Of a stretch of 64,000 nt of DNA, positions 1-64,000 are shown piece after piece. The stretch covers positions 62,001 through 126,000 of the forward strand of contig QQVD01000048.1 of NCBI GenBank assembly GCA_003388555.1, read 5' to 3'. Below the pieces are notes generated by a model. It did no database searches, was not told the origin of the DNA, and was given only the letters and a program-made list of their open reading frames with translations. Both the position numbers and the translations under genes were made by a program. The number at the start of each line of letters is the position of its first letter. Position 1 is the stretch's first letter. The DNA comes from Acidobacteriota bacterium (lineage in GTDB: Bacteria; Acidobacteriota; Thermoanaerobaculia; Multivoradales; Multivoraceae).

Positions 1-546
1 CGAGCACACCTCGTCGACCATGGGATTGCAGAGGAAGTGATCGCCCGTCGAGGCATCGGTTGGGACGGCGAGCACATCACTGTCCCGGTTTGGCGCGGCA
101 GGAGCCTGAGTTTCTTCGAGCGTTGGTCGCTCGACGCCATCGGCGTGCCTGTAGACGAAGTCGGCTTCGTGGCGCGCTACCCAAGTGACCGGTTCAACGA
201 GGAGCACGAGACCCTCGTGTTCGCGGAGGGCATTCATGAGTGCCTCATCTTCGAGAGTATGGGCATCCCGGCGGTCGCAGCGAGCGGTCGAGGGCTCGTG
301 TTCAAGACGAGGGACTGGAAGCCACTCCTCAACGGCATTTCGGAGGTGCTGATCGCATTGCGGTGCGGCGAGAAACGTTCACGGCGCAAGTACGTGCTCA
401 GTCGCGATGAACTCGTGACCAAGATGCTCGTCGCGCTGTCGCAGGCTCGACGGATCGAGTGGCCGACCTCGATCGGTCGAGACGAGGGTGCCTTCGAGTT
501 CTTCGGTCGTGACGGCCGGTCCGCTGAGGACTTCCTCGCCCTATGA
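1..546 (+). CDS. Toprim-domain DNA primase, C-terminal part (5' end outside window)
   Basis: The reading frame is open from base 1, so the gene begins upstream of the window. An ATG at 37 is probably internal. The visible part contains a stretch like the DnaG N-lobe (GEHITVPVWRGRSLSFFE), then a Toprim-like segment near EGIHECLIFESMGIPAVAASG, where the first Glu would be the catalytic acidic residue. Known relatives synthesise RNA primers, and on mobile elements they support self-replication. The downstream winged-helix gene starts inside the stop codon (ATGA at 543-546), which implies translational coupling. The family call rests on these two motifs. The zinc-binding domain, if any, is outside the window. 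Confidence 0.6.
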   Translation, partial: RAHLVDHGIAEEVIARRGIGWDGEHITVPVWRGRSLSFFERWSLDAIGVPVDEVGFVARYPSDRFNEEHETLVFAEGIHECLIFESMGIPAVAASGRGLVFKTRDWKPLLNGISEVLIALRCGEKRSRRKYVLSRDELVTKMLVALSQARRIEWPTSIGRDEGAFEFFGRDGRSAEDFLAL

Positions 547-887
547 CCGAGTACAAACGCGACAACCAGACGCGACCTGCGTGCCGCTACGGTCGCGTCT
601 ACTTCAACCTCCGCCGGCAGTTCCAGCTGACGGCGAGCGAAGCGTTGCTCACCGACGTGATCGACACCCTGAGTCGACGGACCGGCTGGTCGTTTGCGAG
701 CAAGCGCTACCTGGCGTCGACTCTGGGTGTCTCCGAGCGATCAGTGATGCGCATGATCGAAAAGCTCGATGAGCGCGGTCTCGTCGAGCGGAAGCAAGGG
801 CGACGCGGATTGGAGCTTCGAGCCAGCGAGCGCTGGCAGGCGGCAAGAGCGCTTGACGCTCCAGCCAATCCGTCACAATCCACCTGA
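543..887 (+). CDS. Small winged-helix DNA-binding protein
   Basis: A 114-residue protein. Residues about 45-85 form a helix-turn-helix (KRYLASTLGVSERSVMRMIE) followed by a probable wing (ERGLVERKQGRRG). The fold resembles MarR/DnaD-type or replication-initiator winged helices. The start overlaps the primase stop by four bases, so the two are probably co-translated. This points to a role in element replication or copy control. The basic, Arg-rich composition fits DNA binding. A transcriptional repressor of the operon is the main alternative. Confidence 0.6.
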   Translation: MTEYKRDNQTRPACRYGRVYFNLRRQFQLTASEALLTDVIDTLSRRTGWSFASKRYLASTLGVSERSVMRMIEKLDERGLVERKQGRRGLELRASERWQAARALDAPANPSQST

Positions 888-892
888 CAAAA

Positions 893-945
893 CGTCTCGG
901 GTATATGAAGATATAGAAAGAGATAAGAAGACGATATGGGCCGCC
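893..945 (+). promoter_or_regulatory. A/T-rich purine tract between replication genes and XRE regulator
   Basis: A markedly A/T- and purine-rich stretch within GC-rich DNA. It holds three imperfect units of the form GAAG(A)..ATA (about 908-916, 917-927 and 929-937). It could be a promoter, an origin unwinding region or iterons. Nothing proves which. Confidence 0.3.
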
Positions 946-1007
946 GATCGTGCCGCTTCCGGCAGCTCACGTAGTCTCTCTCAGATCGGGTAGGCGGTGT
1001 ACCGTGA

Positions 1008-1382
1008 ATGCCTATGGCCCGATCCCTGCCCAACTACCTCCGCACCTTTCGACGTCGAGTTCATCTCTCGCAAGCGGATGTCGCGCGGCTGCTGGGAGGT
1101 TCGAGCCGCACGACGGTCGTTCGTCACGAGACGGGGGCTCGGGTCCCTTCATTGGAGACCGCGTTGGCCTACGCCGCGATCTACGGCGTCGATGTGCGCG
1201 ATCTGTTCGCTGGCCACTATGAGGACCGGATCGCCGATGTCGTGGCTCAGGCCGAGGTGCTCCGACAGATGATCTCCGAAGTCGACGGAGACGAACTCAC
1301 GCGACGGAAGGTAGAGACGCTCCGACAGCTCCTGGAGTCTCCAGAGCCCTATCTCGTTCCATGCGAGGGTGCGAACGAGTAG
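1008..1382 (+). CDS. XRE-family helix-turn-helix regulator
   Basis: A 124-residue protein with an N-terminal HTH_3 domain, residues about 10-65: LSQADVARLLGGSSRTTVVRHE, then VPSLETALAYAAIYGVDVRDLF, the usual fourth and fifth helices. The C-terminal 55 residues are acidic and helical and may dimerise. Such proteins are repressors that control excision or replication genes of mobile elements. The gene lies 120 bp downstream of the replication pair and overlaps the next gene by 22 bp. The ATG at 1014 is an alternative start two codons later. Confidence 0.75.
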   Translation: MPMARSLPNYLRTFRRRVHLSQADVARLLGGSSRTTVVRHETGARVPSLETALAYAAIYGVDVRDLFAGHYEDRIADVVAQAEVLRQMISEVDGDELTRRKVETLRQLLESPEPYLVPCEGANE

Positions 1383-1831
1383 TTGCTCTGGAGCTCACCA
1401 GGAAGGGCTTCGCGTTCGGGGTCCTCGAGGGTGAAGAGCGGTTGATCGATTGGGGGACTCGCGAGTGCGGCAGAGACGTTGCTCGTGTGCTTCCGGCGCT
1501 CCGGTCGGTCACCGAGCGCTATCGGCCAGATCGACTTGTTCTCGAAGAGCCAGCGGGCTCGCCCAAGAAACGGGCTGGACGATCGCTATTGGCGTGGATC
1601 GAGCAGTGGGCTTCTGACTTCGACCTACCTGTGTCGGTTGTCGAACGCGATCAGATGGAGCGCTATTTCGGCGTCTCTGGTCGCTACGAGATCGCGCGGC
1701 GGGTAGCCGCGCTCTTCGAGGAGCTTAGACTTCACCTCCCGGACAAGCGGAGGCGATGGGAATCGGAGCGCCCGATGCTGGGAGCGTTCGTCGCCATCGG
1801 CCGCGGTCTGGCGAGCTACCGGGGTGGCTGA
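1361..1831 (+). CDS. RuvC-like RNase H-fold nuclease
   Basis: A 156-residue protein with the layout of RuvC/YqgF Holliday-junction resolvases. The first strand carries an acidic residue (VVALELTRKGFAFGVLEG), a central strand ends in Glu-Glu (RPDRLVLEEPAGS), and a C-terminal helix carries acidic residues (ESERPMLGAFVAIGRGL). Known relatives cleave branched recombination intermediates. On an integrative element it would resolve replication or recombination structures. The usual first catalytic Asp appears to be Glu here. It overlaps the XRE gene by 22 bp, so the two are co-transcribed. The fold assignment comes from pattern only. Confidence 0.55.
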   Translation: MRGCERVVALELTRKGFAFGVLEGEERLIDWGTRECGRDVARVLPALRSVTERYRPDRLVLEEPAGSPKKRAGRSLLAWIEQWASDFDLPVSVVERDQMERYFGVSGRYEIARRVAALFEELRLHLPDKRRRWESERPMLGAFVAIGRGLASYRGG

Positions 1832-1850
1832 TGTGCCGGGTGCGGCACAT
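1831..1850 (+). promoter_or_regulatory. Inverted repeat after the RuvC-like gene
   Basis: ATGTGCC, a six-base spacer, then GGCACAT form a perfect 7-bp dyad overlapping the RuvC-like stop codon. No T-run follows, so it is more likely an operator or an RNA-processing hairpin than an intrinsic terminator. Confidence 0.3.
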
Positions 1851-1981
1851 TGCGCCTTCTTGGAAGAAGCCGGAGTTCGGCGCACACTGAAGGTGGACAC
1901 GTTCCATCAACAACCAGCTCTCGGTACTCGTCGTGCCGAGGGGTTCGGCACACGCATCGAGGGCGACCAAGGAGGAATCCG

Positions 1982-2251
1982 ATGTCGTTTCCACTCGGTC
2001 GCGTGGTCGCGACCCCAGGCGCTCTGCATGCGCTCGAAGATGCTCGGCAGCAACCGGCCGCGTTTCTCTCCCGCCACCGGTCTCGAGACTGGGGTGAGTT
2101 GCCAGAGGACGACGCCAAGGCGAACGATCTGGCGCTCGAGCAAGGTACTCGCCTGCTCAGCGTGTACCAGACGACAAAGGGTGAGCGGCTTTGGATCATC
2201 ACCGAAGCCGATCGCTCCTCCACGTGCATCCTGCTTCCCGAGGAATATTGA
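1982..2251 (+). CDS. Small conserved mobile-element protein next to RadC
   Basis: An 89-residue acidic protein beginning MSFPLGRVVATPGAL and ending ITEADRSSTCILLPEEY. Proteins of this pattern are often encoded beside radC on plasmids and integrative elements and have no known function. The start is fixed by a strong Shine-Dalgarno sequence (GGAGG at 1971-1975) seven bases before the ATG. In-frame codons further upstream lack one. The radC ATG follows two bases after the stop, so the pair is almost certainly co-translated. The phrase SVYQTTKGERLWIITEADRS resembles that of small plasmid proteins from proteobacteria. Confidence 0.7.
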   Translation: MSFPLGRVVATPGALHALEDARQQPAAFLSRHRSRDWGELPEDDAKANDLALEQGTRLLSVYQTTKGERLWIITEADRSSTCILLPEEY

Positions 2252-2252
2252 G

Positions 2253-2795
2253 ATGACGAATCTCGAAGGCCTCTCCATGGCGGAGCTCGTGGTTCTCGCC
2301 GGAGGTAGCTTCGTCGAGGAACCTCGCGCAGAACGGCTGCAGGTCCATGCGAGCACCGATGAACTTGCGCGCGAGATCGCTCGCCGCGTTACGAAGAGGA
2401 GCCTCGAGACACGAGAACTCCTCGATCAGCCCGAACTGGTCGCTCGCTGGGTCGCCCTTCGCTACGCGAGGGACGATCAGGAGGTCTTGGGAGCGCTCTA
2501 TCTCGATGTTCGAAGCCGGCTGATCGAGGACCGTGAAGTCTTTCGCGGAACCGTCGGCAAGTGCAGCGTCGACGTGCGACCGATCTTGCGCGGCGCGATC
2601 GAGTGCGGAGCTTCGACGATCGTCCTGTTCCACACGCATCCGTCTGGCGATCCGTCGCCGAGCGCGCAAGACATCTTGTTCACCGAGAAGCTGCACGCGG
2701 CAACGAGGACGCTCAGCCTCGTGCTGGCGGACCACGTGATCTGCGGGAGCGCTGACCGCTTTACGTCGCTTCACCGAACTGGTGCTCTCAAGTGA
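2253..2795 (+). CDS. radC: RadC-family JAB/MPN-domain protein
   Basis: A 180-residue protein. The C-terminal half carries the JAMM metal-binding motif HTHPSGDPSPSAQD (HxHx7D), with an upstream Glu in the expected region, as in RadC (DUF2466). The N-terminal half is helical and less conserved. RadC proteins are common accessory genes of plasmids, ICEs and anti-defence regions. Their biochemical role is unsettled, and JAMM folds include deubiquitinase-like and possible nuclease activities. The ATG at 2253 lies one base past the preceding stop. The ORF stays open upstream to 1824, but that stretch is shared with the preceding gene and lacks family similarity. A strong terminator follows. Confidence 0.88.
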   Translation: MTNLEGLSMAELVVLAGGSFVEEPRAERLQVHASTDELAREIARRVTKRSLETRELLDQPELVARWVALRYARDDQEVLGALYLDVRSRLIEDREVFRGTVGKCSVDVRPILRGAIECGASTIVLFHTHPSGDPSPSAQDILFTEKLHAATRTLSLVLADHVICGSADRFTSLHRTGALK

Positions 2796-2801
2796 GAGCA
2801 G

Positions 2802-2830
2802 GCCCGGAACTTCGAGTTCCGGGCTTCTTT
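2802..2830 (+). terminator. Rho-independent terminator after radC
   Basis: A perfect 9-bp GC-rich stem (GCCCGGAAC / GTTCCGGGC) with a TTCGA loop is followed directly by TTCTTT. It lies seven bases past the radC stop and separates the replication/RadC operon from the ATPase genes. Confidence 0.9.
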
Positions 2831-2891
2831 GCTGCTCGCGGCAACGCAGTGCTCCTTGGCCGGTCGCCACGTAGGGGCGATGCTGACGTGA

Positions 2892-4055
2892 ATGGAGCGG
2901 GCAAGCATCTATCTCGGGAAGTCGACCTGGCGGCGCGAAGGGCGTCCGGTCGGCATGCTGCAGGACGACCGCTTCCTCCACATGCTGATCTTGGGTCAGA
3001 CCGGGACCGGAAAGACGACGCTGATCCGGTCCATGGCGCTTCAGGATGCCGCCGCGGGCCGAGGGTTCATGGTCCTCGACCCGCATGGGGATCTTGCGGA
3101 GGATCTGCATCAGGAGCTCATCGCGATGGGCCGCCGACACCGCTACCTCGACCTCGGCCAACTGCGGCCCAATTTCTCGTACAACCCGCTCGCCGATGTC
3201 GAACCCGACAACGAATCCTTCGTCGTCAACTCCATCGTCGACGTGTTCCGCCACCTGTGGACCCTGGACGACGCGCCCCGCTTCGAGCACCTGCTTCGCA
3301 ACGTGCTTTTCGCGCTACTTGCACACGAGAGGCCGTCGCTTCACCTCATCCCCGAGATCCTGGCCGACAAGGCTTTCCGCCGGAGGATCCTGCGCCGCGT
3401 CGAGAACGAGGAGGTCCTTCGGTTCTGGCGCGACGAGTACGACGGCTACAGCGCCAAGTTCCGGGCGGTCGTGGTCGCTCCGCTGCAGAACAAGATCGGA
3501 GCGCTTCTGACGGATCCCAGGCTTCGCCAGGTCCTCGCCGATGGGAAGGGGCGCATCGACCTGCGTCGCGAGATGGACTCCGACGGGATCGTAGTCGTGA
3601 ATCTGGCTAAGGGGAGGGTCGGATCCGGCCCGGCGTCCTTGATTGGATCGTTGCTACTGACGGAATGTGCTCGCCTGGCGTTCACTCGGGCCGATGAGGC
3701 TGAATGGGACCGGCGAGACTTCATCGTCTACGCTGACGAGTTCCACCAGTTCACCACGGGTACTGTGGCCTCGATGCTCTCCGAGCTTCGGAAGTACCGC
3801 GTCGGTGTTGTGCTTGCCGCGCAGTTCATGACGCAGATGCGTCGAGACGTGCGCGACAGCGTTAGCGGCAACGTAGGTTCCAAACTCGTCTTCCGGATCG
3901 GATCGGACGATGCGCAGCACATGGCGGCTGAGTTTGGTCCTCGCTTCGCACTCCTGGATCTGATGGAGACACCGAACTGGCACGCGAAGGTTCGCATCGC
4001 GATAGCCGGAGCACCGTCTAAGGCGTTCTCGATGGAAACTCTGGGCGAGTCCTGA
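2892..4055 (+). CDS. HerA/VirD4-type DNA-translocating ATPase
   Basis: A 387-residue soluble ATPase. Walker A is GQTGTGKTT at residues 35-43, followed by VLDPHGDLAEDL. Walker B is IVYADEFHQF near residue 280, followed by the coupling-protein signature ASMLSELRKYRVGVVLAAQF. These are hallmarks of the TraG/VirD4 (TraM-recognition) and HerA/FtsK DNA-pump families. It has no transmembrane helices and is shorter than typical VirD4, so membrane anchoring would need a partner, perhaps the 4691 protein. Ordered motifs match the larger ATPase at 5384 (DPHGDL, DEFH, the arginine-rich GSDDAQHMA region), so the two are probably paralogous partners in DNA transfer or packaging. Confidence 0.82.
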   Translation: MERASIYLGKSTWRREGRPVGMLQDDRFLHMLILGQTGTGKTTLIRSMALQDAAAGRGFMVLDPHGDLAEDLHQELIAMGRRHRYLDLGQLRPNFSYNPLADVEPDNESFVVNSIVDVFRHLWTLDDAPRFEHLLRNVLFALLAHERPSLHLIPEILADKAFRRRILRRVENEEVLRFWRDEYDGYSAKFRAVVVAPLQNKIGALLTDPRLRQVLADGKGRIDLRREMDSDGIVVVNLAKGRVGSGPASLIGSLLLTECARLAFTRADEAEWDRRDFIVYADEFHQFTTGTVASMLSELRKYRVGVVLAAQFMTQMRRDVRDSVSGNVGSKLVFRIGSDDAQHMAAEFGPRFALLDLMETPNWHAKVRIAIAGAPSKAFSMETLGES

Positions 4056-4075
4056 GCCGGTGCGGTTCCACTGAC

Positions 4076-4528
4076 CTACCCTGAGCACTCCGTTTCGTAC
4101 ATCGGGCCACCGATCAGGAAGGCGGCAAGGAAGTAACGGCTTGGCACCTGTTCGCCATCGAGCACAGCGTCCTTGCGGAGCCGCACGAATGCGGCTCCTT
4201 CAAGCACCAAGGCTTTCTCCACCATTTCAGCGTCTTCACCCCAGTCGTCACGGAGATCTGCTGGTTCCGTCGGGTTCATCGATTCGAGAACCGTCTCCCA
4301 CTCACCGCCATCGCGGATCGCTAGAACGTAGCCGTCCGACTCGTTTGTGACACGGACCGTGGCGTCGCCGTCTTCCTCGTGGGCGTAGCAGCCCACGAAG
4401 GTGTCTTGGAGAATCGGAATCTTTCCGCACGCTACCAGTGCTACAGCGGCCGCGATCAGTAGTGACGCAATTTGCGACTTCGCGAGGATGCCCGTGCCGG
4501 GAAGTTGGTCTCTCGTGCGCTGCTTCAA
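4076..4528 (-). CDS. Predicted lipoprotein of unknown function
   Basis: A 150-residue protein. A hydrophobic segment (SQIASLLIAAAVALVAC) ends in a lipobox (LVAC), so lipid attachment at that Cys is expected. The mature part is acidic with a few Cys residues. The start is TTG at 4528, chosen for the GGGGGAAAGA ribosome site just before it. It is the only minus-strand gene in this element and is less GC-rich than its neighbours, suggesting an inserted cargo gene. On conjugative elements small lipoproteins can act in surface or entry exclusion, but nothing here proves that. No family recognised. Confidence 0.6.
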   Translation of the reverse strand: MKQRTRDQLPGTGILAKSQIASLLIAAAVALVACGKIPILQDTFVGCYAHEEDGDATVRVTNESDGYVLAIRDGGEWETVLESMNPTEPADLRDDWGEDAEMVEKALVLEGAAFVRLRKDAVLDGEQVPSRYFLAAFLIGGPMYETECSG

Positions 4529-4564
4529 TCTTTCCCCCTTTGGAGCTGGTGTGGTGACAGATAG

Positions 4565-4647
4565 AGACGGACGCAGGTGGACGATTCGACTGTTCAGAGT
4601 GTGTGAATACTTGGAACCGGGGGCGATTCCGACGCTAGCGTCCGTCT
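4565..4647. promoter_or_regulatory. Divergent promoter region with inverted repeats
   Basis: A 162-bp gap separates the divergent lipoprotein and membrane-protein genes. It contains AGACGGACGC (4565-4574) and its exact inverse GCGTCCGTCT (4638-4647). The second copy overlaps a perfect 12-bp palindrome, GACGCTAGCGTC (4631-4642). The symmetry and position suit a shared operator. No convincing -35/-10 pair was assigned. Confidence 0.4.
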
Positions 4648-4690
4648 AGTACCGTCGAAGTGTTTTGTAATCCTAGAAGGGGGACCTAGC

Positions 4691-5368
4691 GTGTCTACAC
4701 GTTCACATTGGGCCTGTCTAGTAGAAGGTCTTTCGACATCGGTCCAAGATTCGTATGCAGAGCTGGAAAGTGCACTCAACGCCAGAGAGGTTCCTGAGCT
4801 CACTTTCTCGCGCGTAGAGTACTCGGAGGCCGGCGTCGGTTCCGCTCAACGGGAGTACATGCGGATCACTCGCAAGGACTACGTGTTCGATGTGTGTGCG
4901 GCGCCGTTTGGAAGGTCGTTCTTCTTCAGCTGGTGGATGTCCATCCCTCAGCTCCCGTTTGCCATCCTCTACACAGTTGGCTACTTCGCCGCGATCGTCA
5001 TTGCGACTGCAGCGATCTTTTGGCCGTTCCGGGGATCGTGTTTCGGTTACCTCCTCTTGCCGTTCCTCCCCTTCGGCGCGGGTATCGGCCTACTGTTCCT
5101 CATGCGTATCGGAGCTATCTTCGACGAAGGTGTCGCTTTGAGGATCCCAGTGGTTTCATCCATATACCGGGCATTTTTCGCACCCGAGACGTACTACCGC
5201 TCCGACACACAGAAGATGTTCGAGAAAGCCGTACACAACGCTCTGCTGGAGGTGGTCGATGCAAAGATCTCCGAGCAGGGCCTCCGCGCTCTCGCTCCCG
5301 AGGACCGACGACCGCAGAAGGGTGGTGATCGAACGGATCTTTCTGCGCTCCTAGGTCTCCTTGGGTAG
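4691..5368 (+). CDS. Predicted inner-membrane protein of the element
   Basis: A 225-residue protein with a GTG start preceded by AGAAGGGGGA. A soluble N-terminal region of about 85 residues is followed by two or three strongly hydrophobic segments (about residues 80-140, including LPFAILYTVGYFAAIVIATA and FGYLLLPFLPFGAGIGLLFL). A soluble C-terminal tail of about 80 residues follows. It stops 15 bp before the large ATPase gene, so the two are likely co-expressed. A membrane anchor or channel partner for the soluble ATPases would fit, by inference only. Base composition is lower in GC than the surrounding genes. No family recognised. Confidence 0.6.
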   Translation: MSTRSHWACLVEGLSTSVQDSYAELESALNAREVPELTFSRVEYSEAGVGSAQREYMRITRKDYVFDVCAAPFGRSFFFSWWMSIPQLPFAILYTVGYFAAIVIATAAIFWPFRGSCFGYLLLPFLPFGAGIGLLFLMRIGAIFDEGVALRIPVVSSIYRAFFAPETYYRSDTQKMFEKAVHNALLEVVDAKISEQGLRALAPEDRRPQKGGDRTDLSALLGLLG

Positions 5369-5383
5369 CTCCGTTCGGCGCGC

Positions 5384-8300
5384 ATGGATGCTGCTGTCCG
5401 CACGGCCGCTTTCTACGACTGGGAGATTCGTGGTCGGGGCTGGCTGAGGTGGGACTATCCGGTTCGTCTAGAGCCTCCCTATCGGCCGTACCGGGTCGGT
5501 GGCCTTGTCGCCGGACAGACCAGGGTCATCGACGACGGTCAGCGGCACTCGCCGCTTTCGTCGTGGGTCGAATCGTTCACGCGTCGGCAGATTGCTCCCG
5601 TCGAGGACTCGTTCGACGAGGAGGTGCCTCAGGAAGCGGAAGCCTTGGCCTCCGAGCGCACTCAGGTCCTGCTTCCAGTTGGTACTGGAGTCGGCCTGCC
5701 CGGCATCTTGTCCTGGCTCCACAGTCTGTCGGGCGTTCGGAGCGCGATGGCGCTGGAGATCGAGTGTTCTGAGCGAGGCATCGAGATCTACCTCTCGGGA
5801 TCTGCCGACGACCTTCGCTTCGCGGCGAGCCAACTCTCGCTCGCCGTTCCCGGCGTTGTGCTCCGATCCCCGAAGCATGATCTGCCGGAGCTGGTCGGCT
5901 CGCGACCGATCGGCGATTGGCTGGTTGCGCGCCTCGGTTTGGCTTCGGAGTTCATGGTGCCGATCGCAAAACCGATCTCGGATGAGCCGCTCGAATCACT
6001 GCTTGCGACGATGGCGGATCTCGTCACTGCCGGCGGCGTCGGAGTCGTGCAGCTACTGTTCGAGCCGGTCGATCAGCCCTGGCGAGAGCAGATCCTCTCC
6101 GCGGTGGAGACCCCATCCGGCAAACCGTTCTTCAAGGATGCTCCTGAGGTCACCAGCGAGGCGCGTTCCAAGGTCGCATCGCCGCTGTTCGCGGCCGCGC
6201 TGCGGGTCGCAGTTGCCTCGGACACGCACGAGGAGCTCGTGAGCCGGCTTTCTCGTGTCGCTGGCAGCTTGTCTTTCGCTCGAGATCTCGGCTCCAACGA
6301 GTTGATCATCGTCTCGGTCGAGCGCGATGTGGAACCGCTCATGGAAATCGTGGACCGAGTGACTACTTGGTCCGGGATGCTTCTCTCCGCGGAGGAACTC
6401 GGGATTCTGACCAAGATGCCGGGCAAGGACGTTGCTCTCGAAGCGCTTGTACGGCCTCTGGAGCGCACCAAAGCGGCCCCGAGCATGGTGACAGGCTCTG
6501 GCAACCTCGTTGGCGCCAATGAGCACCTGGACGCACTCAGCGATGTACGGCTGAGCGATTCGGACCGCACCAAGCACGTCCACGTGCTCGGCGCCTCGGG
6601 CGTCGGGAAGTCGACGCTGCTGGTTCGAATGATCCTCAACGACCTGGAGGCTGGCCACGGGGTCGGCGTTCTTGATCCCCACGGCGACCTCGTTCGGGAA
6701 GTTGCCTCGCGGTTGCCCGAGACGCGGCTGCGGGATACAGCCCTCTTCGATCCGAGTTCGAGTGGGCCGGTCGTTGGCTGGAACGTCCTGGAGGCGCGAT
6801 CGGACACGGAGCGCGAGATGCTCACCTCCGACCTGGTCGGAGTCTTTCGACGACTGAGCACCTCGTGGGGCGACCAGATGAACGCCGTCCTGGCGAACGC
6901 GATGATGGTCTTCTTGGAGGAGGAGGTCGACGGAACGTTGGTCGACCTCCGTCAGTTCCTGGCAGATCCGAGCATCCGGCGAAGCGTTCTCGGACAGGTC
7001 AGCGATCCGATGGTCCGGAGCTTCTGGGAGACCGAATTCCCACTGATCGAAAAGCGGCGACCACAGGCTCCGATCCTGACGCGCTTGGACGCCTTCCTGC
7101 GCTCCCGGGCGGTGCGGCGCGTCCTCAACGTCAGGCAGCCCAAGCTGGACTTTCAGAGGCTCCTCGATGACGGGGGCGTCTTCCTCGCGAATCTGAGCAT
7201 GGGCTCGATCGGTGAGGACAACGCGGCGCTGCTCGGATCGCTCTTGGTCTCGCGCTTCCATCAGGTGAGCTTGATGCGCGGACAGCAGGGCGAGGGCGAT
7301 CGCCGTCCGTTCTTCCTCTACATCGACGAGTTTCATCACGTTGCGACCTCTTCGATGGCGTCGTTGTTCTCGGGCGCGCGAAAGTTCCGCCTTGGGCTGA
7401 CCCTGGCGCACCAGGATCTCTACCAGCTCAAGTCCGCTGCGCGAGAGCTTGAACGGTCGCTGCTCGCGAACGCTCACACCCGCATCTGTTTCCGGCTCGG
7501 GGATGACGACGCTCGCGCCATGGACAAGGGCTTCTCGTTCTTCACCGCAGATGACCTCATGAACCTGAAGGTCGGTCAGGCGATCTGCCGGGTCGGGATG
7601 CGGAACGACGACTTCAATCTCGCGACGGAGCGGCTACCGAGAGTGAGCCGCGAGGAGGCTGCGGATCGAGTCGAGCGTGTCCACTCGCACTCGCAAGGCC
7701 GGTGGGGAGTTGAAGAGGTTGCGCTTCGGGATCAACCCGCAGAGGAGACCAGTGACGCCAGGTCGGAATCGCGGGGCAGCAATCCAGATCCGCCTGCGGA
7801 ATCGAAAGACCGTCCACCGAGGAAGTCATCGCCCGAACCGGAGGAAGAGCCAAGTCTCTCGAAGGCGCTGCTCGACTTTCTGGAGTCGGTTGCACGAGAA
7901 CCACTGCTGGGGGTTCGCGAACGCAACGCTCGGCTGGGCCTCAGCGCTTGGGACGGCAGTCAGCGAAAGAGCGAGCTACTCGAGGACGAGCTCGTGCGCG
8001 AGGTCGAAATCAACCCCGGCGGCCGCGGGAGCCAGTTCAAGCTCCTCGAGCTGACCACCAAGGGGCGCGACGTTCTTTCGAAGTACGAGATCCAGACCAC
8101 TACCGGTCTCGGTCGTGGAGGCGTCGCCCACCAGTGGTGGGTCCAGCATGTTGCCTCACACCTAGCCGAGCGCGGCGTGAAGGCAACGACCGAGGACGAG
8201 TCCATGGGTGCTCGAGTCGACCTACTAGCCATGATCGATCGGAAGAGGACCGCAGTCGAGATCGACTTCCGGCAAGAGCAAGCCATTCACAACGTCCGTA

Positions 8301-8728
8301 AGGACGCCGAAGCTGGGTTCAAGCACATCGTGAGCTTGGTCGACGGTTTCGAGGTCGCTGACTCTGTCCGCGCTGCGGTCAGCGACCTCGAAACCGCGAC
8401 CGTCGCGGTCGCGGATCTCCGGGAATTCGAATCTGTTCTCGAATCCCCAGCACCGCCGAACCAGAACAAAGAACCAGGTGGTAGCCGGCGCCGACGCCAG
8501 GCCAAGCAGGCTCGCCCGCAGCCTGTGCCGATCGTCCTGGAGGGCGGCGTCCTCGATACGCCAATGGCTGCGAGCTATCTGGGACTGAGTCCAGCAACCC
8601 TGGAAACCATGCGATCTAGGGGCGGAGGGCCTCGCTTCTCGAAGCTCGGGCGACGCGTCGTCTATCGACGCGAAGAGCTTGATCGGTGGCTCGAAGAGCG
8701 CTCCCAGCGTTCTACCAGCGACCAATAG
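5384..8728 (+). CDS. Large DNA-pump ATPase fused to nuclease-like and excisionase-like HTH domains
   Basis: A 1114-residue protein. Residues 1-390 form an N-terminal region of unknown fold. The HerA/VirD4 ATPase core has Walker A GASGVGKST near 402, DPHGDL, Walker B LYIDEFHHV near 645, and the sensor-like stretch RKFRLGLTLAHQD. A disordered, charged linker lies about 775-830. A winged-helix-like segment (EVEINPGGRGSQFKLLELTTKG) lies about 865-905. A PD-(D/E)XK-like segment (GARVDLLAMIDRKRTAVEID) lies about 940-962. The last 60 residues are an AlpA/excisionase HTH_17 domain (AASYLGLSPATLETMRSRG, then a wing). This tail closely matches the excisionase at 16139. The gene ends 80 bp before the att core. 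Function is inferred as DNA translocation linked to the element end. Confidence 0.75.
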   Translation: MDAAVRTAAFYDWEIRGRGWLRWDYPVRLEPPYRPYRVGGLVAGQTRVIDDGQRHSPLSSWVESFTRRQIAPVEDSFDEEVPQEAEALASERTQVLLPVGTGVGLPGILSWLHSLSGVRSAMALEIECSERGIEIYLSGSADDLRFAASQLSLAVPGVVLRSPKHDLPELVGSRPIGDWLVARLGLASEFMVPIAKPISDEPLESLLATMADLVTAGGVGVVQLLFEPVDQPWREQILSAVETPSGKPFFKDAPEVTSEARSKVASPLFAAALRVAVASDTHEELVSRLSRVAGSLSFARDLGSNELIIVSVERDVEPLMEIVDRVTTWSGMLLSAEELGILTKMPGKDVALEALVRPLERTKAAPSMVTGSGNLVGANEHLDALSDVRLSDSDRTKHVHVLGASGVGKSTLLVRMILNDLEAGHGVGVLDPHGDLVREVASRLPETRLRDTALFDPSSSGPVVGWNVLEARSDTEREMLTSDLVGVFRRLSTSWGDQMNAVLANAMMVFLEEEVDGTLVDLRQFLADPSIRRSVLGQVSDPMVRSFWETEFPLIEKRRPQAPILTRLDAFLRSRAVRRVLNVRQPKLDFQRLLDDGGVFLANLSMGSIGEDNAALLGSLLVSRFHQVSLMRGQQGEGDRRPFFLYIDEFHHVATSSMASLFSGARKFRLGLTLAHQDLYQLKSAARELERSLLANAHTRICFRLGDDDARAMDKGFSFFTADDLMNLKVGQAICRVGMRNDDFNLATERLPRVSREEAADRVERVHSHSQGRWGVEEVALRDQPAEETSDARSESRGSNPDPPAESKDRPPRKSSPEPEEEPSLSKALLDFLESVAREPLLGVRERNARLGLSAWDGSQRKSELLEDELVREVEINPGGRGSQFKLLELTTKGRDVLSKYEIQTTTGLGRGGVAHQWWVQHVASHLAERGVKATTEDESMGARVDLLAMIDRKRTAVEIDFRQEQAIHNVRKDAEAGFKHIVSLVDGFEVADSVRAAVSDLETATVAVADLREFESVLESPAPPNQNKEPGGSRRRRQAKQARPQPVPIVLEGGVLDTPMAASYLGLSPATLETMRSRGGGPRFSKLGRRVVYRREELDRWLEERSQRSTSDQ

Positions 8729-8738
8729 GGGGCGTCGC

Positions 8739-8760
8739 CGTGATGGTACCGTGATGGTAC
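8739..8760 (+). repeat. Tandem 11-bp repeat beside the att core
   Basis: Two perfect, adjoining copies of CGTGATGGTAC (8739-8749 and 8750-8760) begin 10 bp after the ATPase-HTH gene and lie 48 bp from the att core. Spacing of one helical turn suggests a protein-binding site such as an arm site or excisionase site of element 1. Confidence 0.5.
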
Positions 8761-8807
8761 GTGCTGGGCGGTCGCTGGTGCGATTCGTCGCAAACCTTTG
8801 AATCTGT

Positions 8808-8854
8808 TGGAGCCGATGAGCGGACTTGAACCGCTGACCTGCTGATTACGAATC
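8808..8854 (-). repeat. Attachment-site copy: 3' half of tRNA-Thr (attL of element 2)
   Basis: Identical over 47 bases to 18166-18212. It reproduces the tRNA from the CCA end through the T-arm to the anticodon loop. The sequence diverges immediately at both edges, as expected for a recombination core. It cannot encode a full tRNA because the 5' half is missing. Confidence 0.93.
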
Positions 8855-8936
8855 GGGAGGTCGGCGATGCCAGATCCGGCTCAAGAATCAGGTTTTATTA
8901 GGTTCTCAGCCGGGACAAGAATCGGGCAGCGGGGGG

Positions 8937-8957
8937 CGTGTAAGCGCATAGTAAGCG
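8937..8957 (+). promoter_or_regulatory. Probable integrase arm-type site, left end
   Basis: A 21-bp site with the core GTAAGCG-N4-GTAAGCG pattern lies 83 bp inside the left att core. It matches 18029-18049 at 20 of 21 positions in the same orientation. A further GTAAGCG lies at 9075-9081. Arm-type binding by the tyrosine integrase is inferred. Confidence 0.6.
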
Positions 8958-9383
8958 CCAGGGACGAAATCGCGGACCTCAGGAAACCTCAACTGCCGAC
9001 GCGGCGACGGCGGCAGGGTGCGGTCCGCCAGGATGCGGGGCCGGAAAATGGGACCCACGGCTCCAGCCGCCTCCGTAAGCGAGGTTGTGCCTGCCATAGG
9101 GTATCCATCGAGCCATAGGGTTTCCCCGGCCGGCGCCAACGGAAGGACCAAAGGCCCGCCCGTCATTCGCGGTGTTGGCCGACCTTCCGGGACTCTCGCA
9201 TCGACCTCGCCAGGGACCGCCTCGCGTGCGCGTAGACCGTGCGGTGAAGCGGCCAGGCAAGCCGGCTCAACTATCCAGTTCTCGGAGGTCGTTGGCGGAG
9301 GCCGATCCCGCTAGCGAGGATCCTGCGACCGGCCCTCGCGTGCGCGTAGGAGCTGTCAGCTGGGGCGTCGAGTTTTTAAGGGC

Positions 9384-12300
9384 TCAGAGGTCTAAAAGGG
9401 GCAGTTCGTCGATGATCTCGAGTGTTCGCATCGAGACCGTGACGACGGAGCACAGCAGGTCGTAGATGTAGCTCGGTTGGTCGTGCTCGATCGCCCAGTC
9501 GTTGGGGTCGTTGGTGATGCCGGACTTCTTGTGCGTCTTGACCTGGTACTGGTTGAGGATCCAGTCGACCGCGGAGCGTGAGCCGAGCTGGTACTCGTGG
9601 GCACGCTCAGGGATGCCGCCGACGGCGATGCGCCGGTTGACCACGACCCGCGTCTTGTCGTCGACCTTCTTCTTGGACATAGGGTCGGTGACCTTCGGGT
9701 AGCGCATCTTCTCGACTCGCCAGTGCTTCGGGTTGCGGGCATCGAAGTCCTCGGCGAAGGTCGTCTCCAGATCCGGCCACGCCTCGACTTCCTCATAGCG
9801 CAGGTGCAGATCCGCGAGGGCTCGCCCTGCCGTCGCGAAGGCCCAGAAGGTCTCCGCCGACTCGACGGGAGGTATGCGCGGCAACGCCTTCTTCAGGTCG
9901 GCAGCGAACGCTTTACGGTACCGCGGCGAGTGCAGGATGCCGTAGACATGGAAGAAGACATCCTCGTCTGTGATCGAGGGGTCGAGCCGGCGGTAGCGGC
10001 CGATCGCTGCGTCCGAGACGTTGGGTTGCCAGCCCGTTGGCTGTTGGTCATCGAAGAGCCCCGGATCGAACGCGCTGGCGTCGCCCTCGAACGTTCGGAG
10101 CGGGAAACATCGGATCGCGTCTATGTAGATCTTGCTGTCAGGGATCCTGTCGACGATCAAGACCGAGAAGGGAACTCGAGATCCGGCCTCGGTAAGCGTG
10201 ATGGTCGGAGTTCGCGAGTCCGAGGACGGGAAGAGGCGAGGTAACTGATATGTGCGGTTGTTTAGTGCCGGCTGCGCGAGCACGAAGCGCCTCTCGAACG
10301 GCCGATAAGTCGCCACGTGGAATGCGGACTCGTCTACGGAGTGTGCCTCACCGCTGACGATACGAACGAAGTCTGAGTGATCCCAGCTAAACGACCTCTC
10401 GTCGTAGCTGACAAACTCCTTCGCCGCCTGCCTCTTGGCCGGGGCCTTGCCGCCAAGCTGAGGATGTGCCGCCCTGAACCGGCGAAGCTCATCGTTGAAG
10501 AACTCCACCATGCGGCGCACGTTGGCCCGTAGCTTGGCCTGACTGCTGTTGTAGTTCCAAGCATCTCTTGAGGTCACCAGCCCACTCGTACGCATCGCGA
10601 AGATGCTCTGGTCGTCGCCGGGTTCGCAGAGGGGCGGGTAGTCGAAGAAGCGGTCCGACCGCTGGTTGATCCAGTCTCCGTGTTCGTTGGGCTTCACGGT
10701 CCGCCAGGGAACCGCCTCCAATGTCGACTCGGCCGCCGCATCCGATCGGAGCTGCGAGAGCTTCTGCGAGCGCGTGAGGTAGTCGCCGATGTCCCGGTAG
10801 TGGAGCTTCGCGCCGGCCGGCGGCACGTCGCCAGATCCACGGACCGCCAGCAGAATAGCGACCGTGGCGCGGCTCCCTTGTCCGAAGATCTTGCCGCCTT
10901 CTCTGCGTGACCGTTCGCCGGCGGTCCTCTGATTCCCGCGCAGGTTGTACACGTAGAGATGGTGGAACTCGCCACCAAGCGAGAGCCGGAGACCATCGGC
11001 GACGTTCGAGTCGATGTAGCCGCCGTTCGAGACGTAGGCCACGATGCCGCCGGCACCGTTCTCGAGGATCCGGTCGGAAGCCCAGCGAATCGCCCGGATG
11101 TAGCTGTCGTAGAGGCTGTTCTTGAGCGTGGCCGTAGATCGTGCCGCGTAGGTGTCCGCGATGCGCTCGTCGAGCCTCGGGTACTTGAGGTTCTGGGTGT
11201 TGTCGTTGGCCGATGTCTGCCCGACGGACCATGGCGGATTGCCGAGAACCACCCGAATCGGTAGCGATCGCTGCCGATCGGCGCGCTTGTTGTTCGATCC
11301 GAAGAGATCGATGTTGCTGCCGGAGCCTTCTTCGCTGAGTTGGAAGGTGTCGGTGAGCACGATCCCGGGGAAGGCCTGGTACGGCCGATCAGCTCCCACT
11401 CCGGCCGTCAGGTCGTGGTAGGACGCTTCGATGTTGATCGCCGCGATGTAGTAGGCGAGCAGGAGGATCTCGTTGGCGTGTAGCTCGGTGGCGTACTTGC
11501 GCGCCAGGTCATGTGGCGAGATCAGTCCCGACTGCAGCAGGCGCACGAGGAAGGTGCCGGTGCCAGTGAACGGGTCGAGGATGTGCACGTCCTCGTCGGT
11601 GAGGGAGCAGTTGAGATGTCTTCTCAAGGCGCCGTCTGTCGCCTGAACGATGAAGTCCACGACCTCGATCGGCGTGTAGACGATGCCCAGCTGGTCGGCG
11701 GTCTTCGGAAGCGCCTTGGCGAAGAAGCGCTCGTACAGCTCGGTGATGATGCGCTGCTTGCCCTCCGCGTTGTCGATGCCTTCTGCGCGGAGCTTCACGT
11801 CTCGGTAGAAGCCAGCCAACGTGTCCCGATCCTTGTCGAGGCTGTGCTCGTCGAGACGGTCGATCATGCGCTGCATGGCTCTGGACACAGGGTTGGAGCC
11901 GATGAAGTCGTAGTCCTCGAAGAGGGCCTCGAAGACGGGCCGGGTGATCAGGTGCTGTGAGAGCATGCCGATCGCGTCGTCCGTATCGATCGAGTCGTTG
12001 AGGTTGGCCCGCAGGCCGGCCACGAAGCCCTCGAAGGCTTCGCCTACGTTGAGGCTCGGGTCATCGATGAGACTGTGAATGCGGGTCTCGTGTCTGGCGG
12101 CGATCGCCGCGATGTCCGTTGCCCAGTCTTCCCAGTAGTGCCGGGTGCCGACCTTCTTGACCAGTTGGGCATAGATGGCGTCGGAGACCTCGCCAATGGG
12201 GAAGCCGAGCGTGAGCTGGTGGGCTCCGGCGCCGCCCTCCTCTTCTTCGTCGCCCAAGTCGAGGCTCTGGGGCTCGCCCATGCCGCCGTGCTCGACTTCG

Positions 12301-14237
12301 ATCATGTCGGGGCGCTCGTTGTTGACTTCGAGCTGGTTGACGACGGCGTTGAGCCGCTCGTCGTGGGAGCGCAGCGCGTTCAGAACCTGCCAGACCACCT
12401 TGTAGGCCTGATTGTCGGCCAGGGCTTCCTCGGGCTTGAGGTTGGCTGGGATGCCGATCGGCAGGATGACGTAGCCGAGCTTCTTGCGACCCGAGGGATC
12501 CCGTCTCATGACGCGGCCGACCGCCTGGATCACGTCGACCATCGAGTTCCGAGGCTCGAGGAAGATCACGGCGTCGAGCGCCGGCACGTCGACGCCTTCG
12601 GTGAGGCATCGAGCGTTCGAGAGGATCCGGATCCGATCCTCGCCGACGTCCTGTGCGAGCCAAGCTAGCTTCTGTTCGCGTTCGAGCGCGTTGTGCCCTC
12701 CGTCGACGTGGTCTACCTCCACGGTGACGTCCAGATCGGAAACGGCGAGGTCGAAGCGGTCGGCAACCTCGCTGAAGAGGGCCGCGAACTCCTGCGACTG
12801 CGCGATGGTGTTGTTGAACGCTAGCGCCGTCTGCATCGGCGTCGCGTCGGTCTGTGAGAACGCCTTCCCTCTGGCGTTCCTCTTGGTCAGGGCGTTCAGG
12901 CAACCGACCATCTTCGCGGCTCCCTCGAGCCGCAAGTCGTGGTCCTCGTCTGAGATGAGGTCCTGGAAGGCAGTCGAAACCGATCCCTCGTCGACCGCGA
13001 GCACGAGCACCTTGTAGTCGGTCAGCAGGCCGCGATCCACGGCCTCTCGAAAGCCGACCCGGTGGAACTCGGGACCGAAGGTGCCGTCGTCGTCCATCGA
13101 GGCCAGGACGGCCGACTCGGCGTCCGCCTTGGCCTTCGTGCCGTCGCTGTAGACCCGCGGCGTAGCGGTCATGTAGAGGCGCTTGGCCGCTCCGATCTGC
13201 TCGTTGTCGTGCACCCGGGTGAAGTTGGAGTCCTCGTCGCCAACGAGGGTGACGCCCGTCGTCCTGTGCGCTTCGTCGCAGATCACCAGGTCGAAGGGTT
13301 CGAGCCCGAGCCTCTGTGCGTCCGCGATGACCGATGTGGACTGGTAAGTCGAGAAGATCGCCCGTAGGTGGCCCTCGGGTGCGCGTCCGAGGTTCGCCAG
13401 CAGGACCTCTGCGTCGGTCGTCGCCGGCACAACTAGGTCGAAGGGTGAGATGTCTTCCTGGTCGCCTCTGGTGCCCGCCTTGGTGTCCGAGCAGACCGCG
13501 AAGGGCGTCATCGGCAGGGACGACCAGGCCGCCCACTCTTTGACGGTCTGAGAGAGCAGAGAGATCGAAGGCAGGAGCACGAGCACCAGACCGCCTTCGC
13601 CGGCGATGCGTTCGGCGATGAGTTGGCCAGTGAACGTCTTGCCCGTGCCGCAGGCCATGATGAGCTTGCCGCGGTCGTGCTGGCCGAAGCCGGCGATCAC
13701 GTCCTCGATCGCGGTCTGTTGGTGGGGCAGAGGCTTGCGGGTCTTCCGCCGCAGCGGCCCCGGACTATCCGCCCGCCAGGCGCCCCAGTCGACTCCGGAC
13801 TCGGCGAGGTCTGGCAGGGTGAGGCGCAGGGTCGGCTTGTCCTGGTCCTCGATCGCGTTGATCAAGTGCGTCGACCAGTTCGAGGTCGTCGCGATCAGCA
13901 TTCGCTCGGTGAACGGCGGTTTGCCCGATCGAGCGAAGAAGGTTCCGGTGTCTTGGAGCGTCAGGGAAGACGACTCCGTATAGAACTTGCACTGGATCGC
14001 CGTGAAGCCCGAGCCGTCGGCGTGTTCGGCGATGAGATCGATCCCCGTGTCGACTTCGCCGGCGTTCCCGGTCCAGTCCTCCCATAGCCACACTTGCCGG
14101 AACTTCGTCGCCCACTGCGGCGCGACCCGCAGGAAGCCCAGCATCAGGCGCTCGAAGCGCTTGCCCTTCTCGTGCTCCGAGAGCGAAAGCTCGCGGATCT
14201 CCCTCAAGACGCGATCGAGTTCGCGATGTCCAGACAT
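9384..14237 (-). CDS. Type ISP single-polypeptide restriction-modification enzyme
   Basis: A 1617-residue protein, close in size and domain order to LlaGI/LlaBIII. The Mrr-like nuclease lies at about 25-125 (Asp67, Gln82-x-Lys84). The SF2 helicase/translocase has Walker A ACGTGKT at 195-201 and DEAH near 320. A coupler follows. The gamma N6-adenine methyltransferase has DPFTGTGTF near 889 and NPPW near 1000. A C-terminal target-recognition region follows. Known family members methylate one strand of an asymmetric site and use head-on translocation to cut unmodified DNA. All catalytic motifs look intact. The start has a GAGGGGCTGAGG ribosome site. It is last in the leftward operon and is the main cargo of element 2. 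Confidence 0.93.
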   Translation of the reverse strand: MSGHRELDRVLREIRELSLSEHEKGKRFERLMLGFLRVAPQWATKFRQVWLWEDWTGNAGEVDTGIDLIAEHADGSGFTAIQCKFYTESSSLTLQDTGTFFARSGKPPFTERMLIATTSNWSTHLINAIEDQDKPTLRLTLPDLAESGVDWGAWRADSPGPLRRKTRKPLPHQQTAIEDVIAGFGQHDRGKLIMACGTGKTFTGQLIAERIAGEGGLVLVLLPSISLLSQTVKEWAAWSSLPMTPFAVCSDTKAGTRGDQEDISPFDLVVPATTDAEVLLANLGRAPEGHLRAIFSTYQSTSVIADAQRLGLEPFDLVICDEAHRTTGVTLVGDEDSNFTRVHDNEQIGAAKRLYMTATPRVYSDGTKAKADAESAVLASMDDDGTFGPEFHRVGFREAVDRGLLTDYKVLVLAVDEGSVSTAFQDLISDEDHDLRLEGAAKMVGCLNALTKRNARGKAFSQTDATPMQTALAFNNTIAQSQEFAALFSEVADRFDLAVSDLDVTVEVDHVDGGHNALEREQKLAWLAQDVGEDRIRILSNARCLTEGVDVPALDAVIFLEPRNSMVDVIQAVGRVMRRDPSGRKKLGYVILPIGIPANLKPEEALADNQAYKVVWQVLNALRSHDERLNAVVNQLEVNNERPDMIEVEHGGMGEPQSLDLGDEEEEGGAGAHQLTLGFPIGEVSDAIYAQLVKKVGTRHYWEDWATDIAAIAARHETRIHSLIDDPSLNVGEAFEGFVAGLRANLNDSIDTDDAIGMLSQHLITRPVFEALFEDYDFIGSNPVSRAMQRMIDRLDEHSLDKDRDTLAGFYRDVKLRAEGIDNAEGKQRIITELYERFFAKALPKTADQLGIVYTPIEVVDFIVQATDGALRRHLNCSLTDEDVHILDPFTGTGTFLVRLLQSGLISPHDLARKYATELHANEILLLAYYIAAINIEASYHDLTAGVGADRPYQAFPGIVLTDTFQLSEEGSGSNIDLFGSNNKRADRQRSLPIRVVLGNPPWSVGQTSANDNTQNLKYPRLDERIADTYAARSTATLKNSLYDSYIRAIRWASDRILENGAGGIVAYVSNGGYIDSNVADGLRLSLGGEFHHLYVYNLRGNQRTAGERSRREGGKIFGQGSRATVAILLAVRGSGDVPPAGAKLHYRDIGDYLTRSQKLSQLRSDAAAESTLEAVPWRTVKPNEHGDWINQRSDRFFDYPPLCEPGDDQSIFAMRTSGLVTSRDAWNYNSSQAKLRANVRRMVEFFNDELRRFRAAHPQLGGKAPAKRQAAKEFVSYDERSFSWDHSDFVRIVSGEAHSVDESAFHVATYRPFERRFVLAQPALNNRTYQLPRLFPSSDSRTPTITLTEAGSRVPFSVLIVDRIPDSKIYIDAIRCFPLRTFEGDASAFDPGLFDDQQPTGWQPNVSDAAIGRYRRLDPSITDEDVFFHVYGILHSPRYRKAFAADLKKALPRIPPVESAETFWAFATAGRALADLHLRYEEVEAWPDLETTFAEDFDARNPKHWRVEKMRYPKVTDPMSKKKVDDKTRVVVNRRIAVGGIPERAHEYQLGSRSAVDWILNQYQVKTHKKSGITNDPNDWAIEHDQPSYIYDLLCSVVTVSMRTLEIIDELPLLDL

Positions 14238-14330
14238 CCTCAGCCCCTCTTCCCTGGATTCGGTTGCTCGAGTCTAAGGCCGGGAGAGCCCACGAAGCCG
14301 GGCCGAAGCCGCACTGGTCCCAAACTCGCC

Positions 14331-14360
14331 ACCAAGAACACCAGAAAGGGGCTTCTTGGT
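14331..14360. promoter_or_regulatory. Dyad upstream of the Type ISP gene
   Basis: ACCAAGAA and TTCTTGGT form a perfect 8-bp inverted repeat with a 14-base spacer, in the 147-bp gap before the Type ISP start. There is no T-run on either strand. It may be an operator delaying nuclease expression. Confidence 0.3.
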
Positions 14361-14384
14361 GTTCCTGGTAGGGCTTCTGGAGAC

Positions 14385-15683
14385 TCACCGCATCCGCATG
14401 GCCGGCGGTATGAAGACCAGTGACTCGACGGGTCGCCCGCCTGTCTCGGCTCGCTGCAACCGAGCGAAACCGGAGCAGATCGCGATGCGGAAGAAGTGCT
14501 CACCCGAGCGCCGCCAAGGTCCCTGTTCGTGGTGCCGAAACTCAGTCTTGGACACGGGGTTCGGGTACGCGTCGCGCAGCACCTCGAGCAGGAGATCGAG
14601 ATCGGGGCTCCCCAATCGGTCGCCGAAGACCCGCTCAGCGGTCGCCGTGGAGTACCGCCAGAGGGCCAAGGCCGCCTCGAGGTGGTGTTGTTGGATCGTG
14701 GTGTCTTGATCCAGCAGCGCGTAGATCAGAGCCAGCCTGTGGACCTGGACGGGACCTCGCTTGGTAATGCAGCCCACCATGCTGTCCCCGACGCTGGACA
14801 GGCGCGGGTACACGGCCTTCCAGAGTTCACGCGTCGCGGCGCCATGGTCGAGTGTTTCGGCCGTCTTGCCGTACTCGATGGCCTCCGACAAGCGGTCGGC
14901 GAAGTCCTTGAGGGAATCCCAGGCCGGAGGCTCCGGGTAGGGCAGCTCGCCATGTCTTCGGGCGAAGACCCAGAGGAAGCGGTTGGCGAAGCCGTTTCCG
15001 GCGTGTTCCGGGGTGAGATAGCGATTGAGGTCGACTGGGGTGACTTGGGCGACGATGGAGAGATGTACTCCCGTCGCTTTTTCGTCTCCACCTCCGGAGG
15101 CCTTGACCATGTTCTGGAGCGTGTCGCGATCGAACGCCTCTCGGAGCATCGGAGAAAGGGAGTTGCCGTCGCGCCGGGCGTTGCCGAGCACTCTCGCGAA
15201 CTCTTCCTCCACGGCGAGCAGGCGCTTGTCGCCTTCCCCCGGATCGGCCCCTCTCGGGTCTCGCACCTTCCACAGGAGGCCCTCGCCCGAGTTCAAGCCG
15301 CTACACACCCTCTCCCTATACCAAGGGTCGTCCAGCGCCTCGCAGGCAAGCTCGTACGGCCTTCTAGCCTCGGTGAGGGCAGTGCCCTTGCGTGCGGCTG
15401 AGTCGCCTACGACCAGGACGAAGAGGTTGGCGTAGTGACGCTCTTGGCCGACTCGATAGTGCGCGCTTCTGCCGATGGCGTTGCCGAAGAAGGCCAGGAA
15501 GATCGCCAAGATGGCCGCCGGGTCGGCTTCGGTCTGGCTGGCTCGAAGACGCACGTACTCGCCGGCGAGTCCGATGAGCGCTGCGTCGTCCAGTCGGAGT
15601 TCGACGCTGGAGTCGTCGGGCTCAGCGGTTTCCGGCGTGAACGCCCGAGAGACGGCTGCGAGTCGAGCAGCGGTCACGCTCAT
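14385..15683 (-). CDS. DUF3987 (YfjI-like) P-loop protein of the element
   Basis: A 432-residue protein. The start ATG at 15683 overlaps the upstream stop (ATGA at 15680-15683). The ORF is open to 16031, but that part is the neighbouring gene's shadow. A modified P-loop, VVGDSAARKGTA, lies about residue 95, with a Walker-B-like LLAVEEEFARVL near 170, as is typical of DUF3987. The C-terminal part (QVHRLALIYALLD, then a winged-helix-like tail) also fits. DUF3987 proteins sit beside primases or zinc ribbons on satellites and plasmids and probably act as replicative helicases. Here it pairs with the zinc-ribbon protein just upstream, suggesting element replication. Confidence 0.75.
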   Translation of the reverse strand: MSVTAARLAAVSRAFTPETAEPDDSSVELRLDDAALIGLAGEYVRLRASQTEADPAAILAIFLAFFGNAIGRSAHYRVGQERHYANLFVLVVGDSAARKGTALTEARRPYELACEALDDPWYRERVCSGLNSGEGLLWKVRDPRGADPGEGDKRLLAVEEEFARVLGNARRDGNSLSPMLREAFDRDTLQNMVKASGGGDEKATGVHLSIVAQVTPVDLNRYLTPEHAGNGFANRFLWVFARRHGELPYPEPPAWDSLKDFADRLSEAIEYGKTAETLDHGAATRELWKAVYPRLSSVGDSMVGCITKRGPVQVHRLALIYALLDQDTTIQQHHLEAALALWRYSTATAERVFGDRLGSPDLDLLLEVLRDAYPNPVSKTEFRHHEQGPWRRSGEHFFRIAICSGFARLQRAETGGRPVESLVFIPPAMRMR

Positions 15684-16135
15684 CGGTCGCGCCCTTTCGT
15701 ATCGGAGCACTGCTCGAGGAAGGGTAGCCACTGGTCCGCGCCGCGAGGCCGCGGACGGAGCTGAGTAGCGATGTCGAGCGCCTGGATGAGTGCTTCCGGG
15801 CTCGCACCACCCCTTAGGAGAGGTCCAAGTGCCTCGACGAAGAGACGCTGCGCGTCCAAGTTGGCGGCCTCGAACATCCAACCGGTGGCCAGGTCGAAGA
15901 TGCGCTCGTCGCGCCTTGCAAAGGCCTGCTGCGTCTCCGCGTTTCCGAGACATCCGCAGCCGGCGCAACTCCAAGCTCGTACTGTTGGGTCCTGGATGTA
16001 GTCGGCACCGTGCACCTTGCAAGCGGGGCACGTGATTTCGGTGCTGACGAGACCGGTGGAGGCTGGCAAGGACGGAAAACGAACAGCGGTCGTCGACCGG
16101 AAGGCCGCGCCCCGGCTCGCCTGCGGCTGTTCCAC
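15680..16135 (-). CDS. Zinc-ribbon protein, possible primase-associated
   Basis: A 151-residue protein with a GTG start at 16135, three bases after the excisionase stop. Residues about 36-60 hold two Cys pairs (CPAC, then CAGC after 17 intervening residues), forming a likely zinc ribbon like those of CHC2 primases. The rest is helical, with no visible Toprim or primase motif. It overlaps the DUF3987 gene by four bases (ATGA). Together the two may be a split primase-helicase for the element, by inference from position. The zinc site is well supported; the function is not. Confidence 0.6.
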   Translation of the reverse strand: MEQPQASRGAAFRSTTAVRFPSLPASTGLVSTEITCPACKVHGADYIQDPTVRAWSCAGCGCLGNAETQQAFARRDERIFDLATGWMFEAANLDAQRLFVEALGPLLRGGASPEALIQALDIATQLRPRPRGADQWLPFLEQCSDTKGRDR

Positions 16136-16138
16136 GGG

Positions 16139-16342
16139 TCAGCTCGCCTCACTCGTCGAGAGTCGAGCGTTGCGCTCGACGTAGTCCTCGAGGTCCGCTA
16201 GTCGGTAGCGCACCAGACGCCCGACCTTCGAGTATCGAGGTCCTGAGCCGGTCAGTCTCCAGTTCTCGAAGGTGCGGGGCGAGACACCGAGGAAGGCGGC
16301 GGCCTCCTTGGTGCTTAGGAAGGCATTCCTGCGCTCGATCAT
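16139..16342 (-). CDS. AlpA-like excisionase (HTH_17)
   Basis: A 67-residue protein made of a single MerR-like winged helix: STKEAAAFLGVSPRTFENWR, then GPRYSKVGRLVRYRLADLEDYV. Such proteins are recombination directionality factors or integrase activators (AlpA of P4-type islands). The ATG at 16342 starts the domain directly. The longer frame to 16570 adds only an unlike Arg-rich stretch. It is the first gene after the integrase gap and leads the operon ending in the Type ISP enzyme. Its sequence aligns almost end to end with the tail of the ATPase at 5384-8728. Confidence 0.82.
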   Translation of the reverse strand: MIERRNAFLSTKEAAAFLGVSPRTFENWRLTGSGPRYSKVGRLVRYRLADLEDYVERNARLSTSEAS

Positions 16343-16835
16343 TCGGCAGTACTCCTGTAGAGCCTGCCGACCCGGCCGCAGGGCGTTGGTCAACTGCCGG
16401 GCGAAATCCCTTGACCGGGCGGGGCTTTCCGCTACGATTTGGGGGCTTCCGAGGTCAACGGCGTCTGGTCGCCAAACTGTTCGCCGCTGGTCTCGTCGCT
16501 CGGCCGACCTGCCACTTGGTGGGTCGGCTTTCTTCGTTTTGGGATCGCAACAGAGCGTTCCCGAGCGCAATTCTTACCACGTGATCGTAGTGCCCGCAAG
16601 CACACCACAAGGTCGCTTGGAATTCCGCAAGCGACCGTGGCGCAAGGGTCTGCGCGATTCGCGTACGGTTTCCTTGGGTGTGTACACAGAGCGTGTACAA
16701 GTGCATCCTCAAGTGCTCGCGAAGCTACTTTCTACCGACATTCTTTAGTCTTTGCCCGAGGTTATCTTGTAGATCTCGGTGTTGAGGATCGCAGACGTGA
16801 AGATCACGCCCTCGAAGTCGGGCTTCTTGAAGGGA
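16343..16835. other. Non-coding gap between integrase and excisionase operon
   Basis: About 490 bp with no convincing gene on either strand. It is less GC-rich than its surroundings and likely holds the promoter for the leftward excisionase-to-Type ISP operon. It contains one plus-strand terminator-like hairpin. Confidence 0.5.
16503..16540 (+). terminator. Terminator-like hairpin in the integrase-excisionase gap
   Basis: A 7-bp stem GCCGACC / GGTCGGC (16503-16509 and 16522-16528) is followed by TTTCTTCGTTTT. It has the form of a rightward intrinsic terminator, but no plus-strand gene precedes it. It could end a small RNA or block antisense transcription. Confidence 0.4.
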
Positions 16836-18008
16836 CTAGCGAGTGGGACCCAATGCAGCCGCTATGTCGCCGGCGATGCTCTCGGCCGCGTCTCGCACCG
16901 GGTCCTCTCTCAGGTGGGCGTAGCGTTGCGTCGTCGACTGCTGCTTGTGGCCCAAGAGCTTTCCGGTGATGTAGAGGCTCTGGCCGGAACTCACCGCGGA
17001 GGACCCGAAGTTGTGCCGCAGATCGTGGAGCCTCACGTCCTCGAGGCCCGCCGCGGCGCGGATGCGGCCCCACACCTTCGGCAGGCCCACCAGGGCCGCT
17101 CCCGGTCTCTTCCCGGTGATCACGTAGGGATTGCCCTCGAGGTGCTCAGCAGCGGCCAGGAGCTGCGCTACGGGTGCGGTGAGAGGTAGGGCCTTCGCTC
17201 CGGTCTTCGAGTCCGGCAGCCGGATCTCACGGCGCTCGAAGTCGACGTCCTGCCACCGAAGGCCAAGAACCTCCCCGACGCGCATGCCGGTCAGTAGCAG
17301 GATGCGCAGTGCGAGGACTGCGCTGGCTGGGGCGCTTGCGTCACGCTCGGCGCTTCTGAGAGCTTCGGCGACCCGCTCCACTTCCCCTCGGGTCAGGTAG
17401 CGCTCGCGCCGAGTCTCGCGGTACCGCTTCACCCGTGTGCATGGGTTGGTGCCATCGAACCGGCCACGCTCGGCGGCATGGTTGAGCATGCTCTGGAGGT
17501 AAGCGAGTGCCCGATTCGCCATCGTCGGGCGGGTCTTCCCGATGGCTTGGTGGAAGCGCTCGACATCGGTGCGGGTGAGGTCCTCCGCCTTGAGCCTCCC
17601 GATACGGTTGCCGAGGATCTCGGCGTTGATGCAGCGCTCGGCTTCGCGCAGGGTCGACGCCTTGGCCTTCGGCCTCAGGTGCTCCTCGATGTAGTGGCGA
17701 GCCAAGTCGCCGATCGTGGGAGCCTTCGCGCCCTGCCTGCGATCTTCGGCCGGATCACTCCCTCCGGCGATATCGCCGAGCACCCGTTGAGCCTGTGTCC
17801 GTGCCTGCTGTGGAGTCAGCTGGCCGTGACGTCCCAGTGTGAGCCTTCGTGTGCGCCCGTTGCGGGTGCGGTACTGGACCACGTAGGCCTTAGTACCGCC
17901 GGCGCTGACGCGCAGGCCGAATCCCTTCAGCTCAGCATCCCAGAAGAAGACCTGGTTGCGGCCCTCGGGAACCGTCGCAGCGTCCACCGCCCGCTTGGTG
18001 AGCTTCAT
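16836..18008 (-). CDS. int: Tyrosine-family site-specific integrase
   Basis: A 390-residue phage/P4-type integrase. The N-terminal arm-binding DUF4102-like region (MKLTKRAVDAATVPEGRNQVFFWDAELKGFGLRV) is followed by a SAM-like core-binding domain, about 100-190. The catalytic domain shows Arg in LLTGMRVGEVLGLRW, Lys in SKTGAKALPLT, HDLRH, LLGHKQQ and the nucleophile Tyr in TTQRYAHL. All are present, so it should be active. It recombines the tRNA-Thr core at 18166-18212. The position next to the tRNA 3' end and the leftward orientation are standard for this class. Confidence 0.95.
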   Translation of the reverse strand: MKLTKRAVDAATVPEGRNQVFFWDAELKGFGLRVSAGGTKAYVVQYRTRNGRTRRLTLGRHGQLTPQQARTQAQRVLGDIAGGSDPAEDRRQGAKAPTIGDLARHYIEEHLRPKAKASTLREAERCINAEILGNRIGRLKAEDLTRTDVERFHQAIGKTRPTMANRALAYLQSMLNHAAERGRFDGTNPCTRVKRYRETRRERYLTRGEVERVAEALRSAERDASAPASAVLALRILLLTGMRVGEVLGLRWQDVDFERREIRLPDSKTGAKALPLTAPVAQLLAAAEHLEGNPYVITGKRPGAALVGLPKVWGRIRAAAGLEDVRLHDLRHNFGSSAVSSGQSLYITGKLLGHKQQSTTQRYAHLREDPVRDAAESIAGDIAAALGPTR

Positions 18009-18028
18009 CGCCTCGCCCCTCCCCCGCC

Positions 18029-18049
18029 CGTGTAAGCGGATAGTAAGCG
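18029..18049 (+). promoter_or_regulatory. Probable integrase arm-type site, right end
   Basis: The 21-bp partner of 8937-8957, with one mismatch and the same orientation. It lies between the integrase start and the tRNA, 116 bp from the att core. It also sits where it could control integrase transcription. Confidence 0.6.
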
Positions 18050-18165
18050 GGCGGCAGCGTATCAGCCGGTAAGCCGGCGCAGCCGAGCGGACCAGTGTGC
18101 CGGCGCCCGAGCGGCTCCGAGCCCTTATTTTACGGGCCTCAGCGTAGTCTCTGTGGTCTGGGCGC

Positions 18166-18212
18166 TGGAGCCGATGAGCGGACTTGAACCGCTGACCTGC
18201 TGATTACGAATC
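18166..18212 (-). repeat. Attachment-site copy within tRNA-Thr (attR of element 2)
   Basis: This 47-bp stretch is identical to 8808-8854. It covers the CCA end through the anticodon loop, the usual crossover segment for integrases that target tRNA 3' halves. Confidence 0.93.
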
Positions 18213-18240
18213 AGCTGCTCTACCGCTGAGCTACATCGGC
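18166..18240 (-). tRNA. tRNA-Thr (anticodon CGU)
   Basis: A complete 75-nt cloverleaf including an encoded CCA. The acceptor stem is GCCGATG/CATCGGC, the D stem is GCTC/GAGC, and the anticodon stem is GCTGA/TCAGC with loop TTCGTAA (anticodon CGT). The variable loop is AGGTC and the T-arm is AGCGG-TTCAAGT-CCGCT. The 3' half is the integration target, and the gene remains whole because the element restores it. Confidence 0.95.
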
Positions 18241-18382
18241 TTCGAGGCCTTGGCCCCTCGTGCGCCGCGCTGTCGGTGGCAGGGCGGCGGTTCCGGCGGG
18301 CGTGGTCTCGCGAGGAGGGCGCGGCCGGAACGGGCTGCAGAGCTGGAGATTCTAGGCGGTGGTGGCCCGCCTTGCCAAGCGC

Positions 18383-18560
18383 TCACTGGATGGTGTCTCG
18401 ACCGCCCGGAGCAGCTCGAAGGCCCTCGTTCATCGCTGCGCGGTGCAATCCGGGCGTCAAAGCAGAGGAAGGTGACGTCCTCACCGAGCTCGCTCTCGAG
18501 GAAGAGGGCCGAGGCCAGCTGCACTGCGTCCGAGGGCCGCAGGGGGTGCGTCAGCAGCTA
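18383..18560 (-). pseudogene. Remnant of a VapC-like PIN-domain toxin
   Basis: Downstream of an in-frame TAG (18558-18560) the minus strand reads HPLRPSDAVQLASALFLESE, then LGEDVTFLCFDAR. These are the C-terminal strands of VapC-family PIN domains, including the conserved DAVQLA and CFD segments. After DAR the frame shifts by one base, and the family sequence resumes as LHRAAMNEGLRAA before a TGA (18383-18385). The N-terminal two thirds and any antitoxin are gone. It lies next to the tRNA, on the chromosomal side. The family pattern is from memory; the frameshift and stop are seen directly. Confidence 0.65.
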
Positions 18561-18616
18561 TTGTGGCTGCATCTGGTGGGCGGATCGCTCGCCTCACTCC
18601 AACTTCGGCTACGCGA

Positions 18617-21124
18617 CTACCTCTCCAGCTGCCGCTGCAGGAACTCGGCGCTGCGCTCGAACAGCTCCAGCCAGGTGGCGTGGCGCAGGAAGCCGTGCAC
18701 CTCGTCGGGGAAGACGAGGATCTCGTGGTGCACGCCGTGCTCGCGCAGCTTCTCGACCAGCTCGGTGGTCTCGGCGAAGGGCACGTTGCGGTCGTCGTCG
18801 CCGTGGATCAGCAGCACCGGCGAGCGCCAGTCCTCGACGTGCGCCAGCGGCGAGCTCTCGAAGGCGAGGCGGGCCTGCTCGGGCACTTCGAGGGGGTCGT
18901 AGCTGGGCAGGAAGTTCTGGATCGTGCGGTTCCAGTCGTGCACGCCGTGGATGTCGACCCCGGCGGCGAACAGCTCGCTGGCGCGCGCCAGGCCGAGCGC
19001 GGTGAGGTAGCCGCCGTAGGAGCCGCCGTAGAGCGCGATGCGCTCTGGATCGACGTCGGGACGGGCGCGCAGGTAGAGGCCGGCGCCGAGCACGTCCTGC
19101 AGCTCGGAGGCGCCGGTGGCGCCGTAGTCGAGCGCCTCGCGGAACTCCATGCCGTAGCCGATGCCGGAGCGGTAGTTGACCGACAGCACCACCCAGCCCT
19201 GCGACGCCATGAACTGATTGAAGGTGAAGGTGTTGTGGTAGTAGCTCGAGTAGTGGAAGCCGAGCATCATGTGACGGCGCGAGCCGCCGTGCAGGAAGAT
19301 GAGCGCCGGATGCCGGCGCGGCTCCCCGCCGGCTGCGGCCGCTGAGCTCGCACTGGGCGGCAGGAAGAGCTGGCCGTGGATCTCCAGGCCGTCGCTGGCC
19401 GGGAAGATCACCTGCTGCGGTTCGGCGAGCGCGGCGGACGGATAGCCGTCGAGCGCCCCGGCCGGGGAGAGGACGCGCGAGCCGCGCCAGCGGATGCGGC
19501 GCTCGGCCGGGCCGTCGCCGGCGGCGTTGGTGCCGGTGAAGGTGTCGCCTTCGCTCAGCAGCACGAACGGCTGCAGCGGCACCCGCCCGGTGGCGCCGAC
19601 GTAGCCGATCGCCCCGGACGGCAGCACCACCGGGACGTTCTCGACTCCGTTGCCGTGGGTGAGCTGGGTCAGCCGGCCGGCGGCGTCGACCTGCCAGAGG
19701 TGGCGGCGGTCGATGTCGTTCTGGTTCGACGAGAAGACGACGCCGCTGCCGTCGGCGGACGGCGCCACGTACTCGACCTCGAAGTCACCGGGGGTCAACG
19801 GACGCGCCAGGTCGCCGGCCGAGGCCTCGGCGTGGCGGCGCGTGGCGCGCACCGAGTAGAGATGGGTCCAGCCGTCTCCCTCCCACGGGAAGATCAGATG
19901 GCCGTCGCTGGTCCAGGCGATCTGGCGGTCGGCGACGACGCCACGGTAGGCGCTGCCGACACCGTCCTGCGCACGCCAGACCTCGGCGCCGCGGCCCGAC
20001 GCGACGTCGGCGACGCGGATCGACCAGGGTGGTGCCTCACGCACCGGGCCGAAGATCTCCGGCAGCCGGTTGCGGGTCGGCAGACGCAGGAAGGCGATCT
20101 GCTCGCCGTCGGGCGAGAAGGCCGGCGCACCGTCGCGGTCGACCGACGGATCCATCCAGCGCAGCTCGCGGCTCGCGAGATCGAACACGCCGACGTAAGA
20201 GTGGGTGCCGCGGTCGCTGACCAGGGCGATCTTCTGGCGGTCGGGCGAGATCGCCAGGTCGGCGAGCGCGCCGCGCGCCGAGAGCAGCACCTCGCGCTCG
20301 AGCTCGCGGTCTTCCTGGCTCGAGGAGCCGGCTGGGGAGTCGTCTGAGGAGTCGTCTGAGGAGTCGTCTGAGGAGTCGTCTGAGGAGGCAGAGCTCTCGG
20401 CACGTGCGGCGCCTGGGGAGGCGGCGGCGTCGACGGAGGCCCCGGCCGAGGTCCCCGGCCTGACCTCGCGCACCCGGTGCAGCTTGCCCGCCTGCAGATA
20501 GAGCAGCGAGTCGGAGGACTCGAACAGAGGGCTCGTCGCGCCGTCGGAGATCTCCTCCAGGGACGGCGCGGCGCCCTGCATCGTCGGCCCGCCGCACGAG
20601 GTCGCCGAGACCAGCCACAGGGTGCGCTGCGCCCCTTCGGGATGGCTGGTGGGGTTGGGGATCTCGCCGGCTCGGTTCGGCGGACCGCCGCGCAGGAAGA
20701 CGAGGCGGCCGCCGTCGGGGCTGAACACCAGCGAGGTGATCTCCTGGCCGTCGTCGTCGCCGTAGCGGGTGAGCGGCGTCGGGTTCCATTCCGGCGCCTG
20801 GGCGCAGAGGATGTTGCGCACTCCTTCGTCGTTGCTCACCCAGGCCAGCCGGTCGACGCCGGCCGAGGCCGGCGCCGCGACCATGTCGGACGGGAAGGGC
20901 GGCGCCAGCAGCCGCTCGAGGGTGACGGCGCGGGTCTGGGCGCCGGTAGCGGTGCTGGTCAGCGCCAGCGCGAGGGGGAGGGCGAGCGCGAGCACCGCTG
21001 TGAGTGGCAGACCGCGTCGCGACGCGCGGCGCCGCGGCAGTGGCAGGGCGCCGAGATCGAGGCGCCGCGATCGCGTCGGGCGGAGGGGGAGCTTCGCGGC
21101 GGAGGGGAATCGCGTCGGGGTCAC
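18617..21124 (-). CDS. Exported S9-family prolyl oligopeptidase / dipeptidyl peptidase
   Basis: About 835 residues from the GTG at 21124. That start gives a basic n-region and a hydrophobic signal segment ending in TSTATGAQ. Earlier in-frame codons run through repeat DNA. A WD40-like beta-propeller (LVFSPDGGRLVFLR, PAFSPDGEQIAFLR) occupies about 70-560. The alpha/beta hydrolase holds GGSYGGYLTALG (Ser nucleophile), HGDDDRNVPFAE (Asp) and DEVHGFLRH (His). It would release peptides in the periplasm or outside the cell. A low-complexity Asp-Ser stretch, about residues 247-262, is encoded by a 12-bp tandem repeat. Confidence 0.88.
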   Translation of the reverse strand: MTPTRFPSAAKLPLRPTRSRRLDLGALPLPRRRASRRGLPLTAVLALALPLALALTSTATGAQTRAVTLERLLAPPFPSDMVAAPASAGVDRLAWVSNDEGVRNILCAQAPEWNPTPLTRYGDDDGQEITSLVFSPDGGRLVFLRGGPPNRAGEIPNPTSHPEGAQRTLWLVSATSCGGPTMQGAAPSLEEISDGATSPLFESSDSLLYLQAGKLHRVREVRPGTSAGASVDAAASPGAARAESSASSDDSSDDSSDDSSDDSPAGSSSQEDRELEREVLLSARGALADLAISPDRQKIALVSDRGTHSYVGVFDLASRELRWMDPSVDRDGAPAFSPDGEQIAFLRLPTRNRLPEIFGPVREAPPWSIRVADVASGRGAEVWRAQDGVGSAYRGVVADRQIAWTSDGHLIFPWEGDGWTHLYSVRATRRHAEASAGDLARPLTPGDFEVEYVAPSADGSGVVFSSNQNDIDRRHLWQVDAAGRLTQLTHGNGVENVPVVLPSGAIGYVGATGRVPLQPFVLLSEGDTFTGTNAAGDGPAERRIRWRGSRVLSPAGALDGYPSAALAEPQQVIFPASDGLEIHGQLFLPPSASSAAAAGGEPRRHPALIFLHGGSRRHMMLGFHYSSYYHNTFTFNQFMASQGWVVLSVNYRSGIGYGMEFREALDYGATGASELQDVLGAGLYLRARPDVDPERIALYGGSYGGYLTALGLARASELFAAGVDIHGVHDWNRTIQNFLPSYDPLEVPEQARLAFESSPLAHVEDWRSPVLLIHGDDDRNVPFAETTELVEKLREHGVHHEILVFPDEVHGFLRHATWLELFERSAEFLQRQLER
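20337..20384 (-). repeat. In-frame 12-bp tandem repeat in the S9 peptidase gene
   Basis: Four perfect copies of GAGTCGTCTGAG encode alternating Asp-Asp-Ser-Ser in the protein. The unit keeps the frame, so copy-number slippage would lengthen or shorten an acidic surface loop of the propeller without breaking the gene. Confidence 0.9.
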
Positions 21125-21752
21125 GTTGGGCTCCGGCTGTTCTGTAGGGATGTGCCGGAGCTTTGCACATGGGTGGGCGAGGGGAGGGCTGCGGGTTGGG
21201 CGGCCCGGAGCGCTCGCAAAGCCGCGTTGCACTGCGTCGTCATTGCCGCGGAGGCGTGAAGCCATGCGTTGGGTGAAGCTGAAGCCGCAGCGTGTCGCTC
21301 GCCACGAGCTGGATGGCTGGGAAACCCCCACCTCTATCCTCCCCCTGCAGGGGGAGGAGGTCGGATGTTGCGCCGCGCCTCTTGTCAGCCAGCACCCAGC
21401 ATCCGTCACTCCGGACTTGATCCGGAGTCCACGCGTCGCGTGGAGCCTGACCTGGAGTGCGGCGACGAGCTCCTTTGCTGGGAAGCCTGATGCCGAGTGA
21501 AGCGTCGGTCAGCTCAGTGGCAGGAGGGGCAGCGAGAGCCTCCCCGATGGGCCGATCCGGTCCCGGGTCGAGAGCACCGCTTCACTGCATCGTCATTCCC
21601 GCGAAGGCGGGAATCCACGCGTTGCGTGAAGCGGTAGCGTGTCGTTCAGCGACGAGCCGGATGATTGGGAAACCCCCACCTCTATCCTCCCCCTGCAGGG
21701 GGAGGAGGCCAGATGGTCGCGATCCCCGAGCCTTGCGGTCGGGGCAGCAGCC
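21125..21752. repeat. Intergenic REP-like repeat region
   Basis: This 628-bp gap has no supported gene. It holds two REP-type palindromes: ACTCCGGA-CTTGA-TCCGGAGT at 21408-21428 and ATTCCCGC-GAAG-GCGGGAAT at 21595-21614. A decayed third copy lies near 21238-21268. A 43-bp unit is perfectly duplicated at 21318-21360 and 21666-21708 and contains the palindrome CCTCCCCCTGCAGGGGGAGG. The first two match REP sequences widespread in bacteria and typically mobilised by RAYT (TnpA-REP) transposases. Confidence 0.75.
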
Positions 21753-23432
21753 CTACTGCCCTGGCACGCTCCAGCCGGTGAGGTCGCTGCGGTCGAGCAG
21801 TGGCGTCTCCTGGCCGGCGGGCGGCCAACGACGCGGCTGGTAGTTCTCGTCGACGAAGCGCGAGGTCACACCGGGGGGCAGGACCTGGAGGGTCTTGAGG
21901 AACTCGATCACGGCGTCGCGCTCGTGCTCGGTGAGTGCCTCGAAGGCGAGGCGCTCGGCCTCGGCCTCGCCGGCGTGGGCGTGGATCGCCTGGCGCATCG
22001 TGGTGTAGAGGCCGTGGTGGTAGTACGGCGGCTCGTTCGCCGCGCCCCACAGCTTCTTGGTGAGGAATCTCCCGTTGCCGCCGAAGAACTCGTCGGACCC
22101 GGCCGGGTAGTGCATGTTGAGCACCTCGCGGTTGGGATCGTCCGGACCGGAGGTGATGTCGTGCAGCTTGAGGTCGGTGAACGCCGGCACCCAGGTGACG
22201 CCGTCGCGCTCGCGCAGGCGTGGCGCCGGCAGCACGTCGCTGTTGAGGTTGACGTAGAGCGGCTCGGCTTCGCCGAACTGCAGGTTGCCGGGCGGGTTGT
22301 AGGGGTTGGGCTCGCTGAAGTACCAGCCGAAGTCCTCCAGCGGCAGAGCCGAGACGTGGCAGCGGGTGCATCCGACGGCGTCGAAGGTCTGCTCGCCGAG
22401 CAGGACGGCCTGCTCGATCGCCGGCACCCGCGGGATCATGCGGCCCGGCGCCGAGAGAGCCGCCTGGTAGACCGAGATCGCGGTGACCTCGGCGCGCGAC
22501 ATCTCGTTGACGAAGGTGTCGCCGTCGGGGTCGAGGTCGTCGCCGAAGCGCTCGTCGGGTTGGATGCCGTGGTGGTGGTTCATGGCGTTGTTGGAGAACT
22601 GCCGCAGCGACACCACGGCGCCGGCCTGGTGGAACGGCATGATCACCAGCGACGGGTTCTCGCCCAGGCTGGGAGCCGGCAGGCCGACGACGTCGGAGGT
22701 GTCGAAGGTGCCGCTCGGGTTGCGGTGCAGCGTCCCGAAGGAGACACCCTTGGCGATCAGCTCGCGCGACTCGCCGGGCTGCATCGCTGCGCGGATCGCC
22801 ACCAGCTCGTCGGTCATCTGGCGGGCCAGCATCTCGATGTAGCCGGAGCCGTTCATGCCGACGGTGGCGCGGCTGTTGGCGACCGAGGAGAGGGTGATCG
22901 GGTTGCCCGACTCGTCGAAGCCGTCGACCGTCGGATCCAGCGACAGGTCGCCGAAGTTGATGCTGTCGAAGCGCTGCGCCAGCACGAAGACGTTGGTGGT
23001 GAAGTCGCCGCCACCGCCGCTCGCGGGCAGGTTGTGGCACGAGACGCAGCCGTTGGCGTCCGGCGCCGACAGGCGGTTGAAGTTGCGCGGGAAGTGCAGC
23101 GGGTTCGACGGGTCGCTCAGCGGCGCACCGGTGCCCTTGGTGAGCGGGCGTCCGCCGCCCTCCTGATCGGTCCAGCGGGCGTCGAAGAGCTGGCCCCCGA
23201 TGGCGAAGAGCTGCGGCACCGAGACCTCGTACTCCTGACCGTCGGCGAGGCGCGACGGCATCGAGACCTCACGGCCGATCGAGCTCTGGGCGAGCAGAGT
23301 CGAGGTGAGGAACAGCAGGCAGGCCGCTGCGCAGAGCAGGGCCGCGCGGAGCCCGCGTGCGGGGCCGCCGATCGGGCGAGCGAAGACGGCAGGACATCGG
23401 AGAGCGGAAGGCGAGTCGGTGCTTCGGAGCAT
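21753..23432 (-). CDS. Exported di-heme cytochrome c peroxidase-like protein
   Basis: A 559-residue protein from the ATG at 23432. The signal peptide contains LRAALLCAAACLLFLTSTLLAQS. Two c-type heme sites are CVSCH (residue about 130) and CTRCH (about 350). The C-terminal half has HDITSGP and an ordered peroxidase-like scaffold, as in MauG/CcpA and di-heme oxidoreductases. It would reduce peroxide or oxidise a protein or organic substrate in the periplasm. The insert between the heme sites is larger than in classic CcpA. REP-like DNA separates it from the S9 peptidase, so co-transcription is unlikely. Confidence 0.8.
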   Translation of the reverse strand: MLRSTDSPSALRCPAVFARPIGGPARGLRAALLCAAACLLFLTSTLLAQSSIGREVSMPSRLADGQEYEVSVPQLFAIGGQLFDARWTDQEGGGRPLTKGTGAPLSDPSNPLHFPRNFNRLSAPDANGCVSCHNLPASGGGGDFTTNVFVLAQRFDSINFGDLSLDPTVDGFDESGNPITLSSVANSRATVGMNGSGYIEMLARQMTDELVAIRAAMQPGESRELIAKGVSFGTLHRNPSGTFDTSDVVGLPAPSLGENPSLVIMPFHQAGAVVSLRQFSNNAMNHHHGIQPDERFGDDLDPDGDTFVNEMSRAEVTAISVYQAALSAPGRMIPRVPAIEQAVLLGEQTFDAVGCTRCHVSALPLEDFGWYFSEPNPYNPPGNLQFGEAEPLYVNLNSDVLPAPRLRERDGVTWVPAFTDLKLHDITSGPDDPNREVLNMHYPAGSDEFFGGNGRFLTKKLWGAANEPPYYHHGLYTTMRQAIHAHAGEAEAERLAFEALTEHERDAVIEFLKTLQVLPPGVTSRFVDENYQPRRWPPAGQETPLLDRSDLTGWSVPGQ

Positions 23433-24010
23433 TGGGTGAGCACTCCCGTGGGTCTGAGGTTCGAGGGGATGGATGTCAGGGAAACCGAGCGACGTCGGTC
23501 GGAAGGATGAGGTGACGAATGTGGAGCCTGGGAGGGTGGGCTCACTGGGCGATCGGGACGCGTCCCGTCCTGCGGATCGGTCAGCGGCGTCCCTCGTTGG
23601 AACAGCTGTCCGGGAGCGAGAGTTTCGCTTCGCTCCACCGGAGGTCGGTGGGCAGCTGGCCGTGCCTGGCGTTGGCACGCCCGGCGACAATGGACGTCCC
23701 GCGGCCCAGAGGCAGCAGCCTGAAGCGGCTCCTCCTCTGCGTACGGAAACACGGTGGCGATCAGGTCATGCAAGAAGCCGGCCTCCGGGAACGACGGCCG
23801 CAATGCCTCGGTGCAGGTGAAGGCCGGACGGCCTCTGGGTCACTTTCTCTCCGATCGATGTCGAAATCGGCTCTCCCCGTTCGACGAGAGGTCGAGGCGG
23901 CGGGCGCGAGACGGCTCGGGGACGCCGCGAGGGTGGTCGAGTGGCCCCCACCATCACCTGCGGAGGAAATCCCTCCGCTGCTACACGAAGCGACGAAGGA
24001 GGACCAGAAC
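23433..24010. other. Divergent intergenic region, no gene supported
   Basis: A 578-bp gap between divergent genes. It should hold promoters for the peroxidase (leftward) and the DGPF/ECF42 pair (rightward). Both strands have open frames of 80-100 codons, but none shows a domain, signal peptide or convincing ribosome site. Confidence 0.4.
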
Positions 24011-24361
24011 ATGCGCTACCTGCTGATGATCTACACCAACGAGGAGCTCGAGAACGGCATGAGCGAGGAGGAGAAGCAGGCGATGTACGGCGAGTACTTC
24101 GGCTTCACCGAGGCGATCCAGAAGCAGGGCATCCACCGTGCCGGCGAGGCGCTGCAGCCGGTGGCCACGGCGACCACCGTCAGTGTGCGAGGCGGCAAGG
24201 TGATCACCACCGACGGCCCCTACGCCGAGACCAAGGAGCAGCTCGGAGGCTTCTACCTGGTGGAGACCGACTCGATCGACGGGGCGATCGCGGCGGCGGC
24301 GAAGATCCCGGGAGCCAAGCACGGCTTCATCGAGGTGCGGCCGATCATCGACTTCGACTGA
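24011..24361 (+). CDS. DGPF/YCII-family protein, ECF42 partner
   Basis: A 116-residue protein with a single YCII/DGPF domain: MRYLLMIYTNEE at the start, the signature TTDGPYAETKEQLGGFYLVE near 70-90, and IEVRPI at the end. The ATG has GAAGGAGGACC just upstream. DGPF proteins are strongly associated with ECF42 sigma factors and are known or presumed targets of them. Here an ECF42-type gene follows on the same strand after about 160 bp. Biochemical function is unknown. Confidence 0.9.
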   Translation: MRYLLMIYTNEELENGMSEEEKQAMYGEYFGFTEAIQKQGIHRAGEALQPVATATTVSVRGGKVITTDGPYAETKEQLGGFYLVETDSIDGAIAAAAKIPGAKHGFIEVRPIIDFD

Positions 24362-24520
24362 GCGCAGCGGCGGCCGGGCGGCCCGGAGGACGAGGAGTCG
24401 CCGCTCCACGTCTCCGGGTCGTCGATCGAACAGCCAACGGGGGTCACGGTGCGGGCTACGATGAGGATCCGGGCGATTCCGACGACGGGGGCAGGATCGC
24501 ACCCTGACCCGTGCCCACCG

Positions 24521-25825
24521 ATGGCCATCGACGACAGCATCGACCTCGAGGCGCGCCTCGAGCGACCTGGGACAGCCGCCGGTGCGCGGCAGGCCCTGCG
24601 TCGGGCGCTGGAGGAGGCGGCCCTGGAGCGCCCGCGCCTGATCGCGGGTCTGATGGCCCGCTTCCGCGACCTCGAGATCGCCGAGGACGCGCTGCACTCG
24701 GCCTTCGAGGAGGCGCTCGAGCAGTGGCCGCGGCGTGGCCTGCCGGAGCGCCCGGCGGCGTGGCTGGCCACGGCAGCACATCGCCGCGCTGTCGACCAGC
24801 TGCGCCGCTTGGGCCGCTGGCGCGCCAAGCAGGAGTTGCTGCTGCACGAGTCGCCGCAGTACGAGGAGCCGGCGGCGGACGCGAGTCGCGATCTCCTCGA
24901 CGTGGTCGACGACGAGGTGCTGTGCCTGCTCTTCACCTGCTGCCATCCGGCGCTGGCGCGCGAGGCGCAGGTGGCCCTGATGCTGCACACGGTGTGTGGC
25001 CTGCGCACCGAGGAGATCGCCCGCGCCTTCCTGCTGCCGCGGGCGACGCTGGCGCAGCGCCTGGTGCGCGCCAAACGCAAGATCCGCGACGCCGGCATCC
25101 CGTTCCAGGTGCCGCCGCGCAGCCTGCTGCACGAGCGTCTCGATCAGGTGCTGCTCACCGTCTACCTGATCTTCAACGAGGGGCACGGCTCGACCTCGCC
25201 GGGAGGCGCCGAGCTCTGCCGCGAGGCGCACCGCCTGGCCGGGCTGCTGCGCGAGCTGATGCCCGAGGAGGGGGAGATCGAGGGCCTGCTGGCTCTGATC
25301 GAGCTGTGCGAGGCGCGCCGAGCGGCCCGCCGCGACGCCGACGGCTCGTACGTCGAGCTGGCGCGCCAGGACCGTGGGCTCTGGGACCGGGCCGCGATCG
25401 AGCGTGCCTGCGCGCGGGTCGAATCGGCGCTGCGTCGCGGCCGGGTCGGACCGTTCCAGGTGCAGGCGGCGATCCAGGCGGTGCACGCCGAGGCGGCGCG
25501 CTGGGAGGACACCGACTGGCCGCAGATCGTCGGCCTCTACGAGGTGCTCGAACGCATGCAGCCGACCCCGGTGGTGCGCCTGAACCGCGCCGTCGCCCTC
25601 CGCTACGCCGGCGATCCGCGTGCTTCGCTCGCCCTGCTGCAGGAGGACGAGGTGCGGCGCGAGCTCGATGCCTACGCGCCGTACCACGCAGCGCTCGCCG
25701 AGGCGCTGGCGACCCTCGGTCGGGGCCACGAAGCCGCGACGTCGTGGCGCCGAGCCGCCGGCCTCACCGAGGAGCCGGCGGCGCGCGCCTGGCTGGAGGA
25801 GCGGGCAGGCGTCGCGCAACCCTGA
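24521..25825 (+). CDS. ECF42-type RNA polymerase sigma factor with C-terminal TPR-like domain
   Basis: A 434-residue protein. Sigma region 2 lies at about 25-95 (FRDLEIAEDALHSAFEEALEQWP) and region 4 at about 130-190 (CGLRTEEIARAFLLPRATLAQRLVRAKRKIR). A long C-terminal helical-repeat domain follows (LTVYLIFNEGHG, ELCREAHRLAGLLRELMPEE, FQVQAAIQAVHAEA). This is the ECF42 layout, in which the extension replaces a separate anti-sigma factor. The ATG at 24521 is preferred. The longer frame from 24449 adds a non-conserved stretch. The upstream DGPF gene is the expected target. Confidence 0.9.
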   Translation: MAIDDSIDLEARLERPGTAAGARQALRRALEEAALERPRLIAGLMARFRDLEIAEDALHSAFEEALEQWPRRGLPERPAAWLATAAHRRAVDQLRRLGRWRAKQELLLHESPQYEEPAADASRDLLDVVDDEVLCLLFTCCHPALAREAQVALMLHTVCGLRTEEIARAFLLPRATLAQRLVRAKRKIRDAGIPFQVPPRSLLHERLDQVLLTVYLIFNEGHGSTSPGGAELCREAHRLAGLLRELMPEEGEIEGLLALIELCEARRAARRDADGSYVELARQDRGLWDRAAIERACARVESALRRGRVGPFQVQAAIQAVHAEAARWEDTDWPQIVGLYEVLERMQPTPVVRLNRAVALRYAGDPRASLALLQEDEVRRELDAYAPYHAALAEALATLGRGHEAATSWRRAAGLTEEPAARAWLEERAGVAQP

Positions 25826-26069
25826 GCCCGGCTTCCGCGTTCTAGGCGAAGTAACTCGTCGACGCCGCCGATCTCCGGTGTGTGGTCGCCGACGTGGCCG
25901 GAGGTGGTGACTGATGCTGCGTCCGGCTGGTCCGGCCTCGCGGCTCCAGCGTCCGCTGCCGGCTCCATGCACCGGGCCGCATACCGCGCCGCACTGCCCT
26001 GCCCTACCCCAGCCGCGCTCTCACCCCCATCGCTTGCCGCCTGGATCTCCCACAGTAGAGGAGGCCGCC

Positions 26070-28478
26070 TTGTCCCAGACCCTTCGGCTCGCCTGGCGCT
26101 CGATCAACAAACGCCCCGGCTTCTCGCTCGGCGTCGTCGCCTTGGTGGCGCTCGGCGTGGCGGCGGTGACCTCGGTCTTCTCGGTCGTCGACGGCGTGCT
26201 GCTGCGGGCCCTCCCCTACCCCGAGGCCGACCGCATCGTCTACTTCGACAACTCGAGCCATCCGATGCCTCGCTTCCGCGAGTGGCGGGAAACCGGCGAG
26301 TTCGAGCAGATCGGCGCGGTGTGGATGGAGAACTTCGCCCTGAGCGGCGGCGAGCGCCCGCTCCAGGTGCGCGGCGCCCAGCTGACGCCGGGCTTCCTGG
26401 AGGTCTTCGCGGCAAGGCCGGCGAGCGGCCGCCTGCTGGTCGAGAGCGACTGGCGGGAGGGCGCCCGGCCGGTGGTGCTGAGCAGCGGCCTGGCACGCCA
26501 GCTCGACGCCGAAGCCCAGGTGCTCGGGGAGGTGCTCACCCTCAACGGCACTCCCTACGAGGTGGTCGGCGTGATGGCAGCGGACTTCAGGCCGCCGGAG
26601 GCGCTGACCGGGCGTGAGGTCGACCTCTGGGTGCCGCTGCCGATCGACCACCGCTTCGCCGAGAGCCGCAACGTCTACGTGCTCGAGGTGGCGGCCCGGC
26701 TGCGGGACGGCGCCGCGATCGAGACGGCGCAGGCGCGGCTCGACGCCCTCGCCGAGCACAACGCCAAGGCGTATCCCGACAGCGACGCCTCACCCGACGG
26801 AGAGCCCGCGATCACGCCGCTGGTGCCGCTGCAGCAGGCGACGACGCAGCGCGCCGCCGGCAGCCTCGGCCTGCTGCTGGGGGCGGTGGGGCTGCTGATG
26901 CTGATCGCGATCGCCAACGTCGCCTGCCTGTTCCTGGCCCGCGCCACCCAGCGCGAGCGCGAGGTCGCCGTGCTCGCCGCGCTGGGCGCCAGCCGACGGC
27001 GGGTGATGACCCAGATGCTGGCCGAGAGCTCGCTGCTGTCGGTTGCCGGCGGCCTGCTCGGGTTCGGCCTCGCCCACCTCGCCGTGTCGGCCTTCCGGGC
27101 CTACGCGCCGATCCCGATGCCGCGCCTCGACGCGGTGGTCGTCGATCTGCGGGTCTTCGCCTTCGCCTTCCTGCTGTCGCTGATCGCCGGCGTCGCCTGC
27201 GGAGTGGTGCCGGCGCTCGGAGCGGCGCGCACCGATCCGGCGCGCGCCTTCCGCGACACCGGCACCGGCAGCGCGGTGCCGAAGCAGCGCCTGCGCTCGG
27301 CGCTCGTCGTCGCCGAGGTGGCGATGGCAGTGGTGCTGCTCACCGGCGCCGGGCTGCTCTTCCGCAGCGTCATGGCGCTGACCTCGGTCGATCCGGGCTT
27401 CGACACCGACAACCTCCTGCGCATCGGCCTCGAGCGCGGCCGCGTCGACAACGAGAGCCAGGACGAGGAGCAGGTGCGTTTCGTCGAGCAGCTGGTCGAC
27501 GAGGTCGCGGCGCTTCCCGGCGTCGAAGGCGCCGCGGCCGGCTGGACGATGCCGTTCGACTTCACCGGCGGCGGCCGCTGCTGCTGGTTCACCCGCATGG
27601 GGGTCACCCCTACGGACACCGACCACAAGGTGCGCACGATCGTGCACCCGATGACCCCCGGGGTCTTCGAGCTGCTCGGCATGCCGCTGCTCGAGGGTCG
27701 CCTCTTCGACGCCCGCGACCGCGATCGCGAGCCGGCGGTGACGGTGATCAACCAGGCCCTGGCGGAGCAGCTGTTCCCGGACGACCCGGGGCGCTCGGCC
27801 GTCGGTGAGACCCTCTACAGCACCGGTGACGCCCAGATGCAGATCGTCGGCGTCGTCGGTTCGGTGCACCACTACGGCCTCGACTCCGAGGCCAGTCCCG
27901 CGATCTACGTGCCGTTCTCGGCCCTGGGCGGCGGCGTGCCGTTGATCTCGCTCCTGGTCTCCACGCCGCTGCCCGCCGAGCAGCTCGGCGACAGCCTGCG
28001 CCAGGCGATCTGGAGGCTGGACCCCGAGCTGCCGGTGCTCGAGATCGAGACCATGCGCCAGCGGGTCGCCCAGTCGGTGCGCGAGCCCAAGTTCTTCTCG
28101 CTGCTCTTCGCCGGCTTCGCGGCAGTGGCCCTGCTGCTCGCGGCGGGAGGCGTCTACGCGGCGCTGCTCTTCGTCGTCGGCACCCGGCGACGCGAGGTCG
28201 GCATCCGCATGGCGCTCGGCGCGCTGCGCCGCCAGATCCTGTGGATGATGATCGGCCGCGGCATGTTCCTCGTCGGCGCCGGGGCGGTGATCGGCGTGCT
28301 CGCCTCGCTGGGCCTCACCCGCTACCTCGAGAGCCTGCTCTACCAGGTGACGCCGCGCGAGCCGATCTCGCTGGCCGCGGGCGTGGTGATCCTGTCGCTG
28401 GTGGGACTGCTGGCCAGCTACCTGCCGGCGCGCCGCTCCGCGAGCCTCGAACCGATGAAGACGCTGCGCGCCGAGTGA
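26070..28478 (+). CDS. Orphan MacB/FtsX-type permease (ADOP family)
   Basis: About 802 residues from a TTG at 26070, chosen for the AGAGGAGG ribosome site at 26057-26064. The preceding frame is Pro-rich and unlike the family. An N-terminal helix (FSLGVVALVALGVAAVTSVFSVVDG) is followed by a MacB periplasmic core domain. A first FtsX block follows (GLLLGAVGLLMLIAIANVAC, REREVAVLAALGASRRRV). The second half repeats the core domain and FtsX block (RREVGIRMALGALRRQILW). No ATPase gene is adjacent. Duplicated orphan permeases of this kind are abundant in Acidobacteriota; substrate unknown. A second copy follows at 28645. Confidence 0.9.
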   Translation: MSQTLRLAWRSINKRPGFSLGVVALVALGVAAVTSVFSVVDGVLLRALPYPEADRIVYFDNSSHPMPRFREWRETGEFEQIGAVWMENFALSGGERPLQVRGAQLTPGFLEVFAARPASGRLLVESDWREGARPVVLSSGLARQLDAEAQVLGEVLTLNGTPYEVVGVMAADFRPPEALTGREVDLWVPLPIDHRFAESRNVYVLEVAARLRDGAAIETAQARLDALAEHNAKAYPDSDASPDGEPAITPLVPLQQATTQRAAGSLGLLLGAVGLLMLIAIANVACLFLARATQREREVAVLAALGASRRRVMTQMLAESSLLSVAGGLLGFGLAHLAVSAFRAYAPIPMPRLDAVVVDLRVFAFAFLLSLIAGVACGVVPALGAARTDPARAFRDTGTGSAVPKQRLRSALVVAEVAMAVVLLTGAGLLFRSVMALTSVDPGFDTDNLLRIGLERGRVDNESQDEEQVRFVEQLVDEVAALPGVEGAAAGWTMPFDFTGGGRCCWFTRMGVTPTDTDHKVRTIVHPMTPGVFELLGMPLLEGRLFDARDRDREPAVTVINQALAEQLFPDDPGRSAVGETLYSTGDAQMQIVGVVGSVHHYGLDSEASPAIYVPFSALGGGVPLISLLVSTPLPAEQLGDSLRQAIWRLDPELPVLEIETMRQRVAQSVREPKFFSLLFAGFAAVALLLAAGGVYAALLFVVGTRRREVGIRMALGALRRQILWMMIGRGMFLVGAGAVIGVLASLGLTRYLESLLYQVTPREPISLAAGVVILSLVGLLASYLPARRSASLEPMKTLRAE

Positions 28479-28644
28479 GGGCCTGCGGCCGCGAGCGACG
28501 GCCTGGGCGGAGAAATCCCGCCTGCCGTGCTTCCCTGGCGCAACGAAACGATTGGCTGCCACGTTAGAGAACGTGACGATCCGAGAATCTGTCGAGCGGA
28601 GTTCGTTGGAGACTGCCAGGCGCCATCGCGCACGGAGCTGACTG

Positions 28645-31143
28645 ATGAGAAACCTGCTGAAGCCGGCGCTGCGGTCCGCCGCCAAGACCCCGTTGGTCAC
28701 CCTGGTGGCCGTTCTGTCGCTGGCGCTCGGCATCGGCGCCAACGCCGCGATCTTCTCGATCTTCGAGACGCTGCTGCTGCGCTCGCTGCCGGTGCAGGCG
28801 CCCGGTGAGCTGGTCAACCTCACCCACACCGGGCCGATGTCGGGATCGATCTCGACCAGCAGCCCGGGTGGCACCGAGTCGATCTTCAGCTACCCGATGT
28901 TCCGCGACCTCGAGCGCGAGCAGAGCTCGTTCACCGGCATCGCCGGCCACCGCTCCTTCGGCGCCAACCTGGCCTTCGACGACCAGACGATGGGCGGCAA
29001 CGCGCTGCTGGTCTCGGGCTCCTACTTCCCGGTGCTCGGCATGCGCCCGGAGATCGGCCGGTTGTTCGGCCCGGCCGACGACCGGGTGCCCGGCAGCCAC
29101 ATGGCGGTGGTGCTCACGCACCGCTTCTGGAGCGAGCGCTTCGACGCCGATCCGCTGGTGCTGAACCGGCAGATCGTGGTCAACGGCCACCCGATGACCG
29201 TCGTCGGCGTCGGTCCGCGCGGCTTCCGGGGCACCACGGTGGGCGACGAGGCGGACCTCTTCGTGCCGCTGTCGATGCGCGGCCAGATCGACCCCGGCTG
29301 GAACGCCTTCGACAACCGCCAGAACTACTGGGTCTACGCCTTCGCCCGGCTGCGTGACGGGGTGTCCCTGGAGGAGGCGCAGAGCGCCCTCAACGTCCCC
29401 TACCGCTCGATCATCCAGGAGATCGAGCTGCCCGAGCAGCACAGCAGCTCGGAGCGCTACCTGGCGGACTTCCGCGACAAGCAGCTGGTGCTGGTGCCCG
29501 GTCAGCGCGGCCAGAGCAACATCGGCGAGGAGGCGGGCACGCCGCTGCTGCTGCTGCTCGGGGTGACCTTCCTGGTGCTGCTGATCGCCTGCGCCAACAT
29601 CGCCAACCTGCTGCTCAACAAGGCGAGCCAGCGGGCGGGCGAGATCGCGCTGCGCATGTCGCTCGGCGCCCGCCGCGCCCAGGTGGTGCGTCAGCTGCTC
29701 GCCGAGTCGTTCCTCATCGCGGCGGCGGGCGGCGTCGTCGGCATCGCGGTCGCCTACGGCACGCTGCAGTTCTTCGTCTCGGCGCTGCCCAGCGACGCCG
29801 GGCCGACCTTCGAGTTCGCGCTCGGGCCGAGCGTCTGGCTGTTCATGGCGGCGCTGTCGCTGCTGGTCGGCTTCGTCGGCCTCTACCCGGCGCTGCACTG
29901 CACTCGCACCGATCTCGCCGGGGCACTCAAGAACCAGACCACCAAAGCGTCGTCGACCCGCGCCGCGGCGCGTTTCCGCGCCGTCATGGCGACCGGGCAG
30001 ATCGCCATGTCGACCGCGCTGCTGATCGGCGCCGGCCTCTTCGTGCGCAGCCTGATCAACGTCTCGCAGGTCGATCTCGGCATCGAGGTCGACCACCTGG
30101 CCACCTTCGGCGTGGCGCCGGAGCTGAACGGCTACAGGCCGGAGCAGGCCCAGGCCTACTTCCAGCGCGTCGAGGAGGAGCTGTCGGCGCTTCCTGGCGT
30201 GCGCAGCGTTTCGGCGTCGATGGTGGGATTGATCTCGGGCAACAACTGGGGCAGCAACGTGTCGGTGGATGGGTTTGACACGACGCCCGACAGCGACACC
30301 CACTCCAACTTCAGCGAGGTCGGCCCCGGCTTCTTCGCCACCGTCGGCATCCCGCTGCTCGCCGGACGTGAGTTCACCCTTGCCGACGTGCTCGGCGCGC
30401 CGGGGGTGGCGATCGTCAACGAGCGCTTCGCCGAGAAGTTCGAGCTCGGCGGCAGCGCCGCGGTGGGCCGCCGCATGCAGGTCGGCTCGGGCGGCGAGTT
30501 CGACCTCGAGATCGTCGGCGTGGTGCAGAACGCCAAGTACTCCGGCGTGCAGGAGGAGGTGCCGCCCCTCTTCTATCTGCCGTACAAGCAGAACGACGAC
30601 CTCGGCTTCAACAACTTCTACGTGCGCGCCAGCGGCGACCCCGAGACGCTGCTGGCGAGCATCCGCGAGAAGGTGCGGGCGCTCGATCCGGCGCTGCCGA
30701 TCGAGCGGTTGCGGACGATGGAGCTGCAGGTGCGCGAGAGCCTCTTCCTCGAGCGCCTGATGACCACCATGTCGGCTGCGTTCGCCGCTCTCGCCACCCT
30801 GCTCGCCGCGATCGGTCTCTACGGCGTGCTCGCCTACGCCATCACCCAGCGCAACCAGGAGATCGGCCTGCGCATGGCCCTCGGCGCCGACGGACAGCGG
30901 GTGCGGCGCCTGGTGTTCAAGGAGCTCGCCTGGATGGCGGTTCCCGGCGCCCTGATCGGTCTGCTCGCCGCCCTGGGGCTCGGGCGCGTCGCCAGCTCCC
31001 TGCTCTACGACATGCAGGGGCACGACCCGTCGGTGTTCGCGCTCGCCTTGCTGCTGCTGCTGACGGTCACCTTCGGCGCCGGCCTGGCGCCGGCGCTGCG
31101 CGCTTCACGCATCGATCCGATGCGGGTTCTGCGCGAGGAGTGA
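28645..31143 (+). CDS. Second orphan MacB/FtsX-type permease (ADOP family)
   Basis: An 832-residue protein with the same plan as its upstream neighbour: N-terminal helix (LVTLVAVLSLALGIGANAAI), MacB core, FtsX block with GEIALRMSLGARRAQVVRQLL, a second core domain, and a final FtsX block with NQEIGLRMALGADGQRVRR. It ends with the usual RIDPMRVLREE tail. It lies 166 bp after the first permease on the same strand, so they may be co-transcribed. Divergence between the two suggests an old duplication. No ATP-binding partner is encoded nearby. Confidence 0.92.
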   Translation: MRNLLKPALRSAAKTPLVTLVAVLSLALGIGANAAIFSIFETLLLRSLPVQAPGELVNLTHTGPMSGSISTSSPGGTESIFSYPMFRDLEREQSSFTGIAGHRSFGANLAFDDQTMGGNALLVSGSYFPVLGMRPEIGRLFGPADDRVPGSHMAVVLTHRFWSERFDADPLVLNRQIVVNGHPMTVVGVGPRGFRGTTVGDEADLFVPLSMRGQIDPGWNAFDNRQNYWVYAFARLRDGVSLEEAQSALNVPYRSIIQEIELPEQHSSSERYLADFRDKQLVLVPGQRGQSNIGEEAGTPLLLLLGVTFLVLLIACANIANLLLNKASQRAGEIALRMSLGARRAQVVRQLLAESFLIAAAGGVVGIAVAYGTLQFFVSALPSDAGPTFEFALGPSVWLFMAALSLLVGFVGLYPALHCTRTDLAGALKNQTTKASSTRAAARFRAVMATGQIAMSTALLIGAGLFVRSLINVSQVDLGIEVDHLATFGVAPELNGYRPEQAQAYFQRVEEELSALPGVRSVSASMVGLISGNNWGSNVSVDGFDTTPDSDTHSNFSEVGPGFFATVGIPLLAGREFTLADVLGAPGVAIVNERFAEKFELGGSAAVGRRMQVGSGGEFDLEIVGVVQNAKYSGVQEEVPPLFYLPYKQNDDLGFNNFYVRASGDPETLLASIREKVRALDPALPIERLRTMELQVRESLFLERLMTTMSAAFAALATLLAAIGLYGVLAYAITQRNQEIGLRMALGADGQRVRRLVFKELAWMAVPGALIGLLAALGLGRVASSLLYDMQGHDPSVFALALLLLLTVTFGAGLAPALRASRIDPMRVLREE

Positions 31144-31388
31144 GACTGCGGCCGAGGGGCCTCCAGGGATGCTTGGCCGGTCGCCTGCCATGGGGCGTCT
31201 TCGAGCCGGAGCGTCCCCCTCCTGCCGATCGTTCGTCGACGCGACGGGGAGGTAGGAGCGTGTCTCCGCGCTGCCGCGGTGATGCGTCGTGCGCCAACCT
31301 CTGCGAGCATCGCAGGGCTCCGGCTGTGAGCCCTTGGGCCGGGAGGCCCGGACGACCGAGATGAGCCCTGGCTCTGAGGGGGTGGTCG

Positions 31389-31862
31389 ATGCTGAGTGTG
31401 CAGTTCAGGTACCAGCTGGACGAGCCGACGTGGTCGGAGGTCGAGATCGCCGCCGCCGACTATCTTTCGTGCGATGCGGACGATCCGAATGACGAGATCG
31501 GGCCCTCGTCGACGACTCGTCACGATCATCCCTGGCAGCTCGTGCCGGCGCACGAACGAGCCCGGCTGCGCCGGATCCGGACCGCGGTCCACGACAGCCG
31601 GACGGGAGAGAGCTTCGAGTGCGCGTACACCTTCTGGCGCGGCGTCGACAACCACGTCTGCCTGGTGTCCCACACCCAGGACGGTGTGAAGACGCGGGAG
31701 CTGATCCTCGTCGGAGAGATGCCGCTGAGGCCGAACGGCCGTCAGGTGGTCCGCGTCGAGCTCGGCGCGGACGACGCGGTGTTGACGATGAACTGGATCG
31801 GCTGGGGCAGAGGTGGCGACGAGCACGGCCACGACCTGAAGCGGGGAGAGGCCGAGGTCTGA
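31389..31862 (+). CDS. Small hypothetical protein
   Basis: A 157-residue soluble protein with no signal peptide or membrane helix. It looks beta-rich, with several Trp and Asp residues (LDEPTWSEVEIAA, HHDHPW-like stretch, NWIGWGRGGDEHGHD). The ATG at 31389 follows CTGAGGGGGTGG, a fair ribosome site. It lies alone, 245 bp after the permease and 78 bp before the sigma-factor gene. No family recognised and no function proposed. Codon use matches its chromosomal neighbours, which supports a real gene. Confidence 0.5.
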   Translation: MLSVQFRYQLDEPTWSEVEIAAADYLSCDADDPNDEIGPSSTTRHDHPWQLVPAHERARLRRIRTAVHDSRTGESFECAYTFWRGVDNHVCLVSHTQDGVKTRELILVGEMPLRPNGRQVVRVELGADDAVLTMNWIGWGRGGDEHGHDLKRGEAEV

Positions 31863-31940
31863 AGGGGGCGCGGAGAGCCGTCAGCTGGGTCGATGTGACG
31901 CGTTGAACCTTTTCCGGCCCGCGAGCGTCCCAGGGGCGAA

Positions 31941-32651
31941 ATGAGACTCCCGACCGTGACGCCGCCGTCCCAGCGAACACACTCGCGGCTCGGCGATCTG
32001 CGCTCCGAGCGAACCGACACCGAAGCCGGCCGCGAGCTCGCCGCCCCTGCCTCCCCTGACCGGCTGGACGACCGTGCAGCCTCAGAACGCTCGGCGGCGC
32101 TGAGCCGCCGGCGCGCCCTCGCGCGCGAGCCGCTGCTGGTGCTGCGGGCGCAGACCGGCGACCGCGAGGCCTACGGCCGTCTGCACGACCTCTACCGCGA
32201 GCGCCTGCTCGGCTACCTGCGGCGTCTGCTGGGACCGCGCGCCGACCAGGCCGAGGATGTGCTGCAGGAGGTCTGGATCACCATGATCCGCAGACTCGCC
32301 AGCCTCGAGCAGCCGGAGGCCTTCGGGTCCTGGCTCTACCGCATCGCCCACAACGGCGCCGTCTCGGCGCTGCGTCGGCAAAGACGCGAGCCGAGCGGCG
32401 CCGACGTCGAGGAGGAGGTCGATCCGGTGAGCGAGGACGACTCCTGGCTCGAGCAGTTCGATCCCGCGGTCCTCGAGCAGGCACTGCAGCGCCTGTCGCA
32501 CCTCCATCGCGAGGTGCTGACCCTGCGCTTCCTCGACGAGCTCTCCTACCGCGAGATCGCCGACCTGCTCGGCTGCGGCGTCGGCACCGTGCGCTCTCGA
32601 TTGCACTACGCCAAGAAGACCCTCAAACGACACCTGGAGAAACAGAGATGA
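31941..32651 (+). CDS. ECF-type RNA polymerase sigma factor
   Basis: A 236-residue protein. A variable N-terminal extension of about 65 residues precedes sigma region 2 (EAYGRLHDLYRERLLGYLRRLLG, then DQAEDVLQEVWITMIRR and WLYRIAHNGAVSALRR). Region 4 is LHREVLTLRFLDELSYREIADLLG, then GTVRSRLHYAKKTLKRHL. The start is uncertain because the extension is Ser/Arg-rich and may be partly untranslated. The stop overlaps the next gene's ATG by four bases, the usual arrangement with a regulatory partner. Confidence 0.88.
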   Translation: MRLPTVTPPSQRTHSRLGDLRSERTDTEAGRELAAPASPDRLDDRAASERSAALSRRRALAREPLLVLRAQTGDREAYGRLHDLYRERLLGYLRRLLGPRADQAEDVLQEVWITMIRRLASLEQPEAFGSWLYRIAHNGAVSALRRQRREPSGADVEEEVDPVSEDDSWLEQFDPAVLEQALQRLSHLHREVLTLRFLDELSYREIADLLGCGVGTVRSRLHYAKKTLKRHLEKQR

Positions 32652-33043
32652 GCCAGCATGAGAAGACCAGCCTCGACAACGGCAGCCCGATCCCCGCGCC
32701 GGACGGAAAACCGTCCGCGAGCACTGCTCGCGAGAGCTTCGAGCACCTGCTCGAGCGTGAGCTGCAGCACGAGGCCCAGGTACGCCGGCTCGCCGAGTGG
32801 GGCTGGGCCTCGGCCCTCGCCTGCCTGATGCTCACTGCACTGTGCTTCTTCCTGATCCGCAACCAGGGCGGCTTCGTGGTCGAGGCCGTGCGCGCTGCTC
32901 TGATCGTGCTCTTCGGCATCGGCAGCGCCAGCGTCGTCATCGCCATGCTTTCTTCGCTGCGCTGGATGTACCGGCCACGCACCGCGAACCTGACGGCGAT
33001 CGAGCGGCGGCTGGCGTCGCTGGAGCGGCTGCTGGAGGAGTGA
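32648..33043 (+). CDS. Small membrane protein, putative anti-sigma partner
   Basis: A 131-residue protein. An N-terminal cytoplasmic stretch of about 50 residues is followed by two hydrophobic segments (about 55-72, SALACLMLTALCFFLI, and 80-103, ALIVLFGIGSASVVIAMLSSL). A short helical tail ends LASLERLLEE. It overlaps the sigma-factor gene by four bases (ATGA), so translation is coupled. Position and topology fit a membrane anti-sigma factor, but no zinc HxxxCxxC anti-sigma motif is present. Confidence 0.65.
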   Translation: MSQHEKTSLDNGSPIPAPDGKPSASTARESFEHLLERELQHEAQVRRLAEWGWASALACLMLTALCFFLIRNQGGFVVEAVRAALIVLFGIGSASVVIAMLSSLRWMYRPRTANLTAIERRLASLERLLEE

Positions 33044-33114
33044 GGAGGCGCCGTCGGGTTGCCGAAACGAGTGCGTGAGGCTGCGAGCACGCCGTGCCGG
33101 GCGAGCGATGAGCT

Positions 33115-35019
33115 CTACCGCAAGCTGAGCAGGTACAGCCGGTGCCCACCACCGCTGCCGCGCCCGCCGACGCTTCCCAGCACCACCAGGTGCACGGTGC
33201 CGTCGGCGCCTTCGACCGCTCGGGCGGCGCCCCATGCGATGCCCCGGTGGTCACCGCCGGCATCGCCCGTCGCGTCGTCTTCTTCCCAGTCGCCTTCTCC
33301 CGAGGTCTCGGCCGGGCCGCCACTGGCGCCGTCGTCCTCGAAGTCGACCCGCATGCCTTGGTCCCTTGCCGCCGGCAGCCCGTGGCTCCACAGAGGCACG
33401 CCGTAGGGCCCGCGTCGGCCGCGCCCGTCGGCCGCCAGACCGGGCAGCAGGTAGAGGCCGCGCGACTGCAGCACCAGGTCCTCGATCCCGTCGCCGGTGA
33501 GGTCGCGCACGAAGGTCCAGTCGGCGAAGGGTTGCTCGATCTTGATGCTCACCTTGGTCATCCGGGAGTCACCCGGGACGGCATGTCCCGACGTGGGGTC
33601 GAGGCGCTCGGCATAGAGCTCCTTGCCGGAGAAGCCCTCGCGCTGCAGCAGCAGGAGCTCGACGGCGCCGTCGCGGTCGACGTCGGCGGCGCGCACCCCG
33701 AGGTCCTGCCAGATGCGGCTGCGCGTCGCCTCGGCGAGGAGGGGAGTCGAGCCACGGCGGGTGCGGTCGTCGGCGAGGCGCCAGAGCCGCACCTTCTTGC
33801 GCTCGAGGATGCCTACGCGGTCGGCGCGCAGCGCCTGTGCCGCCACGTAGACCTCCTCGTCGCCCCTCTCGTCGCCCTTCTCGCGGATGGCGAAGAACTC
33901 GGCGCCGATCGGGCGCTCGTTCTCCGGGGTGCGCAACCAGTAGGTCACCAGCTCCGGGAGGGCGCCTCCGCCGTCGCCGGGAGTCGACGCTTCGCCGGCG
34001 CCTGTGTCGCCGACCGTCTCCACCGTGGCTTCCTCGGTGCCGGCGGGCGGCAGCTCGAGCAGGCGCACCTGCCAGCGCAGCGGTCCGGCCTCCCAGGGGC
34101 CGATCGCCCACCGTGCCGCGGACCGGGAAGGACCGTCACCGGGATCCGTCGCCTGGATCGTGCGCACGCGTTGGATCGGCGGCGTCTCGAGACGCAGGGT
34201 CGGGCCGCCGATGGATGCCTGCACCGGGAGCGGCACGCTGGCGATGCGCTGCGGCGCTGCGTCGCCCGGGTGCAGGCGGTAGAGGCTGACCGACCCGACG
34301 CCGGCCCAGGCGAAGACGTCGTCGAACGGCTCCAGCGCATCGACCAGGCCGCGCGGCGGCGCACCGGGCTGCTCGAGCCACGGCTCGAAGCGTGCGCCAC
34401 GCTCGCCCTGCACCAGGCGGTGGGCCTTTCCGTGGCGCACGAGGAGCAGCTCGGAGACGCCGTCGAGGTCGACATCGAGCGCGGCGAGACGGGCTCCGTG
34501 CTCGAGGCCGCCGACGACGTGCTCGAGCCGGTGCGCGGCCGCCGCGGCCGCCGCCTCCGGGCCAGCGGCCGGCAGCATCAGGCGCAGCAGCCGGCGCGGC
34601 GCGCTCTCGTCGAGCCGCAGGGTGAGGTCCGGCGCGGGCGCGTCACCGAGGCGGTCCTCGTCGGCTTCCTCGCCGTCGGCACCATCGCTCCCGACAGCAG
34701 CGCCTTCCCCACCTCGGGCCGAAGCCGCGGACGCGTCCTCGAGCACTTCGTCGAGATCGATCGGATCGCGCACCAGCAGGAAGAGCTCGCATCCCGGAGC
34801 CGTGACCTGCGTGGCCTGCGCCGCTGGCCCGGCGGCGCGGACCTCACCGTGCCTCGGGCAGGTCGCGACCCAGTCGTCGACCCAGCCGGCGACGTCGTGG
34901 TACATGGTGACGGCGTCGGCAGGCAGGGCGCCGCCGGACGCGTGCAGCACCGGTGCGGCGAGCGCCATGGTGAGAACAGTGGAAGCGGTGAGAACGTCGC
35001 GGGCGAGGGCGTGCTTCAT
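33115..35019 (-). CDS. Exported FG-GAP/VCBS-type repeat protein
   Basis: A 634-residue protein with a signal peptide (MKHALARDVLTASTVLTMALAAPVLHA). Scattered calcium-loop beta-propeller repeats are visible, such as LDVDLDGVSELLLVRHG, DVDRDGAVELLLLQ and DLTGDGIEDLVLQ. A long acidic, low-complexity stretch lies near 85-130. It shares the segment PDLTLRLDE with the protein encoded just upstream, so the two are paralogues. They overlap by four bases. Such repeat proteins are usually extracellular or periplasmic binding proteins; the ligand is unknown. Confidence 0.75.
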   Translation of the reverse strand: MKHALARDVLTASTVLTMALAAPVLHASGGALPADAVTMYHDVAGWVDDWVATCPRHGEVRAAGPAAQATQVTAPGCELFLLVRDPIDLDEVLEDASAASARGGEGAAVGSDGADGEEADEDRLGDAPAPDLTLRLDESAPRRLLRLMLPAAGPEAAAAAAAHRLEHVVGGLEHGARLAALDVDLDGVSELLLVRHGKAHRLVQGERGARFEPWLEQPGAPPRGLVDALEPFDDVFAWAGVGSVSLYRLHPGDAAPQRIASVPLPVQASIGGPTLRLETPPIQRVRTIQATDPGDGPSRSAARWAIGPWEAGPLRWQVRLLELPPAGTEEATVETVGDTGAGEASTPGDGGGALPELVTYWLRTPENERPIGAEFFAIREKGDERGDEEVYVAAQALRADRVGILERKKVRLWRLADDRTRRGSTPLLAEATRSRIWQDLGVRAADVDRDGAVELLLLQREGFSGKELYAERLDPTSGHAVPGDSRMTKVSIKIEQPFADWTFVRDLTGDGIEDLVLQSRGLYLLPGLAADGRGRRGPYGVPLWSHGLPAARDQGMRVDFEDDGASGGPAETSGEGDWEEDDATGDAGGDHRGIAWGAARAVEGADGTVHLVVLGSVGGRGSGGGHRLYLLSLR

Positions 35020-36797
35020 CGCCCGGCTCCCGCCGACTGGTAGAGGTGCACGGTGACGGTGGGAGTGACCCCCGCCTCGGCGGGTCGCCGCGGCTGCAGG
35101 ACCACGAGATCGGAGAGGCCGTCTCCGTCGTAGTCGTCGATGCGCACCAGGGCGAGGTTCTTCGGCTCCTCGTCGAGCCGCAGGGTGAGGTCCGGCGCGG
35201 CGGGATAGCGGCAGCCGTCACGGCCGAGGTGGATGGTGACGTCGCGGCCGCGTCCCATCTGCACGAAATCGCGCCGACCGTCGCCGTCGAAGTCGCCGGC
35301 GAACTGCGACAGCTGGCCGATGCGCAGGTCGTCGAGCCGCAGCTTGAACTTGCCGGAGAGATCGAGCCCGGAGACCGCTTCGAAGGCTCCGTCCTCGCTC
35401 TGGCAGTGCACATGGAAGTCCATGCCGAGGCTGAGACTGCGGGTCGCCAGGATGCGCACCGCCTGCAGCAGGCTGAAGTCCAGGGTGACGCTGACCAGGT
35501 CGAGGCGGCCGTCGCCGTCGAGGTCCTGGAAGCCGCCCGGCACGGGGATCTCCTCGCCCTCCCCGTCGGCTCGGGCGTAGCCGAGCGAGCGGAACTCGGT
35601 GGCGGCGGCCTCGGCCGGCAGCAGCGATGCGTCGAGGCGGTGCACCCGGTGCAGCATCGGCGGCACCTTGGCCTCGCGCATCGACTTGCGCATGCCGGCG
35701 TCGGGGTCCGAGAGATCGAGCTGGGTCACCACCTCGGCGTTGCGATCGCCGTCGAGATTGCCGACGAAGGTGACGCCGACCTCGCCGCGGTCGAGCAGCG
35801 ACCAGTGTGCGAACGGCTGCACGGCGTCGGCGAAGCGGCCCTCGCCGAGGTTGCGGTGGATGCGGACTTCGCGCCAGTCGCCGTCCCGCTCGCGCACCAG
35901 CAGCTCGGGCAGACCGTCGCCGTCGAGGTCGCGCACCAGCGGCAGCGGCACGTGGCGCACCGTGCCGGGCATCGGCTCTTCCCACAGCGACAGGCGGGCG
36001 TGCGGAGGGAGTGAGCCCGCGGTTCCCGTCCCCTCGGCCTCGCCCAGGGTCGCACGCAGGTCGGCGGCGCGGTAGAGCAGGTGCTCCTCGCCCGAGGGCA
36101 GCAGCAGGTCGAGCTCGCCGTCGCCGTCGACGTCCAGCAGCAGGTCGAGGCGGGGCAGGAAGCTCGCCGAGTGGCTGAGCACCGAAGGCGCGACGAGGAA
36201 GGGCTCGAGGCGGAGAGCTCCGGCGCCTCGATCGACGACGAGGCGTGAGAGCCCGGCGTCGGTGAGCGCGACGACCGCCAGCGGGTCGGGCCCTCTCTCG
36301 AGCGAGAGGACCTCCGGGCCGAGCTCGAGGGGCGGCAGCGAGGCGTCGTACCCTCCCTCCGACCGGGCCAGGAAGACGAACAGCTCGCGCCTGTCGAACA
36401 GGGCCGGCACCACGGTCATCACCTCGACCACCCCTTCGACCAGCGACTCGTCGTCGAGCTCGACCTGCTCCTCGATGCCGATCTGCTCCCAGCGCACCGA
36501 GGCGACGACCACGATGAGGTCGGGCAGCGTGTCGGCGTCGACGTCGGCCGAGAGGAGGCTCGCCGCCGGGCCGGGCAGCTCGAGTGTGGTGTGTCGCAGC
36601 TCGAGGCGCGTTGCGCTCGTCGGCGAGGCGGCGATGCAGACGAGCAGGAGGGTGGCCAGGATCTGCAGCGGGCGCAGGGGAGGGTGTGCACCCACAGCGC
36701 GCCCGAGACGGCCGGCGAGCCGAGATCGCCTCGGCGAGGCGAGGCGTGGCCGGCGCGCCGCGAGCGGCAGCGGGTGGCGGGAGTGGTGGAGCGGCAT
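35016..36797 (-). CDS. Exported FG-GAP/VCBS-type repeat protein, upstream paralogue
   Basis: A 593-residue protein from the ATG at 36797. The hydrophobic export segment is LQILATLLLVCIAASPTSA, after a long Arg-rich n-region. Multiple Asp-rich calcium loops occur (LLDVDGDGELDLLLP, RDLDGDGLPELLVRE, DFDGDGRRDFVQM, DDYDGDGLSDLVVLQ), probably forming one or two seven-bladed propellers. The motif APDLTLRLDEEPKNLALVRID recurs in the downstream paralogue. Its stop overlaps that gene's start (ATGA at 35016-35019), so the two are translated together. The longer frame to 37121 lacks a ribosome site and is not used. Confidence 0.75.
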   Translation of the reverse strand: MPLHHSRHPLPLAARRPRLASPRRSRLAGRLGRAVGAHPPLRPLQILATLLLVCIAASPTSATRLELRHTTLELPGPAASLLSADVDADTLPDLIVVVASVRWEQIGIEEQVELDDESLVEGVVEVMTVVPALFDRRELFVFLARSEGGYDASLPPLELGPEVLSLERGPDPLAVVALTDAGLSRLVVDRGAGALRLEPFLVAPSVLSHSASFLPRLDLLLDVDGDGELDLLLPSGEEHLLYRAADLRATLGEAEGTGTAGSLPPHARLSLWEEPMPGTVRHVPLPLVRDLDGDGLPELLVRERDGDWREVRIHRNLGEGRFADAVQPFAHWSLLDRGEVGVTFVGNLDGDRNAEVVTQLDLSDPDAGMRKSMREAKVPPMLHRVHRLDASLLPAEAAATEFRSLGYARADGEGEEIPVPGGFQDLDGDGRLDLVSVTLDFSLLQAVRILATRSLSLGMDFHVHCQSEDGAFEAVSGLDLSGKFKLRLDDLRIGQLSQFAGDFDGDGRRDFVQMGRGRDVTIHLGRDGCRYPAAPDLTLRLDEEPKNLALVRIDDYDGDGLSDLVVLQPRRPAEAGVTPTVTVHLYQSAGAGR

Positions 36798-37080
36798 CGC
36801 GGCGGAGGCTGAGCTGGCGTGGCGATCCGCGGAGTGTCGGATCTCCTCCCAGAGAACGTTCAGGCGGCGAGCGGATTTCCGGCCTCGCAGGGAGTGCCGG
36901 CGCCGGACGGATCGCCCCGGGCATGGCGCGACCCTCGCCGCCATCACGCAGGCGTCGGCCGGGCGCCTCGGTTGGCGCGGCGGCGACTGGCCGGCCGTGG
37001 GACGCCTCGACCTCCGGCAGGCGCGAGGCGCACGCCCGACCCGAGACGGGGTTCGACGGGGCGGGTTCTTCGAGCCGCGG

Positions 37081-38700
37081 TCAGCGCCGGCGCAGAGCCT
37101 CGAGCCGATCGTTGATCTCACGCTGCAGAGCGGAGCCCGGCTTCACCTCGTCGCCGAGCTCGAGGTAGGCCTGCGCCTCGGCGTCGAAGCGCGGCCACTC
37201 GGGCAGGCCGTCGCGGTTCGGGTCGCCGGTGGTGGCGAACTGCACCCAGTAGGCAAGCATGGTCTCGGAGAGCGACTCGTCGAGCTCGCCGTAAGCCTCG
37301 TCCTCGAGCGTGGCGAAGACGTAGGGCAGCTCGGCGGCGTGGTGGGCGCCGAGTCCGGGGTCGCTGGGATTGGTGCGGGTGAAGTGGTACTGGAAGGCCG
37401 GCGAAGGCACCTTCTGGTGGCCGAGCAGCATGGCGCGCGAGGCGCGCAGGAACCAGCTGTCGGTGAGGTATCGGTTGAGCTGGTCGCGCAACGCGCCGTC
37501 GTCGGGGTAGAGCGCCACGAGCTCGTCGCCGTGGGGTGCGAAGTCGGCCGCCATCAGCTTCTCGAACGATGCGCGGTCGGCGATCCCGAGGGAGGGCGCG
37601 AACATCGTGCCTTCGTCGCGGTTGGTGCCGACGATCAGCGGCACGTCGGCGTGGCTGCCGGACGCGAAGAGCTGCTCGCTGGGCTCCGGCAGGAAGCGCC
37701 CTTCGACGGTCAGGTGCGGCTCGAAGCCGGCCATGCCGGTGCGGGTGACGATCGCCTGGGCGTCGAGGCCGCGCAGTGCGGCGACCGTCTGCTCGCCGCC
37801 CTGCAGCAGCTTCTCCGCCCAGCCGGCGCCGACGTCCTCGGCGCTGGGCAGGCGGCTGCGGTCGACCCGCAGCTGGCGCACGTTGGTCTGGTTGACCCAC
37901 GGGCTCTGCGCGATGGCGCGGTGGAAGAGACCGCGTGCCAGCGGGCTGGCGAGCAGGGCGTGCACGCTGGTGCCGCCCGCCGACTCGCCGAAGATCGTCA
38001 CGTTGCCGGGGTCGCCGCCGAAGGCGCGGGCGTTGCGCTGCACCCACTGCAGTGCCGCGATCTGGTCGAGGAAACCGTAGTTGCCCGAGGCGCCCTGCTC
38101 GGACTCGGCCGACAGCGCCGGGTGGGCGAGGAAGCCGAGCGGGCCGAGCCGGTAGTTGATCGACACCAGCACGACGCCGCTGCGGGCCAGGGCGCTGCCG
38201 TCGTAGAACCTCTGATGGCTCCAGCCGAGGCTGAGGCCACCGCCGTGGATCCACACCATGACCGGGCGGGCGGTGTCGTCGCCGGCCGAGCCGGTGGTCC
38301 AGACGTTGAGGTAGAGGCAGTCCTCGTCGGTCGGCGGCATCGTCTCGCCCATCATCATCGCCAGCATCGGCAGCTGCGGGCAGGCGGGAGCGAACGCGGT
38401 CGCGTCGCGCACGCCGTCCCAGCCGGCGGGCGCCGCGGGCGGGCGCCAGCGCAGCTCGCCGACCGGCGCCGCCGCGTAGGGGATGCCGCGGAAGACGCGC
38501 AGACCGCTGGGCGGGTCCAGCAGCTCGCCGCGCACGGCGCCTTCGACGAGCTGGGCCGTCGCCGCGTCGCTCCGGGCGCCGGCCGCGTCGGCGAGGAGCG
38601 TCAGCGAGCAGACGGCGAGGGCGAGGGCCGGGGCGAGGATCGGCGTCGCGGAAGAGCTGCGCGAGGCGAGGGACCGGGTCGAGCACTGGAGTGGGGACAT
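37081..38700 (-). CDS. Exported type-B carboxylesterase
   Basis: A 539-residue alpha/beta hydrolase with a signal peptide (ILAPALALAVCSLTLLADA). Family signatures are FRGIPYAAAPVGELRW, EDCLYLNVW, oxyanion-hole WIHGGGLS, nucleophile elbow FGESAGG (about residue 240), acid Glu in TNRDEGTMF, and His in GAHHAAELPYVF. The full catalytic triad is present. Members hydrolyse carboxyl esters in the periplasm or outside the cell; substrate unknown. It lies 283 bp upstream of the FG-GAP pair on the same strand, so co-transcription is possible but unproven. Confidence 0.92.
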   Translation of the reverse strand: MSPLQCSTRSLASRSSSATPILAPALALAVCSLTLLADAAGARSDAATAQLVEGAVRGELLDPPSGLRVFRGIPYAAAPVGELRWRPPAAPAGWDGVRDATAFAPACPQLPMLAMMMGETMPPTDEDCLYLNVWTTGSAGDDTARPVMVWIHGGGLSLGWSHQRFYDGSALARSGVVLVSINYRLGPLGFLAHPALSAESEQGASGNYGFLDQIAALQWVQRNARAFGGDPGNVTIFGESAGGTSVHALLASPLARGLFHRAIAQSPWVNQTNVRQLRVDRSRLPSAEDVGAGWAEKLLQGGEQTVAALRGLDAQAIVTRTGMAGFEPHLTVEGRFLPEPSEQLFASGSHADVPLIVGTNRDEGTMFAPSLGIADRASFEKLMAADFAPHGDELVALYPDDGALRDQLNRYLTDSWFLRASRAMLLGHQKVPSPAFQYHFTRTNPSDPGLGAHHAAELPYVFATLEDEAYGELDESLSETMLAYWVQFATTGDPNRDGLPEWPRFDAEAQAYLELGDEVKPGSALQREINDRLEALRRR

Positions 38701-38978
38701 GGCGCTGCTCCTGCGGGGCTCCTAGGGATCTGGAGGGACGGGGCTGTGATGGGCCTGGATCAGTTTAAGCCAGCGCGGGCCTCGGGGCACGGCAGCGGGC
38801 GCTCCGACCCGACGGGCGGATGCCCGGAAAGCGACGTGCCAGAATCCGGTCGTCCCCCTGCGTCTCGCGATCGTCGCCGCCGGCGAGTGTCGGCAACGCA
38901 GGCCCCGCAGCCCCGCAGGGCCCCGAGCTGGTGTCGAAGCGGGCTCAGTCCCAGAGGTCGGCAGATCCACCAGGTCTC

Positions 38979-41900
38979 GTGAAGCGCCGCTCAGCAGCCC
39001 GCGACGGTGTCGACGTCGCGCCGCGTCCGTTCTCGCGGCGGCTGCGGCGGAGCGGTGGGCAGGCGGCGCTCGCCGTGGCGACCTCGATGGCACCGGCCTT
39101 CGCCGCGCCCCCGCCGGAGCTCGAGTTCTCCCGCGTGGCCACCGAGACCGGGCCGTCCCACAACACGATCTTCGCGGTGACGCAGGATCGCCAGGGCTTC
39201 CTCTGGGTGGGCACGCAGGACGGCTTGAACCGCTTCGACGGCTACGAGTTCAGGGTCTATCGGCACGATCCTCGCGATCCCCACTCGTTGTCCTCGAATC
39301 GCGTGCGTGCCGTGCTCGAGGATTCGGCGGGCCGGCTGTGGATCGGAACCTCGGCCGGTATCGATCGGCTGGATCGCGCCCGGCAGCGCTTCGAACACGC
39401 CGTCGTGCCGCCGCCGGAGGCGATGGGCGATGGCCAGGGAGGGGGCGGCCGCGGAGATGCAGGAAGACCCGGAGGCAGAGTCGACGTGCTCGAGCTGGTC
39501 GAGGGCCCGAGCGGGACGCTGTGGGCGGCGACCAGCGTCGGCCTGCTGCGTCGCGGGGCGGCCGACGAGCGCTGGTCCTGGGCCCTGGAGCTGGCGACGC
39601 TCGAGCACCCCCAGGCGGCATCGGTGGGGGTCGTGCGTCGGGTGCGCGAAGCGGCCGACGGGACCGTCTGGCTGCTGGTGGAAGACGCGCGGCCGGGCCA
39701 GAACCGGCTCTTGCGCCTGGGCCGGGACGGCGATCGGCAGAGCTACGCGGCGGGAGTCGCCGTCGGCCTCGACCTCGATGCACACGGTCGCCCCTGGCTC
39801 GACGCGGCTGGGCCGTCGTCGCTCGAGCCCTTCGCCAGCGCCGGGCCCGTGGCGGCGGGAGAGCGCCGCGAGGTCAAGGACGTGGTGCTGACCGCCGACG
39901 GCGGGGTCTGGGTGGGCACCAGCCAGGGGGTCGAGTGGCGACCCGATGGATCGCCCGAGATCGCACGTTTCCTCGACGAGGCGCCGGAGATGCTCAGCAG
40001 CCACGTGACGGCGGTATTCGAGGACCGCACCGGCATCGTCTGGCTGGGCACCGAGAACGGTCTCTTCTTCCACGATCCTCACGCCAAGACCTTCCGTCAT
40101 CTGGGCTACGCGCGGCCGGCGCGCTCGGAGGCGGGAGGACCGCCGGTCTCGGCACTGGCGGAGGATCGGCACGGCCGGGTGTGGGCTGGTGCCTTCGTGC
40201 GCGGAGGCCTCTTCCGGCTCGAGGATCGGGACGGCGATCGCGGTCTGGTGCCGGTGGAGACTGCCCTGCCGCCGCAGCAGGTCTGGGCGCTGCTGGCCGA
40301 CGGCGACGAGCTCCTGGTCGGCCTCTCGCGAGCGCTCTGCGCCGTGCCTCTGGATGGAGGGACTGTGCGTTGCGAGCGCACCGAGATCCCGTGTCAGGCG
40401 ATGCTGCGCGACGCGCGCGGGCGGCTCTGGCGCTCGGGGCCGTCTTCGCTGATGGTCCTCGACGAGGGCGTGGTGGTGGGGGAGGGCGGGCGCGAGCGGT
40501 GGCGTGAGCACCGCTACACGCCGAGCTCGACCCTTCCGGCCGAAGCCGAGGTGGTGCAGCTGCTCGCCGACGCCGGCTCGCTCTGGGTCGCCACCTGGGG
40601 CGGGCCGCTGCGTCGTTTCGATCTCGAGCGCGAGGTCTTCGAGACCGTGCCCAGGCGCGACGCCGAGGGCTGGGAGCAGACCAGCCCGGTGCTCGACCTG
40701 CACCGCGACCAGCGCGGCGTGCTCTGGCTGGGCACCGGCGACGGGTTGAGCCGCTACTCGCGCGAAGAGGGTTTCACTCACTTCGTGCCCAGCGACGGCC
40801 TTCCCGGAGCCAACGTCTACAGCGTGCTCGGCGCGGGCGACGGCCTGCTGTGGCTGGGAACGAACCGCGGCCTGGTGCGGCTGGATCCGGACGCCTCGCC
40901 CGAGGCGCGCCTGCGCACCTTCGCTGCCGCGGAGGGAGTGGTCAACGTCGAGTACAACCGCAACGCCCGGCTCGAGGTGTCCGACGGCCGGCTGCTCTTC
41001 GGCGGCCTCCTGGGCATCACCGAGTTGCACCCCGCGGAGATCGTCGACAACCCTCATGCTCCCGGCGTCGCCCTGACCGAGGTCGAGGTGCTGGGCGAGG
41101 ACGGGCCGCGGAGGATCGAGCCGTACGGGCTCGAGCGGGTGGTGATGGCGCCGTCCGACAGCGCCATCACGATCGGGTTCGTGGCCCTCGGCTTCACCCA
41201 CCCCTCGCGCAACCGCCACGCCTACCGGCTGGAGGGAGTCGACCGGGAGTGGGTCGAGGCGGGGAACGAGCGCCATGCCCGCTATACCGCACTGCAGCCG
41301 GGCGAATACGTGTTCAGGGTGCGAGCCGCCAACAACGACGGGGTCTGGAACGACGAGGGGGCCTCGCTGGCGATCGAAGTGCTGCCGCCGTTCTGGCGCA
41401 CCTGGTGGTTTCGCGCCCTGGTGCTCGCCGCCATCGTCGCCGGCCTGACCGTCGCCTACCGCCTGCGCGTGACGCGCCTGATCGAGATGGAGCGCATGCG
41501 ACTGCGCATCGCCGGAGACCTACACGACGAGCTGGGCAGCGACCTCTCGGGGATCGCGCTCGCCGCCGCGCGGATCGGTGGCCACGACTACCTGGAGGAA
41601 CGCGATCGCCAGCATCTCTCGGAGATGCAGACGACGGCGCTACAGGTCATGGAGGGGCTTCGCGACATCGTCTGGTACGTCAACCCGGAGCACGACACGG
41701 TGCAGTCGCTGTCGCGGCGCATGCGGGCCATCGCCGCCACCCAACTCGCCGGCATCGAGCACCGCTTCGTCGGCGATCCGGTCGTCGGCGAGAGATCGGG
41801 GCGGGGCGCCTCCGAACCGGAGCGCGCGGCGAAGCTCGACATGCAGACGCGGCGCGATCTGCTGCTCATCTACAAGGAGTTTCTGCACAACGTCGTGCGC

Positions 41901-42128
41901 CATGCCGGTGCCAGCGAGGTGGAGATCTGCCTCTCGACGGCCGGCGGCGGATTGCGGCTGGTGGTCGCCGACGACGGCGCCGGCTTCGAGCCGGCCGCCG
42001 CTTCGGACGGCACGGGGCTGAGCAGCGTGCGGCGTCGTGCCCGCCGCATCGGCGCCGAGCTCGAGATCGACAGCGCTCCTGGCCGCGGCACGAGGGTGCG
42101 TCTCGAGAGGGAGGGCTCCGCCTCGTGA
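38979..42128 (+). CDS. Propeller-sensor histidine kinase (Reg_prop, Y_Y_Y, HisKA_3)
   Basis: About 1049 residues from a GTG at 38979, chosen because it gives a signal-like segment (AALAVATSMAPAFA). An earlier start at 38820 is possible. At least eight Reg_prop blades (GFLWVGTQDGLNRFDGYEF, GRLWIGTSAGIDRL, GIVWLGTENGLF) form the periplasmic sensor. A Y_Y_Y domain follows (NRHAYRLEGVDREWVEAG). After one transmembrane helix (WWFRALVLAAIVAGLTVAY) come HisKA_3 (LRIAGDLHDELGSDLSG, phospho-His) and HATPase_c (FLHNVVRHAGASEVEI, VVADDGAGF). The NarL-type regulator gene follows directly. The signal is unknown; related sensors often detect polysaccharides. Confidence 0.92.
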   Translation: MKRRSAARDGVDVAPRPFSRRLRRSGGQAALAVATSMAPAFAAPPPELEFSRVATETGPSHNTIFAVTQDRQGFLWVGTQDGLNRFDGYEFRVYRHDPRDPHSLSSNRVRAVLEDSAGRLWIGTSAGIDRLDRARQRFEHAVVPPPEAMGDGQGGGGRGDAGRPGGRVDVLELVEGPSGTLWAATSVGLLRRGAADERWSWALELATLEHPQAASVGVVRRVREAADGTVWLLVEDARPGQNRLLRLGRDGDRQSYAAGVAVGLDLDAHGRPWLDAAGPSSLEPFASAGPVAAGERREVKDVVLTADGGVWVGTSQGVEWRPDGSPEIARFLDEAPEMLSSHVTAVFEDRTGIVWLGTENGLFFHDPHAKTFRHLGYARPARSEAGGPPVSALAEDRHGRVWAGAFVRGGLFRLEDRDGDRGLVPVETALPPQQVWALLADGDELLVGLSRALCAVPLDGGTVRCERTEIPCQAMLRDARGRLWRSGPSSLMVLDEGVVVGEGGRERWREHRYTPSSTLPAEAEVVQLLADAGSLWVATWGGPLRRFDLEREVFETVPRRDAEGWEQTSPVLDLHRDQRGVLWLGTGDGLSRYSREEGFTHFVPSDGLPGANVYSVLGAGDGLLWLGTNRGLVRLDPDASPEARLRTFAAAEGVVNVEYNRNARLEVSDGRLLFGGLLGITELHPAEIVDNPHAPGVALTEVEVLGEDGPRRIEPYGLERVVMAPSDSAITIGFVALGFTHPSRNRHAYRLEGVDREWVEAGNERHARYTALQPGEYVFRVRAANNDGVWNDEGASLAIEVLPPFWRTWWFRALVLAAIVAGLTVAYRLRVTRLIEMERMRLRIAGDLHDELGSDLSGIALAAARIGGHDYLEERDRQHLSEMQTTALQVMEGLRDIVWYVNPEHDTVQSLSRRMRAIAATQLAGIEHRFVGDPVVGERSGRGASEPERAAKLDMQTRRDLLLIYKEFLHNVVRHAGASEVEICLSTAGGGLRLVVADDGAGFEPAAASDGTGLSSVRRRARRIGAELEIDSAPGRGTRVRLEREGSAS

Positions 42129-42237
42129 CGCGATCGCGAATGACGAGAACACGTCAGGGCGCGCGGCGGCGTGCGCGTTCTAGCCTCGACCCGTGCTCCT
42201 CGCCCACGACAGCCAACTCGCGAAGCAGGGGGTCGCC

Positions 42238-42888
42238 ATGACCCGGGAACCGCTGGGCGTCTGGATCGTCGAAGACAACCGCATGCTGCGGCGCAATCTC
42301 GCCGAGCTGATCGAGGAGCAGGAGGCGATGACGTGCCCGCTCGCCGCCTCCTCCTGCGAGGAGTTCCTGCTCGCGCTCGATTCCGGCCAGGTGCCCGACG
42401 TGGTGCTGATGGACCTCGGTCTGCCCGGCAAGAGCGGCGTCGAGGGGATCGTGCGCATGCGCTCGATCTCACCGGCGACCAAGGTCATCGTGCTGACCAT
42501 CCACGAGGAGGACGAGCAGGTCTTCGAGGCGATCTGCGCCGGCGCCTCGGGGTACCTGCTGAAGCCCTCGCCGCCGGAGAAGATCCTCGAGGCGATCCAC
42601 GACGTGCAGCGCGGCGCGGCGCCGATCAACGCCTACATCGCCAGCAAGATGCTGTCGATGTTCTCGCGCCTGTCTCCGCCGCCGCGCGAGGAGGACTACG
42701 GCCTCACGGCGCGCGAGCGCGAGATCCTGCGTCTTCTGGTGGACTGCCTGACCATGAAGCAGATCGCCGCCGAGCTGAATCTGAGCTATCACACGGTCGG
42801 CAACCACCTGCGCAACATCTACCACAAGCTCCACGTGCGCAGCCGCGCCAGTGCCATGGCCAAGGCGCTGCGCGAGGACCTGGTCTGA
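42238..42888 (+). CDS. NarL/FixJ-type response regulator
   Basis: A 216-residue protein. The receiver domain runs about 5-125: acidic pair in WIVEDNRM, phospho-Asp in DVVLMDLGLPGKSG, Thr in VIVLTIHE and Lys in GYLLKPS. A LuxR-type helix-turn-helix lies at about 150-210 (LTAREREILRLLVDCLTMKQ, then SYHTVGNHLRNIYHKL). The ATG at 42238 starts the receiver directly and has AAGCAGGGGG upstream. It follows the propeller kinase by 110 bp and is its evident partner. The giant exported protein 190 bp downstream is a candidate target. Confidence 0.93.
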   Translation: MTREPLGVWIVEDNRMLRRNLAELIEEQEAMTCPLAASSCEEFLLALDSGQVPDVVLMDLGLPGKSGVEGIVRMRSISPATKVIVLTIHEEDEQVFEAICAGASGYLLKPSPPEKILEAIHDVQRGAAPINAYIASKMLSMFSRLSPPPREEDYGLTAREREILRLLVDCLTMKQIAAELNLSYHTVGNHLRNIYHKLHVRSRASAMAKALREDLV

Positions 42889-43077
42889 CAGCGGCGTCTG
42901 CCCACAGGCGGCTGCGGTCTCTTCGACTTCGAATCGGTGCGGCGCGCCGCCGAAGCTCGGAGACGATCCGGCGTGGCAGGGTCCTCGTCGAGGCAGTCCG
43001 CCGACAACTGACGAGTTCTCGTCATGGACCGGCACCCTGCCGGACGGTCGAATCTCCAAACGAAGGAGATCGATCCC

Positions 43078-46000
43078 ATGACGTCACGCCCCGCCGCTCG
43101 CAACGCCTGCCGGCCCCTCGCTCTCGCAGTGCTCTGCGGGTTCGCCGCGATCCCCGCATCGGCCGGTCCGGGACCGGACCTGCCGGTGCCGATCAAGAAC
43201 ATCAACACGGTGACGGGCGGCAGCTCGTTCGACCTCGGCGCCCAGCTCGGGAGCTTCTTCTACTACCGGGCCTGCGAGGACGTGCTCGGCTGCGAGCTCT
43301 ACCGGACTCCGGTGGCGGGCACCGGCGCCGAGCTGGTCAAGGACATCAGGGCGGGCAGTCCGAGCTCGAACCCCACCGGTTTCGTCACCGCCGGTGGCAC
43401 CCTCTTCTTCCGCGGCCTGCAGAGCCTCTACAAGAGCGACGGCACCGCCGCCGGCACCCAGCTCGTCGAGCCGTTCATCCAGCTACCGCTCGGTGTCGGC
43501 GAGGAGATGGCGGTGCTCGGCAACCAGGTGGTGTTCAAGGCGGATCACCTCGGCATCGAGGGCGAGGTCTGGGTCAGCGACGGCGTGACCACCACCGGGT
43601 TCGACATCTGCCCGGGAGCGTGTGACGCCAACCCCCTCTTCTTCACCACCGCCGGCAACCGGGTCTTCTTCGTCGCCGACGACGGCAGCGGCCGCGATCT
43701 TTGGAAGTACGAGGCAGGTGCGGTGACCCCGCTCGAGGTGAATCCCGCCGGCGCCGCCTTTCCGTCGAACCTCGCGGCGCTGAACGGCAACCTGATCTTC
43801 CAGGCCAACTTCGGCGAGGTCGGCCTGTGGGTCAGCGACGGCGCGACCAACACCAAGATCGCCGGCAGCCTGCAGGACTTCTCCGGCCTGTTCGAGCTGG
43901 TCGTCGCCGGCAACCTCGCCTACTTCGACGGCTGCTGCGGCGAATCGCTGGGGCGCGAGCTGTGGATCAGCAACGGCACCACGGCTGGTACCGCTCCGAT
44001 CCTCGACATCCATCCGGGGAGCACGGGCTCGGAGCCGCAGCAGCTGACGCCGGTCGGCTCGTCGATCTTCTTCACCGCCGACGACGGCACCGGCGGCCGC
44101 GAGCTGTGGATCAGCGTCAACGGCGACGGAGGGACGACGCTGCCGCTCGAGATCGTTCCCGGCGGCGGCGCACCCTCCTTCCTGGGCAGCTTCACCAACC
44201 TCGACGGACAGCGCCTCTTCTTCGCCGCCGACGACGGCAGCGGCACCGGTCGCGAGCCCTGGGTCAGCGACGGCACGCCAGGCGGCACCACCATGGTCGG
44301 CGATCTGGCGACGGGACCGGACTGGGGGATCGGCACCCCGGTCGTCGCGGCGTCGGGCTGGGCCTACTTCCCGTCGAGCGCGCTCGACGACGGCGAGGAG
44401 CTGTGGCGCAGCGACGGCGCTTCGGCGCTCAAGCTCACAGAGCTCGGCACGATGAGCTCGGGATCCGACATCGACGAGATCGTCTCGGCGGGAGGCTTCG
44501 GCTACTTCTGTGCCTTCGATGGCGTCACCGGCACCGAGCTGTGGCGCACCGACGGCACCAGCGCCGGCACCGTGCGGCTCGAGGACGTGGCGCCCGTCGG
44601 TGGCCCGGCGGGTTGCGAGCAGGTGACTCTCGCTGCGGGCCTGATCTTCTTCACCGGTTGGACCGGATCCGCCCACGGGCTCTGGGCGACCAGTGGCGCG
44701 CCCGGCGCGGCGACCCTTCTGCAGACCTTCCAGACCAAGCCGAGAGAGCTCACCGCGCACGCTGGCCTGCTCTTCTTCGCCGGCAACGATGGCGGCGGTT
44801 TCGGCGAGGAGCTGTGGCGCAGCAACGGCACTGCCGGCGGCACCTTCATGATCGAGGACGGCTATCCGGGCAGCATCTCGACCAGCCCGTCACATCTGAC
44901 CTCGGCCGGATCGTTGCTCTACTTCACCGGACGGCGCTGGAGCGGTGGCAACAACACCGCCGATCTCGAGCCCTTCGTCTCCGACGGCACCGCCGCCGGG
45001 ACCGTGCTGCTGAAGGACATCGTCTCGGGAATCGCCGGCTCCTACCCCGGCGACTACGCCGCCCTCGGCAGCGTGGTGATCTTCGCCGCGACGACCGCCG
45101 ACGAGGGCGAGGAGCTGTGGGTGAGCGACGGCTCAGCGGGCGGCACGGTGCTGCTGAAGGACATCCAGGACGGCTCCTCGTCGGGCCTGCGGAGCGGCTT
45201 CACCGTGATCGGCTCGCTGGCCTACTTCGAGGGCAACGACGGCTCGACCGGCAACGAGCTGTGGCGCACCGACGGCACCGCCGGCGGCACGGTGCTGGTG
45301 GAGGACATCCGCAGCGGCTCGGGCTCCAGCTCGCCGCGCGACTTCGCGGTGGCCGGCGGCAACCTGCTCTTTTCGGCCGACGACGGCAACGACGGTCGCG
45401 AGCCGTGGATCGTGCAGGGCGGCAGCGCCAGCCAGCTCTTCGACGTCAACCCGGGTGGCTCGTCGAACCCGCGCGACTTCTTCGCCTCCGGCGTCGGCGC
45501 CGGAGCCTACTTCTCGGCCGACGACGGCAGCGGTGGCGGCGGCGAGCTCTGGCACACCGACGGCACCCCCGGCGGCACTGCCAAGGTCGCCGACCTGGTG
45601 CCGGACGACAGCGGCAATCCGGAGGCCTTCGCCGACCTCGGCTCGCAGATCGTCTTCGCCGCCACCGTGGTGGGGAGCGGCCAGGAGCTGTGGAGCTTCG
45701 GCCAGGCCGACTGCGGCGATGCCCAAGGTCCCGACCTGCCGACGCTGCTCGCCGACGCGGGGGCGTGCCACCGCATCGCCGAGAACACGATCCGTCTGGG
45801 CACCGAGCGCGACGCCGATCCCGACGGACAGCCAACGCCTGGGGCCGACGGCGACGATCTGGGCGGCCTGGACGACGAGGACGGTGTCGTCTTCACCTCC
45901 ACCGTCGCCGTCGGGGAGGACGCGACCTTCTCCGTCACCATGGCGGCGCCAGCGCGCCTGAACGTGTGGATCGACTGGGACGGCGACGGCTACTGGTACG

Positions 46001-47982
46001 CCGAGACCGAGCACGTGGTGCGCAACCGTTTCCTGGCTGTCGGCACCCACCTCCTCACGGTGCCGGTGCCGACGGACGCGGAAGCAGGCGCCTCGGTGGC
46101 CCGTTTCCGCGTCGACTCGTTCGGCATCGCCCACCCCGGCGGCATCGTCTTCGACGGCGAGGTGGAGGATCATGCGATCGACATCGTCCAGCTGCTCGAT
46201 TTCGGCGACGCGCCGGATCCGCTCGTCGCCACGGGCGGTGAGTACCCCACGCTGCTCGCCAACGACGGCGCCCGCCACCGGGTGGTCGCCGGGGTGCACC
46301 TCGGCGCCACGATCGACAGCGAGGTCGACGGTCAGCCTTCGGTCGCGTCGAGCGGAGACGATCAGGACGGCGCTGACGACGAGGACGGCGTCGTCTTCAC
46401 CTCGGAGCTGATCCCCGGCACCAACGCCACCGTGCAGGTGACCGCCTCGGTGGCCGGATGGCTGTGGGGATGGGTCGACTTCGACCGCAACGGGGTGTGG
46501 AACGGCTTCGAGGAGCTGATCGTCGACGAGGTGAACGTCGTCGCGGGCGTGAACGACCTGGTCTTCGCGGTGCCGGCCGGCGCCGCGGCGGGACTCACCC
46601 ACGCCCGTTTCCGCTTCGACACGGCCGGCGACGCCTACGAGCCTTTCGGCTACGTCGACGACGGCGAGGTCGAGGATCACCTGGTGGCGGTCGGACCTGC
46701 CGCCGACCTGGCGGTCTCCAAGTCCGGGCCGCCGCAGGCGGTGCCCGGCGAGACGATCGACTTCGCCGTCGTCGCCAGCAACCTCGGGCCGAGCCCGGCT
46801 CTCGGCGCGACGGTCGTCGATGCCTTCGACGCCGCACTCACCGGCTGCACCTGGAGCTGCAGCGGCGGCGGCGGGGGATCGTGCTCCAACCCGAACGGTG
46901 TGGGCGACGTCGCCGAGTCGGTGGACCTGCCGGTGGGCGGCTCGGTCACCTTCCTGGCCACCTGCTCGATCCCCAGCAGCGAGACCGGCTCGATCGAGAA
47001 CACCGCCACCGTGGCGCCACCGGCCGGAGTCGTCGACGCCAACGCGGGCAACGACACCAGCGCGGTCTCGGTGCCGCTGCAGCCGACCGCTGATCTGGCG
47101 ATCAGCAAGACCGACGGGCTCTCGGTCGTGGTGCCGCCGGATTCGCTCACCTACACGATCGAGGTGCACAACGCCGGGCCGAGCGATGTCACTGCGGCGG
47201 AGGTGACCGATCTCTTCCCCGGTGAGCTGAGCTCGGTGCAGTGGAGCTGTGTCGCCGGGCTCGGGGCGAGCTGCGCCGCGGCCGGCGCCGGCGACATCGT
47301 CGAGCAGGTGGACCTCGATGCGGGAACCTCACTCGTCTTCACGGCCTCGGCCCTCGTCGAGGACGGTGCACCGGCCATGCTGGTCAACCTCGCCACGGTC
47401 GAGGCGCCGGCCGGCGTCGACGATCCCGTCGAAGGCAACGACGAGGCGAGCGACGAGACCGAGCTCGCCGAGGAGGAGACGATCGTCCTGATCGACGGCT
47501 TCGAATCCGGCGACACGTCGCAGTGGAGCTTCGTCGGGCGGGGCGGCGACCGGAGGATCGAGCTCGGACCGACGGACGATCTCGAGCTCGAGCTCGAGCT
47601 GGCGATCGACGCCGCGGCGCTGCGCCGGATCCCCGCTGGGCGTCACGTGCTGCTTCGCGGTGAGGCCGGAAACGGGCATGCCGTGCTGCGCATCGTGGTC
47701 GAGAAGACGACGGAGGGAGTCGAGCTGCGGCCGGCGGTGCGTGGGTTAGAAGGAGCCTGGGTGCTGGGCACGGCGAGCCCGTTGCCGGGCGCCGTTCCGG
47801 ACTCGATCACCTTGGTGTGGAGACGCGCGCTCCTCGGCAGCCGCGGGTCGCTGCTGCTCTCCTCGGGCGGTGAGCTGCTCGGCTGGGTCGAGGACGAGGC
47901 CCCCGGACCGGCGCTCACCCGACTGGGGATCTACGGAATCGGTGCCGGGCCGGTGCTCACCGTGCCGCCCGGCGGGCGGTGA
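43078..47982 (+). CDS. Giant exported modular protein: ELWxxDGT repeats, GEVED and DUF11 domains
   Basis: A 1634-residue protein with a signal peptide (LALAVLCGFAAIPASAG). The ATG at 43078 follows AAGGAG. Residues about 30-880 hold roughly fifteen beta-propeller units with the signatures ELWRTDGT, TAGGTVL and FSADDG. Two GEVED domains follow, about 880-1205 (DGDDLGGLDDEDGVVF, DFGDAPDP). Two DUF11 domains lie about 1205-1460 (ADLAVSKSGPPQAVPGE, ADLAISKTDGLSVVVPP). A final jelly-roll-like module begins IDGFESGDTSQWSF. It is a likely surface or secreted adhesin or scaffold. No sortase or autotransporter signal is seen. The FESGDTSxWS tail recurs at the ends of acidobacterial exported proteins and may be a sorting signal. 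Confidence 0.88.
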   Translation: MTSRPAARNACRPLALAVLCGFAAIPASAGPGPDLPVPIKNINTVTGGSSFDLGAQLGSFFYYRACEDVLGCELYRTPVAGTGAELVKDIRAGSPSSNPTGFVTAGGTLFFRGLQSLYKSDGTAAGTQLVEPFIQLPLGVGEEMAVLGNQVVFKADHLGIEGEVWVSDGVTTTGFDICPGACDANPLFFTTAGNRVFFVADDGSGRDLWKYEAGAVTPLEVNPAGAAFPSNLAALNGNLIFQANFGEVGLWVSDGATNTKIAGSLQDFSGLFELVVAGNLAYFDGCCGESLGRELWISNGTTAGTAPILDIHPGSTGSEPQQLTPVGSSIFFTADDGTGGRELWISVNGDGGTTLPLEIVPGGGAPSFLGSFTNLDGQRLFFAADDGSGTGREPWVSDGTPGGTTMVGDLATGPDWGIGTPVVAASGWAYFPSSALDDGEELWRSDGASALKLTELGTMSSGSDIDEIVSAGGFGYFCAFDGVTGTELWRTDGTSAGTVRLEDVAPVGGPAGCEQVTLAAGLIFFTGWTGSAHGLWATSGAPGAATLLQTFQTKPRELTAHAGLLFFAGNDGGGFGEELWRSNGTAGGTFMIEDGYPGSISTSPSHLTSAGSLLYFTGRRWSGGNNTADLEPFVSDGTAAGTVLLKDIVSGIAGSYPGDYAALGSVVIFAATTADEGEELWVSDGSAGGTVLLKDIQDGSSSGLRSGFTVIGSLAYFEGNDGSTGNELWRTDGTAGGTVLVEDIRSGSGSSSPRDFAVAGGNLLFSADDGNDGREPWIVQGGSASQLFDVNPGGSSNPRDFFASGVGAGAYFSADDGSGGGGELWHTDGTPGGTAKVADLVPDDSGNPEAFADLGSQIVFAATVVGSGQELWSFGQADCGDAQGPDLPTLLADAGACHRIAENTIRLGTERDADPDGQPTPGADGDDLGGLDDEDGVVFTSTVAVGEDATFSVTMAAPARLNVWIDWDGDGYWYAETEHVVRNRFLAVGTHLLTVPVPTDAEAGASVARFRVDSFGIAHPGGIVFDGEVEDHAIDIVQLLDFGDAPDPLVATGGEYPTLLANDGARHRVVAGVHLGATIDSEVDGQPSVASSGDDQDGADDEDGVVFTSELIPGTNATVQVTASVAGWLWGWVDFDRNGVWNGFEELIVDEVNVVAGVNDLVFAVPAGAAAGLTHARFRFDTAGDAYEPFGYVDDGEVEDHLVAVGPAADLAVSKSGPPQAVPGETIDFAVVASNLGPSPALGATVVDAFDAALTGCTWSCSGGGGGSCSNPNGVGDVAESVDLPVGGSVTFLATCSIPSSETGSIENTATVAPPAGVVDANAGNDTSAVSVPLQPTADLAISKTDGLSVVVPPDSLTYTIEVHNAGPSDVTAAEVTDLFPGELSSVQWSCVAGLGASCAAAGAGDIVEQVDLDAGTSLVFTASALVEDGAPAMLVNLATVEAPAGVDDPVEGNDEASDETELAEEETIVLIDGFESGDTSQWSFVGRGGDRRIELGPTDDLELELELAIDAAALRRIPAGRHVLLRGEAGNGHAVLRIVVEKTTEGVELRPAVRGLEGAWVLGTASPLPGAVPDSITLVWRRALLGSRGSLLLSSGGELLGWVEDEAPGPALTRLGIYGIGAGPVLTVPPGGR

Positions 47983-48057
47983 AGGTGCGACACCGCAGGG
48001 AGACGGACGCCGCGGCGCAGGGCGTCGGTCGCGCTTGCCCTCCTTCGGCGGCGGCTC

Positions 48058-50517
48058 TCACTCGGCCCGCAGCTCGTCGGCGGGATCGACTGCCGCGGCC
48101 CGCGATGCGGGCAGCATCGCGGCGACCAGGGCGACGCTGGCGAGCAGTGCCGTGACCGCCGCCAAGGTGAGCGGGTCGAGGGCGCCGACGCCGTAGAGGA
48201 AGGAGGAGAGGGCGCGTCCGGTGGCCAGCGAGACGAGCAGCCCGATGACGGCGCCGACGCCGACCAGGCGCAGAGCGGTCGAGGCGACCAGCCAGCGGAC
48301 GTCGGCGCGGGTGGCGCCGACCGCCAGGCGCAGGCCGATCTCGCGGCGGCGGGCGCCGACGAAGCTGAGCAGGATGGCGAAGAGGCCGAAGGCGCCGATC
48401 GCGGTCGCGGTCGCGGCGGCGACGGTCAGGAGCATGGCGGTGAAGCGCAGACGGGCCGTCTCGCCGGCGACCAGGTCGACGCCGCGACGGTAGCGAGCCA
48501 GCGGCACGTTGGGATCCACGGCGGCGACAGCCTGACGGGCGGTCTCCAGGTCCAGCGTGTGGCCGGGGGCACTGCGCACCACCAGGAAGAGGCTGCGCAG
48601 CATGGCGCCGACCTCGCCGGAGAGCGGTGAGTAGACCGTCGGGTTGGCGGGCTCGCGCAGACCGGCGTCGCGCAGGTCGCCGACCACTCCGACGATCCGA
48701 GCCCAGGGCAGGTCGCTGCCGTCGGCCTGGCGGCCGGCTCCCCGGACCTTTCGGCCGAGAGCCGCTTCGGGCGAGGACCAGAAGCGCCTCGCCAGGGCCT
48801 CGCTGACCACCGCGACGTGCGGATCGGCGGCGTCGCTCGGCTCGAAGGCGCGCCCCGCGAGCAGCGGAATGCCCGCGGTGCGGAAGTAATCGGGGCCCGC
48901 GAGGCGGTGTCCGAAGACGTAGGAGAGGCCGTCGGGACTCGGGTGACCGTCGACCAGGGTGCCGGTCTGGCCGCCGATGTCGAAAGGCAGCTTGCTGACC
49001 ACCGACGCGCTCTCCACCCCCGGCGCCGCGGCGAGACGCTCGTCGACCTGACGCCAGAAGGCGAGGGAACGCTCGGCCGTCGGGTAGTCGGCCTGGGGCA
49101 GGCTGACGAACAGGGTCGTCATGCCGCGCGGCTCGAAGCCGGGCTCCACCTCGCTGAGCAGCGAGAAGCTGCGCAACAGGATGCCGGCCGCCAGCAGCAG
49201 CGCCGTCGAGGCGGCGACCTGCGCGATGACGAAAGCTCGTCGGGCGCGCCAGGAGGCCCGGCTGCCGGTCGAGCCGCGGGCTCCGTGCAGCGCCTCGGCG
49301 GCATGCGCGTCGCCGCGCAGACGCCAGCGCGCGAGGACTCCGAGCGCCGCGCCCACCACCAGGCCGAGCGCCGCGGCGCCGAGCAGCGTCGCCGGCCCGA
49401 CGCTCAGCTCCCAGATCCGCGGCAGGTCGAGCCCCGGCAGGTCGTGCACCCGCGTCAGCCAGATGGCGGCCAGGCAGGCTCCGAGCACGCCGGCGGGGAG
49501 TCCGACGACGACGCCGTCGGCGGCGCCGCGGCGCAGCAGCACCAGCCTTCCGGCGCCGAGAGCAGTGCGCAGCGCGTGCTCGGTGGCGCGTGCGTCGGCG
49601 CGCACGAAGAAGAGGTTGGCGACGTTGGCCGCGGCGATGGCCAGGACCGCTGCGACCGCGGCGAGAGCGATCCACAGCATCGAGGCGACGCCCCCGAGGA
49701 CCTCGTCGCGCAACGGCTGCAGGAACGGCTGCATGCCGCTCTCGCGCACGAAACGCTCCGAGAGCTCGTCCGGGTAGGCGACGGGCAGCGTCGCGGTGGC
49801 GGTCTCGAGCCGGGCCTGCAGCGCTTCGCGATCGGCTCCGGGCGGCAGCCGGGCGAGCGCCCGATAGCTGAAGTTGGTCACCGCCAGATCGCCCCGGTCG
49901 ATGACCTCGGGCAGCCACAGCTGGACCTCGGGGCTGGGGAACGCGAAGCGCGACGGCAGGATGCCGATCACCCGGCGATCGACCCCATCGATGCGGATGT
50001 CGCCGCCGAGCAGCCCGAGGGCGGCGCCGTACTGCTCGCGCCAGAGGCGCTCGGCGATCAGCACCGTCGCCTCCGAGCCGGGATCGGCGGCGGCCTCGGG
50101 GAAGAGCTGGCCGGAGCTCGGCGCGACGCGCAGCGCGCGCAGCACCGACGGGGTGACCGTGGCGGCGAGGAGGCGGCGTGGCTCGTGCTGGCCGGTCAGC
50201 GCGACCTCCCGCGTCGAGTAGAGGCCGAGCTCCTCGAACGCCACCGAACCTCCCGGTCCTGCGGTGCTGTCGAGGAAGTGCAGGTAGGTCCCCGGCGAGT
50301 GGTCGAACTGGTCGATACCCAGGCCCGGCGCTCGGAACCAGAGCACGTGCAGGTCTTCGGAGGCGTCGTAGGGCAGGGGTCTGAGCAGCACGGTGCCCAC
50401 CAGCGTGGACAGCGCCGCCGCCATGCCGACGCCGATCGCCAGCACGATCACGTTGAGGGCGTAAAGACCGCTCTGCCGCCGCCACGAGCGCAGCGCGTGC
50501 ACGAGATCCCGGAGCAT
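48058..50517 (-). CDS. Third orphan MacB/FtsX-type permease (ADOP family)
   Basis: An 819-residue protein beginning MLRDLVHALRSWRRQSGLYALNVI, typical of ADOP permeases. The first FtsX block includes an ALRTALGAGRLVLLRR-like coupling loop and the second GARRREIGLRLAVGATRADVRWL. It ends AAAVDPADELRAE. It has two MacB core domains and about eight membrane helices. It is encoded alone on the minus strand with no ATPase neighbour and is only distantly similar to the pair at 26070-31143. Substrate unknown. Confidence 0.9.
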   Translation of the reverse strand: MLRDLVHALRSWRRQSGLYALNVIVLAIGVGMAAALSTLVGTVLLRPLPYDASEDLHVLWFRAPGLGIDQFDHSPGTYLHFLDSTAGPGGSVAFEELGLYSTREVALTGQHEPRRLLAATVTPSVLRALRVAPSSGQLFPEAAADPGSEATVLIAERLWREQYGAALGLLGGDIRIDGVDRRVIGILPSRFAFPSPEVQLWLPEVIDRGDLAVTNFSYRALARLPPGADREALQARLETATATLPVAYPDELSERFVRESGMQPFLQPLRDEVLGGVASMLWIALAAVAAVLAIAAANVANLFFVRADARATEHALRTALGAGRLVLLRRGAADGVVVGLPAGVLGACLAAIWLTRVHDLPGLDLPRIWELSVGPATLLGAAALGLVVGAALGVLARWRLRGDAHAAEALHGARGSTGSRASWRARRAFVIAQVAASTALLLAAGILLRSFSLLSEVEPGFEPRGMTTLFVSLPQADYPTAERSLAFWRQVDERLAAAPGVESASVVSKLPFDIGGQTGTLVDGHPSPDGLSYVFGHRLAGPDYFRTAGIPLLAGRAFEPSDAADPHVAVVSEALARRFWSSPEAALGRKVRGAGRQADGSDLPWARIVGVVGDLRDAGLREPANPTVYSPLSGEVGAMLRSLFLVVRSAPGHTLDLETARQAVAAVDPNVPLARYRRGVDLVAGETARLRFTAMLLTVAAATATAIGAFGLFAILLSFVGARRREIGLRLAVGATRADVRWLVASTALRLVGVGAVIGLLVSLATGRALSSFLYGVGALDPLTLAAVTALLASVALVAAMLPASRAAAVDPADELRAE

Positions 50518-51141
50518 GGAGGACGTTACGTCGCGGCCGGCCCGGTGTTGCGCGATGGTCGCCGCGAGCCCTCGTCGCGGAGGCCGATCGGCTCACCACC
50601 TCTCGGGCCGGACCGCCGGGTTCGGCCGGAGCGGCTCGTCCCGGAAGCCGAGACTCGACCGGACCTCTTGGGGGCGGGACACGGGGGGCCTGGCCCCGGC
50701 CCGAGCGGAGCCCAGCTCCCGTCGCCCATAGCTCCTATGGGGGTCGACCTTGCGAGGTACGCGCCGCACGCTCCCTGGGTGGGGCCGAGGGGAAGCCATG
50801 CGGCGTCGCCACCGCTGCTCGTCGACGTCGGTGCGATCCGGCGCGAACCCGCGTGGCGCGGGCCTCGCGCTTCTCTCGGCAGGGGGTCCGGCGGCGGCTC
50901 GACGACCGCCCACGCGAGCTGAAGAGGTGGGTTGGCGCGGCCCCTGCACTGAGCCTGCGCCGAGCAACGCCAAGAGGTCGACCCGCTGTCCGCGGTCGGT
51001 CGACGAATCCTGTGCCCCAACGGTGCCTGCGGCCGCTGTGGCGGAACGACTGCGAGAACCAGAGCCCTGGGAGCTGTGTCCATGGAGCCATCCGACTGCA
51101 CGAACGAAGAGGCCCGGCCGCCGAGCAGGGGCAACCACCCG
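50518..51141. other. Divergent intergenic region with one dyad
   Basis: About 620 bp with promoters expected for the permease (leftward) and the barrel protein (rightward). A dyad CCCATAG-CTC-CTATGGG lies at 50725-50741, flanked by GTCG and CGAC. Open frames exist on both strands but show only Arg/Pro-rich shadow sequence. Confidence 0.35.
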
Positions 51142-52023
51142 ATGCCTGCAGGGCCCCCAGGGCGACGATCGCGAGCGGGGTGCGAGGTGGCGGCGCGGGT
51201 CGCCGCGTGCGGCCTCTTCGCCCTCGCTTCTGTCGCCGGTCCCGCCAGCGCCAGCGACATGACCGGTTTCCTGGCCGAGAAGGGCTCGGGCACCTTGGCC
51301 CTGGGGCACACGATCGAGTCGTACGACCGCTTCTGGGTCGGCGAGACGAAGGTGTACGAGCCGGCGCTCGACGAGATCGAGACGGCGAGCACGGCCCTCT
51401 ACCTGCGCTATGGGCTCACCGACTCGTGGTCGCTGATCGTCGGCGCGGCCCACGTCGACGCCGAGGCGAGCGGGCCCGCCAACCTGGAGGACAGCGGCTT
51501 CCAGGACCTCTCGGTCCTGCTGGCGCGGCGGCTGTGGTCCGGCTCCAGCTCGGGCGGAGCCCGGCACGACCTCGTCGGTGCCTTCGGAGTGCGCACGCCC
51601 ACCGAGTCCTACGAAGCCAACTCGCCGGTCGCCCGCGGCGACGAGACGACCGACGTCCTGCTGCGTTTCGTGTACCTGCTGCGCAAGGGCCGGCTCTACT
51701 GGTCGCAGCAGGTAGGGTTCGACCTGCGCAGCGAGGACGCCCCGGACGGGATCCCCCTCTACACCGAGATCGGCTACTCCTTCGGCAGCAGGGTCACCGC
51801 CATCGCCTCGATCTCCCAGCACTTCGCCGACGGCGGCACCGACATCGGCGATCCCGGTTTCACCTTCCCGAGCAACCGCGAGGAGTCCCTGCGCGCGGGC
51901 CTCAAAGCCGTGGTGCGTCTCGAGCGCGGTTGGGGCCTGTTCGGCGGCGTCTTCGACACCCTCGACGGCCGCAACACGGGCGACGCCACCGGCGTCTCCG
52001 CGGGAGTCATCTTCGACTTCTGA
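51142..52023 (+). CDS. Predicted outer-membrane beta-barrel protein
   Basis: A 293-residue protein. From the ATG at 51142 it has a basic n-region and a signal peptide (AARVAACGLFALASVAGPASAS). The body shows alternating amphipathic strands (TALYLRYGLTDSWSLIVGAA, LRFVYLLRKGRLYWSQQVGF, LRAGLKAVVRLERGWGLFGG). The chain ends in Phe (GVSAGVIFDF), the C-terminal signal for BAM insertion. It resembles MetA-pathway/phenol-degradation and transporter-like barrels. GTG 51076 and ATG 51082 are upstream alternatives. The haloperoxidase gene follows after 89 bp. Confidence 0.75.
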   Translation: MPAGPPGRRSRAGCEVAARVAACGLFALASVAGPASASDMTGFLAEKGSGTLALGHTIESYDRFWVGETKVYEPALDEIETASTALYLRYGLTDSWSLIVGAAHVDAEASGPANLEDSGFQDLSVLLARRLWSGSSSGGARHDLVGAFGVRTPTESYEANSPVARGDETTDVLLRFVYLLRKGRLYWSQQVGFDLRSEDAPDGIPLYTEIGYSFGSRVTAIASISQHFADGGTDIGDPGFTFPSNREESLRAGLKAVVRLERGWGLFGGVFDTLDGRNTGDATGVSAGVIFDF

Positions 52024-52112
52024 CGACCTCTCGGCGACCGCCGCGAGCTTCGACCTTCGGCCATCCGACACGACGACTCTCGTTTCCACACCTTCTTCTC
52101 CGGAGCCTGAAC

Positions 52113-54128
52113 ATGACCTTCGATTCCTCTTCTTCTCACCGGCGTGAGGGGAGCTCGCTCTTCGCCCGCTTCGCTCTCGGCCTGATCCTGCTGACCGTGC
52201 CGGCCACCCAGGCCACCGCCGAGTCGGTCGCTACACGCTGGAACGCGCTCATGCTCGACGCGATCGCCGCCAACCCGCCGGCGCCGACCCTGGTCACCTG
52301 GCGCATGCACCTCGTCTCGAGCGCCATGTACGACGCCTGGGCCTGCTACGACGAGGTCGCCCTCGGCACCCGCTACGGCGGTCTGCTGCGGCGCCCGGCG
52401 GTCGAGCACACCGAGGCCAACAAGGAGCGAGCGGTCAGCCATGCGGCGTTCCGCGCCCTGTCCTATGTGTATCCGAATCAGGTCGACTGGTACGAGGATC
52501 TGATGGAGGACCTCGGCTACGCGCTCAGCGACTCGCGCGATCCGCGCACGCCCGAGGGGATCGGCAACCTGATGGCCGACGCGGCGGTCGCCAGCCGCGC
52601 CGACGATGGAGCCAACGCCTCCGGCGGCTTCGCGCAGATCACGTCGCCCACCTTCCCCACCCTGTACGCGCCGGTCAACGGCGCCGAGGCGGGCAGCGCC
52701 AACGCCCCGGGCGGAGTCGACTTCGACCCCAACCGCTGGCAGCCGCTGCGGGTGCCGAACGGCACGCAGACCGACGCCAACGGCGATCCGATCGTGGTGC
52801 CGGATGATCCGAGCTCGTACAACGACCAGTCCTTCCTGTCGCCGCACTGGGGAGCGGTGCGTCCCTTCGCGCTGACCTCGGGCAGCCAGTTCCTGCCGCC
52901 GGCGCCGCCGCAGAAGAACTCGCAGGCCGAATACGTCGACGCACTCGGCAACACCTCGACCAACCACGACGCCTGGGTCACGCAGATGGACGAGATCCGC
53001 GAGCGCAACGCCAACCTCACCGACGAGGAGAAGATCCTCGCCGAGTTCTGGGCTGACGGGCCGCGCACCTGGACTCCTCCCGGTCACTGGAACCAGTTCG
53101 CCGAAGGTCTGTCGATCCGCGACAACCACGACGTCGGCCAGGACGTCAGGATGTTCTTCGCGCTCAACGCCGGACTGCACGATGCGGCGATCGCGTCGTG
53201 GGACGCCAAGCGTCGCTACGATTTCATCCGTCCGATCTCGGCGATCCAGGACCACTACTTCGGCCAGCCGATCCAGGGTTGGGGCGGCCCCGACCAGGGC
53301 ACCCAGACCATCCTCGGGCAGGAGTGGCAGCCCTACCAGTCGCTCACCTTCGTCACGCCGCCGTTCGGCGAGTACGTCTCCGGCCACAGCACCTTCAGCC
53401 GCACCAGCCGCGAGATCCTGATGGCGTTCACCGGCAGCGACGCGCTCTACGACGGCGTCACCCGGCTGAACGAGGACTACGACGGCGACGGCGAGCTCGA
53501 TCTGCTGGGCCAGCACGTCGCCGAGCCCGGCTCGCTGATGTTCGAGGACGGGCCTGACCAGACGATCACCCTGCGCTGGTTCACCATGCTCGAGGCCTCG
53601 GACTCGGCCGGCGAGTCGCGTCGCCACGGCGGCATCCACTTCCAGGACGGCGATCTCTGGGGCCGCGAGATGGGGCGCCAGATCGGCCAGCAGGCCTATG
53701 CCCTCGCCGAGGCCTTCTGGACCGGCGACGCCGCCGCCGGCGTCGAGGCGGGCGGATCGGTCTGCGTGCCCGACTCCACCACGCTGTGCATCGACGGCCG
53801 CTTCCGGGTGCAGACCACGTTCGCCACCACCCTCGGTGAAGAGGATCAGGCCGGCCTCGGCAACGCCGTGTCGCTCGACGCGGTCGGCGTCGGCAGCGGC
53901 GGCCTGTTCTGGTTCTTCACCGAGGACAACCCCGAGGTGGTGGTCAAGGTCCTCGACGGCTGCGCTATCAACCAGCACTACTGGGTGCTGGTCGCAGCGG
54001 CGACCAACGTCGGCTATTCGTTGTCGGTCTTCGACACCGACAGCGGCTCGAGCTGGAACACCCAGAACCCGGACGGCACCCTCGCTCCGGCGAACATCGA
54101 CACCTTCGCCCTGCCCTGCGCGCCTTGA
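52113..54128 (+). CDS. Exported vanadium-dependent haloperoxidase with extra C-terminal domain
   Basis: A 671-residue protein with signal peptide (LFARFALGLILLTVPATQATA) from the ATG at 52113. The PAP2/chloroperoxidase core shows all vanadate ligands with family spacing: Lys and Arg in AKRRYDFIRPI (seven apart), SGHSTFS, and RRHGGIH with Arg-His six apart. It should oxidise halides with peroxide outside the cytoplasm. From about residue 545 a separate beta-rich domain (VCVPDSTTLCIDGRFRVQTT, VVKVLDGCAINQHYWVLVAA) recurs at C-termini of acidobacterial exported proteins and may be a sorting or anchoring tag. The upstream barrel protein may form a secretion or uptake partner. Confidence 0.92.
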   Translation: MTFDSSSSHRREGSSLFARFALGLILLTVPATQATAESVATRWNALMLDAIAANPPAPTLVTWRMHLVSSAMYDAWACYDEVALGTRYGGLLRRPAVEHTEANKERAVSHAAFRALSYVYPNQVDWYEDLMEDLGYALSDSRDPRTPEGIGNLMADAAVASRADDGANASGGFAQITSPTFPTLYAPVNGAEAGSANAPGGVDFDPNRWQPLRVPNGTQTDANGDPIVVPDDPSSYNDQSFLSPHWGAVRPFALTSGSQFLPPAPPQKNSQAEYVDALGNTSTNHDAWVTQMDEIRERNANLTDEEKILAEFWADGPRTWTPPGHWNQFAEGLSIRDNHDVGQDVRMFFALNAGLHDAAIASWDAKRRYDFIRPISAIQDHYFGQPIQGWGGPDQGTQTILGQEWQPYQSLTFVTPPFGEYVSGHSTFSRTSREILMAFTGSDALYDGVTRLNEDYDGDGELDLLGQHVAEPGSLMFEDGPDQTITLRWFTMLEASDSAGESRRHGGIHFQDGDLWGREMGRQIGQQAYALAEAFWTGDAAAGVEAGGSVCVPDSTTLCIDGRFRVQTTFATTLGEEDQAGLGNAVSLDAVGVGSGGLFWFFTEDNPEVVVKVLDGCAINQHYWVLVAAATNVGYSLSVFDTDSGSSWNTQNPDGTLAPANIDTFALPCAP

Positions 54129-54208
54129 CCGGCTGAGCAGAAGAGCCGCAGCGGGCACCGCGACGCCGGTGCCTCGCTGCCTGGGGATCGCGCCCCTGGC
54201 GACCCAAG

Positions 54209-54245
54209 ACGCCCCCGCGACGCCGCGCGTCCGGGGGCGTTTCCT
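54209..54245 (+). terminator. Rho-independent terminator after the haloperoxidase gene
   Basis: A perfect 9-bp GC-rich stem (ACGCCCCCG / CGGGGGCGT) with a 14-base loop is followed by TTCCT. It lies 80 bp after the stop codon. The T-tract is short, but the stem is very stable. Confidence 0.65.
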
Positions 54246-54335
54246 CTGAGCCGCGCGCACGGTCCCACGGCCGGCGGGTTTCGCCGAGTCTGCGAGGGCC
54301 GGTCCCACGACAGCTGACGGTTGTCGGCTATCGTG

Positions 54336-54404
54336 CCTCCGGGGTCCCCGGCCCTCGGGGGACCTCCGACTGCAAGCAGTCGGATGCCACCCCCAGCCTG
54401 GAGG
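54336..54404 (+). promoter_or_regulatory. Structured leader that may hide the crotonase ribosome site
   Basis: CCTCC (54336-54340) is complementary to the crotonase ribosome site GGAGG (54400-54404). Within this outer pairing, GGG (54341-54343) can pair with CCC (54391-54393). Two hairpins lie inside: GTCCCC/GGGGAC (54344-54363) and the 8-bp stem TCCGACTG-CAAG-CAGTCGGA (54365-54384). The result is a three-way junction like a riboswitch or thermosensor. Pairing is checked base by base; function is inferred. Confidence 0.4.
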
Positions 54405-54409
54405 ACCGC

Positions 54410-55204
54410 ATGCCCGATCTCCTCGTCGATGTCGAAGGCGGTGTCGCCACCGTCACCATGAACCGCCCCGAGGCGCGCAACGCGCTGAGCGACGAGATGC
54501 GCTCGCTCCTGTGCGACTGGATGCATCGCCTCGAGCTCGACGACGAGGTGAAGGTCGTCGTGCTCGAGGGCGCCGGCGACCACTTCATGGCCGGCGGCGA
54601 CGTCAAGGGCATGGTGTCGGCGATCGAACGCGAGCCGGCGGAGATCGAGCAGCACTTCAACCTGCGCATCCACGACCTGCATCCGATCTTCTACGCCATG
54701 CGGCGGATGGCGAAGCCGATCATCGCCAAGGTGCGCGGCGCCGCGGCGGGAGCGGGAGTCAGCTTCGCGCTCGGGTGTGACCTGGTCGTGGCCAGCGAGG
54801 ACGCCTTCTTCGTGCTCGCCTACGTCAACATCGGCACCACTCCCGACGGCTCCTCGACCTTCCAGCTGCCGCGCAACATGACGATCAAGCAGGCGATGGA
54901 GATGACCCTGCTCGGCGACCGGGTGAGCGCGCGCAGGGCGTACGAGATCGGCTACGTGAACTCCGTGGTTCCGGCAGACGCCCTCGATGCCGAGGTCGCC
55001 GGGCTCGCCCACCGGCTGGCGAGCGGCCCGACCTTCGTGCTGGGTCAGGCCAAGCGCCTGCTCTACGCCTCGCTCGGCAACCAGTGGGAGACCCAGCTGC
55101 AGGCCGAGGCGGAGTCGTTCGCCCGGTGCGCGGCGCGCGGAGACTTCCGAGAAGGAGTCACCGCCTTCGTCGAGAAGCGCAAGCCGCGCTTCACCGGCGG
55201 CTGA
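54410..55204 (+). CDS. Enoyl-CoA hydratase/isomerase (crotonase family)
   Basis: A 264-residue protein with the usual start (LLVDVEGGVATVTMNRPEARNALS). Oxyanion-hole segments are DHFMAGGDVKGM and AAAGAGVSFALGCDLVVASE. In the third position, where hydratases have Glu, the sequence is IGTTPDGSSTFQLPR, with Asp, as in PaaG-type isomerases. It acts on acyl-CoA substrates in the cytoplasm, probably isomerising or hydrating them. The GGAGG ribosome site is at 54400-54404, within the structured leader. The next gene is on the opposite strand, so it is monocistronic. Confidence 0.88.
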   Translation: MPDLLVDVEGGVATVTMNRPEARNALSDEMRSLLCDWMHRLELDDEVKVVVLEGAGDHFMAGGDVKGMVSAIEREPAEIEQHFNLRIHDLHPIFYAMRRMAKPIIAKVRGAAAGAGVSFALGCDLVVASEDAFFVLAYVNIGTTPDGSSTFQLPRNMTIKQAMEMTLLGDRVSARRAYEIGYVNSVVPADALDAEVAGLAHRLASGPTFVLGQAKRLLYASLGNQWETQLQAEAESFARCAARGDFREGVTAFVEKRKPRFTGG

Positions 55205-55280
55205 GGCAGACTGCCCCCGGAAGACGGGGACGCGGTCGAGCGTGGGGAAAGCGGCGAGAGCGGCGCGCGGCGCGAGCGGA

Positions 55281-55805
55281 TCAGTCGCCGTCGCCCTGCT
55301 GGATCGACCAGACGTAGTGGGCCAGGTTGACGATCTTCTCGCGCGCCTGCTCCTCGCTGGCGCCGCCACTGGCGACCAGCAGCGCGTCGCCCCACACCGG
55401 CATCTCGCCGCGGCCGTGGCCCTTCACCTTCTCGGTGCCGTCGATCGTGGCGACGACGCGGTCGAAGTCGAAACCACCGTCGCGCGCGGCGATGCGGGTC
55501 AGATCGGCGGGCTTGGGATCGAGGTACTGGGCGACGTCGCCGTCGCCGACGCCGGAACGCCCGTGACAGCTGCCGCAGTACGCCCGGTAGAGGCTGCTGC
55601 CGATCGCGGCGCGCTCGGCGTCGGGCTCGCTGGCGAGCGCCGGCGCGGCGAGGGAGGCGATCAACAGCAGGCCCGATGCGAGCGCCGCGACGACGCTCTC
55701 TGCCGGCCTCGGGGCGCGGTTCACGGCGGGCCTTGCAGCGGGTCTTGCTGCGGCGGGCGGGCGCTGCGAGGCGGCCCGAAACGGGGATCTGGTGGAGTGG
55801 ATCAT
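55281..55805 (-). CDS. Exported single-heme cytochrome c
   Basis: A 174-residue protein. A long Arg/Pro n-region is followed by a hydrophobic signal segment (ALASGLLLIASLAAPALASE). One heme-c site, YRAYCGSCHGRSGVGDG, lies about residue 75; a downstream Met in GEMPVWGDALL is a likely axial ligand. This is the class I layout of small periplasmic electron carriers. It could pass electrons to the di-heme peroxidase at 21753 or to an oxidase. A start nearer the hydrophobic stretch is possible. Confidence 0.85.
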   Translation of the reverse strand: MIHSTRSPFRAASQRPPAAARPAARPAVNRAPRPAESVVAALASGLLLIASLAAPALASEPDAERAAIGSSLYRAYCGSCHGRSGVGDGDVAQYLDPKPADLTRIAARDGGFDFDRVVATIDGTEKVKGHGRGEMPVWGDALLVASGGASEEQAREKIVNLAHYVWSIQQGDGD

Positions 55806-56100
55806 CGGCCCTCCGCGATCGGTTCGTGGTCTGCAGTGGGATCGCCGATCAGGCTAGCGGGCGCCGCGACCGCAGGGGGATCGGAGTCTTCCGAGATCCG
55901 CATCGTGGCAAACCGGTAGACGGGAACCTCGGCCCCGGCCGTCCGTCGCCGGGAGGAGCTCACGGTGTGTCACACCCGGGCGCGCTGGCTCGTCCTCGGT
56001 CCGGAGCGGCACTCGCGCAGGGCGGGCGTCGCTGTCCACGATGCAGGATTCGGAAGACCGGGCGGCGGGAGCGGCGCCCGGTACACGAGGAGGTCGAGCG

Positions 56101-56655
56101 ATGAGCCCCTTGCGGTGGTTGGCCCGCCGAGGCCTGGCCCGTTTCGCCGGGCGATACGGTTACGACGTGAGTTACCTGGAGACGATGCTTCGGGTCGCCC
56201 CGCGGGCGTTCTACAAGTTCTCCTTCGTCTCGACCGCGGCCGCCCACCGTCGCGCGGCGCCCGTGGGGGCCTACTTCGCGGTGAAGATCCACGCCGCCGC
56301 CGCGGCGGACTGCGGCCCGTGCACGCAGTTGGCGGTCCGGATGGCGCGCGAGGCCGGCGTCGACGCCGGCGTCGTCGAGAGCGTGCTCGCCGGTCGTCGT
56401 GATGAGCTGCCCGAGGAGACGGCGCTCGGGCTCCGCTTCGCTGGCGCCCTCGCTGGCGACGACCCGATCGAGCTCGAGCGCGGCCGCTCGGCGGTGCGCG
56501 AGCGTCTCGGCGAGGAGGCGCTCATCGAGTTGTCGCTCTGCTGGGTGCTGGGCCAGGTCTTCCCACGCCTCAAGCGGGCGCTCGGAGCCGCCGAGGCGTG
56601 CGGCATCGTGCGGGTCGACGACAGGCCGGTGCGGGTGGCGCTGCATGCGGGATGA
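56101..56655 (+). CDS. Carboxymuconolactone-decarboxylase/AhpD-like protein, ECF41 partner
   Basis: A 184-residue helical protein. A CMD/AhpD-type core lies about 55-160, with the redox pair in AAADCGPCTQLAVRMA. The His that normally follows four residues after the second Cys in AhpD is absent here. An N-terminal stretch (WLARRGLARFAGRYGYDVSYLE) is typical of the ECF41-linked subgroup. The sigma-factor gene overlaps its end by 11 bp. CMD-like proteins are among the standard ECF41 partners and are probably redox or peroxide-stress enzymes. Confidence 0.85.
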   Translation: MSPLRWLARRGLARFAGRYGYDVSYLETMLRVAPRAFYKFSFVSTAAAHRRAAPVGAYFAVKIHAAAAADCGPCTQLAVRMAREAGVDAGVVESVLAGRRDELPEETALGLRFAGALAGDDPIELERGRSAVRERLGEEALIELSLCWVLGQVFPRLKRALGAAEACGIVRVDDRPVRVALHAG

Positions 56656-57643
56656 GCCGAGGATGGTCGCCCAGCACGCAGACGAAGACATCTCCGCGCA
56701 CCGGTTCGAGGAGCAGCGTCGTCGCCTGCTCGGACTCGCCTACCGCATGCTGGGCAGCGCCGCCGAGGCGGAGGACGTGGTGCAGGACGCCTGGCTACGC
56801 TGGAGCGCCGTCTCCGAGCCGGTCGAGGACCCTGCCGCCTACCTGGTGCGCGTCACCACCCGCCTGTGCCTCGATCGTCTGAAGAGCGCGCGACAGCGGC
56901 GTGAGGTGTACGTCGGCCCATGGCTTCCGGAGCCGGTGCCGGATGCGGCGTCGTTTCGCTTCGAGGCGGCGATGCAGGGCTCGGCAACGCCGGAGCGCGA
57001 GGCCGAGCTCGCCGACGACCTCTCCTTCGCGCTGCTGCTGGCGCTCGAGCGCCTGTCGCCGGCGGAGCGAGCCGCGTTCCTGTTGCACGACGTCTTCGAC
57101 CTGGGTCACCGCGAGATCGCCGCGTCGTTGGGGCGCAGCGAGGCAGCCACCCGACAGCTCGCGTCTCGTGCGCGCCGCGAGGTGCGTTCCGCGCGGCCGG
57201 GTCCGACGCCGACGACGGCGGAGCTCGCCGTCGAGCATCGTCGGTTGTTGTCGGGTTTCCGGCGCGCCGTCGAGGAAGGCGACGTCGCATCCTTCCGGCA
57301 ACTCCTGACCGAGGACGCGGTCGCTCTCTCCGACGGCGGTGGCGAGGTGGCGGCGGCGCTGAATCCGATCCGTGGCGCCGACAAGGTCACCCGCTTCGTC
57401 TTCGGCATCGCCGCCAAACACCTCGCCGCGGGAGCGACGGTGGAGACCCGCGAGATCGAGCTCAACGGCCTGCCCGGTCTGGTGGTGCTGGTCGACGGTG
57501 CGCTCGATGTCGCGATCTCCCTCGCCGCGCGCGAGGGACGGGCCGAGACGCTCTACCTGGTGCGCAACCCGGCCAAGCTGGAGCTCGTGCGACGCTTCCT
57601 GCGCCGCGCCGATCCCGTCGGACGATCGAGAGACGAAGGCTGA
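56645..57643 (+). CDS. ECF41-type sigma factor with SnoaL-like C-terminal domain
   Basis: A 332-residue protein. Region 2 is at about 20-80 (RRRLLGLAYRMLGSAAEAED, DAWLRWSAV) and region 4 at about 130-185 (RLSPAERAAFLLHDVFDLGH, EIAASLGRSEAATRQLASRA). The linker holds the ECF41 signature WLPEP, and the SnoaL-like extension holds DGGGEV. In ECF41 this extension controls activity in place of an anti-sigma factor. The ATG at 56645 overlaps the CMD stop; an ATG at 56663 is an alternative. The CMD-like gene is the expected target. Confidence 0.93.
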   Translation: MRDEPRMVAQHADEDISAHRFEEQRRRLLGLAYRMLGSAAEAEDVVQDAWLRWSAVSEPVEDPAAYLVRVTTRLCLDRLKSARQRREVYVGPWLPEPVPDAASFRFEAAMQGSATPEREAELADDLSFALLLALERLSPAERAAFLLHDVFDLGHREIAASLGRSEAATRQLASRARREVRSARPGPTPTTAELAVEHRRLLSGFRRAVEEGDVASFRQLLTEDAVALSDGGGEVAAALNPIRGADKVTRFVFGIAAKHLAAGATVETREIELNGLPGLVVLVDGALDVAISLAAREGRAETLYLVRNPAKLELVRRFLRRADPVGRSRDEG

Positions 57644-57793
57644 ACGGGGCCGAGGCCGAGTCCGCGCCAGATCGACGCGTAGCGCCCCGAGGCACCGGTT
57701 CCTCTGCCCGCCGGTCTCTGCCTCTTTCCCCGTTGTCCCTCTTCCCTAACCCCCTGACCCCTCGGCCCCGGCGGCGCCTGCGCGTCCCGAAGT

Positions 57794-58438
57794 TCAGGAG
57801 GCGCCGGCGCGGCGCAGCCGGCGCACGGCGAAACCTCCCATGGCGAGGAGGAGGGTCAGATCGCAGGCCAGCACGAGGGTCGGCGACTGCGGGATGCGGC
57901 CTGCCGGGAACAGAAGAGCACCCAGCATGAGCACCGCGGCCAGCCAGCGTGGAGCTGCCCGCCGGGACCAGAAGCCGGCGCCGAGCAGCAGCAGCCCGAG
58001 CGGGAAGCACAGGCCGGTGATCGGCAGCTGGACGTGGAACATGTAGATGTTGCTCGTCAGGAGCGCCTCGCGCACCACCAGTGCGGTCGCCGGATCGAGG
58101 GCGTCGGCCAGGAAGGACTGATAGTGCAGCGCCGTGGTCAGGGCGACTCCGGTGGTCGCGCCGCCGATCGCCAGTGCGCTGCCGAACAGCGCCATGCGAG
58201 GCGCGGTCGCTGAGAGCTCGGAGTAGAGGGCCAGGACGGCTCCGATCATCACGGCCATGCCGAGGCGGGCAAGGGCTGTCGCGGTCCACAGCGAGAACTG
58301 GCCGGAGGAGGCGAGCACCAGGCAGAGGGGAGCGAGCAGGAGGCAGGCGGCGCCGCCGATGCGGAGCCGCCGCGCGTTCGCGTCGCCGATGGCGTGGTCC
58401 GTCGTCCGTGTCGGCGTCTCGGCATCCTGGTCGTGCAT
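57794..58438 (-). CDS. Multi-pass membrane protein of unknown function
   Basis: A 214-residue protein. After a hydrophilic start of about 28 residues come roughly six hydrophobic helices (LRIGGAACLLLAPLCLVLA, ALARLGMAVMIGAVLAL, MALFGSALAIGGATTGVAL, ITGLCFPLGLLLLGAGF, LAAVLMLGALLFPAG, LVLACDLTLLLAMGGFAV). It lies on the minus strand after the convergent ECF41 gene. The pattern resembles small DUF4386-like membrane proteins, but this is weak. No catalytic motif is seen. Confidence 0.65.
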   Translation of the reverse strand: MHDQDAETPTRTTDHAIGDANARRLRIGGAACLLLAPLCLVLASSGQFSLWTATALARLGMAVMIGAVLALYSELSATAPRMALFGSALAIGGATTGVALTTALHYQSFLADALDPATALVVREALLTSNIYMFHVQLPITGLCFPLGLLLLGAGFWSRRAAPRWLAAVLMLGALLFPAGRIPQSPTLVLACDLTLLLAMGGFAVRRLRRAGAS

Positions 58439-58534
58439 CGTGCCTCCTTCCAGTCGTGCTCTCGGGATCGTTTCGCTCGCCGTCGTCGCGAGGCCTCGCG
58501 TGGCGGGCGCCCGGCTCCCTGCGTGTCTCGCCGT

Positions 58535-59839
<1,305 letters not shown>

Positions 59840-59986
59840 GGCCGCGGAGCGTAGCCGACGCCGAGCACTCGCCTCGGCGCGGTGCGGTCCTCTGCCACCG
59901 TAGACTGGCCGTCGGCGAAACAGCCGCCGCGCGGCCGCGGTCTCCCTGAGACCGCCCGACCGATCCCTCTGCTGGCAGGAGCCCCC

Positions 59987-61816
59987 ATGCGACCCCTCCG
60001 CTCTCCCTTCGTACACTCCTCGCTGCGTCGCGTCGCCGTGGCGTTCCTCCTCCCGCCGATCGTCCTCGCCTGCGCAACCGGTGAGCAGCAGGGCGACGAA
60101 CGCAGCGCCCAGTCCCGTGCCCTCGAGGACCTCTTCGCGCGCCAGTGGGAATGGCGGCTCGACAACTACCCCGAGCTGGCGACCAACGTCGGCGACTATC
60201 GGGCTAACGACCAGCTCACCTCGGTGGCGCCCGTAGATCTAGAGCGTCGGGCTGAGGAGACGCGGGGCTTTCTCGCCGAGCTCGAGGCGATCCTCGCCGA
60301 CGCCGGCGACGACGAGGCGGCGCTGTCGCGGACCGATCGCATCAACGCAGACATCCTTCGCCGGCAGTTGAGGAACAGCGTCGTGTCGCACGAGTTCGGC
60401 GACTGGCAGATCCCCCTGAACGCCGATTCCGGCTTTCACATCGGGTTCTCGCGCCTGGCCAGCAACGTGCCCTTCGACACCACGCAGCACTACGAGGACT
60501 ACATCGCCCGCATGCGTGCCTGGCCGCGCCTGGTCGATCAGCAGATCGCCAACATGAGGCTCGGGTTGGCGCGCGGCTTCGTGCTGCCCAAGGTGGTGCT
60601 CGCCGGCTACGACTCGACCTACGACTCGCACCTGGTCGACGAGCCGACCGAGAGCGTCTTCTGGGAGCCGTTCGAGGAGTTCCCGATCGCGGTGCCCGAG
60701 AGCGAGCACGAGCGGCTGCGCGAGGCGGGGCGTGTGGCGATCCGCGAGGCGATCGTGCCGGGCTACCGGGCGTTCTCGGACTTCATGAAGGGCGAGTACA
60801 TCCCGGGCTGCTCCGACAGCATCGCGGCGACCGATCTTCCCGACGGCGAGGCCTACTACGACCACCTGGTCGAGTCGTTCACCACTCTCGACCTGAGCGC
60901 CGACGAGGTGCACGAGATCGGCCTGCGCGAGGTGGCGCGCATCCGTGCCGACATGGAGGCGCTGCTCGAGCGCATCGAGTGGAAGGGCAGCTTCGACGAC
61001 TTCCTCACCTTCCTGCGCACCGACAGCGAGTTCTACGCCCAGACACCGCGCGACCTGCTCGAGAAGGCCAGCTACCTGTCGAAGAAGGCCGACGGCCAGC
61101 TGCCGCGCTTCTTCGGCACCCTGCCGCGGCTGCCCTACACCGTCGAGCCTGTGCCCGACCACATGGCGCCCAAGTACACCAGCGGCCGCTACGTCGGTCC
61201 GCCCGAGGGCAGCGTGCGGCCGGGTATCTACTGGGTGAACACGTACGCCCTCGGCTCGCGGCCGCTCTACAACCTGCCCGCGCTCACCCTGCACGAGGCG
61301 GTGCCCGGACACCACCTGCAGAACGCTCTCGCCAAGGAGCAGGAGAAACAGCCCGATTTCCGCCGCACCAGCTACATCTCGGCCTTCGGCGAGGGCTGGG
61401 GCCTCTACTGCGAGTTCCTCGGCATCGAGATGGGCATGTACGAGACGCCGTACGAGGAGTTCGGCCGCATGACCTACGAGATGTGGCGGGCGGTGCGCCT
61501 GGTGGTCGACACCGGCATGCACGCCAAGGGTTGGACCCGGCAGCAGACGCTCGACTACCTGGCGGAGAACACGGCGCTGCCGCTGCACGAGATCGAGACC
61601 GAGACCGATCGCTACATCTCCTGGCCCGGCCAGGCGCTGGCCTACAAGATGGGCGAGATCAAGATCCGCGAGCTGCGCACCAGGGCCGAGCAGGCGCTGG
61701 GTGACCGCTTCGACATCCGCGCCTTCCACGACGCCGTGCTCGCCGGCGGCTCGGTGCCGCTGCCGGTGCTCGAGGAGTCGATTGACCTGTTCATCGCCGA
61801 GGCGCTGGAGGGGTAG
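59987..61816 (+). CDS. Exported DUF885 metallopeptidase-like lipoprotein
   Basis: A 609-residue protein from the ATG at 59987, with GGCAGGAG upstream. The signal peptide ends in a lipobox (VLACATG), so it is likely lipid-anchored. The helical DUF885 body carries HEAVPGHHLQ (about residue 437), a zinc-binding HExxH-type motif, with further ligands expected in the GEGWGLYCEFLG segment. Families of this type are exported peptidases or hydrolases of uncertain substrate. The gene is divergent from the antiporter and 443 bp before the phosphoesterase. Confidence 0.88.
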   Translation: MRPLRSPFVHSSLRRVAVAFLLPPIVLACATGEQQGDERSAQSRALEDLFARQWEWRLDNYPELATNVGDYRANDQLTSVAPVDLERRAEETRGFLAELEAILADAGDDEAALSRTDRINADILRRQLRNSVVSHEFGDWQIPLNADSGFHIGFSRLASNVPFDTTQHYEDYIARMRAWPRLVDQQIANMRLGLARGFVLPKVVLAGYDSTYDSHLVDEPTESVFWEPFEEFPIAVPESEHERLREAGRVAIREAIVPGYRAFSDFMKGEYIPGCSDSIAATDLPDGEAYYDHLVESFTTLDLSADEVHEIGLREVARIRADMEALLERIEWKGSFDDFLTFLRTDSEFYAQTPRDLLEKASYLSKKADGQLPRFFGTLPRLPYTVEPVPDHMAPKYTSGRYVGPPEGSVRPGIYWVNTYALGSRPLYNLPALTLHEAVPGHHLQNALAKEQEKQPDFRRTSYISAFGEGWGLYCEFLGIEMGMYETPYEEFGRMTYEMWRAVRLVVDTGMHAKGWTRQQTLDYLAENTALPLHEIETETDRYISWPGQALAYKMGEIKIRELRTRAEQALGDRFDIRAFHDAVLAGGSVPLPVLEESIDLFIAEALEG

Positions 61817-62259
61817 GCGCGGCCTCGCTCCTCCGAGAGTCGCTCCTGCAACGGGAGATGGGGCCCGGATGGCGTGCGGACTACCGCGGGTCGCCACGAC
61901 CACAGATCCGTCATCTCCGCCACCTCTTCACGTCTCCGCCTCGGTCGCCTCCTCTCCGTCACCCTGCACTCGCAACCAAGGTCCACCCCTGGCGGACTGC
62001 GGCTCGTTCCTCGGTCGCACCCTGAGGCGAGCCGGATGACTGGGAAACCCCGCACGCCGAAGCGAGCGGCAGCGAGCTGAGCCGCACGATCGGCAGTGTG
62101 AGCCTGCGAACCCTGACGGTCGTTCCTCGGTCCTCCCCCTGAAGAAGGGGGAGGAGGCGGGGGTGGGGTCGGCTCGCGACGTTGCGGTGTGCGGCTCTTT
62201 GCCCTGTCTTCCCAGCGCCTGTGCCAACCTCCGGGCACGAACCACCGAGGAGGCCGCCG
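61817..62259. repeat. Intergenic region with degenerate dispersed repeats
   Basis: A 443-bp gap with no supported gene. It holds GAGCCGGATGACTGGGAAACCC at 62030-62051, close to a part of the 21653-21708 repeat, and CCTCCCCCT-GAAGA-AGGGGGAGGAGG near 62132-62157. GTTCCTCGGTC also occurs twice. It is a decayed relative of the repeats at 21125-21752. Confidence 0.6.
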
Positions 62260-63987
62260 ATGTCCCGTTTCCGTTCCCGTGCTCGTGCTCTCGTCTCGTT
62301 GCCGGTCGTCCTGTGCGCCCTGCTGCTCGCGATCTCAGCCGGCGCCTCCGCCGAGACGGCGCGTGGCTTCGTCTTCGAGGACCTCGACGGCGACGGTGTG
62401 CGGGACGACGGCGAGCCGGGCATACCCGAGGTCCGGGTCTCCAACGGCGTCGACATCGTGCAGACGGCCGCCGACGGCGCCTGGCAGCTCGAGGTGGACG
62501 ACGCCGCGGTGATCTTCCTGACCAAGCCGGCCGGCTGGGCGACCCCTGTCGACGGACGCATGCTGCCGCGCTTCTACCATGTGCACCAGCCGGCTGGGTC
62601 TCCCGAAGGCCTCCGCTATCCCGGCCTCGAGCCCACCGGGCCGCTGCCCGAGAGCATCGATTTCGCCCTCCGCCGCAGCGACGAGCCGAGCCGCTTCTCG
62701 GCCCTGCTGTTCGCCGACACCCAGCCGCAGAGCGCCGCCGAGGTCGACTTCATCCGTGACGACGTGGTCGCCGAGCTGATCGGCACCGACGCGCGCTTCG
62801 GCATGACGCTGGGCGACATCATGTACGACGACCTGTCGCTGCTGCCGCGCCTGCTCAGCATCGTCGCCCAGATCGGCATCCCCTGGTACAACGTGCCCGG
62901 CAACCACGAGCTCAACCTGGATGCCGCCGACGACGCCGGGTCGCTCGAGACGTTCAAGCGTTTCTTCGGCCCGCCGTACTACTCGTTCGAGGTCGGCGAC
63001 GCGGTCTTCTTCGTGCTCGACAACATCTTCTACCAGGGCGGCGGCGTGGTCACCGCCGACAACGTGCGTGGCGGCGGCGGGTACATCGCGAAGATCGACG
63101 AGGAGCAGATGCAGTGGCTCGAGAACGAGCTGCGCTTCATCCCGCCCGAGAAGCTGCTCTTCCTCGCCATGCACTCGCCGCTCGAGACCTACGTCAGCGA
63201 CTCTCCGGGCGTCAACACGGCGAACCGTCGCGAGCTGTTCGCGCTGCTCGAGGGGCGGCCCAATCTCTACGCAGTCGCCGGTCACACCCACACCACCGAG
63301 CATCGCTACTTCGACGAGGACGACGGCTTCAGCGGCCCCGAGCCCTTCCACCACCATGTGCTGGCGACGGTCTCGGGCAGCTGGTGGAGCGGGCCGCTCG
63401 ACGAGCGCGGCGTGCCGACCACCCAGCAGCGTGACGGCACTCCCAACGGCTACCACGTGCTCGAGGTCGACGGCGCCCGCGCGACGGTGGCTTTCCGCGC
63501 CGCCGGCTTCGATCCCGACCACCAGATGCGGATCGTCTTCGACGTCGCCCACCACCGGCATCGCGCCGCGATCTACCGCGACTTCCGCGAGGGCGAGCTG
63601 CTGCAGGGGCGCATCTCGGTCGACGAGGTGGCGCAGGCGGCGGTCTACGTCAACGTCTTCGACGGCGGGCCGAGGACCGAGGTGACGATGCGGGTCTCCG
63701 GGGCTCCGGCCGGCGCACAGGGAGCGATCGAGATGCTGCGCGTCGACGCGATCGACCCCTTCGTACAGGAGCAGTTCGCCCGTCACGTCGCGACGCGCAA
63801 GTCGTGGGTCGAGCCGATCGCGTCTTCGCACCTGTGGCGCGCCGACCTGCCCGACGACCTCGGCCCTGGTACCTACACGGTGTCGGTCGAGGTGGTCGAC
63901 GAGTTCGGCCGACGCCACCATGGCCACCGGGTGCTCGAGGTGGCCGGCTCTTCTGCGACGCCGGGCGGTACCGTGCGCTATCCCTGA
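62260..63987 (+). CDS. Exported calcineurin-like metallophosphoesterase with N-terminal SdrD-B-like module
   Basis: A 575-residue protein from the ATG at 62260 with GAGGAGG upstream. A signal peptide (LPVVLCALLLAISAGASAE) is followed by an SdrD-B-like repeat, about 35-75, with calcium-type residues (VFEDLDGDGVRDDGEPGIPEV). The phosphoesterase core lies about 150-400: FADTQPQ, TLGDIMYDD, VPGNHELN, AMHSPLE and AGHTHTTEH, matching the five metal-binding motifs. The first motif is DxQ rather than DxH. A C-terminal beta domain, about 430-575, follows. A complete gene; substrate unknown, probably extracellular phosphoesters. It resembles acidobacterial/planctomycete exported phosphoesterases. Confidence 0.9.
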   Translation: MSRFRSRARALVSLPVVLCALLLAISAGASAETARGFVFEDLDGDGVRDDGEPGIPEVRVSNGVDIVQTAADGAWQLEVDDAAVIFLTKPAGWATPVDGRMLPRFYHVHQPAGSPEGLRYPGLEPTGPLPESIDFALRRSDEPSRFSALLFADTQPQSAAEVDFIRDDVVAELIGTDARFGMTLGDIMYDDLSLLPRLLSIVAQIGIPWYNVPGNHELNLDAADDAGSLETFKRFFGPPYYSFEVGDAVFFVLDNIFYQGGGVVTADNVRGGGGYIAKIDEEQMQWLENELRFIPPEKLLFLAMHSPLETYVSDSPGVNTANRRELFALLEGRPNLYAVAGHTHTTEHRYFDEDDGFSGPEPFHHHVLATVSGSWWSGPLDERGVPTTQQRDGTPNGYHVLEVDGARATVAFRAAGFDPDHQMRIVFDVAHHRHRAAIYRDFREGELLQGRISVDEVAQAAVYVNVFDGGPRTEVTMRVSGAPAGAQGAIEMLRVDAIDPFVQEQFARHVATRKSWVEPIASSHLWRADLPDDLGPGTYTVSVEVVDEFGRRHHGHRVLEVAGSSATPGGTVRYP

Positions 63988-64000
63988 GCCGTGGCACCGC

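Follow-up and report, generated by a model that had tools for sequence, protein, structure and literature searches.

A gene in the window (the whole stretch of 64,000 nucleotides that was analysed) encodes a DNA-pump ATPase ending in an excisionase-type domain. This domain is probably the recombination directionality factor (RDF) of a family of tRNA-targeted tyrosine-integrase elements, translated as the tail of a DNA-translocating ATPase, an arrangement in which excision and movement of DNA would be coupled. Comparison of sequences establishes that the two parts are fused and the fusion conserved, that the tail has an RDF fold, that it lies at the att end or next to the integrase gene, and that it goes with tyrosine recombinases; the excision switch and the functions of DNA movement appear to lie within one polypeptide. 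The gene, its domains and an excisionase used for comparison are as follows.

5384..8728, + strand: pump-excisionase fusion gene, 1114 aa (open frame, Pfam, intact homologues)
6521..7693, + strand: TrwB/HerA-type ATPase domain, residues about 380-770 (Pfam, motifs, 55-73% identical in relatives)
7859..8083, + strand: MarR-like winged helix, residues about 826-900 (AlphaFold2 model, structure matches)
8117..8443, + strand: alpha/beta domain with a PD-(D/E)XK-like order of elements, residues about 912-1020 (model, alignment A1, weak Pfam match)
8552..8704, + strand: HTH_17 excisionase (RDF) domain, residues 1057-1107 (Pfam 7e-11; RdfS PDB match; Foldseek 8dgl)
16139..16570, - strand: stand-alone ordinary excisionase of element 2, for comparison (alignment with the tail)

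The frame is uninterrupted for 1114 codons, with its stop codon at 8726-8728, and the product comprises, in order, an N-terminal domain, the TrwB/HerA-type ATPase, the MarR-like winged helix, the PD-(D/E)XK-like part and the C-terminal HTH_17 domain. Because intact full-length homologues of 1117, 1151 and 1130 aa exist in relatives, a sequencing frameshift joining two genes, an artefact that the preliminary description had itself raised, is ruled out, as is an assembly join, and the pump ATPase and excisionase-type domain are confirmed by these sequences as a genuine single intact gene. The central proposal of that description, an excisionase-type domain with an HTH fold fused to a pump ATPase, conserved, and coded at the end of an element, is borne out.

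The Pfam HTH_17 profile matches residues 1057-1107 at 7e-11 (profile positions 2-51 of 51). The alignment originally noticed between the tail and the excisionase of element 2 extends without gaps over 60 residues, through the terminal STS, at 45% identity (E = 1e-13 for the pair), and a helix-turn-helix, wing and helix are modelled with confidence. A search of the PDB with the tail profile identifies RdfS, the excisionase of ICEMlSym, as the closest solved relative (5.9e-12) and the sole PDB sequence below E 0.1, and RdfS is also the best structure match found by Foldseek (8dgl, rmsd 0.6 over 52 columns). Unlike a typical RDF, which is a small separate protein, this domain is part of a 1114-aa ATPase. 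The level of identity to the five relatives holding the HTH domain is 68-80% in that domain and 55-73% in the ATPase; hence the conservation of the tail exceeds chance, and by sequence identity it is the best conserved part of the fusion protein.

Within one order, nine of the 72 genomes carry the element family, and the tRNAs involved are of five kinds. According to blastp, all four large delimited elements share the far-end integrase, the second ATPase, the 225-aa gene and the pump-tail gene. A separate serine recombinase is also present in E1, G002, G027:C13 and G063:C40, which counts against the RDF reading. Two of the elements have a Replic_Relax gene close to their second ATPase. The remaining features of elements 1 and 2 are listed below.

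2892..4055, + strand: second TrwB-type ATPase of element 1 (Pfam, blastp sharing)
4691..5368, + strand: 225-aa protein with hydrophobic stretches, possible membrane partner (15 bp upstream of the pump gene, position conserved)
8738..8759, no strand: perfect 11-bp tandem pair CCGTGATGGTA, probable integrase arm site (repeat comparison among elements)
8808..8854, no strand: 47-bp att core common to elements 1 and 2 (exact copy of the tRNA-Thr(CGT) 3' end)
16836..18008, - strand: tyrosine integrase of element 2, for comparison (profile match)
18166..18240, - strand: tRNA-Thr(CGT), the target gene (3' end copied in the att core)

If the tail acts as an excisionase, it would bind direct repeats in an att arm and turn the integrase towards excision, and it would also keep the pump on the excised circle; the element would then leave the chromosome only once the pump had been made and was already on the DNA. 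The pump may be steered to its own element end, as had been suggested, and may move DNA, possibly as far as another cell. An extension of this reading, drawn by analogy with FtsK at dif, is that the ATPase activity or assembly of the pump controls the integrase in addition to binding by the tail. This is possible but on balance doubtful; were it true, a loaded DNA motor would license excision and then carry the freed circle, and we know of no mobile element whose excision is controlled by a loaded DNA motor.

The association between the tail and the type of recombinase was examined in relatives, with a search that gave 22 loci among its sources. All six pumps whose element has its tyrosine integrase at the expected position are tailed (eight of eight if two genes partly in view are included), whereas none of the three with a serine recombinase frame directly downstream is (Fisher 0.012; adding the two genes gives 0.006; the rows are not independent). 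In G202 and G240, from one genus, the tyrosine integrase directly follows the tailed pump gene; the two genes in partial view share this end and lie ahead of a tyrosine integrase, about 84 bp from it in G244, where most of the ATPase is out of view, and overlapping it in G396, where all of the ATPase is. G226, among these serine cases, is a remnant; its own frame has HTH_17 at the end, and a match to a tyrosine recombinase lies past the tRNA. The tail-less pump of G027:C116 is sister to a tailed pump in the tree (100/100). Of the 22 loci, the count leaves out G272, G355, G328 and G162 (the recombinase or the end of the gene being out of view), the decayed G002:C44, G232 and G003:C1171 (winged helix and nuclease-like part without the HTH, no recombinase found), and eight ATPases of another group matching positions 340-770 only (G123, G114, G167, G252, G197, G089, G061 and G060), two of which, G197 and G060, are tail-less, with a match to a tyrosine recombinase at another place on the contig.

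This distribution bears on the proposal that the tail serves for targeting alone, recruiting the pump to the att end or the excised circle or orienting it there, with excision using another factor or none. The pump does have its own ATPase and winged helix, and three elements sharing the same integrase clade (G062:C154, G040:C303 and G040:C229) have no tail at the tRNA end, which also counts against the RDF reading. However, the pumps beside serine recombinase frames lack the tail, and the tail is kept beside the same integrase without the ATPase in two small elements, of which G059:C197 is delimited and G059:C154 probable. The tails of these two, compared over 58 codons, differ with a dN of 0.054 and a dS of 0.79; in G059:C154 neither a tRNA nor a repeat follows the tail. 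Furthermore, the tail is the sole strong frame for the HTH profile used in E1, G002 and G027. A purely targeting role is consequently regarded as rather unlikely.

At the end of element 1, 79 bp separate the stop codon from the att core, in agreement with the 80 bp first estimated. The perfect 11-bp tandem pair reported between them is present, albeit at 8738-8759 rather than 8739-8760, but its proposed role as the target of the tail is not upheld. The pair occurs at both ends of all five delimited elements, its counterpart at the integrase end of element 1 lying near contig position 8822, outside the window, and in G062:C154 and G059:C10, for which the search found no tail, it stands ahead of the integrase. 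This weakens the case for an operator belonging to the tail, and makes it more likely, from the repeat comparison, that the pair is an integrase arm site. Factors of the RdfS/Xis type bind direct repeats spaced by one turn of DNA within an att arm. Other repeats, spaced 10 bp apart in the integrase-end arm, are a better candidate for the predicted binding of the excisionase, and are also present in the arm of the tail-less element G062:C154. A motif-free lag test on the arms gave a count of 56 at lag 10, against a mean of 6.5 and a maximum of 33 at that lag in shuffled arms, the largest count over all lags being 38 among 500 shuffles; this test is fairer than a shuffle test of TTTGC pairs, a motif picked by eye from the same arms.

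The same fusion was found next to att sites in other genomes: in 11 of the 12 places known at the level of the order, 59-139 bp separate the tail from the 3' end of a tRNA or from its att copy. This position, repeated at five kinds of tRNA, and the pairing with tyrosine integrases both argue against the tail being an AlpA-type autoregulator or repressor of the element operon that is near att through chance of gene order. Although HTH_17 domains often serve as transcription regulators, and PHROG 66 carries the name excisionase and transcriptional regulator, such a role seems improbable.

The pump portion of the protein matches Pfam TrwB_AAD_bind at residues 388-523 (1.5e-6, above its cut-off), with a Walker A motif GKST at residue 408 and a Walker B motif YIDEF at 646. 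An AlphaFold2 model of the full-length pump was poor (pLDDT 42.5) and its Foldseek search returned no match at E <= 0.001; a model of residues 812-1114 has a mean pLDDT of 80 and comprises a MarR-like winged helix-turn-helix, an alpha/beta domain and the terminal HTH-wing-helix. The winged-helix-like segment of the preliminary description is thus recovered both in the model and in structure matches, and is the sole part listed by VIA-align for the C-terminal model. In the alpha/beta domain, the order of secondary elements fits the alpha-beta-beta-beta-alpha-beta PD-(D/E)XK core, with D946 and E959 invariant in alignment A1 but no canonical lysine two residues after E959, and a restriction-enzyme-like Pfam match at residues 921-971 is weak (0.21). 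No 19-residue Kyte-Doolittle window of the pump reaches 1.6 (the largest is 1.56), while the adjacent 225-aa protein has windows at or above this value.

The label 'conjugation-type' for this ATPase is uncertain on such sequence comparisons, because its relatives also occur in phages, SPO1 and G among them, and in 212 plasmids, 191 of them predicted to be non-mobilizable, and because a search for PF03432 relaxases found none in the genome of the window. This search gave none in G000, G002, G051 and G063, and the two in G027 are both on contigs other than that of the element. It is very improbable that the protein is instead part of a defence or packaging machine, as might be suggested by MAD8 and phage proteins sharing the ATPase and by MAD1 being an HTH protein. 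PADLOC mad8 matches the pump at 2.5e-23 and mad2 the restriction enzyme of element 2 at 1.6e-20, NCBIfam MAD1 matches a tail-only copy at 0.0026, and PHROG 5156 matches at 1e-52, with relatives in SPO1 and phage G. Nevertheless, the MAD8 match is confined to the ATPase, the mad2 match is far below the best family of the element 2 enzyme (REase_MTase_IIG, 1966 bits), and the gene goes together with int and att. A functionless, accidental read-through of the pump into an old xis gene, to which the degraded copies in G029, G003 and G051 might point, is scarcely credible given an intact fusion at 46-59% identity in three other genomes, the high conservation of the tail, and a diverged form of the pump-tail in other families of the phylum. 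In G051 the gene is frame-broken and the element has a second, weaker HTH_17-like frame; the breaks near residue 930 in G059:C197 and G029:C2 share no visible slip site for programmed frameshifting and are probably decay.

To our knowledge, mobile elements time excision and transfer through separate proteins and gene regulation. That the fusion recurs in related bacteria points to a link between release and the movement of DNA. This element family offers a way to test whether a recombination switch can be physically linked to a DNA motor, with the natural contrast between tails accompanying tyrosine integrases and none before serine recombinases as a ready-made control.

No precedent for such a fusion was found in the open-licence literature searched. 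Searches beyond the phylum covered viral contigs, phages, plasmids and one exact-peptide scan of genome contigs. Viral contigs had no match to alignment A1 (78 stretches), and among the matches listed for A2, at no fewer than 10 loci, were short HTH matches only; phages had no match for pump residues 812-1114. These residues matched 110 plasmid records, none over 80% of their length, with the matches listed at the HTH end or slightly before it, and no plasmid record covers 80% of any of the three pump queries. The exact peptide patterns, which detect close relatives only, identified four loci, all in Acidobacteriota/Acidobacteria.

Among known systems, the pump shares the P-loop ATPase core of the TrwB/VirD4/TraD coupling proteins, but has no 19-residue hydrophobic window of 1.6 or more, carries extra winged-helix, nuclease-like and RDF domains, has no PF03432 relaxase found in its genome, and scores well under the thresholds that NCBIfam curates for its models of coupling proteins, in which an N-terminal membrane anchor is typical. 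The Replic_Relax (PF13814) protein and its ATPase possibly have the same order, a winged helix followed by an alpha/beta domain; however, homology with the C-terminal part of the pump was rejected, as profile comparison was not significant (0.6% and 0.2% probability). In the FtsK/XerCD system, the C-terminal winged helix of a DNA translocase controls a tyrosine recombinase at dif, but FtsK gamma contacts XerD without being an RDF itself, whereas the pump ends in an RDF-type domain and the recombinase is a phage-type integrase. TraB of actinobacterial AICEs is likewise a single DNA pump with a winged helix, which reads repeats, but TraB has no excisionase domain, Xis being separate, in contrast to the fusion observed here. 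The closest counterpart of the tail itself is RdfS of ICEMlSym-R7A in Mesorhizobium, which according to PMC11963761 serves the tyrosine integrase of an ICE and is required for excision and conjugation. It has the same fold, with about 50% identity over the HTH-wing core; yet RdfS is a small separate protein, whereas the tail forms the end of a 1114-aa ATPase.

Bases 8808-8854 of the window are an exact 47-base copy of the 3' end of a tRNA-Thr(CGT) gene (18166-18240), and a third copy of this att core lies at 8670-8716 of the contig. Two tandem elements were therefore read, with the following features (window positions unless marked as contig; the window spans contig 62001-126000).

Contig 8670 to 70854: element 1 (E1), 62 kb
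Contig 8867-10099: tyrosine integrase of E1, far left end, outside the window
5384-8728, + strand: fusion gene in the right end of E1, an ORF of 1114 aa
8808-18212: element 2, with a Type ISP restriction enzyme, a primase-like protein and an ordinary Xis beside Int

Element 2 (8808-18240), which shares its tRNA-Thr with E1, has an ordinary order, in which Int adjoins the tRNA, the stand-alone Xis comes next and the Type ISP restriction-modification enzyme is cargo. Copper and heavy-metal genes are plentiful in the cargo of E1 (L004-L006, contig 11605-55211), which includes a multicopper oxidase, CusA/CusB-like efflux proteins and P-type ATPases; among its larger ORFs, 9 of 15 belong to Pfam metal or efflux families.

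The points of fact in the preliminary description hold. It had placed a pump ATPase and an excisionase-like domain in one ORF, and Pfam finds TrwB_AAD_bind at residues 388-523 (1.5e-6) and HTH_17 at residues 1057-1107 (7e-11). The alignment it proposed between the tail and the stand-alone excisionase of element 2 is likewise recovered, at 45% identity over 60 residues. The predicted structure of residues 812-1114 (mean pLDDT 80) comprises three domains: a MarR-like winged helix and an α/β domain of PD-(D/E)XK-like order, matching the two segments it had named, then the tail, which models as an HTH-wing-helix. The top structure match of this model is RdfS, the recombination directionality factor (RDF) of ICEMlSym, which is also the sole PDB sequence entry that the tail profile retrieves at E < 0.1.

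The whole fusion protein has a match in 35 of 98 relatives. Relatives identified by name are Acidobacteriota MAGs. The tail profile matches 15 of the 72 genomes of the order, many of the hits being short HTH proteins; at E < 1e-28 there are 14 matches in 12 places and nine genomes. Intact full-length fusions occur in four (the window, G002, G063:C40 and G027:C13); the gene is frame-broken in G051 and runs off the contig in G063:C197 and G034:C68, while G059:C154, G059:C197, G029:C2, G003:C479 and G029:C21 hold tail-only frames or remnants, the frame changing ahead of the tail in G059:C197 and G029:C2. Relative to the window, identity is 68-80% for the HTH domain (five rows), 55-73% for the ATPase (six rows) and 31-44% for the N-terminal part (four rows). 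In 11 of the 12 places, the sole exception being G059:C154, the distance between the tail stop and a tRNA 3' end or att copy is 59-139 bp (ten with a complete tRNA, and the window with an att copy), the tRNAs being Arg(ACG) twice, Ala(GGC) four times, Phe(GAA) once, Pro(GGG) once and Thr(CGT) three times.

Four large elements could be delimited (E1, G002:C51, G027:C13 and G051:C366), and by blastp all share the pump-tail gene, the 225-aa gene just upstream of it, a second ATPase and, immediately within the far att, an integrase of 53-66% identity; each of RadC, a RuvC-like protein and a serine recombinase occurs in three of them. This additional serine recombinase (L007:4165-5694, with relatives in G002, G027 and G063) has 509-524 aa in E1, G002 and G027. 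Close to the second ATPase there is a Replic_Relax gene at G027:C13:132886-133539 and at G051:C366:28477-29115, with none found in the window's genome, and the G002 element carries a GajA/GajB-like (Gabija) defence pair as cargo (L049:7584-10945).

With the integrase as query, the 72 genomes yielded 21 places at E < 1e-60, of which 11 have at least 240 residues and at least 53% identity; the short pieces G063:C74, G044:C52 and G062:C153 and seven places at 37-40% identity were left out. Seven of these 11 have a tail at the opposite end, including G059:C154, with no right att seen, and G034, where contigs C24 and C68, which share a tRNA-Ala core, probably carry the two ends of one element. No tail is present in three (G062:C154, G040:C303 and G040:C229), and for G059:C10 the right end was not found on the contig.

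The tail also occurs in small elements lacking the pump. In G059:C197, whose att copies are 4.1 kb apart, this integrase and a tail-only frame are accompanied by an FG-GAP protein; G059:C154 resembles it, with a sulfatase, and not both of its ends are seen. Between these two tails (58 codons) dN is 0.054 and dS 0.79, which indicates that the tail stayed under selection in the small elements, although a share of the divergence could be older than the loss of the pump.

When 396 genomes of the phylum were searched with a six-pump profile, 24 matched at E < 1e-60, and 22 pump loci were read in detail. Among these, tails with an integrase downstream were seen at four further loci, the first two from one genus.

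G202:C9: HTH_17 6.5e-11; tyrosine integrase directly downstream
G240:C17: HTH_17 1.7e-9; tyrosine integrase directly downstream, then tRNA-Met
G244:C38: HTH_17 2.6e-14; integrase at a distance of about 84 bp, followed by tRNA-Arg; only the ATPase end in view
G396:C38: HTH_17 2.3e-11; integrase start overlapping the stop, then a tRNA-SeC call; ATPase not in view

All six tailed pumps for which a recombinase was in view (E1, G002, G027:C13, G051, G202:C9 and G240:C17), or eight of eight counting the partial genes G244:C38 and G396:C38, have a tyrosine integrase where one would be expected, whereas none of the three pumps directly preceding a serine recombinase frame (G404:C36, G027:C116 and G226:C11) has a tail (Fisher's exact test, p = 0.012 for six against three and 0.006 for eight against three, the rows being related). 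G226 is the weakest of the three, as its frame is the recombinase C-terminal part only and a tyrosine-recombinase match lies beyond the tRNA-Thr. That frame (L165:7994-8953) ends in an HTH_17 of its own and abuts the tRNA. The tail was probably lost in the G027:C116 line, since its pump and the tailed one of G027:C13 are sisters in the tree (support 100/100). What speaks against a clean split is the separate serine recombinase found elsewhere in E1, G002, G027:C13 and G063:C40.

An 11-bp tandem pair follows the tail stop in nine of the 12 places, its first TGA forming the stop codon in G002 and G051. The five delimited elements have a further pair at the opposite end, before the integrase, that agrees in its core letters and in orientation: TGATGGTAC in E1, TGATTGCC in G002 and G059:C197, and TGATTGCT in G027 and G051. 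In element 2 a pair of its own, GTAAGCGNATAGTAAGCG, stands at 8940 and 18032. These pairs are read as putative integrase arm sites because they occur at both ends, because pairs of this core also precede the integrase in G062:C154 and G059:C10, two places in which a tail was not found, and because the E1 integrase carries the arm-binding domain Arm-DNA-bind_3. Between core and 11-bp pair, the integrase-end arms contain TTTGC-like repeats spaced at 10 bp, with 13 such pairs in eight arms against 1.0 expected; one is also present in the tail-less G062:C154. A motif-free test gave a prominent lag of 10 in these arms, and a lag of 11, that of the 11-bp pair, as the sole prominent one in the tRNA-end arms. 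As RDFs are reported to recognise direct repeats spaced by roughly one DNA turn (PMC7498355), the TTTGC-like repeats are candidate RDF sites and no more; RdfS itself is reported to lack a consensus motif (PMC11963761). Several families, and elements at several kinds of tRNA, have a varying TAAGTNNTTGATTCT-like motif directly before the 3' end of the tRNA (L167 near 10820, and the right arms of L033-L035, L038-L040, L042 and L043).

It seems fairly likely that the tail is the RDF of the element, which would bind an att arm and, with the integrase, excise the element; its fusion to the pump would then place the pump on the freed circle. The analysis shows the fusion itself, the fold, the conservation, the position and the pairing with the recombinase, whereas binding, excision, coupling and what the pump carries are inferred. 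FtsK acting with XerCD offers an analogy for such a mechanism. No precedent for a pump-excisionase fusion was found among open-licence papers; the component parts are already known, and it is their fusion that would be new.
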